A stretch of DNA of 39,849 nucleotides, taken from NCBI GenBank assembly GCA_902806275.1, contig CADCVY010000107.1, positions 1 through 39,849 on the forward strand, given 5' to 3'. Of the stretch, positions 1 through 39,849 are shown one piece after another. Made by a program: the position numbers and the translations under genes. Below the pieces are notes generated by a model, which saw nothing but the letters and a program-made list of their open reading frames with translations, was not told the DNA's origin and did not search any database. How positions within the stretch are numbered: position 1 is the first letter of the stretch; each line of letters opens with the position of its first letter. This DNA comes from an uncultured Sphingomonas sp. Lineage in GTDB: Bacteria > Pseudomonadota > Alphaproteobacteria > Sphingomonadales > Sphingomonadaceae.

Positions 1-972
1 CGAGGTCGCCTTGCCCTGCTGGTGCATGCGAAAGTGGCGGGTGACGGTTGCGTTCGCGGCCCCCGCTTCCACGATCTTGCCCTCGGGGGTCATCAAAACC
101 GACGTCATGAGGCCGAGGCTGCCGAAGCCCTGCGCAACCAGGTCCGACTGCACGTCGCCGTCATAATTCTTGCAGGCCCACACGAACTTGCCGCTCCACT
201 TGAGCGCGCTGGCGACCATGTCGTCGATCAGGCGGTGCTGATACTCGATCTTCGCTTCCGCGAACTTGTCCTTGAACTCGCTCTCGAAAATCTCTTCGAA
301 GATGTCCTTGAAGCGGCCGTCGTAGGCCTTGAGGATGGTGTTCTTCGTCGACAGGTACACGGGCCATCCGCGGTTCAACCCGTAGTTGAAGCTGGCTCGG
401 GCGAAGGCGCGGATGCTGTCGTCGAGATTGTACATGCCCATGGCGACGCCGGCTTCGGGGAAGTTGAACACTTCCTCCTCGATCACTTGGCCGTCCTCGC
501 CCTGCCAGCGCATGGTCAGCTTGCCCTTGCCGGGCACCTTGAAATCGGTCGCCTTATACTGGTCGCCAAAGGCATGGCGGCCGACCACGATCGGGTCGGT
601 CCAGCCGGGGATCAGGCGCGGGACGTTGGCGATCACGATCGGCTCGCGGAAGACGACGCCGTTGAGGATGTTGCGGATGGTGCCGTTGGGCGACTTCCAC
701 ATCTTCTTGAGGCCGAACTCCTCGACCCGGGCCTCATCGGGGGTGATGGTCGCGCATTTGACGCCGACGCCGTGCTCGCGAATGGCTTCGGCCGCTTCCA
801 CCGTGACCTTGTCGTCGGTGGCGTCACGGTTCTCGATCGACAGGTCGTAGTAGCGCAGGTCGATATCGAGGTAGGGCTGGATCAGCCGCTCGCGGATCCA
901 CTGCCAGATGATGCGGGTCATCTCGTCGCCATCGAGCTCGACGACGGGGTTATTCACCTTGATCTTGGCCAT
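1..972 (-). CDS. icd: NADP-dependent isocitrate dehydrogenase, 3' end truncated by window edge
   Basis: Reverse-strand translation from ATG at 972: [57 protein letters not shown]..., a classic Icd N-terminus; open to the window edge, so absent from the ORF track. Confidence 0.96.
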
Positions 973-1074
973 GCGTTTCCCTGCCTCGTGGGTTCGGGCG
1001 GGGCCTTAGGATGGAGCCTGCTGGCAGGCAACCGCAGCGTTGTATGGACTAGGGAGCGACAGTAAGGAACGCGG

Positions 1075-1812
1075 ATGCCCGCACTCGAGAAACCCGACGG
1101 CCCGCTCACGACCAATGTGAAGTGGCGTTTTCCTTCCGTTCACCCGGAGGGTCGCAAATATCTCGTGATCGCCGCCGGCATCACGTTCCTGACCTATACC
1201 CTCATCAGCCACTTCCTCGGTTGGCTGCTGGTCGGTGTCACGATGTGGGTCGCAACCTTCTTCCGCGATCCGGTGCGCACCACGCCGCGCGGCGACAATC
1301 TGCTCGTCGCGCCGGCCGACGGGCTGATCACCATGATTGTCAAGGTGCCGCCACCGCCGGAGCTTCGCGGGCCTGAGGCGCTGTCCGACAGCGAATATAC
1401 GCGCGTGTCGATTTTCATGAGCGTGTTCGACGTCCACATCAACCGCTCGCCGATCAATGGCCGCATCAAGCGGGTCGCCTATGTGCCTGGCAAGTTCATC
1501 AACGCCGACCTCGACAAGGCCAGCGAGGACAATGAGCGCCAGCACTTCCTGGTCGAGGGCAACAACGGGGTGCGCGTCGGCTTCACCCAGATCGCCGGCC
1601 TGGTTGCCCGCCGCATCCTCGCCTTTGTCCGCGAAGGCGATGCGGTGGAAGCGGGGCAGCGGATCGGTTTGATCCGGTTCGGCAGCCGCGTCGACGTTTA
1701 CCTTCCTGCGGGAACGGGCCCGCGCGTCCTCCTCGGGCAGCGCTCGATTGCCGGCGAGACGGTGATCGGCGAAATCGGCATCGACCCGGCCCTGATCGGG
1801 ACCAGCCAGTGA
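1075..1812 (+). CDS. psd: Phosphatidylserine decarboxylase proenzyme
   Basis: 245 aa; FFRDPVR, VHINRSP and a C-terminal FGS (putative autocleavage GS) motif; followed by pssA. Confidence 0.95.
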
Positions 1813-2654
1813 CAGCCGAGGCGGAACCGCGCGGGATCCCGTTCCGCGCGCTGGTTCCGAACGCCATCACCGCGGTGGCGCTGTGCATGGGGCTGACTGG
1901 CGTCAGCTTTGCGATCGGCGGCGAGTGGGAAAAGGCGCTCGGCTCCGTCGTGCTTGCGGGCGTCCTCGACGGTCTGGACGGGCGGATCGCGCGGCTGCTC
2001 CGCGCGCAGAGCAGGTTCGGCGCCGAACTCGACTCCCTTGCCGACAATATAGCGTTCGGCACCGCGCCGGCGCTGATCCTTTTTCTGTGGTCGCTGCAGA
2101 CGGCACCGCGCTTCGGGTGGATCGCGGCGCTGGCTCTGGCGGTGTGCTGCGCGCTGCGGCTGGCGCGGTTCAACGCCCGCATGGATGCTGCCGAGCAGCC
2201 GCACAAATCGGCCAACTTCAACACCGGCGTGCCGGCGCCCGCCGGCGCGGGCCTGGCGTTCGTCCCGGTCTATTTGTGGCTGATCACCGGCAATGACCTG
2301 TTCCGGCAGTGGCCGCTGGTGATGGCGTGGACGCTGTTCATCGCAATGCTGATGATCTCCAGCATCCCGACGTACAGCTGGTCCAGCATGCGGGTCAGGA
2401 GCAGCTGGCGGCTGTTCGCGCTGGCGGGGATTGCGCTGGTAGGCGCGGCTCTGATCCGGGCGCCTTGGCATACGCTGGCGCTGATCTCCGCGGTTTATCT
2501 CGTCGTGATCCCGTTCAGCCTGGCCGGCTACGCCAAAGTCAGGCGGCGTCGCGCCACTGCGGGCGGGCGCGCATCGGCGTCGCCATCCACGTCCGCGTCC
2601 GGAGCCGTGCCGGCGCAAAGCCGAGCCGCGGGCCCATCTGGGATTGGCCCCTAA
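1809..2654 (+). CDS. pssA: CDP-diacylglycerol--serine O-phosphatidyltransferase
   Basis: CDP-alcohol phosphatidyltransferase motif [31 protein letters not shown]; 4-nt overlap with psd; low-complexity C-terminal tail. Confidence 0.94.
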
Positions 2655-2760
2655 GGGCAGCGCCGATCTTGCCCCCGCTCTCCTCGAGCAGCTTCGCACC
2701 TAACACCACCAACATCCACAACGTGGCCAGGAAGACGAGCGTGCCGAGAGCTGCAATCAT
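2539..2760 (-). CDS. Small putative single-pass membrane protein, hypothetical
   Basis: 73 aa; N-terminal hydrophobic helix [20 protein letters not shown]; purine-rich SD-like AAGGATAAG upstream of ATG at 2760; its 3' part is antisense to the end of pssA. Confidence 0.5.
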
Positions 2761-2845
2761 AAAATCTTATCCTTCGTTACGCCCCCAACTCAGCCGGACA
2801 TGCTTTGTTCCGGAGCGATGGTGCATCTGGTTGATGGGGAACAGT

Positions 2846-2860
2846 GTTCGCGTTATGTTC
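2846..2860. promoter_or_regulatory. Candidate alphaproteobacterial LexA box (GTTC-N7-GTTC)
   Basis: Sequence GTTCGCGTTATGTTC, intergenic between the small minus-strand ORF and rpsB; matches the alphaproteobacterial LexA consensus, but about one chance match is expected in a window this size. Confidence 0.35.
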
Positions 2861-3025
2861 TCTTCTGTCAAGCGGATCGTTGTGGCCGGGCCGCAAAGGT
2901 TGAAAGCACCGCGGCCTTCAGCTAGGGGCGCGGCATCCCACAGGCGGAAGCATACATACCGGTGCTCTGAATCTCGGTTCAGGGTTGCTCGCTACCGCCG
3001 AGGCACAACCGGAAGGAGAAGACCT

Positions 3026-3799
3026 ATGGCGGCTACTGTCGTCACCATGCAGCAATTGCTCGAAGCCGGAGCCCACTTCGGCCACCAGACCCACCGCTGG
3101 AACCCCAAGATGAAGCCGTACATCTTCGGCGATCGTAACGGGGTGCACATCATCGACTTGTCGCAAAGCGTGCCCTTGTTCGCGCGAGCGCTCGACTTCG
3201 TGCAGCAGACCGTCGCCCGCGGCGGCAAGGTGCTGTTCGTCGGCACCAAGCGCCAGGCGCAAGACGCGATGGCGGAAGCCGCGCAGACCAGCGGCCAGCA
3301 CTTCGTCAACCACCGCTGGCTCGGCGGTATGCTGACCAATTGGAAGACGATCTCCAACTCGATCAAGCGCCTGAAGAGCCTCGAGGAGCAGCTGTCGGGT
3401 GACACTGCCGGCCTGACCAAGAAGGAGGTGCTGCAGCTCACCCGCGAACGCGACAAGCTGGAGAAGAGTCTGGGCGGCATCCGCGACCTTGGCGGCCTGC
3501 CGGACGTCATGTTCGTGGTGGACACCAACAAGGAAGAGCTGGCCATCAAGGAAGCCAACGTGCTCGGCATCCCGGTCGTTGCGATCCTCGACTCCAACAG
3601 CGACCCGAGCGGCATCGCTTTCCCGGTCCCCGGCAATGACGACGCCAGCCGCGCCATCCGCCTGTACTGCGACGCCATCGCCCAGGCCGTTGGCGAGGGC
3701 CGTTCCGGCAATGCCCAGGCCCGCGGGCAGGACATTGGCAGCATGACCGAGCCGCCCGTCGAGGTGTCGCTGGCGCGGGCCGAAGCCGCGGTCGCTTAA
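3026..3799 (+). CDS. rpsB: 30S ribosomal protein S2
   Basis: [47 protein letters not shown]...; ATG at 3026 preceded by GGAAGGAGAAG. Confidence 0.98.
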
Positions 3800-3807
3800 G
3801 CGGCGCT

Positions 3808-3883
3808 GTGCTCCTGCTGAGGCAGGAGTCCAGTACCTATATTCATCCGAGAAGTGACTGGGCCCCTGCCTCCGCAGGGGCAC
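3808..3883. repeat. REP/MITE-like palindromic element, copy 1
   Basis: 27-nt arms GTGCTCCTGCTGAGGCAGGAGTCCAGT (3808-3834) and ACTGGGCCCCTGCCTCCGCAGGGGCAC (3857-3883) are near-perfect inverted repeats (23/27); second copy near 32407. Confidence 0.8.
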
Positions 3884-3897
3884 AAGGAGAACGAGAA

Positions 3898-4866
3898 ATG
3901 GCTGAGATCACCGCTGCTTCGGTGAAGGAGCTGCGCGAGCGCACCGGCGCCGGCATGATGGACTGCAAAAAGGCGCTCGCCGAGAACAACGGCGAGATGG
4001 AAGCCTCGATCGACTGGCTGCGCGCCAAGGGCCTGGCTGCGGCCGCCAAAAAGGCGGGCCGCACGGCCGCCGAGGGCCTGGTCGGGGTTGCCGTCGAAGG
4101 CACGCGCGGCGCGGTCGTCGAGGTCAATTCCGAGACCGACTTCGTCGCCAAGAACGAGCAGTTTCAGGTGTTCGTCGGCAATGTCGCGCGACTGGCGCTG
4201 CAGCATGGGTCCGATGTCGGGGCCCTGGGCGCTGGCCAATACCCGGGCGGCGGCACCGTCGCCGAGAAGCTGACTGACAACATCGCGACCATCGGTGAGA
4301 ACCAGTCGCTCCGCCGCGCCGCTTTGCTTGAGGTCGGCGAGGGTGTCGTCGTGCCGTACGTCCACAATGCGGTCGCGCCCGGCATGGGCAAGATCGGCGT
4401 GCTGGTTGCGCTTGAGAGCGCAGCAGCTCCGGAGACTCTGACCGCGCTTGGCAAGCAGATCGCCATGCATGTCGCCGCCGCGCACCCGATGGCGCTGACG
4501 GCGGAAGAGCTGCCGGCCGAACTCATCGAGCGCGAGCGTGCGATCGCGATGGAAAAGGCGCGCGAAAGCGGCAAGCCGCAGAACATCGTCGAGAAGATGG
4601 TCGAGGGCGGGCTGGCCAAGTTCCGCAAGGAGCATGCTTTGCTGACCCAATTGTTCGTGATCGATGGCAAGACGCCAGTCGCCGAGGTCGTGGCGGCTGC
4701 CGCCAAAGACGCCGCCACGGGTATCGCGCTGACCGGCTTTGTCCGCTTTCAGCTCGGGGAGGGCATCGAGAAGAAGGTCGACGACTTCGCTGCGGAGGTT
4801 GCTGCCGCGGCTGGGACCAACAAGCCTGTCCTGAGCGGAGCCGAAGGGGCCGAGCCGGTCACCTGA
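3898..4866 (+). CDS. tsf: Elongation factor Ts
   Basis: [42 protein letters not shown]...; directly downstream of rpsB. Confidence 0.98.
4825..4848. repeat. Short repeat-like sequence (CCTGTCCTGAGCGGAGCCGAAGGG type) inside the tsf 3' end
   Basis: Resembles the widespread GTCCTGAGCGnAGTCGAAGG intergenic repeat known from sphingomonads; translated in frame as [10 protein letters not shown]. Confidence 0.55.
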
Positions 4867-4888
4867 GCATCTAGGCAGTTGGAAAATG

Positions 4889-4922
4889 GGGCGGGCGCGT
4901 TAAAGCGTGCTCGCCCTTTTTT
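4889..4922 (+). terminator. Rho-independent terminator between tsf and pyrH
   Basis: 11-bp stem GGGCGGGCGCG/CGTGCTCGCCC (two G-U pairs), short loop, then T6. Confidence 0.85.
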
Positions 4923-4952
4923 CGCATCCGCGCGCCCCGAGGATCCTCCCGC

Positions 4953-5675
4953 ATGACCCGTCCCCGCTTCAATCGCATCCTGCTGAAGCTCTCGGGCGAG
5001 GCATTGATGGGGCAGGGGCAGTTCGGTCTCGATCCTGACGCCGTTGCCGGCCTTGCCAGCGAGATCGCGGCGGCGAAGCAGCTTTGTCCCGAACTGTGTT
5101 TGGTGGTCGGCGGCGGCAATATCTTCCGCGGCATGGCCGCCGCGGCCAAAGGCTTCGACCGCGCCAGCGCCGACTACATGGGCATGCTCGCGACCGTGAT
5201 GAACGCGCTCGCCTTGCAGAACGCGCTGGAAAAGGTCGGCGTCGACACCCGCGTGCAGTCCGCCATCCCGATGGCCAGCGTCAGTGAGCCCTACATCCGC
5301 CGCCGTGCGCTCCGCCACATCGAAAAGGGCCGCATCGTCCTATTCGCTGCCGGTACCGGCAACCCCTATTTCACGACCGACACGGCGGCTGCCCTGCGTG
5401 CCGCGGAGATGGGATGCGATGCCTTGTTCAAGGGCACCAGCGTTGACGGCGTCTACACTGCCGATCCTAAGACGGATGCGGCGGCGCAGCGCTACGATCG
5501 GCTGAGCTACGACCGCGTGCTCGGCGACAACCTCAAGGTCATGGACGCCGCCGCCGTGGCGCTGTGCCGCGACAACAATATCCCGATCGTCGTGTTCAAC
5601 GTCCGTCAGTCCGGCAACCTTGCCGAAGTGCTGGCCGGCCGCGGAACCGCGACGATCGTTCAGAACGGAGAGTGA
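4953..5675 (+). CDS. pyrH: UMP kinase
   Basis: [43 protein letters not shown] motifs. Confidence 0.98.
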
Positions 5676-5678
5676 CAC

Positions 5679-6239
5679 ATGACTGCAACCGCCGACACGG
5701 CTGACCTCAAGCGGCGCATGCATGGCGCTGTTGATGCTCTGAAGCACGACCTTAGCGGGCTGCGTACCGGCCGCGCTTCGACGGCCCTGCTCGATCCGGT
5801 GCAGGTGGAGGTGTACGGCGCCAACATGCCGCTCAACCAGGTGGCGACGGTATCGGTGCCTGAAGCGCGCTTGATCTCCGTGCAGGTCTGGGACCGCTCG
5901 AACGTCGGGCCAGTTGAAAAGGCGATCCGCGCCGCCGGTCTCGGCCTCAATCCCGTCACCGATGGGCAGATGATCCGACTGCCCATCCCGGAACTGACCG
6001 AAGAGCGGCGCAAGGAGCTTGCCAAGCTGGTCGGCCAGTATGCGGAAAAGGCGCGCATTGCCGTGCGCAACGTCCGCCGCGACGGCATGGACGGGCTGAA
6101 GCAGGCCGAGAAGAAGCACGAGATCAGCGAGGACGAGCGCAAGCGCCTGGAGACTGAGGTGCAGAAGCTGACCGACGACACGATCAAGGAGATTGATGAA
6201 GCAGCGGGCACCAAGGAAAAGGAAATCCTCAACAAGTGA
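5679..6239 (+). CDS. frr: Ribosome recycling factor
   Basis: [45 protein letters not shown] motifs. Confidence 0.98.
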
Positions 6240-6985
6240 CCCCTGCCGCCGCGCCGGACCAGCCCGAGCAGTCGCGGGACGGCAGTGGATCGGTCCCTCG
6301 CCACGTCGCGATCATCATGGATGGCAACGGCCGCTGGGCGAAGCAGCGGGGCCTGCCGCGCGTGGCGGGTCACAAGGCCGGCGCGGAGGCGGTACGCCGG
6401 ACTATGCAGGCCGCCGTCGATCATGGCGTCGAGGTCCTGACGCTGTACGCTTTCTCGTCGGAGAACTGGCGGCGGAGCTCGGAAGAGATTGCCGACCTCA
6501 CCGGCTTGATGCGCTTTTATCTCGAGCGCGAGCTGGCCACCCTGCAGAAAGAAAACGTCCGCCTGAAGCTGATCGGCGATTGCTCGGCGTTCGGCCCGGA
6601 TCTCGCCCGGCAACTCGGCAAGGCGCTCGAGCGCACCGCCGGCAACCAGCGGCTCACCCTGGTCGTAGCGCTGAACTACGGTTCGCGCGCGGAGATTGCG
6701 GCCGCTGCTCGCCGGGTGGCGCACAAGGTGGCGGCGGGAGAACTCGACCCCCATACTGTCGACGAGCACAACCTCGAATGCGAGCTGCAGACGCACGGCC
6801 TCCCCGAGCTCGACCTGCTGATCCGCACGTCCGGCGAAGTGCGCTTGTCCAACTTCCTGCTGTGGCAGGCGGCTTATGCCGAGTTGGTCTTCAGCGACGT
6901 GCTCTGGCCCGATTTTGGCGAGCGCGCGTTCGCCGATGCGCTCGAGCAGTTCGCGGGACGGCAGCGGCGGTTCGGCGGGCGGTGA
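6236..6985 (+). CDS. uppS: Isoprenyl (di-trans,poly-cis-undecaprenyl diphosphate) synthase
   Basis: [35 protein letters not shown] start overlapping frr by 4 nt. Confidence 0.97.
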
Positions 6986-7614
6986 GCGAGCTTCTGGTAC
7001 GAAGCCTCTCGGGCGTGGTGATGGTTGCGCTGGCGCTCGGGGCGGCGATCAAGGGCGGCAATGTATTTGCGGTTCTGGTCGCCGCGATTGCGGCCATCAT
7101 GTACTATGAGTGGAGCCGGATCGTCCGCGGCTGGGGCGTGGCGTGGCACATCGGCGGCTTCTTCTATGCCCTGGTTCCGGCGCTGGCGCTGCTGTGGCTG
7201 CGCGAGCGAGACCTGCACGGGCTGTTCCTGATCATGTGGGTATTCATCGTCACCTGGTCGGTCGACATTGGCGGATACGTGTTCGGCAGGCGCTTCGGTC
7301 GTCGCAAGCTGGCCCCCGCGCTCAGCCCCAACAAAACCTTCGAAGGTCTTTATGGCGGCGTCGGAGCTGCTACCCTGCTCGGTGGAGCGTGGGCGCTTCT
7401 CACCGGGCTGGGGCCGGCGTTGCTTGTGCTCGCCCCGGTGCTGGGAGTCGCGGCGCAGGCCGGCGACCTGTTCGAAAGCGGGATGAAGCGGCGGGCAGGA
7501 GTCAAGGATTCGGGCGCCTGGCTGCCCGGCCACGGCGGCCTGCTCGACCGGCTCGACGGGCTTGTCCCGGTGGCCGTCTTCACTGCCGCTGCCCACGTCG
7601 GCGGCCTAACATGA
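6982..7614 (+). CDS. cdsA: Phosphatidate cytidylyltransferase
   Basis: GTG start at 6982; multi-pass membrane protein with SPNKTFEGLYGG and GDLFESGMKRRAGVKDSGAWLPGHGGLLDRLDG signature. Confidence 0.96.
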   Translation: MSELLVRSLSGVVMVALALGAAIKGGNVFAVLVAAIAAIMYYEWSRIVRGWGVAWHIGGFFYALVPALALLWLRERDLHGLFLIMWVFIVTWSVDIGGYVFGRRFGRRKLAPALSPNKTFEGLYGGVGAATLLGGAWALLTGLGPALLVLAPVLGVAAQAGDLFESGMKRRAGVKDSGAWLPGHGGLLDRLDGLVPVAVFTAAAHVGGLT

Positions 7615-8774
7615 GGCGCAAGATCGCGATCCTCGGCGCCACCGGCTCGATCGGCAAGTCGACCCTCGACCTCGTCGAGCGCTCGCCCGAACGGTTCGAG
7701 GTCGTCGCTGTCACCGCTGCAAGCAACAGTCGGGGGCTTGCCGACATCGCCAGGCGCACCGGCGCGAAACTGGCCGTCATTGCCGATGAGGGCCGTTTAG
7801 CCGACCTCCGGGAACAATTGGCCGGGAGCAGCTGCCGAGGGGAGACCGGCACCGCCGCGCTGAACGAAGCTGCGACCGCAGACGTCGATCTGGTCATCGC
7901 CGCAATCGTCGGCTGCGCGGGCCTGGAGCCGGTGATGGCGGCGGTCGAGGCAGGCAAAACCATCGCGCTCGCCAACAAGGAGGCGCTGGTCACTGCCGGC
8001 GCCCTGATGATCGACGCCACGGTGCGGCATGGCGCAACCCTGCTGCCGATCGATAGCGAACATAACGCGATATTCCAGTGCCTTGCTGGCAGTTGCATAG
8101 AGGACGTGGCAGGGATCGTCCTGACTGCAAGTGGCGGTCCGTTCCGTACTGCGAGTGCCGAGTTCATGCACGCGGCCAGCCCTACGGAAGCGGTCGCCCA
8201 TCCCAATTGGTCGATGGGCGCCAAGATCTCGGTCGATTCGGCGACCCTGATGAACAAGGGGCTAGAGCTGATCGAAGCCTCCTACCTGTTCGCTTTGCCT
8301 TCGGACCGCATCGACATCGTAGTCCACCCGCAATCCGTGATCCATTCGCTGGTCGAGTTCGTCGACGGTTCCGTCCTGGCCCAGCTTGGCGCCCCGGACA
8401 TGCGCATCCCGATTGCCTACGCGCTGGCCTGGCCGCGCCGGATGGAGACGCCGGCGGAGCGGCTCAACCTAGCAGCAATCGCGCGGCTCGACTTCGAAGC
8501 GCCGGATCCCGAGCGCTTCCCGGCGTTGCGGCTTGCGCGCGAAGCGCTGGAGGCGGGAGGCGCTGCGCCGGTTGTCCTGAATGCCGCCAATGAAGTTGCC
8601 GTGGCGCGCTTCCTTGCAGGCGGGGTCGGCTTCACCGATATTGCACGGATGGTGGAAAAAGCGCTGGAGACGAACGACTTGGCCGCGCCGCGCAGCATTG
8701 GCGACGTGCTGGAGATCGACCGCTCGACCCGAGAGCGCGTCGAAGCGGCCATAACTGTGAGCTACGCCGGGTGA
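7611..8774 (+). CDS. dxr: 1-deoxy-D-xylulose 5-phosphate reductoisomerase
   Basis: ATG at 7611: MRRKIAILGATGSIGKSTLDLVERSPERFEVVAVTA...; LPIDSEHNAIFQCL and SVDSATLMNKGLELIEA motifs. Confidence 0.97.
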   Translation: MRRKIAILGATGSIGKSTLDLVERSPERFEVVAVTAASNSRGLADIARRTGAKLAVIADEGRLADLREQLAGSSCRGETGTAALNEAATADVDLVIAAIVGCAGLEPVMAAVEAGKTIALANKEALVTAGALMIDATVRHGATLLPIDSEHNAIFQCLAGSCIEDVAGIVLTASGGPFRTASAEFMHAASPTEAVAHPNWSMGAKISVDSATLMNKGLELIEASYLFALPSDRIDIVVHPQSVIHSLVEFVDGSVLAQLGAPDMRIPIAYALAWPRRMETPAERLNLAAIARLDFEAPDPERFPALRLAREALEAGGAAPVVLNAANEVAVARFLAGGVGFTDIARMVEKALETNDLAAPRSIGDVLEIDRSTRERVEAAITVSYAG

Positions 8775-9871
8775 CCCAGCCGCCGCTTTGGCTGATCCTG
8801 CTGGCCTTCGTTGGGGCGCTCGGGCCGCTCGTCTTCTTCCACGAGCTTGGGCATTACCTGGTCGCGCGCTGGTTCAAGGTGCCTGCCGAGGCCTTTTCCA
8901 TCGGCTTCGGTCGGGAGGTCCTGGGCTGGACGGACAAGCAGGGGACGCGGTGGAAGGTCGGGTGGCTGCCGCTTGGCGGCTACGTGCGCTTTGTCGGTGA
9001 CATGAGCCCGGCGAGCGAGCCGGTAGCGGAAAGCAGCATCCCGCCCGAGCTGCGCCAACGCGCGTTTCAGCTTCGCCCGGTCCATCAGCGGTTCCTGATT
9101 GTGCTGGCCGGACCGGTCGCCAATTTCCTGCTCGCCATCCTGATCTTCGCCAGCTTCTTCTGGCTGGTCGGCACGCCGCGCACCAATGTCGTCGGCGCGA
9201 TTTCGCCTAACACGGCGGCGGCGTCGGCCGGCCTGCAACCGGGCGACAAGATCTTGTCGGTCGCCGGCCGCGAGACGCCGACGTTCGACGCAATCTTCAA
9301 CACGGTTGCCGTGCGGCCGGCCGAGACGGTGCCAATCACCATCGAACGGCAGGGCAGCATCCGCCAGCTCCAGGTCAAGCTCGGCACCGCTGCCATCGAG
9401 GACCCCTCGGGTCAGCAATTCGAGCGGGGCATGTTGGGAGTTTCGCCGACCACCCAGGTGTCCGATCCGGTGCCTATTTACGAGGCCGTGCCGCTAGCTG
9501 TCGATTATACCGCGCGACTCACCCGGGCGATCGTCGATGGTCTAGTTCAACTGATCCGCGGCAAAGTGTCGCCAAAGCAGCTGGGCGGGCCAATAAAGAT
9601 CGCGCAAGTCGCGGGCCAGGGGGCGTCACTGGGCGCGTTGCCGTTCGTCGAACTGCTGGCGCTGCTTTCAATTAATCTCGGATTCATCAACCTCTTGCCA
9701 GTTCCGATGCTGGATGGAGGCCATCTGTTCTTTTATGCAGTTGAGGCCGTCCGGCGTCGCCCGCTTAGTGCTCGCGCCATGGAATGGGCGTTCCGCGGCG
9801 GGCTTGCGGCCATCCTTGCGTTGCTGATTTTCACGACCGTGAACGACCTGAGCGGCCTGGGCCTGTGGTGA
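8771..9871 (+). CDS. rseP: RIP (site-2) metalloprotease RseP
   Basis: HELGHYLVARWF zinc motif, PDZ region, LLPVPMLDGGHL motif; GTG start overlapping dxr. Confidence 0.96.
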   Translation: MTQPPLWLILLAFVGALGPLVFFHELGHYLVARWFKVPAEAFSIGFGREVLGWTDKQGTRWKVGWLPLGGYVRFVGDMSPASEPVAESSIPPELRQRAFQLRPVHQRFLIVLAGPVANFLLAILIFASFFWLVGTPRTNVVGAISPNTAAASAGLQPGDKILSVAGRETPTFDAIFNTVAVRPAETVPITIERQGSIRQLQVKLGTAAIEDPSGQQFERGMLGVSPTTQVSDPVPIYEAVPLAVDYTARLTRAIVDGLVQLIRGKVSPKQLGGPIKIAQVAGQGASLGALPFVELLALLSINLGFINLLPVPMLDGGHLFFYAVEAVRRRPLSARAMEWAFRGGLAAILALLIFTTVNDLSGLGLW

Positions 9872-9966
9872 AGCTCGGCTTGATTGGTTAACGCGGTTGG
9901 GGCAGGGCTGGACACGGGCATAGCGCGGGGCGGCGCCAAGCCATTGCACACAAAGGCGGGGTTTGA

Positions 9967-12627
9967 GTGATTTCAAAGTCGAAGAATTTCAGCAGGCGCG
10001 CCGGCGCGCTGCTTCTGGTGGGAACCGTGCTCGGCGCCACCTCCGCCCCGCTGCTGGCGCAGGCTGCGCCACCGGCAGGCACGCCCACGCAGGCTCCGCC
10101 AGCGGCGGCCGCACCCGCGCCGCCGGCGGCAGCGTCCGCGCCGGCGGAGCAAGTCGTCCGCTCGATCGCCGTTTCCGGCAACCAGCGACTCGAGCCCGAA
10201 ACGATCCGCGCCTACGCCAACCTCGCACCGGGACAGTCCTACAGCGCGCAGACGCTCGATCAGGCGCTCAAGGATCTCTACGCGACCCAGCTGTTCGCGG
10301 ACGTAACCATCACTGGCGCGGAGACGGGCAACCTCGTCATTTCGGTGCGTGAGAACCCGGTCATCAACCGCATCGTCCTCGAAGGTAACAAGCGCCTCAA
10401 GGACGACAAGATCCTGCCCGAGATCAAGCTGGCGGCGAGGCAGATCTTCACTCGCTCGGCCGCTCGCGCCGACGTTGAGCGGATCCTCGAACTCTATCGC
10501 CGCCAAGGCCGGTTCGCAGCCCGGGTCGAGCCCAAGATCGTGCAGCTCGACCAGAACCGCGTCGATGTTGTCTACGAGATCTTCGAAGGCGACCTCGCGA
10601 AGGTCCAGCGGATCAACGTGCTGGGCAACAACAGTTTCGACGACGAGCGGCTGCGCAAGGAGATGTTCACGCGGCAGGCCGGCGGTCTGCTCGGTTTCCT
10701 CAAGTCCAACGACACCTACGATCCGGACCGCCTTGCCGCCGACCAGCAGAAGCTGCGCGCCTTCTACCTGACCGAAGGTTATGCGGATTTCCGGGTCGTT
10801 TCCGCGCTGGCCGAGCTCACGCCCGACCGCCGCGACTTCGTGATTACGTACGTTGTCGAGGAAGGGCCGCGCTACAAGTTCGGCACCATCGAGGCCGACA
10901 GCGCCCTGCGCGACCTTCCCAATGCGACGGTCAAGCAGACGGTCGATCTGCAACCCGGCACGTGGTTCAACGCTAAGGCGGTGGAGGACGCGGTCACCGA
11001 TCTCAGCGAGACCGCCGGCAACCTTGGCTACGCCTTCGCGGACATCAGTCCGACCTATGACCGCAACCCTGAAACGCGGGTCATGAACGTCACGTTCAAG
11101 GTTGGACAGACGCCGCGTGTCTATGTCGAGCGGATCGACATCACGGGCAACACGATCACCCGCGACAAGGTGATCCGCCGCGAGTTCCGCCTCAACGAAG
11201 GCGACGCGTTCAACGCGCTCAAGGTCAAGCGCAGCCAGGACCGCGTCCAGAGCCTCGGCTTTTTCCAGGAGAACCTCGAGATCAAGCAGACCGAAGGCTC
11301 GGCGCCCGACCGCGTCGTGCTTGGCGTCAACGTCGAGGAGAAGCCGACCGGGCAATTGTCGCTTTCCGGCGGCTATTCCAGCCTCGAGCGCTTCGTCCTG
11401 CAGCTCGCGGTCTCGCAGAACAATTTCATGGGCAAGGGCCAGCAGCTCGACGCCTCGGTCAATTACTCGCGCTATTCGAAATCGATCCAGCTCGGCTTCG
11501 TCGATCCGTATTTCATGGACAAGCCGATCCTGCTGGGCGGGCAGCTGTTCCGGCGCGACTACAACAGCTTCAACTTCATCGGCGGCGAGCGCAACACGAC
11601 CTACTCGCAGCTGGCCACTGGCGGCGGCCTCAGAACCGGCTTTCCGATTACCGAGTTCGCGACCTTTGGCGGCCGTTACAGCCTGACCCAGGACAAGGTC
11701 ACGCTGGACCGGAGCACCTTCTACACCGATCCGGACGGCAACGGGCCGCGTGGCCTCGAGTGCGATCCGCTGAAAGCCGGCGAATACCTTTGCGACGAGG
11801 TCGGACGGCGGCTGACGTCGGCCCTCGGCTATTCGCTGATCTACAACGACACCGACGGCGCCCGCCCGACGCGCGGCATGCGCATCATCATGTCGCAGGA
11901 CTTCGCTGGCCTCGGCGGGGACGTGAAGTACCTGCGCACCACGGCCGATGCGACCAAGTACCTCCAGATCTTGGACGACTGGACCTTCTCGATCCACGGG
12001 GAAGGCGGCTACATCTTGCCGGGCCGCGGATCGCCCGGCGTCGGCCGCGATCCGGTCCGGCTGACCGACCGCTTCTTCGGCCCGCAGCTGCGCGGGTTCG
12101 ACATCCGCGGCATCGGCCCGCGCGTCCAACGCGTGCCGTACAACAACGATGGGACGTTGGCCGAGGATGAGGCGCGGATCACCGACGCGCTTGGCGGACG
12201 GGCGTATTACATGGGGCGGCTCGAGCTCGAGTTCCCGGTCAGCGCCAGCATTCGCAACCTGGGCCTGCGCCCGTCCGCTTTCCTGGACGTGGGATCGCTG
12301 TTCAAGCTGACGACGCCGCAGCTTACCAACGTCATCGCCACTTGTGTTCCGGTTGCCGCGAATACGACCGGCAGGCCGTTCCAAATTCTTCCCGGCGGCA
12401 CGCAGACAAGCTGCGGCGCCGACACGGGAGTCAACGGGTTCACGCGCGTTGGCGGGTTCAAGGAAGTGTATCTCGGCGACTCGCCCAAGCCGCGGTTGTC
12501 GGTCGGCGTCGGCGTGAACTGGATATCCCCGTTCGGGCCACTGCGCCTCGACCTCGCCAAAGCACTTCTCAAGCAAGAGGGCGACGACACCAAGCTCTTC
12601 AGCTTCAACGTAGGGACGTCATTCTAA
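9967..12627 (+). CDS. bamA: Outer membrane protein assembly factor BamA
   Basis: 886 aa; POTRA repeats (IAVSGNQRLEPETIRAY, IVLEGNKRLKDDKI, INVLGNNSFDDERL) and Omp85 beta-barrel; GTG start. Confidence 0.96.
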   Translation: MISKSKNFSRRAGALLLVGTVLGATSAPLLAQAAPPAGTPTQAPPAAAAPAPPAAASAPAEQVVRSIAVSGNQRLEPETIRAYANLAPGQSYSAQTLDQALKDLYATQLFADVTITGAETGNLVISVRENPVINRIVLEGNKRLKDDKILPEIKLAARQIFTRSAARADVERILELYRRQGRFAARVEPKIVQLDQNRVDVVYEIFEGDLAKVQRINVLGNNSFDDERLRKEMFTRQAGGLLGFLKSNDTYDPDRLAADQQKLRAFYLTEGYADFRVVSALAELTPDRRDFVITYVVEEGPRYKFGTIEADSALRDLPNATVKQTVDLQPGTWFNAKAVEDAVTDLSETAGNLGYAFADISPTYDRNPETRVMNVTFKVGQTPRVYVERIDITGNTITRDKVIRREFRLNEGDAFNALKVKRSQDRVQSLGFFQENLEIKQTEGSAPDRVVLGVNVEEKPTGQLSLSGGYSSLERFVLQLAVSQNNFMGKGQQLDASVNYSRYSKSIQLGFVDPYFMDKPILLGGQLFRRDYNSFNFIGGERNTTYSQLATGGGLRTGFPITEFATFGGRYSLTQDKVTLDRSTFYTDPDGNGPRGLECDPLKAGEYLCDEVGRRLTSALGYSLIYNDTDGARPTRGMRIIMSQDFAGLGGDVKYLRTTADATKYLQILDDWTFSIHGEGGYILPGRGSPGVGRDPVRLTDRFFGPQLRGFDIRGIGPRVQRVPYNNDGTLAEDEARITDALGGRAYYMGRLELEFPVSASIRNLGLRPSAFLDVGSLFKLTTPQLTNVIATCVPVAANTTGRPFQILPGGTQTSCGADTGVNGFTRVGGFKEVYLGDSPKPRLSVGVGVNWISPFGPLRLDLAKALLKQEGDDTKLFSFNVGTSF

Positions 12628-13217
12628 TGAAGAACATCATGATTTGCGCCGCCGCCGCCGCCGCCACCTCGGTGGTGGCTCCCGCGGCCGCGAGCGCGCA
12701 GGCCGTTCCCGCGGCGGTCGTCGCGGTTGTCGACCTTGGTCGCGTGACCAGCGACTGCACCGCCTGCAAGTCGGCTTCGGCGGCGCTGCGCAGCCAAGTC
12801 ACGGCGCTGCAAGGCCGTGAGCGCAGCCTGTTGGCTCCGCTGGAAACCGAAGGAAAGGCGATCCAGGCCGCGGCAGACGCTCTGAAAGGCGCACAACCGG
12901 ACGCTGCTTTGCAAACGCGAGCGCGCACCTTTGAGCAAAAGCGTCAGCAGGTCGCGCAGCAGTTGCAGCGCGAGCAGGCCCAGGTCGAGCGGAACCAGGC
13001 GTACATCCGACAGCAGATCGCAACCAAGCTGGGGCCGATCTACCAGCAGGTGATGCAGCGTCGCGGCGCGAATCTCCTGGTCGAGACGAGTACCACATTG
13101 GCGACCTCGACCAGCGTCGACGTTACCACCGACGTGCTGACCGCGCTGAACAGTGCCTTGCCGTCCGTGCAGACCACCGCGCCGGCGCAGGCCCAGGCGC
13201 AACCGCAGGGCCGCTAA
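12627..13217 (+). CDS. skp: OmpH/Skp family periplasmic chaperone
   Basis: Signal peptide, coiled-coil Q-rich body, position between bamA and fabZ; ATG at 12627 overlaps the bamA stop. Confidence 0.85.
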   Translation: MKNIMICAAAAAATSVVAPAAASAQAVPAAVVAVVDLGRVTSDCTACKSASAALRSQVTALQGRERSLLAPLETEGKAIQAAADALKGAQPDAALQTRARTFEQKRQQVAQQLQREQAQVERNQAYIRQQIATKLGPIYQQVMQRRGANLLVETSTTLATSTSVDVTTDVLTALNSALPSVQTTAPAQAQAQPQGR

Positions 13218-13226
13218 GCCAACCGC

Positions 13227-13703
13227 ATGGCTGATCAAGAGGCCGCGGCCGCTTTCACTCCGCTCGACGTCCGGCGGGTGATGGCGGCGCTGCCGCATCG
13301 CTACCCGATGCTGCTGGTCGACCGGGTCGAAGCGCTTGAGCCCGATCGGGCGATCCGGGCCATCAAGGCGGTCACAATCAACGAGCCGTTCTTCCAGGGT
13401 CACTTTCCGGGGCGCCCAATCATGCCCGGCGTGCTGATCGTCGAGGCGCTGGCACAGGCGGCAGGGGTGCTTGCGGTGGAAAGCCTCGGCCTCGCGAGCT
13501 CGGGCAAGCTGGTCTATTTCATGGCGATTGAAGGCGCCAAGTTCCGCCAGCCGGTAGAGCCGGGCGTCCTGCTGCAGCTCGACGTCGAGTTCGTCCAGAA
13601 GCGGACCAGCATCTGCAAGTTCGCCGGCCGCGCGAGCATCGCAGGAAAGCTCGCCGCCGAAGCGAACTTCACGGCGATGATCGCCGATCCGCCGTCGGAT
13701 TGA
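13227..13703 (+). CDS. fabZ: 3-hydroxyacyl-ACP dehydratase FabZ
   Basis: [38 protein letters not shown] motifs. Confidence 0.97.
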
Positions 13704-14397
13704 GCCGCCAGTCGGCGCCGCTCCACTCCGCTCCGAACACCCGGTCGGCCTCTCCCGAGGCTTGTAGGTCAGTCGGCCGACCGTCCCACACGATTGCTCC
13801 CTCCGAGATCAGCAACAGCCGGTCGGCATAGCGCACGGCGGTGGTGAGATCGTGGACCGCAAGCACTACTGAGCGCTGGCGCGAAGCAACGCGTTCGCGC
13901 AACATGTCCATGACGACGAGCTGCCAGTAGGGATCAAGGTTTGCCAGCGGCTCGTCGAGCAGGAGAAGCTGCGGATCGCTGGCAAGCAGTCGGCCGAGCA
14001 GCAATCGGGCGCGCTCCCCGCTCGACAGCCGATCGACGCGGCCGTCGAGCAAGGGCTCCAGGGCAAGGGCGGCAACCACCGGCTCGCAATTCCCTTGCTG
14101 CGCCGTGCCGAACGCTAGCAGGTCGCGGCCAGCGATCGGCCACGCGACGTGCCGGTCCGCCGTCAGCAACCCCACCAGGCGTTGCCGCAGGACCGGCGGT
14201 TGGCCGTGGATTGGCGTGCCGCCGACCTCGACGGAGCCGGCTGCGGGCGGCACGCCGGCAAGCGCATGCAGCAGGCTGGTCTTGCCGCTGCCATTGGGCC
14301 CGACGAGGGCGGTCAGCGAGCCGCTGCCAATCTCGAGGTCGGTCGGCTGCAGTCGGCGTTCTGTCCGCAGGCTCCGCCCGCGCGCCAGTGCCATCAT
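13669..14397 (-). CDS. btuD: ABC transporter ATP-binding protein, BtuD/FecE-like
   Basis: [18 protein letters not shown] (Walker A), [32 protein letters not shown] (signature/Walker B); follows a BtuC-like permease under a B12 riboswitch. Confidence 0.82.
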
Positions 14398-15359
14398 GAA
14401 AGCCGCCAGCGCATGCGCGCGACCAGCCAGAGGAAGAAGGGGGCGCCAAGGATCGCGGTCACAACCCCGATCGGCAACGTGCGGCCGAGCGGGGCTGTCC
14501 GCACCGCCAAATCCGCAGCCAGCAGCAACGCCGCCCCGATCACCGCCGCAGGTAGCAGGGCCCGGCCGGCATGGCCGCGCGTCAGCCGCCTGGCGAAAAC
14601 CGGAGCCACCAGGCCGATGAACCCGATCGCACCGCAGATCGCGACGCAGGCACCGACCCCGACCGCGCTCAGCGTCACCACCCACAGGCGGGTCCCGCGC
14701 ACGTCGTGGCCCATGGCCGCTGCGGCATCTTCACCGAAAGTCAGGCTGTCGAGCGCCGGCACCTGACGCAGGAGCAAGGCCGTTGCGGCGATGCTCGGAA
14801 TCAGCGCGAACAACGCCTGGTCGAGGCTGCGGTCGGCCAGCGAGCCCATCAGCCACTCGTAAGCATCGTAAAAGGCGAACGGCGAGGGCGCGAGCGCCAG
14901 GGCCAACGTCGTCAGCGCCCCGGCCAATGCACTGATCGCCAACCCGGCAAGCAGCAGCGTCGCCGTTTCCGCGCGCGGTCCGGCGAGGGCGAGTAGCAGG
15001 ACCAGGGCGCCGAGGGCACCAGCGACTGCGCCGACGGACAGGGCAAGCGGGCTGGCGAAGGCGAGGGTATAAGCGGAGACCACCGCACCCAAAGCGGCGC
15101 CGCTCGTGGTGCCGGTAAGGTCCGGCGAGGCGAGCGGGTTGGCGAACAGGGCCTGGATCGCGGCTCCGCTAGCGCCCAGCATGGCGCCATAGGTGAGCGC
15201 CAGCAGCGCGCGCGGCAGGCGCAGCTGGGCGAGCACCGTCCACGCCAACTGGCGGTCGTCGCCCCACAGCGCCGCAAGGCTGGACCAGGGCAACAGCAGC
15301 GAGGCGGCGAGCAGCATGAGCGTCAGCACCGCCGAGCTTGCCATGCTTGCGCGCCTCAT
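14394..15359 (-). CDS. btuC: FecCD/BtuC-family ABC transporter permease
   Basis: Multi-pass protein with LPRALLALTYGAMLGASGAAIQALFANPLASPDLTGTTSGAALGA and GFIGLVAPVFARRLTRGHAGRALLPAAVIGA signature; ATG at 15359. Confidence 0.85.
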   Translation of the reverse strand: MRRASMASSAVLTLMLLAASLLLPWSSLAALWGDDRQLAWTVLAQLRLPRALLALTYGAMLGASGAAIQALFANPLASPDLTGTTSGAALGAVVSAYTLAFASPLALSVGAVAGALGALVLLLALAGPRAETATLLLAGLAISALAGALTTLALALAPSPFAFYDAYEWLMGSLADRSLDQALFALIPSIAATALLLRQVPALDSLTFGEDAAAAMGHDVRGTRLWVVTLSAVGVGACVAICGAIGFIGLVAPVFARRLTRGHAGRALLPAAVIGAALLLAADLAVRTAPLGRTLPIGVVTAILGAPFFLWLVARMRWRLS

Positions 15360-16147
15360 TTGGCAAGCGCCCGCCGCAGGCGCTCGATCTCCGGAATGAG
15401 GGTCGGCCCCATGCACGTCCACGCGCGGCCATCGGTCGCAAGCGTTCGGCCCGCGCGGACGCGCCGCGCGAGCGGGTGCGAAAGCCAGCGCTGCTCGCTC
15501 GAATATTGCCCCTGCCGGTAATTGCTGCGCAGGAGCACGCGCGGCGGCTGCGTCAGCAGCTGCTCCAGCGCGACGCGGTCGCCGCGGACTTGCCTTTGCC
15601 GCAGGCCCGCCAGGCGCATCCATTCGGCTGCCAGGCCGACACCCGAAACCGTGCGGCCGCCGCCGCCGATCCACAGCGTGTCGGTTGGGACCCGGGGCGA
15701 GCTGTGCTTGAGCGCCTCAATTCGAGCGTCGAACGGCTGCGCCGCGGAGGGCCGCCCGAGCGCCTTGGCCACAAGCACCAGATTGCGCTGCACATCGGCG
15801 AGCCGCTGCGGGTAGGGGAGGTCGAGTATCGAAACGCCCAAGCGTCTTGCAATCACCTGACGGTCGCGCACGCCACCGCCCATGGTCAGGATAAGATCCG
15901 GCTTGAGCGGAACCACGCTCAACAGGCTCCCGTCATTGGCGCGGTAGCCGCGAGCGACAGGTGCGAGGCGGGTTTCCTCCGGCTTGTGCGCAAGGTGGGT
16001 CACCGACGCGATCTGCCGCTTGTCGGCGAGCAGCAGCATCATCTCGTCGGTGCACAGATTAAGCGACACCACCCGCCGCGGAGGGCCGGCGGATGCCGTC
16101 GCAGCGCCGAGCAGGCTAAGGCCGGCCAGCCAGGCGAACACCCGCAA
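15356..16147 (-). CDS. btuF: Periplasmic cobalamin-binding protein, BtuF-like
   Basis: Signal peptide then RRVVSLNLCTDEMMLLLADKRQIASVTHLAHKPE; PBP-III fold type; TTG start (16147) or a nearby GTG. Confidence 0.8.
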   Translation of the reverse strand: MRVFAWLAGLSLLGAATASAGPPRRVVSLNLCTDEMMLLLADKRQIASVTHLAHKPEETRLAPVARGYRANDGSLLSVVPLKPDLILTMGGGVRDRQVIARRLGVSILDLPYPQRLADVQRNLVLVAKALGRPSAAQPFDARIEALKHSSPRVPTDTLWIGGGGRTVSGVGLAAEWMRLAGLRQRQVRGDRVALEQLLTQPPRVLLRSNYRQGQYSSEQRWLSHPLARRVRAGRTLATDGRAWTCMGPTLIPEIERLRRALAK

Positions 16148-17945
16148 AGATACCTCTCCCTTCGGTGCGGTAGCCGAACACGTCTTGGTGACGGTCGTTC
16201 AGCAAGTTGGACCCGCGGGCGAACAACTCAACGCCGGGACGGAGGGCATAGGCCACCCGCGCGTCCGCCAGCCGGTAGGAGCCGAGCCGGACGACATTGT
16301 ACGGCGGGTTCTCGTTGAGGTCGGTTTGGGCGCCGCTGAAGGCGATGGAGGCGCCGTAGCTCAAGCGGCCGAGCACGCCGTCGGCGGCAATCGCCCCGCT
16401 ATGCTTGGGCCGGCGCAACTCCTTCACCTGCAGCGATCCATCGAAGTTGGGCTGCGTGGCCTTGAGGTAGCTGTAGTTGGCCGTGAGCCGAAGCTGTTCG
16501 CCGATCGCCCAGCCGAGTTCAGCCTCGATCCCCCAGCGGCGGCTTCGATCCCGCCGGTTCTCCGTCGAGGACAGGCCCGAGGCAAAGTCGAACACGTCGA
16601 CGATTTCGTCGCGCAGCCGCTGGCGGAAGCCGGTCAGGGCAGCGGACACGCGACCGCTGCGAAACCGTACAGACCCTTCGAAGCCGCGGGAGCGTTCCGG
16701 CGTAAGTTGCGGATTTCCCTCGAACGTTCCGGGAAAGAAGCCGTAGAGGTCGAAGAAGGTCGGCTGCGCAATCCCTTCGCCGTAGGTCCCGGCTACCGAA
16801 AAACCAGCGCCGACATGAGCGAGCAAGGACGCGCGCAGCGTCGTTGCGTCCTTGAAGCGGTTGAACGCGTCGCGCCGCACAGCGACATCGGCCGTCAGCT
16901 TGTCAAAACGACCGCGCCACTCCGCAGTGATCGCCTGGTGGGTGCGGTCGCGATCCTGAGCGGTGGCGCCGCCGTAGACGGTGTCATTGGCCGCGAACGT
17001 CTCCCGCTCATGCTCGGCGGCGGCGATCAGCAGGTGCTGCACCGGGCCAGTCCGGAAGTGCCGCTCGAGCTGCCCGCTCAACGTCGTCCGCGCGCCGCTT
17101 GTGCGATTGATCTCGTCATCGGCGAAGTAGTTGCGGTTGCGTGAATTGAGCCGCGAAATCTCGATATTGCCCCTCCAGGGCGACTGGTCCTGCCCGACCT
17201 CGACCCAGGCTCGCGCGGCGTTCATCCGGTCACGGCTGACAAGGTCGTGCGTGCGGTCGAACGTGAAGGGATCAAAGCCGTCATACTCGCTCCGCCCATT
17301 GAGCAGAAAACCCGCAGCGCCGACCTCGACCTGATCGTGCACTCTCACCGAGCCGCGCAGCCGTGCGGCGATGTTGCGGTAGCCGTCGCGGTCGCCGCCG
17401 CTGAAGATGTCGATGCCCGAAGCTCGCTGCCAGGCGACGGCGCCTGCCACGCTGGCAATCCCCCCGGCGAGCGACGTACGGGTCAGGCCGAACGAGCCTG
17501 CCTCACCCGAAGCGCGCACCGCTCTACCATCCGCAGGGTCGGCCCCATCGGCCGCAACCACGCCGCCGATCGCCTGCGACCCCCACAATGCCGATTGCGG
17601 CCCGCGCACCACCTCGATGCGCGAGAGGATGTCGGCATTGAGCAGCTCGAAGCGCGGCGCATCGCCACGCGCGGGGTCGTTGGCGCGGATGCCGTCGATG
17701 AACAGCAAGGTGTGGTTGGCTTCCGCCCCTCTGATGCGGACCTCGGCAACCGTTCCTGCGGCACCCGACTGCGTCACGGCAACCGACGGCACCTGGCGAA
17801 GCAGGGCAGGGGCGAGCGGCGTGCCGAGCCGCTCGATGCGCTCGGCGTCCAGCACCGTTGCGCTGGCTGCGGTATGCGCCTGCGTGTCAGGGGCTCGCGA
17901 AGCGGTGATGACGATCTGGTTGGTGTCCACGGGTACGGCGGCCAT
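16116..17945 (-). CDS. btuB: TonB-dependent cobalamin receptor BtuB-like, no visible signal peptide
   Basis: TonB box-like DTNQIVITASRAP, plug (VRIRGAEANHTLLFIDGIRANDPA, EVVRGPQSALWGSQAIGGVV), C-terminal barrel; downstream of a cobalamin riboswitch. Confidence 0.88.
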   Translation of the reverse strand: MAAVPVDTNQIVITASRAPDTQAHTAASATVLDAERIERLGTPLAPALLRQVPSVAVTQSGAAGTVAEVRIRGAEANHTLLFIDGIRANDPARGDAPRFELLNADILSRIEVVRGPQSALWGSQAIGGVVAADGADPADGRAVRASGEAGSFGLTRTSLAGGIASVAGAVAWQRASGIDIFSGGDRDGYRNIAARLRGSVRVHDQVEVGAAGFLLNGRSEYDGFDPFTFDRTHDLVSRDRMNAARAWVEVGQDQSPWRGNIEISRLNSRNRNYFADDEINRTSGARTTLSGQLERHFRTGPVQHLLIAAAEHERETFAANDTVYGGATAQDRDRTHQAITAEWRGRFDKLTADVAVRRDAFNRFKDATTLRASLLAHVGAGFSVAGTYGEGIAQPTFFDLYGFFPGTFEGNPQLTPERSRGFEGSVRFRSGRVSAALTGFRQRLRDEIVDVFDFASGLSSTENRRDRSRRWGIEAELGWAIGEQLRLTANYSYLKATQPNFDGSLQVKELRRPKHSGAIAADGVLGRLSYGASIAFSGAQTDLNENPPYNVVRLGSYRLADARVAYALRPGVELFARGSNLLNDRHQDVFGYRTEGRGIFAGVRLAGRP

Positions 17946-18049
17946 GGTTCATCCTTCTGCTGGCAACTTGCCGTCACAGAGGGATGCGCCCGTGCGAGTG
18001 CGCCCGGGCGGCCCACGCCCCCGCGGCTGAACCCGGCCGGGGAAACGGA

Positions 18050-18185
18050 CGACGGACCAAGGCAAGTGTCTGACTCGATTGGGTTGGTGAAAACCCAGTC
18101 CTACAGTTGCGGGCACAGCGCCGGCTTCGCACCGGCTTCCTTTTTCAACCGGCGGCCGTGACCGCCGGACCCTGGTCCTGGAGCA
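18050..18185 (-). promoter_or_regulatory. Cobalamin (B12) riboswitch
   Basis: Reverse strand contains AAAGGAAGCCGGTGCGAAGCCGGCGCTGTGCCCGCAACTGTAG and B12-box GTCAGACACTTGCC, in the 5' leader of the btuB-like gene. Boundaries approximate. Confidence 0.93.
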
Positions 18186-18295
18186 TCGCTAGGCGCGGTG
18201 CCGAAACCTTGTCAATCACAGGCCCGTTCGCTAGGGCCGCGCGACACTTGCTGCCGCTGGTCGGAAACCAGCTGCTAACCCAAGGAAATCATGAC

Positions 18296-18526
18296 ATGAA
18301 GTCCGGCATCCACCCCGAATATCACACCATTACCGTCGAAATGACCGACGGCACCAAGTTCCAGACCCGCTCGACGTGGGGCAAGGAGGGCGACACTCTC
18401 CACCTCGACATCGATCCGACCGCCCACCCGGCGTGGACCGGCGGCAACCAGAAGCTGCTGGATACCGGCGGCCAGGTGGCGCGCTTCAACAAGCGGTTTG
18501 GCGGCCTTTCGCTGGGCAAGAAGTAA
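18296..18526 (+). CDS. rpmE: 50S ribosomal protein L31
   Basis: [50 protein letters not shown]...RFNKRFGGL. Confidence 0.97.
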
Positions 18527-18537
18527 GCTCACCCCTT

Positions 18538-19083
18538 TTGACGACTGATACGCACCGCTCGGCTCCAGCCTTGGAGACCGAACGCCTCCGGCTGCGCGCG
18601 TGGCGCAAGGGCGATCGCGAGCCATATTTCGAGATACTGCAGGAGCCGGAGGTATTCCGGCACTTCGGGCCCGAACCGATGGGCATGGAGGAGTGCTGGC
18701 GGCGCGTGATGGCCGCGGCCGGAGGCTGGCAGCTCATCGGGTTCGGAGGCTGGGCGGTCGAGCGCAAGGCTGACTGCAAGCTGCTCGGTATGACGGCAGT
18801 GTTCACCGCCTGGCGCGACCTTGAGCCGCAGTTCGGCGACGAGCCCGAGATGGGGTGGATTTTCGCGACCGACGCACATGGCCAGGGGCTTGCCGGGGAA
18901 GCGTGCCGGGCCGTGCTCAGCTGGCTCGATGCCAGCCTGCCGTCGACGCCCGTTTGGGCAATCATCGCTCCGGCGAATGCGCCATCAATCCGGCTGGCTG
19001 AGAAGCTCGGCTTCAAGCCCGTGCACGAGACGCCATACCACGGCGAGCCGACCCTGGTGCTGCGCCGGCCGCCTCGGGACTAA
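18538..19083 (+). CDS. GNAT family N-acetyltransferase (RimJ/RimL type)
   Basis: LETERLRLRAWRKGDREPYFEILQEPEVFRHFG... and GQGLAGEACRAVLSWL...NAPSIRLAEKLGFKP; TTG start probable. Confidence 0.88.
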   Translation: MTTDTHRSAPALETERLRLRAWRKGDREPYFEILQEPEVFRHFGPEPMGMEECWRRVMAAAGGWQLIGFGGWAVERKADCKLLGMTAVFTAWRDLEPQFGDEPEMGWIFATDAHGQGLAGEACRAVLSWLDASLPSTPVWAIIAPANAPSIRLAEKLGFKPVHETPYHGEPTLVLRRPPRD

Positions 19084-19096
19084 GGCCCCGCCGTTT

Positions 19097-20287
19097 TTAA
19101 AAGGCGGACAAACCGGTGATGGCGCGGCCCATGATGAGGGCGTGGACATCGTGGGTGCCCTCGTAGGTGTTGACCGTCTCAAGGTTCACCAGGTGGCGCA
19201 TGACGTGGAATTCGGCCGATATGCCATTGCCGCCATGCATGTCGCGGGAGACGCGGGCGATATCGAGCGCCTTGCCGACGTTGTTGCGCTTGATGAGGCT
19301 GATCGTTTCCGGAACCAGCTCGCCCGCTTCCAGTCGGCGCCCGACACGAAGCGAGGCCTGCAGGCCAAGGGTGATCTCCGTCACCATGTTGGCGAGTTTC
19401 AGCTGGACCAGCTGGTTGGCGGCCAGCGGCCGGCCGAACTGCTTGCGGTCGAGCGTGTACTGGCGCGCTGATGCATAACAAGCTTCCGCCGCGCCCATCG
19501 CGCCCCAGGAAATGCCGTAGCGGGCGCGGTTGAGACAGCCGAACGGACCTTTGAGGCCCTCCACGTTGGGCAGCAGCGCGTCTTCGCCGACCTCGACGCC
19601 GTCCATCACGATCTCGCCGGTGATCGAAGACCGCAGCGACAGCTTTTCCTTGATTGCCGGCGCCGACAGCCCAGGCATGCCCTTTTCGAGCACGAAGCCG
19701 CGGATCTTGCCGTCGTGCGCATCCGACTTCGCCCAGACGACGAAGACGTCGGCAATCGGCGAGTTAGTGATCCACATTTTGCTGCCCGAGATGAGGTAGC
19801 CGCCCTGGACCCTCTGCGCCCGGGTGCGCATGCCGGCGGGATCGGAGCCGGCGTCGGGCTCGGTCAGGCCGAAGCAGCCGACCCACTCGCCGCTGGCCAG
19901 CTTGGGCAGATATTTGCTTTTCTGTTCCTCAGATCCGTAAGCGTGGATCGGGTGCATCACGAGGCTGGATTGCACCGACATGGCCGAGCGGTAGCCGCTG
20001 TCGACCCGTTCCACGGCGCGGCCGATGAGGCCGTAGCTGACATAGCCGAGCCCGGCTCCGCCATACTGCTCCGGGATGGTAGCGCCAAGCAGGCCGAGTT
20101 CGCCCATCTCGCTCATGATCTCGCGGTCGAAGCGTTCGTCCATATAGGCCGACATCACGCGCGGCAGCAGCTTTTCCTGCGCATAGCCCTCTGCCGTGTC
20201 GCGGACGAGCCGCTCCTCATCGCTCAGCTGATGGTTGAGATCGAACGGATCCTGCCAGTCGAACGGCAGGACGGCAGGCTCGCCCAC
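19097..20287 (-). CDS. gcdH: Acyl-CoA dehydrogenase, glutaryl-CoA dehydrogenase type
   Basis: [72 protein letters not shown]. Confidence 0.9.
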
Positions 20288-20514
20288 TTTGATGTCTCCG
20301 CAAATGGTGGTGATTGCGACGGCCTCTTAGCGGGCTCGCTCCGGGAGTGCCAGAGTGGCGTTGGCGGCGACCTGAAGTGGTTGACTTCTAACAGCATTTA
20401 CCCGAATGCGCGGCCTAGGGCGGGGGCGCGCTGGTCAAAGCCGCGCAGGCCAAGTAATCCAAGCCCCAAGCGCCGTAAAACGGCAGCGAGTTAACGAGCT
20501 GAGGCGGACCACAC

Positions 20515-22260
20515 TTGCTACAACCCCTGCGTACTCAACCGGCGGTCATCCAGGCGGCCGCCGATGCCTGCCGCAAGCACTTCATGTCGGCGCTGCTGTT
20601 CAGCGCGCTTCTGAACCTGCTGTTCATTGCGCCCATGCTGTACATGCTGCAGGTCTACGACCGCGTGCTGCCGACTGCCGGCACCACGACTCTGGTTTTC
20701 CTGACCTTGGTGCTGGTGTTCGCGCTGCTGACGCTGTCGGCGCTGGATGCGATCCGCTCGCGCCTGCTGGTCCGCGCCAGTGTCCGCCTCGACCGCGTGC
20801 TCTCGGGAGCCATCCTCGACGCGACGTTGACTCGCCCGGAACTCGGCTCCGAGCGCCTGGCAAAGCAGGCGATGCGTGAATTCGACGTACTGCGCCAGAC
20901 GCTGACCGGGCCAGTGATGGTCGGCATCTTCGATGCGCCGTGGATCCCGGTTTACATTCTGATCGCCTTCCTCATCCACCCGTGGATCGGCGTGCTCGCC
21001 TTAGTTGGCGCGTTGATCAGCTTGTTCCTCGCCTGGCGGAACGAGGTGGCGACGAATGCGCCGCTGAAGCGCGCCAACGAGGCGGCCGGCCGTGCCCATG
21101 CGGGCTTCGAGTCGACCGTTGCCTCGGCCGATGTCGTCCGGGCGCTTGGTCTGCGCCGGGCGCTGGTCAGCGGCCACCTCGACGACCGCCACAACATGAT
21201 GCAGCTGCAGACCGACGCCAGCCTGGCGTCGAGCGGGCTGACCGCGACGTCCAAGTTCATCCGGCTGCTGCTGCAATCGCTCGCCTTAGGCCTCGCGGCC
21301 TTGCTTGCGATCGATGCCAAGGTGAGTCCGGGGGCGGTGTTCGCCTCGTCCTTCATCGTCGGCCGCGCGCTGGCGCCGATCGACCAGATCGTTGGCGGCT
21401 GGAAGAACCTCATCCAGGCCTGGGGCGCCTATCACACGCTTCGCGACCTGTTCGCCGAAACTCCCGACGACGTGTCGGTGACGCAGCTGCCAGCACCGCT
21501 GGGCAATCTCTCGACCGAAAACCTCGGAGTTGCGGGGCTGGATCGGCGGCCGATCATCGCCGGCATCTCATTCGCCGTTGAAAGCGGTGAAATGGTCGCC
21601 ATTGTCGGGCCGAGCGGCGCGGGCAAATCGACGCTGGTGAAGGCGCTTGCCGGCGCCATCGTCCCGGCCGCCGGGATCATCCGCTTCGACGGCGCCGACC
21701 AGCGCAACTGGGACCCCGAGCGCCTGGCCGAATATGTCGGCTACATGCCGCAGGAGCCGTCGCTGTTCGCCGGCACTGTGAAGGAGAATATCGCACGCTT
21801 CCGCAACCGGCTCGGCGAGGACCAGCTAAGCGTCGACGAAGCGGTGGTCGAGGCGGCCCGCACTGCCGGAGCGCATGATCTCATCCTCAAGCTGCCGGGC
21901 GGGTACGATTACATGCTGGGCCTCGGTGGGCGCGGGCTGTCGGTCGGCCAGTCGCAACGCATTGCGCTCGCCCGCGCCTTGTTCCGCGACCCGCAGTACC
22001 TCATCCTCGATGAGCCGAACTCGAGCCTCGACGCCGAAGGGGACGCGCAGCTCATCCAAACGCTCGAGGAGCTGAAGAACCGCGGCCGAACGATCATGAT
22101 CGTGGCGCACCGCCTCAGCGTGCTGCCGATCGTGGATCGCCTGATGGTCATCCAGGACGGGCGCCTGACCATGTTCGGCCCGCGGGACGAAGTGCTGCGC
22201 AAGATCGCGCCGCCGCCGCCACCCAAGAATGTGATCTCCTCAGTAAAGGCCAGCTCATGA
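20515..22260 (+). CDS. Type I secretion system permease/ATPase (PrtD-like)
   Basis: N-terminal TM region (LYMLQVYDRVLPTAGTTTLVFLT), Walker A GPSGAGKSTLVKALAG, signature LSVGQSQRIALARALFRDPQYLILDEPNSSLD; TTG start. Confidence 0.92.
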   Translation: MLQPLRTQPAVIQAAADACRKHFMSALLFSALLNLLFIAPMLYMLQVYDRVLPTAGTTTLVFLTLVLVFALLTLSALDAIRSRLLVRASVRLDRVLSGAILDATLTRPELGSERLAKQAMREFDVLRQTLTGPVMVGIFDAPWIPVYILIAFLIHPWIGVLALVGALISLFLAWRNEVATNAPLKRANEAAGRAHAGFESTVASADVVRALGLRRALVSGHLDDRHNMMQLQTDASLASSGLTATSKFIRLLLQSLALGLAALLAIDAKVSPGAVFASSFIVGRALAPIDQIVGGWKNLIQAWGAYHTLRDLFAETPDDVSVTQLPAPLGNLSTENLGVAGLDRRPIIAGISFAVESGEMVAIVGPSGAGKSTLVKALAGAIVPAAGIIRFDGADQRNWDPERLAEYVGYMPQEPSLFAGTVKENIARFRNRLGEDQLSVDEAVVEAARTAGAHDLILKLPGGYDYMLGLGGRGLSVGQSQRIALARALFRDPQYLILDEPNSSLDAEGDAQLIQTLEELKNRGRTIMIVAHRLSVLPIVDRLMVIQDGRLTMFGPRDEVLRKIAPPPPPKNVISSVKASS

Positions 22261-23630
22261 GTACCGTGCTTGCGACAAGGTCCGTCGATCTGCCTGCCAA
22301 CTACGTGCCGCAGGCGGATGAAGGCGGCCGCGACAATCCGGGCGGGGACATCCGCATCGGTGCGATCATCGCGGGGTTGTTCTTCGTCATTTTTCTCGGT
22401 TGGGCGACATTCGCACGGCTCGATGCGGCGGCGATCGCACCGGGCAATCTCGCCGTCTCCGGACAGCGGCAAACGGTGCAGCACCGCGAGGGCGGGGTTG
22501 TCGCCGAGATCTTGGTCAAGGAAGGCGCCCGCGTGCAGCAGGGCCAGGTCCTGATCCGCCTCGCCGGTGCCGACGTGCGCGCGCAGGAGCGGGCGATGTC
22601 GGCTCAGGCGATCGGCCTGCTCGCCCAGCGTGCGCGGCTTTATGCCGAGCAGCGCGGGCTCCCGACAATCCTGCCGCCTGCCGAGTTCCGGACGCTTCCG
22701 CCCGAGGACCGCGCGCAGGCAGCGGAGGAATTGCAGATTCAGACCGGGCAGATGCGCACGCGCCGCGCGGTGCTGTCGGCGCAGCGCGGGGCGCTCGGCG
22801 AAAAGGTCGGTCAGGCCGGCAACCAAGGGCAGGGCTACAGCCGCCAGCTCGCCGCCATCAACGACCAGCTCAAGCTGATCGAAGACGAACTGGTCGGCAT
22901 GCGCTCGGCGGCGGAGAAGGGCTTTGTGTCCCAGAACCGCATTCGCGCCCTGGAGCGCGCAAAAGCGGACCTCCAAGGGCAGCGCGGACAATATTCGGCA
23001 ACCATCGCGCAATCGCAGGGTATGGCCAGCGAAAGCCGCATCCAGTCGCTCGAGGCACAAGGCAATTACATGGAGCGGGTCGCGACGGAGCTTCGCGAGG
23101 TTGAGGCCAGCCTCAACGACGTCATGCCCAAGCTGCAGGCGGCTCGCGACCAGCTTGCGCGCACCGAGATCCGGGCGCCGGCCAGCGGCACCGTCGTCGG
23201 GCTCACCGTGTTCACGCCCGGCGGGGTCATCGAGCCGGGGCAGAAGTTGATGGACGTCGTACCCGAGCGGGCGCCGCTGACGATCGAAGCAAAGCTGTCG
23301 ACGACGGACGGCGACGACGTTCACGCAGGTCGGGAAGCCCTCGTGAACTTCGATGCGCTGCACGAGCGGACGCTGCCGGCGCTGAAAGGCAAGGTAACGC
23401 GCGTGTCCGCCGACGCCTTTACCGATGAGCAGACCGGCGCATCCTATTACACGGCCGAGATCGCGGTGCCGTTGACCGAGCTCAAGAAGATCGAGGAAGT
23501 TCGCGGGAGCGACGCGCTTCGCGCCGGCCTGCCGGTCAGCGTCCAGATCCCGCTGCGCAAGCGGACCGCGCTGCAATATGCGTTCGAACCGCTGACCGCA
23601 TCGCTGCGCAAGTCGTTCCGCGAGCAATAA
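22257..23630 (+). CDS. HlyD family type I secretion membrane fusion protein
   Basis: GNLAVSGQRQTVQHREGGVVAEILVKEGARVQQGQVLIRL and ASGTVVGLTVFTPGGVIEPGQKLMDVVP; ATGA overlap with the ATPase. Confidence 0.93.
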   Translation: MSTVLATRSVDLPANYVPQADEGGRDNPGGDIRIGAIIAGLFFVIFLGWATFARLDAAAIAPGNLAVSGQRQTVQHREGGVVAEILVKEGARVQQGQVLIRLAGADVRAQERAMSAQAIGLLAQRARLYAEQRGLPTILPPAEFRTLPPEDRAQAAEELQIQTGQMRTRRAVLSAQRGALGEKVGQAGNQGQGYSRQLAAINDQLKLIEDELVGMRSAAEKGFVSQNRIRALERAKADLQGQRGQYSATIAQSQGMASESRIQSLEAQGNYMERVATELREVEASLNDVMPKLQAARDQLARTEIRAPASGTVVGLTVFTPGGVIEPGQKLMDVVPERAPLTIEAKLSTTDGDDVHAGREALVNFDALHERTLPALKGKVTRVSADAFTDEQTGASYYTAEIAVPLTELKKIEEVRGSDALRAGLPVSVQIPLRKRTALQYAFEPLTASLRKSFREQ

Positions 23631-23632
23631 GC

Positions 23633-25825
23633 CTATTGGCTGGCCGCCGGCGCGACCGGCTTGGCAGCGCTGCCGAACGTGCGCTTGATCGTCAGTCCGA
23701 AGTTGCGGTGGCGATTGCGCTCCCGGAGCTCGTCGATCTCATCTTCGACGAGTGCCCGATTGGGGAAGTAACGCAGACGCCGGCGGTTGCCGCTGGTTCC
23801 GAGCGCGTTGTCGAGGTCGAGCGTGATGGAGGTGCGCGCGTCGGGCCGGTACTCGACGAAAGCGGTGCCGTACGGCCGGCCATTGTAGTTGATGTCGAAC
23901 TCATCCGTGCGGAAGAAGGTGAAGCGGTCGCGGTCGCTGACGGCGAAACCATAGGACCACGGGCCGGCGTCGCGGCGGACGTCGAAGCGCCATTCCCAAT
24001 CGGGGAAGTAGTCGCTGAAGTTCCGCTGCTCGCCGCTGATCGGGTCCTCCACCCGGGTCCGCCGAAGCGTGCCGTCGAACTTGGCGCGAAAGCCCGGCCA
24101 CAGGGCGCTTAGCGGCGCATCGACCGTTAGCGTGGCGAACATATGCTTGCCGGTCCCGAGGTTGCCCGGGGCGTCGAAGAAGCGCTCGCTTTCCGCGTCG
24201 AAGATAAGAACGCGATCCTGGAGCTTGCTGATGTGATCGTAGCCCAGGTCCAGCTTGACCAGACCGTCCCCGAGAATCGGCCGATCGCCGGTCAGCCGGA
24301 ATTCCCACGCGCGCTGGGGCTGCAGGTTCTCGTTGCCGGCATTGATGCGGTCGGTGGACAGCTCGGCAACCGTGACGAAATCGTAGAAGTCTAACTGCGC
24401 GACGGTTCGCTTGACTGAGAACTGCGTGTGCCAACCGCCGCCGGGCTTCCAGTCCACGGTAAGGCTGGGCTTGTAGAATGCCAGCTTGCGGTTTGCCTGA
24501 GCATCGCCGCTGACCTTCAGCCGCGACAATTCATAACGCATGCCGGCGTCGACGCGAAGGTTGGGGTTGAAGCTCCTGCCGACATTGATGAAAGCCTCGC
24601 CGCGCTTCTCCTTGACGTTGACTTTGGCGACCGGGAGATCGATCTCTGTCCTCGAACCATCGGGATTGACGACCAGCAGTTCCGTCGAGTTGTCGAGCGT
24701 GTTGAGCACGGCTTCGCCGCCCACTTCCCATGACAGACCCCACAGGCTCTGGCGGGTCCAGGAGAGCCGCCCGATCGTTTCGTTCAACTGGGCGAGCTGC
24801 GTCTGCTCGAAACCGCCCACCTGCGTCGCCTCGTCTTCAAGCAGGCCGTTACGGACGACCTGGGCGTCGAAATTGTCGCGCTTGCGACGGGTCGCGAGCC
24901 CGAGCAGCTTGATCGCCCCTCCGGCCAGCGGCCGCGTGACGTCGCCCCCAATTTCGAACGTCGGGCGATCGTAGTCCTGCAGCAAAGAGTCGTCGCGGTC
25001 CGGTTCGCCGGTCACCGACACCCGGTTCCTCTGCGTCAGGTCGAACTGGCCCGGCGACCAGCGCGCATTGAAGTGCATCGATTGGTCTGGAGCGCGCTCC
25101 AGCCCCCAGCTGCCCGCAAGGTAGGGGTCGAAATCGCTGTACGAATTGAACTTGCGCCGGAACTCCAGGAGGTCGCCCGTGCCCGGATCGGTCAGCGTAT
25201 CGGTGCCTTCCTCGAGGTTGACGACATTGTTGAAGCCGCCCGACAGGTTGACGGTCGCAGCTCCGCGCCGGATGAGCACCGATGCAGAGCCGTCCGGAAC
25301 CACTTTGCCCGTGTAGAGCCGTCGGAGCGAACCCGTCGCGTTGCCGTCAAGCCCGCCTTCCGCGGATAGCAAGATGTTGAGCACTTGGCTGCGGCTGGCA
25401 TAATCTGCCCCATAGAGGCTACCGGGACCGACCTGCACGCTCGTCACCCGGCTAGCCGGGATCCGCTGCAGCGTTGCTTCGAGCGATTCCGATTTTGAGC
25501 TCGGGCGCGCCCCGTTGAAGACGACGTTGCCGGCCGCGGCAGCAAAGCCGCGGACGTCCTGATCGCCCAGATCGAGGCTGAACCCGGGGACACGCCGCGC
25601 GATGTCGAGCGCGGTGCGGGGCGCATATTGGGCGAAGAAGGCGGCGTCGTAGCTGGTGGGCCCGCTCGTTCGCGCGACCGGCACGTCCGTTGCAGGCTGA
25701 TCTCCGGCCACAGCCGCGGACGGTTGTTCGCCGGGCGCAGTCTGGGCGAGGGCTGCATTGCCGACGGCGAGCGCCACCGTTCCGACCGTCGAAAGCGAGA
25801 AAGCCCGCACTGCGTATCCCCTCAT
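23633..25825 (-). CDS. TonB-dependent receptor of unknown ligand
   Basis: 730 aa, signal peptide, plug domain (ALDIARRVPGFSLDLGDQDVRGFAAAAGNVVFNGARPSSKSESLEATLQRIPASRVTSVQVGPGSLYGADYASRSQVLNILL), beta-barrel. Confidence 0.85.
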   Translation of the reverse strand: MRGYAVRAFSLSTVGTVALAVGNAALAQTAPGEQPSAAVAGDQPATDVPVARTSGPTSYDAAFFAQYAPRTALDIARRVPGFSLDLGDQDVRGFAAAAGNVVFNGARPSSKSESLEATLQRIPASRVTSVQVGPGSLYGADYASRSQVLNILLSAEGGLDGNATGSLRRLYTGKVVPDGSASVLIRRGAATVNLSGGFNNVVNLEEGTDTLTDPGTGDLLEFRRKFNSYSDFDPYLAGSWGLERAPDQSMHFNARWSPGQFDLTQRNRVSVTGEPDRDDSLLQDYDRPTFEIGGDVTRPLAGGAIKLLGLATRRKRDNFDAQVVRNGLLEDEATQVGGFEQTQLAQLNETIGRLSWTRQSLWGLSWEVGGEAVLNTLDNSTELLVVNPDGSRTEIDLPVAKVNVKEKRGEAFINVGRSFNPNLRVDAGMRYELSRLKVSGDAQANRKLAFYKPSLTVDWKPGGGWHTQFSVKRTVAQLDFYDFVTVAELSTDRINAGNENLQPQRAWEFRLTGDRPILGDGLVKLDLGYDHISKLQDRVLIFDAESERFFDAPGNLGTGKHMFATLTVDAPLSALWPGFRAKFDGTLRRTRVEDPISGEQRNFSDYFPDWEWRFDVRRDAGPWSYGFAVSDRDRFTFFRTDEFDINYNGRPYGTAFVEYRPDARTSITLDLDNALGTSGNRRRLRYFPNRALVEDEIDELRERNRHRNFGLTIKRTFGSAAKPVAPAASQ

Positions 25826-25938
25826 TGTTGTTGTTCGTCGCCTAAGCGAGGTGTCGGCGAGCCGACGATAGCTGTTCGATCAATCGACAGACGGTTCGAC
25901 AGGAAGCCGCCACGGGCAGGGCCAACCGGACCCCCGCC

Positions 25939-26814
25939 TCAGTGCCGGCGCCCGAAGATCTTGCGCTCGACGAGGTCGCCGACCGACGGCTGCCCTCCGG
26001 CTTCGCTTTGCACCGCGCGCACGAACTCGGGCGTGATATCGAGCGCCTTGAGCTCTACAAGCTTCTGGACCGGCAGGTTGCGGTAACCGAGCCGCTCGAA
26101 ACCGGCGATGTAATCCGCCGTGATATTCATCACGCGCATCTGCACCAGGTCGTCGGGGTCCATGTTGCCGTGACCGCCACGGACGAAGCCGCCGATGTAC
26201 TGCGGGGTGATGTTCAGTGCCTTGAACTGCACCAACGTGTCGATGGAGGCCGGCCGGTATCCGACCTGGGCGAGTCCGCGGATGTACGAGCCGTCGACGC
26301 CGAGCGCGGTCAGCGCCATCAGGTCGTCGACCGTCGGCGTCGGGTACCGCGCCGCGGCAACGGCTTCGATCAGCTCGCCCCGGGCATTGATCGCCATAAG
26401 CCCGAACGCCTGATCCCGGGTTGGCCGTCCGATGCCGCGGCTGGCCAGGAGCTGGGTGAAGCGCGCGTCGGGCGAAAAGCGGCAATTGCCGCTGGCGTAA
26501 GCGTTCCCGCCCTGACCGGAGCAATCCAGGCGTCCGGCTTCTCGGACCAGGGCGAAGCGGATCGGGTGCGTGCCGGCCGCCCGGAAGCTCGCAGCGTCGA
26601 GGCCCACCAGGTGCGGCGGGTGGAAGCTGGTCGACCAATTGTTGTCGCCCCGGTGCCGGTCGCGATCGAGGTCGCGGAACTCGGCGCGGATCTCGCCGTC
26701 ACGCGACGGCTCTAGCGTAAAGCCGATCCACTCGACACCCTGCGCGGTGCACGCCGAAGCGATCGACAGCGATGCGAGGAACAATGCGCAAAGGAATGCG
26801 AGACATTTGTTCAT
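25939..26814 (-). CDS. Secreted repeat protein sharing ~29-aa repeats with the upstream M56 peptidase
   Basis: ATG at 26814 (MNKCLAFLCALFLASLSIASA signal peptide); four or more tandem repeats such as SIDTLVQFKALNITPQYIGGFVRGGHGNM / DPDDLVQMRVMNITADYIAGFERLGYRNL. Confidence 0.85.
   Translation of the reverse strand: MNKCLAFLCALFLASLSIASACTAQGVEWIGFTLEPSRDGEIRAEFRDLDRDRHRGDNNWSTSFHPPHLVGLDAASFRAAGTHPIRFALVREAGRLDCSGQGGNAYASGNCRFSPDARFTQLLASRGIGRPTRDQAFGLMAINARGELIEAVAAARYPTPTVDDLMALTALGVDGSYIRGLAQVGYRPASIDTLVQFKALNITPQYIGGFVRGGHGNMDPDDLVQMRVMNITADYIAGFERLGYRNLPVQKLVELKALDITPEFVRAVQSEAGGQPSVGDLVERKIFGRRH
25951..26334 (-). repeat. Tandem ~29-residue protein repeats (about 87-bp period, diverged at DNA level)
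   Basis: Consensus xxDxLVxxKALxITPxYIxxFxxxGYxxx; units TVDDLMALTALGVDGSYIRGLAQVGYRPA, SIDTLVQ..., DPDDLVQ..., PVQKLVELKALDITPEFVRAVQ..., SVGDLVERK. Confidence 0.8.
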
Positions 26815-26921
26815 GGTCGGTCTCCTTCTGGAAGGCTGGGCAAGCGCCGCCCGTTCGCCCAAACACGGGCGTGCAAAGCTTCGGAAATGTGCAGGGCTGG
26901 CTAGCTTAGGAGCGGCTCAGG

Positions 26922-28787
26922 TCAGCCGCCGTCAGGGTCGAGGTCTGGATCGGGATCCCGTAGCGGATTCCAGCCGGGCGGCGGCACTCGCGGTGCGACC
27001 GGCAGCCGCATCGATTTGAGGTCCCGGGCGCTAACGCCCAGCGCCCGCATTTCGACCAGCTGGTCGGCATTGCGGAAGACGTAGCCCGACCCGCGCAGGC
27101 TGCGGACGTAATGCGGCCTGATGCCGACCGCGAACAGCTCGATGAAGTCGTCGAAGGAGGCGTTGACCCCGGCTGCGCGCATCTCGCGAACGTAGCTGCC
27201 GTTGATGCCGATCGCGCGCGCCTGGGTGAGATGTTCTTCGTCGATGTTGCGGAACCCGGCGGCGACCATGTCGCGCGCATATTCCGGCGTGACTCCGACG
27301 GCCTTCATGCCAGCGAAGTCCGATGCTTCGAGCCGCGCCAGCCGCGGCGCCGCGGCCCGCATGGCGGCGACATATTCGGGACTCACGCCGCTAGCCTTGA
27401 GGTGGATCGCACGGTCGATGTCGCGGTCGCGAAGGGCCTGTTGCGCGGCTTTGACCCCTTCGCCGGCGCGATGGACGCCTTCGCGAGCGCGGTCACTGCC
27501 TTCGCGGATGCGGTCGGCAGCTTCACGCACCCGCTCCGCCGCCTCGAGCCTGCGCTCCAGCGCATCTTCGCGCCTGCGCTCCGCGTCGCTCTCGTAAATC
27601 TCCCACCCGTCCACGGCGATCTCGCCCGCAGACGCGGCGGCCATCGCGGTCGTCACCGACGTGCTCACGCCATCGGCGATGATGCTTGCAAGGTCGGCCG
27701 GGGCATCGCTGCCGACGTAATAAGGCGCGGTCGGCCCGCTTCCATCTTCAGCTCCCGTCGCGTGCGCCGCTTTGAACATTGCTGAGCGACCACCCGGTGC
27801 AAGGGTCAAAGCGGCAAGCGGGGCGGCGATCAGCACCGCTCCAACCGCAACCCCCAAAGCGAACGGCCGCGCTGCCGGGCCGCGTGCCGAACCCCCGTCC
27901 AGCACGCGTGCAACCCGGCGTGCGAGCGAGTTCTTGGACGGAGCGACGCCATGGGCGCCAAGCAGCAGGCCGGGGCACTCATGGCGCGCCACGCCGACCA
28001 GCAACTGGGCATAGTCCGTGTCCGGGATGTCGGACCCGAGCACCGCGTCGTCGGCAGCTTCCTCGCGCAGCTGGTGCGCTTCGCGGGCAAGTACCCAGAC
28101 GAGCGGGTTGAACCAGAACAGCGCGGTCGCGACGCGCGCCAGCAGCAGCTTGATCCAGTCCATTCGGGCGATGTGGGCAAGCTCGTGGGCAATGATCGCT
28201 TCGGCTTCGCCCGACGCTTCGACGGCACGGCTGTTGAGCAGGATGACGGGGCGCATCAGCCCCCAGCTGATCGGCGAGGCGAGATCGTCGCTGGTCAGCA
28301 AAGCGGTGCCATGCTTGAAGCCCATGCGCCGCTGAGCGCGCGCGAGGGCGCTAAGCCAGTGAGCGTCGACCAGCACGTCAGCGCGGGCGCGAAGGGTTAT
28401 CAGCCGCGCCAACGCGAGAACGGTGAGGAAGAGCAGGAGCGCTGCCGGTAGCGCATAGGCCGCGCTGGCGAGGGCCGCCGAGCTGATGCTCAGGTTGGAT
28501 GGCGCCCCAGCGGATGCGGGGCCTGGCAACGCCGTCACGGCCACCTTTGTGCCCGCTGGCGCAGCAGCCGGATCGACATGCGGGGCCTCGCCGAGCAGGG
28601 CCGGGGCCTCGACCGTCCAGCTCGGGAGCACCAGCGGCGCCAACGCCAGCAGCACCAGCGCGACAAGCCCAATGTGCGCGACCCACGAACGTTCGGCTGC
28701 GGAGCGGCGCTTCATCATCGCCAGCAAGCCCAGCGTTGCCCCCGCGACGAGCATTGACTTGAGCGCGATCGCAACGAGCACCAGCAT
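26922..28787 (-). CDS. M56 (BlaR1-like) membrane metallopeptidase with C-terminal repeat domain
   Basis: ATG at 28787 overlapping the BlaI stop; N-terminal TM helices, ISWGLMRPVILLN, HELAHIARMDW zinc motif; coiled-coil then repeats such as EASDFAGMKAVGVTPEYARDMVAAGFRNI. Confidence 0.9.
   Translation of the reverse strand: MLVLVAIALKSMLVAGATLGLLAMMKRRSAAERSWVAHIGLVALVLLALAPLVLPSWTVEAPALLGEAPHVDPAAAPAGTKVAVTALPGPASAGAPSNLSISSAALASAAYALPAALLLFLTVLALARLITLRARADVLVDAHWLSALARAQRRMGFKHGTALLTSDDLASPISWGLMRPVILLNSRAVEASGEAEAIIAHELAHIARMDWIKLLLARVATALFWFNPLVWVLAREAHQLREEAADDAVLGSDIPDTDYAQLLVGVARHECPGLLLGAHGVAPSKNSLARRVARVLDGGSARGPAARPFALGVAVGAVLIAAPLAALTLAPGGRSAMFKAAHATGAEDGSGPTAPYYVGSDAPADLASIIADGVSTSVTTAMAAASAGEIAVDGWEIYESDAERRREDALERRLEAAERVREAADRIREGSDRAREGVHRAGEGVKAAQQALRDRDIDRAIHLKASGVSPEYVAAMRAAAPRLARLEASDFAGMKAVGVTPEYARDMVAAGFRNIDEEHLTQARAIGINGSYVREMRAAGVNASFDDFIELFAVGIRPHYVRSLRGSGYVFRNADQLVEMRALGVSARDLKSMRLPVAPRVPPPGWNPLRDPDPDLDPDGG
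27009..27428 (-). repeat. C-terminal ~28-29-residue repeats of the M56 peptidase
   Basis: KASGVSPEYVAAM / MKAVGVTPEYARDM / ARAIGINGSYVREM / FAVGIRPHYVRSL / MRALGVSARDLKSM at regular spacing. Confidence 0.8.
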
Positions 28788-29167
28788 CACTTGCCTCCCT
28801 TGGCCTCGCGGGCACGGGCGATCATCGCCTCGAGTTCGTCTAGCTCTTCGGCGTCGAGCTTGTTGGTCATTCCGAGCAGGGCCGATGCGGCGCTGGCCGG
28901 TGAGCCGTTGAAGAAGACCCGCACGATGTCGCTGAGCGCGGACCTCTTGGCAGCGGTGTCGGAAACAACCGGGCTGTAGAGGAACCCGCGCTGCGACTCG
29001 CTGCGCTGGACGAAGCCCTTGTCTTCGAGCCGCTTGAGCATGGCCCGCACGGCCGAACCGCTGAGCTGGTCGGGCAGGGCATCGCAAATCTCCGCGACCG
29101 CCAAGGCGCCGCGCTCATAAAGAATGTCCACGATCTGCCGTTCGCGGGGTGGAAGCTTGCTCAGCAT
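28787..29167 (-). CDS. BlaI/MecI/CopY family transcriptional regulator
   Basis: LPPRERQIVDILYERGALAVAEICDALPDQLSGSAVRAMLKRLEDKGFVQRSESQRGFLYSPVVS winged helix; directly precedes the M56 gene. Confidence 0.95.
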   Translation of the reverse strand: MLSKLPPRERQIVDILYERGALAVAEICDALPDQLSGSAVRAMLKRLEDKGFVQRSESQRGFLYSPVVSDTAAKRSALSDIVRVFFNGSPASAASALLGMTNKLDAEELDELEAMIARAREAKGGK

Positions 29168-29181
29168 TGCGACTCCTAAAG

Positions 29182-29213
29182 CACTACGTTTTAGTGTGTG
29201 CTACATTTGTAGC
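29182..29213. promoter_or_regulatory. Candidate BlaI-type operator (two adjacent dyads)
   Basis: CACTA-CGTTT-TAGTG (29182-29196) and GCTACA-TT-TGTAGC (29200-29213), just upstream of the blaI-like start; the second contains TACA-N2-TGTA. Confidence 0.7.
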
Positions 29214-29298
29214 GTGAGCGCAAGACCAAATCGAAGGGAAATGTGCGCAGACTGCTGTGATCATGCTAAATGCCCGCGTGCGCCTTGGGGGAAAATCA

Positions 29299-29787
29299 AT
29301 GCGAATACTAACTTGCGCGATCATTGGCGGCCTGGCGGTTTCCGCTTCGCCCGCCGCAGCCTCGTGGCAGGCAGCCAACCCTGCGGTTCAAGCCGCGGCG
29401 CGGACACCGCGCGTTGCTGCGGCACTCGCCGCCACCGAGCGGATGGATCGCGCCATCCTCACGCGCGATGCCAGGGAGTTCTCGGCGGTCTTTGCCGACG
29501 ATGCCGTGGTCAACAACCCGTTCAACCGGATTGCCCGCAAGGCTGATGCCGAGCGTAACCTCGCGACTGGCCTGATCGACTACACGTCGCTCGAACGCGT
29601 GATCGAATATGCGGCCGAGCGCGGCGAGCACGACGTGGTGCTGATGGGCGAAGAGGTGCTCACTCCGGTGGGCAAGGCCAAGTTCGCGGGCGAGAAGATT
29701 CGCCGCCGAACGACCGAAGTATGGAGCGACGCGAGCGGGCAGTGGAAGCTGTCGCTGCGACAGGCAACGATCTATCGCACCAAGTAG
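29299..29787 (+). CDS. Secreted NTF2-like (SnoaL/DUF4440-type) protein
   Basis: MRILTCAIIGGLAVSASPAAA signal peptide; RAILTRDAREFSAVFADDAVVNNPFNRI...VWSDASGQWKLSLRQATIYR typical NTF2-like pattern. An upstream ATG at 29257 is also possible. Confidence 0.75.
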   Translation: MRILTCAIIGGLAVSASPAAASWQAANPAVQAAARTPRVAAALAATERMDRAILTRDAREFSAVFADDAVVNNPFNRIARKADAERNLATGLIDYTSLERVIEYAAERGEHDVVLMGEEVLTPVGKAKFAGEKIRRRTTEVWSDASGQWKLSLRQATIYRTK

Positions 29788-29825
29788 CCGGTGCCGGTTG
29801 CCTGTTCGTGCCGGGCTGCGGGGTG

Positions 29826-29916
<91 letters not shown>

Positions 29917-30017
29917 GCTGGACCGCGTGCCGCCTATCGCCTGACGCGCCATGTCGTGCAAGGCGCGCGGTGAACCTGCTGGCGCGTTGCGGGTTAACAG
30001 CACTAGCCTCGGCTGTG

Positions 30018-31172
30018 ATGAGGAGCGTTGCGTTGCGAGTATTGGGCGGGATTGCGCTGGCGGCCGCGTCGGCGATGGCGCTGGCAACGCCGTCGGCACA
30101 GGTGCAGCAAGAAAGACCGCGGCCGCAAACGGGACAGGCTGTGCAGGTCGCCCAGGCGCAGCCGGTGACCATCCACCGTACGCAATACCCTTATGCCGCT
30201 CCGGCCCCACAGGCCGCCAGGCCCTTCGAGCAGTACAAGGCGTACCTTGCCGGCCGCGCGCGCAGCGCCGGCATTCGCGAGGCGACGATCCAGGCCGTCG
30301 TCCCTTATCTGCGGCTGAACCAGCGGGCGATGGAGCTTGATCGGGCCCAGCGTCCGACCCCTTCAAGCAACAGCAATAATCCGCCGGCCTTCGGCACCTA
30401 TCTCAACCGGCACATCACCTCGTCGCTGATCAATCGCGGCCAGGCGCGCTATTCCGCGCATTGGCCGAACCTGTCGCGCATCCAGCAGCTCTACGGCGTC
30501 GATCCTGCCGTGATTATGGCGATCTACGGCAAGGAGACGAGCTATGGTTCAGTAACGGGCAGCTTCGACCTGCTCGAGGCGCTTGCCAGCCTCGGCTACG
30601 AAGGCCGCCGGCGCCAGTTCTTCGAGGACGAGTTCCTCGCCGCGCTCAAGCTGGTCGACCAGGGCGTGCAGCGCTCGACGCTCAAGGGAAGCTATGCCGG
30701 CGCTACCGGTTTTCCGCAGTTCATGCCGACCGTCGCCCTGAGGCTCCGCGCCGATGGCAACGGCGACGGCTATGCCGATATCTGGCGCAGCGAGGCAGAT
30801 GCTTTTGCATCCGTCGCCAACTACCTGCGCGACGCCGGCTGGAAGCGCGATGTGCCGTGGGGCGTGGCGGTTCGGATCCCCCCGACGCTCAACCGGGCGG
30901 CGATCCGTTCGCTGGTCGCTCCCACCCGCTGCCCGGCGGTCTACCGGCGCCACAGCCGCTGGCTGACGGTTGCCCAATGGCGTGCGCTCGGCGTGGTGCC
31001 GACGGGCAGGACGCTTCCGGACACCGAACTTGCGAGCCTGATGGAGACACCGGGCGCCTACGCCGACGCCTATCTCCTCACCAACAATTACCGGGCGATC
31101 CTCGATTATAATTGTTCAAACTATTACGCGATGGGCGTCGGGCTGCTGGCGAACGCGATAGCGCGGCGGTAG
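30018..31172 (+). CDS. Lytic murein transglycosylase (MltB/SLT_2 type)
   Basis: IYGKETSYGSVTGSFDLLEALASLGYEGRRR, GSYAGATGFPQFMPTVALRLRADGNGDGYADIW, NYLRDAGWKRDVPWG; signal peptide. Confidence 0.93.
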   Translation: MRSVALRVLGGIALAAASAMALATPSAQVQQERPRPQTGQAVQVAQAQPVTIHRTQYPYAAPAPQAARPFEQYKAYLAGRARSAGIREATIQAVVPYLRLNQRAMELDRAQRPTPSSNSNNPPAFGTYLNRHITSSLINRGQARYSAHWPNLSRIQQLYGVDPAVIMAIYGKETSYGSVTGSFDLLEALASLGYEGRRRQFFEDEFLAALKLVDQGVQRSTLKGSYAGATGFPQFMPTVALRLRADGNGDGYADIWRSEADAFASVANYLRDAGWKRDVPWGVAVRIPPTLNRAAIRSLVAPTRCPAVYRRHSRWLTVAQWRALGVVPTGRTLPDTELASLMETPGAYADAYLLTNNYRAILDYNCSNYYAMGVGLLANAIARR

Positions 31173-31216
31173 ACGGGGACCCTAGCATTTCAATCGGGGG
31201 TTTAAGCTTTCCACCT

Positions 31217-32395
31217 ATGTCCCGCTCCATCCTGCTCGCCACTGCCGCTTCGCTCCTGTTCGCCGCCGCCGCTCCTGCTGCGGTTCCGACCTTCGACACG
31301 CCGGCCAGGACCGCGTTCCTGCTCGACCTGTCGTCGGGCGCGGTGCTCTACGCCAAGAACCCTGACGCCCGCATGCCGCCGGCATCGATGGCCAAGATGA
31401 TGACCACCGAGGTCGCGTTCGAGCTGATCGACAAGAAACAGTTGCCGCTCAACAAGAGCTGCACGGTGCGGCCGGAGACCTGGCAGAAGTGGCACGGCCC
31501 GCAGGCCGGATCGACCATGTTCCTGTCGGCCAACGAGCAGGTCAGCGTCGAGAACCTGCTGCACGGCATCGTCACCTTGTCGGGCAATGACGCCTCGGTG
31601 GTGCTGGCCGAGTGCATCGCCGGCACTGAGCAGGCCTTTGCGCAACAGATGAACGCGCTTGGCAAGCAACTGGGGCTTACCAACAGCAACTTCTGCAACT
31701 CCAACGGCTGGCCGGACGAAGGCTGCACCTATGTCACCGCGCGCGATCTCGCGACGCTTGCACGGGCGTCGGTCGAGCGGCACCCTGCGCTGTACAAGAA
31801 GTTCTACGGGCAGCCGAGCTTCACCTGGGGCAAGACCCTGGGCTCGGGCCAAGCGATCACCCAGGGCAACCGTAACCCCATTCTCGGCAAGGTCGCGGGC
31901 GCCGACGGGCTCAAGACCGGCCATACCGAGGAAGCCGGCTACGGCTTCACGGGATCGGCCGAGCAGAACGGCCGCCGCATGATAGAGGTCGTCGCAGGGC
32001 TGCCGAGCTGGAACGCCCGCGTCTCAGAGTCGACGCGATTGATGGAATGGGGCTTCAACTCGTGGACGGCGAAGCCCTTGTTCAAGGCTGGCCAGCAGAT
32101 CGGCATGGCGCAAGTGCAACTCGGCAGCGAGAGCGAAGTACCGCTGGTCGCCCCGCGCAACCTGGCGGTCACCATCCCGGCTGGGCTGGCCTCCGGCGCG
32201 ACTTCGATGAAGATCCGCTACCAAGGCCCCGTCGCGGCTCCGATCGCCAAGGGCCAGCAGATCGCCGAACTGGTGATCACCACCGGCGACACGCCGCCGC
32301 AGGTGGTGCCGCTGGTGGCCGGCGAGGCGGTCGGCAAGGCCGGCCTGTTCGGCCGCATGTGGATCGGACTGAAGCAACTCGTCGGTATGGCGTGA
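31217..32395 (+). CDS. D-alanyl-D-alanine carboxypeptidase (penicillin-binding protein 5/6 type)
   Basis: Signal peptide; PPASMAKMMT (SxxK), SGNDAS (SxN-type), DGLKTGHTEEAGYGFTGSA (KTG). Confidence 0.95.
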   Translation: MSRSILLATAASLLFAAAAPAAVPTFDTPARTAFLLDLSSGAVLYAKNPDARMPPASMAKMMTTEVAFELIDKKQLPLNKSCTVRPETWQKWHGPQAGSTMFLSANEQVSVENLLHGIVTLSGNDASVVLAECIAGTEQAFAQQMNALGKQLGLTNSNFCNSNGWPDEGCTYVTARDLATLARASVERHPALYKKFYGQPSFTWGKTLGSGQAITQGNRNPILGKVAGADGLKTGHTEEAGYGFTGSAEQNGRRMIEVVAGLPSWNARVSESTRLMEWGFNSWTAKPLFKAGQQIGMAQVQLGSESEVPLVAPRNLAVTIPAGLASGATSMKIRYQGPVAAPIAKGQQIAELVITTGDTPPQVVPLVAGEAVGKAGLFGRMWIGLKQLVGMA

Positions 32396-32406
32396 GCACA
32401 CGCTCT

Positions 32407-32482
32407 GTGCTCCGAAGGCAGGAGCCCAGTTCCTATACGAGCTTGATTGAAGGCACTGGGCCCCTGCCTATGCGCGGGCGCT
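32407..32482. repeat. REP/MITE-like palindromic element, copy 2
   Basis: GTGCTCCGAAGGCAGGAGCCCAGTTCCTATA...GCACTGGGCCCCTGCCTATGCGCGGGCGCT, clearly homologous to 3808-3883; outer right stem is degraded. Confidence 0.75.
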
Positions 32483-32488
32483 GAAAAC

Positions 32489-33109
32489 ATGCGCGGCAAG
32501 TTCATCACGCTTGAAGGCGGGGAGGGCGTCGGCAAGTCGACGCAGGCCGATGCACTCGCCGATACACTCCGGGCCCGCGGCATTGATGTGCTGGCGACGC
32601 GCGAACCCGGCGGAAGCGAAGGCGCCGAGCGCATTCGCGACTTGCTCCTGTGGGGCGCCGAGGACCGCTGGAGCATCGAAGCCGAAGCGCTTCTGTTCGC
32701 CGCCGCCCGCGCCGACCACCTCGCCAAGCGCATCCGTCCGGCGCTCAACAGCGGGCAGTGGGTGATCTGCGACCGCTTCATCGACAGCTCGCTGGCGTAC
32801 CAGGGCGGCGCCGGCGGTCTCGGGATCGACACAGTGCGCACGATCAACAAGCTGGCTATCGGAGACTGCCTCCCGGATCGCACTTTGGTCCTGGCGCTTG
32901 CCGAGGGCGGCGCTCGCGCCCGCGTGCGTGACAACGACGGCAGCGATCGCATCGGCGGCCGCCCCGACGGATACCATCAGAGTGTCGATCTCGCGTTTCG
33001 GCAGATCGCGGCCGAGGAACCGTCGCGTGTCCGGATCGTGGACGCCTCCGGTTCCCCGGCCGAGGTGACTCAGCGCCTGCTCGCCGGCATCGCGGACCTG
33101 CTGAAATGA
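32489..33109 (+). CDS. tmk: Thymidylate kinase
   Basis: MRGKFITLEGGEGVGKSTQADALADTLRARGIDVLATREPGGSEGAERIRDLLL; CDRFIDSSLAYQG. Confidence 0.97.
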   Translation: MRGKFITLEGGEGVGKSTQADALADTLRARGIDVLATREPGGSEGAERIRDLLLWGAEDRWSIEAEALLFAAARADHLAKRIRPALNSGQWVICDRFIDSSLAYQGGAGGLGIDTVRTINKLAIGDCLPDRTLVLALAEGGARARVRDNDGSDRIGGRPDGYHQSVDLAFRQIAAEEPSRVRIVDASGSPAEVTQRLLAGIADLLK

Positions 33110-34086
33110 TCCTCGGGCAGGACCGCGCGGTCGATCAGTTCGCCAGCGCTTGGGCGACCCGCAAGCTCCATCATGCGTGGCTGCTCGCCGGTCCCAAGGG
33201 CGTCGGCAAGGCGAGCTTCGCGCTTGCGGCGGCTCGCCGGGTGCTTGCCGATGCCGCCGGCCCCGTCGCGGACCTCCCAGGTCTTGGGACCTCCGGGGAC
33301 CACCCGATCGTCAAGCTGATCGCGGCCTGCAGTCATCCCGACATGCGCTGGCTGCAGCGCTTGCCAAAGGAGCGGGGGGAGGGATTGGCCCGCAACATCA
33401 GCGTCAAGCAGGTCCGCGAGCTCGCAGAGCTGTTCGACCTCAGCCCGGCGATGTCGCAATGGCGGGTAGCGGTGATCGACACCATCGACGAGCTCGAGCC
33501 GTCCGCCGCCAACGCGCTGCTCAAAATGCTCGAGGAGCCGCCGCCCAACAGCATCTTCTTCCTCGTCAGTCATGCGCCGGGTCGTTTGCTGCCAACGATC
33601 CGGTCGCGCTGCAGAAAGCTTGATTTCCAGGCGCTTGGCGATGCCGCCGTGACGTCGATCCTGACCGCCGAGGCTCCGGACACTGCAGCCGCCGAGCGCC
33701 AGCGGATCATCGCCATGGCGGGCGGCTCGGCGGGCCGGGCGCTGGCCTTTGCCGAGCTCGACCTCGCCAAGCTGGAGGACTCCGCCTCGGCCATCCTGAG
33801 GCAGGGCGACCCGACCAACGCCCGGCGTTCTGCACTGTCCGCGGAATTGGGCAAGAAGGGCGCCGCCGAGCGCTACGCTGCTTTCCTCGACCTAGCGCCG
33901 TCACTGATTGCGCGCGAAGCGCGGCGGCTCGAAGGCTCGCCACGCGAGCGCGCGCTCGAAGCTTACTCGCGGGCCCGCGAGCTTGCCGGCATGGCGCCGC
34001 GCCTGTCGCTGGACCCGGCCTCGACCGTGTTCCAGCTGGGCGGCATCCTCGCCAACGTGGCGGAGCCACCTTCCTTGAAGCGCTAG
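33106..34086 (+). CDS. holB: DNA polymerase III subunit delta'
   Basis: ILGQDRAVDQFASAWATRKLHHAWLLAGPKGVGKASFALAAAR; NALLKMLEEPPPNSIFFLVSHAPGRLLPTIRSRC. Confidence 0.95.
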   Translation: MILGQDRAVDQFASAWATRKLHHAWLLAGPKGVGKASFALAAARRVLADAAGPVADLPGLGTSGDHPIVKLIAACSHPDMRWLQRLPKERGEGLARNISVKQVRELAELFDLSPAMSQWRVAVIDTIDELEPSAANALLKMLEEPPPNSIFFLVSHAPGRLLPTIRSRCRKLDFQALGDAAVTSILTAEAPDTAAAERQRIIAMAGGSAGRALAFAELDLAKLEDSASAILRQGDPTNARRSALSAELGKKGAAERYAAFLDLAPSLIAREARRLEGSPRERALEAYSRARELAGMAPRLSLDPASTVFQLGGILANVAEPPSLKR

Positions 34087-34111
34087 GCGGCGCTCGCTAG
34101 GGCGCTCGGAC

Positions 34112-35623
34112 ATGGCCGAGCCCTTCTACATCACGACGGCGATCAGCTACCCGAACGGGCCGCCGCATATCGGCCACGCCTATGAAGCGATCGCCGCGGA
34201 CGCCATCGCCCGCTTCCAGCGCAGCCGCGGCCGCGACGTCAAGCTGGTCACCGGCACTGACGAACACGGGCTGAAAATGGTCCAGACGGCACGTGGGGAA
34301 GGCCGCGACACTCTTGAGTTCGCCGATGAAATGTCCGGCCATTTCCGTGACATGTGTGCACGTCTGAACATTGCATATGATGATTTCGTGCGCACGTCCG
34401 AACCGCGCCACCACGACGCCAGCATTGCCATCTGGAAGGCGATGGAAGCTGCCGGGGACCTGTACCTCGACCGCTATGAGGGCTGGTATTCGGTGCGCGA
34501 CGAAGCTTTCTACGATGAAGGCGAACTGGTGGCAGGCGAGGGCGAGGAAAGGCTGTCGCCCCAGGGCACTCCCGTGGAATGGACTGCGGAGGAAACCTGG
34601 TTCTTCCGCCTGTCGCGCTACGCAGAGCCGCTACTGGCGCTCTATCGCGACAACCCGGAGTTCATCCGACCTGAGAGCCGCCGGAACGAGGTGATGCGCT
34701 TCGTCGAGGGCGGGCTCAAGGACCTTAGCGTCTCGCGCACCAGCTTCGACTGGGGGGTTCCGGTGCCCGGCTCCCCCGGTCACGTCATGTACGTTTGGGT
34801 CGACGCCCTCACCACCTACATGACCGGGGTCGGCTACCCGCAGAAGGAGGGCGAATTTTCCAGCCGCTGGCCGGCCGATGTCCACCTGATCGGCAAGGAC
34901 ATCGTCCGCTTCCACGCCGTCTACTGGCCGGCGTTTCTGATGTCGGCGCAGCTGCCGCTGCCCCGCCAAGTGTTCGCCCATGGATTCCTGCTCAGCCGTG
35001 GCGGCGAGAAGATGTCGAAGAGTCTCGGCAACGTCGTCGATCCAATGGCGCTGGCCGAGCGGTTCGGAGTCGATGTTCTGCGCTACTTCCTCTTGCGCGA
35101 GGTCACCTTCGGGCAGGACGGCAGCTACAGCGCCGAAGCGATCGTTGCCCGCGCCAATGCCGAGCTCGCCAATAGCTTCGGCAACCTTGCGCAGCGCACT
35201 TTGTCGATGATCCACAAGAACTTGGGCGGTATTCTTCCGATGGCCGGGGAAGCTCCCGAGGATATCGAGCTGCGCGCCCGGGTGACAGACGGCATTGTTA
35301 CTCTGACCGCGGAGTTCGAGCGCTTTGCTTTTTCCGCTGGCCTGGAAGCCTGGATGCAGGCGGTGTTCGCCTGCAACGCCTATGTCGATGCCCAGACGCC
35401 CTGGGCGATGCGCAAGACTGACCCGGCGCGGATGGCGGCGGTGCTTGGGACTTTGATCGGTGCAGTTCGCGCGCTGGCAGAGGCGGTTGCGCCGATCATC
35501 CCGGCGTCCGCCGAGAAGCTGCTAGCGGTGCTCGACGCTGGCCGGGACGGGTCGCCGATCCCGCAGCCGACCCCCCTGTTTCCGCGCCTCGACCTCGAGG
35601 CTGACGAGGAAGCGGCGGCGTGA
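34112..35623 (+). CDS. metG: Methionyl-tRNA synthetase
   Basis: YITTAISYPNGPPHIGHAYEAIAADAIARF; LSRGGEKMSKSLGNVVDP (KMSKS). Confidence 0.98.
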   Translation: MAEPFYITTAISYPNGPPHIGHAYEAIAADAIARFQRSRGRDVKLVTGTDEHGLKMVQTARGEGRDTLEFADEMSGHFRDMCARLNIAYDDFVRTSEPRHHDASIAIWKAMEAAGDLYLDRYEGWYSVRDEAFYDEGELVAGEGEERLSPQGTPVEWTAEETWFFRLSRYAEPLLALYRDNPEFIRPESRRNEVMRFVEGGLKDLSVSRTSFDWGVPVPGSPGHVMYVWVDALTTYMTGVGYPQKEGEFSSRWPADVHLIGKDIVRFHAVYWPAFLMSAQLPLPRQVFAHGFLLSRGGEKMSKSLGNVVDPMALAERFGVDVLRYFLLREVTFGQDGSYSAEAIVARANAELANSFGNLAQRTLSMIHKNLGGILPMAGEAPEDIELRARVTDGIVTLTAEFERFAFSAGLEAWMQAVFACNAYVDAQTPWAMRKTDPARMAAVLGTLIGAVRALAEAVAPIIPASAEKLLAVLDAGRDGSPIPQPTPLFPRLDLEADEEAAA

Positions 35624-36399
35624 CGCTGATCGATAGCCACTGCCACCTGAACTACGACGGTCTTCGCGAGCGCGAGAACGAGGTGCTCGAGGCCGCCCGC
35701 AACCGGAGCGTCGCCGGCTTTCTCAACATCTCCACGCGGCAGCGAGAGTGGGATGACGTCATCGGAGCGGCCGAGCGCAACTCCGACGTTTGGGCGAGCG
35801 TGGGTGTTCATCCCCACGAAGCGGACGCTCATCCCAACCTTGGCGCCACGGCGCTTGCCGAAGCGGCGCAGCATCCGCGGGTGATCGCCATCGGCGAATG
35901 CGGGCTCGATTATTATTACGACAAGTCCGACCGCGCCGTGCAGCGCGACCGCTTCGAAGCGCATATCGATGCCGCGCGGCAAACTGGCCTGCCACTGATC
36001 ATCCACACCCGCGATGCCGAAGAGGACACGGCGGAGATCCTCGGCGCGGCGGTGCGTGCAGGGGGCATCACCGGAGTCCTCCACTGCTTCACAGGATCGG
36101 CGGAGCTGGCGAAAAGGGGCCTGGATATCGGCTTCCTGATCTCGCTGTCGGGGATCGTTACCTTCAAGAACGCTCGCGATCTCCAGGACACCGCCAAGGC
36201 GATCCCGCTCGACAGCCTGCTGGTCGAGACCGACGCCCCGTTCCTCGCACCGGTGCCCAACCGCGGCAAGGTGTGCGAGCCGGCCTTCGTCGCGGACACC
36301 GCCGCTTTTCTGGCCGGGCTGCGCGGCGACGATCCGCACGATTTTGCTGCGGCGACAACCGCCAACTTCTTCCGGCTGTTCCCCCGGGCGAGCGCGTGA
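35620..36399 (+). CDS. tatD: TatD family metal-dependent hydrolase
   Basis: LIDSHCHLNYD, GVHPHEAD, IGECGLDYYYDKSDRAVQRDRFEAHIDAARQTGLPLIIHTRDA, LVETDAPFLAPVPNRGK. Confidence 0.96.
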   Translation: MTLIDSHCHLNYDGLRERENEVLEAARNRSVAGFLNISTRQREWDDVIGAAERNSDVWASVGVHPHEADAHPNLGATALAEAAQHPRVIAIGECGLDYYYDKSDRAVQRDRFEAHIDAARQTGLPLIIHTRDAEEDTAEILGAAVRAGGITGVLHCFTGSAELAKRGLDIGFLISLSGIVTFKNARDLQDTAKAIPLDSLLVETDAPFLAPVPNRGKVCEPAFVADTAAFLAGLRGDDPHDFAAATTANFFRLFPRASA

Positions 36400-37160
36400 A
36401 GGCACGGATGCTGGGCTGCGGGACGTCGACCGGCGTTCCCAGGATCGGCAACGACTGGGGCCGGTGCGACCCCGCCGAGCCGCGCAACGCCCGCCTGCGA
36501 TCGTCGATCCTGGTCGAAAGCGCCAACGAAAAGCTGCTGGTCGATTGCGGCCCCGATCTGCGCCAGCAGCTGCTTGCGGCCCAGATCGGGCGAATAGACG
36601 CAGTGATCATCACCCATGACCACGGCGACCACATCCATGGCATCGACGAGCTGCGGCCGATTGCGCAAGCGCTGGGCCACCCGGTGCCGGTTCTGAGCAC
36701 CGCCGGAACGCTCGCCAGCCTGGCCAGACGCTTCGCCTATGCCTTCGCCGCCGATAGCTTCTACCGTCCGATCGCCGAGGCGCACGAGATGGAACGCGAG
36801 TGGCGGTTCGGGGATGCCAACATACGCATCGTCGAGCAGCCGCATGGCGGCCAGACCTCACTCGGCCTGCGCTTCGACGAGGGCGAGCGCTCACTGGTTT
36901 ATGCCATAGATTACAGCGACATGACGCCAGCCATGATGGCGCTTTATGAAGGCGCCAACGTGATGATCAGCGACTGCCTGACGCGGCAGCCGCACCCCAC
37001 CCACGCGCATCTCGACGGGGTGCTCGGCTGGGCTCGGGAATTGCGGATCGGACACCTATATTTAAGCCACATGGGCAATGGGCTCGACTATCGAACGCTC
37101 GTGGCCGAGCTGCCGGACTGGGCGGAGACGGGCTTCGACGGGCTGGAGATCACCTTGTGA
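36396..37160 (+). CDS. MBL-fold metallohydrolase (PhnP-like)
   Basis: GTG at 36396: MLGCGTSTGVPRIGNDWGRCDP...; IITHDHGDHIHGIDELRPI; HAHLDGVLGWARELRIGHLYLSHMGNGLDY. Confidence 0.93.
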   Translation: MKARMLGCGTSTGVPRIGNDWGRCDPAEPRNARLRSSILVESANEKLLVDCGPDLRQQLLAAQIGRIDAVIITHDHGDHIHGIDELRPIAQALGHPVPVLSTAGTLASLARRFAYAFAADSFYRPIAEAHEMEREWRFGDANIRIVEQPHGGQTSLGLRFDEGERSLVYAIDYSDMTPAMMALYEGANVMISDCLTRQPHPTHAHLDGVLGWARELRIGHLYLSHMGNGLDYRTLVAELPDWAETGFDGLEITL

Positions 37161-37738
37161 GCGGCGACGAGGCACCGCGCGCGCTCTACCTCGTGCTCCT
37201 GCTGATGCTGGTCGCAGCATCGCTGATCGGCATGCGCCTGCCGGCCGGCAAGGTGGTCAAGATGGCGCTCGCCTGGGTCGCCATTTTCGCCGCCGGTTTC
37301 GCGCTGTTCGCCTTCCGCGACGATTTCGGCGCCCTCGGGCAACGGCTGCGGGCCGAGGCGACCGGCGAGCCGATCGCGAGCGGGGAGGAGCTGCGTATCC
37401 CGATCTCCGGAGACGGGCACTTCTGGGTTCAAGCGGACGTCAACGGGAGGCCGGCGCGCTTCCTGATCGACAGCGGCGCCTCCATCACCACCATCGGCGG
37501 CGAAACCGCCCGCGCGGCCGGCATCCGTCCAGGCATCCGCGTGCCGGTCAACACGGCCAACGGCACCGTGGCCATGGCCCGCGGCTCCGCGGAGCGCTTC
37601 TCGGTCGGCTATATCGACCGCGCCGACTTCACGGTACATGTGAGCAGCAGCGACGCCACCAATGTCATCGGCATGAACTTCCTGTCGTCGCTGCGCGGCT
37701 GGAGCGTCGAGGGCAATTACCTGGTGCTTCGGGCGTGA
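37157..37738 (+). CDS. Membrane-anchored retropepsin-like (clan AA) aspartic protease, copy 1
   Basis: Two N-terminal hydrophobic helices, then DGHFWVQADVNGRPARFLIDSGASITTIGGETA...NVIGMNFLSSLRGWSVEGNYLVL. Confidence 0.9.
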   Translation: MSGDEAPRALYLVLLLMLVAASLIGMRLPAGKVVKMALAWVAIFAAGFALFAFRDDFGALGQRLRAEATGEPIASGEELRIPISGDGHFWVQADVNGRPARFLIDSGASITTIGGETARAAGIRPGIRVPVNTANGTVAMARGSAERFSVGYIDRADFTVHVSSSDATNVIGMNFLSSLRGWSVEGNYLVLRA

Positions 37739-38322
37739 CGAACAGCCTGCAACTCGGCGGGCTCTACGTCCTGATGGCGGTCATGCTGATCGCCGGCACC
37801 CTGATGTCGCGCCGCGAACCCCGGGCGCAGATGATCCGCACCGCGCTCGCCTGGCTGGCGATCTTTGGCGCCGGTTTCGTGCTGTTCACCTTTCGGGACA
37901 ATATAGGCTGGGTGGCCCAGCGCCTGAAGGCGGAAGCCGTCGGCACGCCGGTAAGCCAAGGCCGCGATACCCGAATTCCGATGGCCATGGACGGCCATTT
38001 CTGGGTCGAAGCGCGGCTCAATGGCAAGCCGGTGCGCTTTCTGGTCGATAGCGGCGCGACGGTCACCACCATCGGCCGGGCGACCGCAACCCGCACCGGC
38101 GTGCGGATGTCGCGCCGCCGCAACCAGCTGGCGCGCACCGGCAATGGCATCATCCCCGTCGCCAGCGGCAAGGCCGATGAGCTTCAGGTCGGCGGCATCC
38201 TGCGGCGCGACGTCACGCTGCAGGTCGCCGATGCGGAGAACCTCAACGTCCTTGGCATGAGCTATCTGTCGTCGCTCAGCCGCTGGGGCGTCGAAGGCCG
38301 CTGGCTGGTTCTCGTCTCGTGA
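37735..38322 (+). CDS. Membrane-anchored retropepsin-like (clan AA) aspartic protease, copy 2
   Basis: GTG at 37735; DGHFWVEARLNGKPVRFLVDSGATVTTIGRATA...NVLGMSYLSSLSRWGVEGRWLVLVS; clear paralogue of copy 1. Confidence 0.9.
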   Translation: MTNSLQLGGLYVLMAVMLIAGTLMSRREPRAQMIRTALAWLAIFGAGFVLFTFRDNIGWVAQRLKAEAVGTPVSQGRDTRIPMAMDGHFWVEARLNGKPVRFLVDSGATVTTIGRATATRTGVRMSRRRNQLARTGNGIIPVASGKADELQVGGILRRDVTLQVADAENLNVLGMSYLSSLSRWGVEGRWLVLVS

Positions 38323-38409
38323 TTGCGTCTGCACTTTACATAATGCATATTATCATACTTGCAGATGCGAGCGGGCGAGAGCCCCTCGGCCGCCGGCGCG
38401 AGGCTTCCC

Positions 38410-39156
38410 ATGCCGCTTGACCGACTGGTCGCCATCATGCGCCGGCTGCGCGATCCCGAGCGCGGCTGCGCATGGGACCGGCAGCAGACGTTCGCCACCA
38501 TTGCACCCTATACGATCGAAGAAGCTTACGAGGTCGCCGATGCCATCGCGCGCGACGACATGGACTCACTCGCCGACGAGCTTGGCGATCTGCAGCTTCA
38601 GGTCGTGTTCCATGCGCAGATGGCTGACGAAGCTGGACAGTTTACGCTCGAGGACGTGATCGCCGGCATCTGCGATAAGCTCGAGCGCCGGCACCCGCAC
38701 ATCTTCGGCGATGCCGACCACAGCCCCGGCTGGGAGGAACTGAAGGCCGTCGAACGCCAGCAAGCGCCGGATGACAGCGCTCTCGCCGGCGTCGCGCTGG
38801 CGCTGCCGGCACTGGAGCGGGCCGCCAAGCTCCAGCGGCGCGCTGCTCGCGTCGGCTTCGACTGGCCGGACCCTTCGGGCCCGCGGGCGAAGATCGACGA
38901 GGAACTGGCCGAACTCGCCGCCGAAAGTGATCCGCGGCGCCAGGCCGACGAGCTCGGCGACCTGCTGTTCACCGTCGTCAACCTCGCACGGCATCTAAAC
39001 ATAGAACCGGAAAGTGCTCTGCGTGAAGCCAATCGCAAGTTCGAAAAGCGTTTTCGGGCCATCGAAGGCGCGCCGGGCTTCGCCGATTTGTCGCTCGATG
39101 AGATGGAAGCGCTATGGGTCGCTGCCAAGCAGGCTCAGGCGGACTCCAGCGCCTGA
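38410..39156 (+). CDS. mazG: Nucleoside triphosphate pyrophosphohydrolase MazG
   Basis: MRRLRDPERGCAWDRQQTFATIAPYTIEEAYEVADAIARDDMDSLADELGDLQLQVVFHAQMA. An in-frame ATG at 38359 is also possible. Confidence 0.96.
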   Translation: MPLDRLVAIMRRLRDPERGCAWDRQQTFATIAPYTIEEAYEVADAIARDDMDSLADELGDLQLQVVFHAQMADEAGQFTLEDVIAGICDKLERRHPHIFGDADHSPGWEELKAVERQQAPDDSALAGVALALPALERAAKLQRRAARVGFDWPDPSGPRAKIDEELAELAAESDPRRQADELGDLLFTVVNLARHLNIEPESALREANRKFEKRFRAIEGAPGFADLSLDEMEALWVAAKQAQADSSA

Positions 39157-39849
39157 AAACGCGCCCAATTGTCAGGTGACAGGCGCACCGACAGCCTGAC
39201 TTCACTGTCCTCGACCTGCTGGTCGAGCACTTCGCCGCGCGAGTGCAGCCATGCGATCCGGCCGCCGTCTGTGGCGGGCACCTGTATCTCGTGCACCTGC
39301 TCTCCGTTGCGCAGCTTCTCGGCCATGCGCTCGCCAAGGGTTTTGAGCCCTCCTCCGGTCAGAGCCGAGATCGGCACCACATCCTCGCGCCGCTTGGCTT
39401 CCTCGAGCAAGCGGTCGCGCTCCTCGTCGCCAAGCAGGTCGACCTTGTTCCACGCTTCGATCCGCGGCGGCGCGCCCTCTTCCGCCAGATCGAGCGACTT
39501 CAGTACGTCCTCAACATCGTCCCGCTGCGCTTCCGTGTCGGGATGAGCCATGTTGCGGACATGGACTAGGAGGTCGGCCGAGCGCACTTCTTCCAGCGTC
39601 GCCCGGAATGCCGCGATCAGCTCGGTCGGCAGGTCCGACACGAAGCCGACCGTGTCGGAAAGGATCACCTTGTCGAAACCTGGCAGCCGGATATCACGCA
39701 TGGTCGGGTCGAGGGTCGCGAACAGCATGTTCTCGGCCAGCACGTCGGCGGCGGTGAGCCGGTTGAACAGGGTCGACTTGCCGGCATTCGTGTAGCCCAC
39801 CAGCGCCACGATGGGATAGGGCACGCGCCGGCGGCTCGCCCGGTGGGGG
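39135..39849 (-). CDS. hflX: GTPase HflX, 5' end beyond window
   Basis: PIVALVGYTNAGKSTLFNRLTAADVLAENMLFATLDPTMRDIRLPGFDKVILSDTVGFVSDLPTELIAAFRATLEEV; frame open to the window edge. Confidence 0.96.
   Translation of the reverse strand, partial: PHRASRRRVPYPIVALVGYTNAGKSTLFNRLTAADVLAENMLFATLDPTMRDIRLPGFDKVILSDTVGFVSDLPTELIAAFRATLEEVRSADLLVHVRNMAHPDTEAQRDDVEDVLKSLDLAEEGAPPRIEAWNKVDLLGDEERDRLLEEAKRREDVVPISALTGGGLKTLGERMAEKLRNGEQVHEIQVPATDGGRIAWLHSRGEVLDQQVEDSEVRLSVRLSPDNWARFQALESA

Follow-up and report, generated by a model that had tools for sequence, protein, structure and literature searches.

A BlaI-M56 protease locus of Sphingomonas in which the membrane protease and an adjacent secreted protein share a 29-residue helical repeat

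An M56 membrane protease and the secreted protein encoded next to it in a BlaI-containing locus of an uncultured Sphingomonas sp. are clearly related: the protease C terminus and the secreted protein (working name SEC, i.e. the secreted protein encoded 3' of M56) have one homologous helical-hairpin repeat in common. The pairing of the two genes in two phyla, along with one natural fusion of their products, which is a single case and the strongest evidence, suggests that M56 and SEC may act jointly. To our knowledge, BlaR1-like proteases are known almost exclusively as beta-lactam sensors. For one M56 group lacking a penicillin-binding domain, our analysis supplies a predicted sensor fold and a secreted partner that is conserved, together with an exactly defined operator and a handful of envelope genes that are probably under control of the locus, such that signal, partner and output each become testable, with the operator offering a direct route to mapping the regulon in cultured Sphingomonas strains.

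Organization of the locus and the shared repeat

The minus-strand order in the window (the whole stretch of 39,849 nucleotides that was analysed, contig CADCVY010000107.1) is blaI, the M56 protease gene, sec and a receptor gene, with the following features.

29200..29213, minus strand: operator 1, GCTACAAATGTAGC, a perfect copy of the TACA-NN-TGTA inverted repeat of BlaI/MecI type (motif in relatives), with the pattern match at 29201-29212
29181..29196, minus strand: operator 2, degenerate, CACTAAAACGTAGTGC, at the position of the second operator of relatives
28790..29167 (stop codon 28787-28789), minus strand: BlaI-like winged-helix repressor, 126 aa (PF03965 Penicillinase_R, E 3.4e-23)
26925..28787, minus strand: M56 BlaR1-like membrane zinc protease, 621 aa (PF05569, E 1.4e-29, residues 4-293)
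28173..28187, minus strand: HELAH zinc-binding motif, residues 201-205, intact (invariant columns of a 21-row alignment)
27003..27422, minus strand: M56 C-terminal helical repeats, residues 456-595, about five 29-aa units (shuffle test, profile comparison, AlphaFold2)
25942..26814, minus strand: SEC, 291 aa, with signal peptide, beta domain and helical repeats (conserved in 19 same-genus loci)
26470..26727, minus strand: SEC N-terminal beta domain, residues 30-115 (AlphaFold2 strands)
25942..26427, minus strand: SEC helical repeats, residues 130-291, five full units and a capping helix (AlphaFold2, period 29)
23636..25825, minus strand: TonB-dependent-receptor-like outer-membrane barrel, the fourth gene of the cluster (PF14905, E 1.5e-12)

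The first-pass annotation had read the order of the BlaI-like regulator, M56 protein and secreted protein, and their positions, correctly; its identification of the locus and of a shared repeat also stands, whereas the beta domain of SEC, the receptor gene that follows sec, the paired operator and a SEC paralogue had escaped it. The blaI stop codon overlaps the M56 start codon (TGATG), and terminator-like sites were found neither in the M56-SEC gap nor in the SEC-receptor gap. The receptor gene product passes the threshold for the PF14905 barrel, with a Plug match (E 0.0031, 18.4 bits) that falls under the 23.9-bit cut-off. Elsewhere in the window are a tRNA gene about 660 bases upstream of blaI (29830-29916, minus strand; Rfam RF00005, 63.2 bits) and a cobalamin riboswitch (18044-18189, minus strand), which at 69 bits exceeds the Rfam gathering score.

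Several lines of evidence establish the relationship of the two repeat arrays. M56 and SEC match each other by BLASTP (E 3e-11), and Smith-Waterman comparison of M56 456-595 with SEC 129-288 scores 133, as against a mean of 29 (sd 5, maximum 66) for 2000 shuffles. Self-similarity at the 29-residue period is greater than in all 500 shuffles for both regions, with the M56 peak at 57. Profile-profile alignment of the M56 and SEC repeats by hhalign gives a probability of 99.95% (E 2.9e-38) over 138 columns, in register, whereas the SEC beta domain, used as a control in the same comparison, gives 0.6%; the possibility, raised with the original proposal, that the two repeat sets might be unrelated on profile alignment is thus not borne out. 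The unit counts proposed earlier, i.e. about five units of about 29 residues in M56 and at least four like units in SEC, agree with the periodicity and with AlphaFold2, which models about five helix-pair units in M56 (446-593, block pLDDT about 78-97) and, in SEC (130-288), five and a half, one per 29 residues. With native relatives in the input, SEC is modelled at a mean pLDDT of 90.3; M56 is modelled poorly outside its repeats (mean pLDDT 67.3 at full length).

In the SEC beta domain, C98 and C111 are invariant (alignment A1) and lie on adjacent AlphaFold2 strands (94-103 and 106-115), and they probably form a disulfide. The signal peptide was not adopted as being of lipoprotein type, the Cys by the cleavage site being absent in several relatives. 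Pfam, NCBIfam and PADLOC gave no named domain for SEC or its repeats above chance matches, no Pfam or NCBIfam model covers the repeat, and no solved structure resembled the fold of SEC in a Foldseek search at E <= 1e-3. Among PDB sequences, the SEC profile has a single low-E match, to PDB 8v2d (E 1.3e-7), which likewise has regular alpha-hairpin repeats but is a designed protein; we read this as resemblance among simple helical repeats, with no implication of evolutionary kinship. The open-access papers searched contained no account of these repeats, of SEC or of the gene order.

The protease, its repressor and the tandem operator

The M56 protein matches the PF05569 model over its full length, and its C-terminal repeats lie outside that model, which distinguishes it from Peptidase_M56 as defined by Pfam. 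In the 21-row alignment D246 and R294 are conserved and E242/E243 is the candidate third zinc ligand; hydrophobic segments with positive-inside loops, judged by hydropathy and loop charge, suggest that the C terminus lies outside the cytoplasm. The protein thus combines HExxH with a putative downstream acidic ligand and a BlaR1-like topology, the ligand and topology being read from alignment and hydropathy only. BlaR1 is its best PDB match by both sequence and fold, with weak scores and a Foldseek match that is not significant. With HELAH 201-205, D246 and R294 kept and the C terminus probably outside the cytoplasm, we infer a BlaI-cleaving switch.

The locus resembles the BlaI-BlaR1 and MecI-MecR1 systems of Staphylococcus aureus and Bacillus licheniformis (PMC9834060) in that a BlaI-family winged-helix repressor (PF03965) adjoins an M56 protease (PF05569), in overlapping genes here, the protease having HExxH and the membrane plan of BlaR1, and in that an operator of the TACA-NN-TGTA type precedes the repressor. 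It differs in having a 29-aa helical repeat array as its sensor region, and in that the genes which follow encode a secreted protein with repeats and a receptor in place of a beta-lactamase or PBP2a. The earlier claim that the M56 C terminus carries no penicillin-binding domain is in line with Pfam and NCBIfam scans, which detected no such (class D beta-lactamase-like) domain; the NCBIfam BlaR1 model matches residues 116-252 only, far under its cut-off. This domain defines BlaR1 beta-lactam sensors; it was looked for and is missing here, so the locus is not one of them. In S. aureus, BlaR1 cleaves BlaI directly, its extracellular sensor signalling through the membrane (PMC9834060).

The repressor is 65-87% identical to the copies in related loci. 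At each of the 20 loci where the start of blaI could be read, tandem GCTACAAATGTAGC-like inverted repeats precede the gene and a TTGCR- or TTGAC-like hexamer lies immediately upstream of the pair, and the TACA/TGTA inverted repeat before the repressor gene is a putative BlaI operator. Searches of 20 relatives with the 12-base operator core gave 50 matches, versus 3 for a reversed-pattern control. In five genomes (L179, L184, L190, L191 and L193) a further copy is found next to dapE, the gene opposite dapE being a second receptor gene in L179 (Pfam Plug) and L184 (similarity). Secreted proteins with DUF2807 (head GIN domain) also have copies upstream, at five sites in four genomes (L181, L182, L185, L186 and L187; four assigned by Pfam, L185 by synteny with L181), and these proteins are a possible conserved regulon member. 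One genome has a copy upstream of a PF00144 beta-lactamase-family protein, and for several lone sites no gene could be clearly assigned. For the genome of the window itself, where the motif statistics are pattern searches, no regulon was called from loose CTAC-N4-GTAG matches, which numbered 9 versus 36 for the control pattern. In one related genome (G025), the blaI-M56-receptor cluster itself is near an apparent dapE-side operator region (L189).

Conservation in Sphingomonadaceae and Acidobacteria

Our neighbourhood survey bears on the first-pass suggestion that the M56 and secreted proteins belong together, which required that their genes stay adjacent in relatives. A search (P0002) of 37 same-genus genomes matched 21, and sec lies directly 3' of M56 in 19 of these 21 genomes with a repeat-bearing M56; SEC also adjoins M56 in other Sphingomonadaceae and in Acidobacteria. 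BlaI was confirmed on the same contig for 18 of the 19 M56-sec loci, the remaining contig ending inside M56. In the other two genomes (G022 and G025), sec is missing and the receptor gene comes immediately after BlaI and a repeat-bearing M56, and thus SEC is not always required. Neither a repeat-bearing M56 ortholog nor sec was found in the other 16 same-genus genomes, such that the association of SEC with the repeat-bearing M56 (19/21 versus 0/16) has a Fisher p of 1.2e-8, uncorrected for phylogeny. A relative of the receptor gene follows in 15 of the 21 same-genus loci. The locus occurs on named contigs of Sphingomonas/Sphingomicrobium species and of Sphingobium nicotianae; a SEC search against plasmids gave no match.

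The BlaI-M56-SEC order recurs in Acidobacteria, on the named contigs L074, L075 and L076. A survey of 297 acidobacterial genomes matched 46 and yielded 12 further regions in which blaI, M56 and sec all occur (L199-L201, L203, L207, L217, L218, L222, L225, L226, L229 and L230), together with about sixteen SEC homologues without an M56 neighbour. One operator common to both phyla was rejected, the acidobacterial blaI genes being without the TACA/TGTA operator; several have tandem ACGAA-N-TTCGT-like repeats in its place, and TACGAA-N-TTCGTA-like inverted repeats were seen at L074, L075, L076, L227, L229 and L230.

In one acidobacterial genome (G586; region L204, P0005), a single open reading frame encodes an M56 domain (PF05569, E 8.1e-31), the last hydrophobic segment, a SEC beta domain (E 1.6e-13 with the SEC beta domain HMM) and about eight repeats, and no separate sec match was found in that genome. 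The fusion puts the SEC module where BlaR1 has its sensor; an M56 protein can therefore have the SEC module as its extracytoplasmic part.

Possible mechanism and the role of SEC

Taking the locus as a whole, we lean, by a narrow measure, toward a BlaI/BlaR1-like proteolytic switch with a helical-solenoid sensor, in which SEC is a docking co-sensor and outer-membrane receptors are the output. BlaI would repress the operon from the tandem TACA-NN-TGTA operator, which appears also at other envelope genes in relatives. M56 would be arranged in the membrane as BlaR1 is, the catalytic site facing the cytoplasm, and its extracytoplasmic sensor would be a short alpha-helical solenoid in place of the penicillin-binding domain. 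SEC, in its likeliest role, would dock repeat-to-repeat on the M56 solenoid and, once docked, report envelope state or a ligand, whereupon M56 would cleave BlaI and production of SEC and the outer-membrane receptor would rise. Because SEC is encoded in the operon that it would help control, it may also set the feedback gain. The roles first suggested for SEC, decoy, ligand or co-sensor, are all still candidates, with co-sensor the likeliest.

Once shared gene history is accounted for, M56 and SEC show weak co-evolution (partial correlation 0.24, Mantel p 0.04), and the mirror-tree signal was dropped, as too weak, from the evidence for M56-SEC binding. Since SEC homologues also exist without M56, beside ABC exporters or alone, and since G022 and G025 are without SEC, co-assembly is a step that we infer. 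Three rival readings were considered. In one of these, which we consider unlikely but worth serious attention, SEC and the M56 solenoid both bind one envelope ligand or surface, not each other, and SEC is an induced effector, i.e. a chaperone, scaffold or exporter accessory. Such a role would accommodate both the SEC homologues that are associated with operons for ABC exporters (HlyD adaptor, ATPase, MacB/FtsX permease), in the genus and in Acidobacteria, or that stand alone, and the two genomes that retain a repeat-bearing M56 without SEC; it sits less well, however, with the fusion, in which the SEC module belongs to the M56 protein itself, and with the tightness of the M56-SEC pairing within the genus.

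Operon-encoded feedback regulators of envelope sensors are known elsewhere, CpxP and RseB being precedents, and SEC lies within an operon that is expectedly BlaI-repressed and has a solenoid in common with M56. It might thus be a negative-feedback decoy, induced to occupy or titrate what the M56 solenoid senses and so to end signalling. We regard this as rather improbable: the sequence fixes no sign of the SEC effect, and the fused form would then be a permanently self-inhibited sensor, which is possible but less natural. The match to the designed protein shows that simple helical repeats can look alike, as would be expected if M56 and SEC had each separately recruited a generic alpha-hairpin and were neighbours by chance; but the retention of the pair in two phyla, the fusion, the near-complete co-occurrence and the in-register profile match make that reading highly implausible.

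We also advance, tentatively and with more doubt than conviction, a broader proposal: the BlaI-M56 switches of Sphingomonadaceae and Acidobacteria may be a signalling class of their own, where the envelope is read via homotypic packing of a common solenoid by a protease and a secreted protein, and the SEC module may be an interchangeable periplasmic sensor part for M56 switches and ABC exporters.

With respect to the latter, SEC paralogues with the beta domain and repeats adjoin the permeases of MacAB/FtsX-type ABC export operons here, in relatives and in Acidobacteria, at loci that differ in having neither M56 nor BlaI and, in relatives, an adjacent response regulator and probable kinase. The genome of the window encodes a second SEC on contig C70 (L006 11520-12575, minus strand), with IHGV-type repeats, after a MacB/FtsX-type permease. 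The same SEC type in G778 is downstream of genes for an HlyD-type adaptor, an ATPase and a permease, adjoined by the response regulator and probable kinase. Because contig C40 of the window's own genome ends with an adaptor and an ATPase, C40 and C70 may adjoin; by synteny with G778, the C70 paralogue probably ends an adaptor-ATPase-permease operon begun on C40. An acidobacterial SEC in L205 also adjoins a MacB/FtsX-type permease. Another acidobacterial SEC homologue without M56 (L232 5114-6214) has nearby a protein with, by eye, a zinc-finger-like anti-sigma N terminus.
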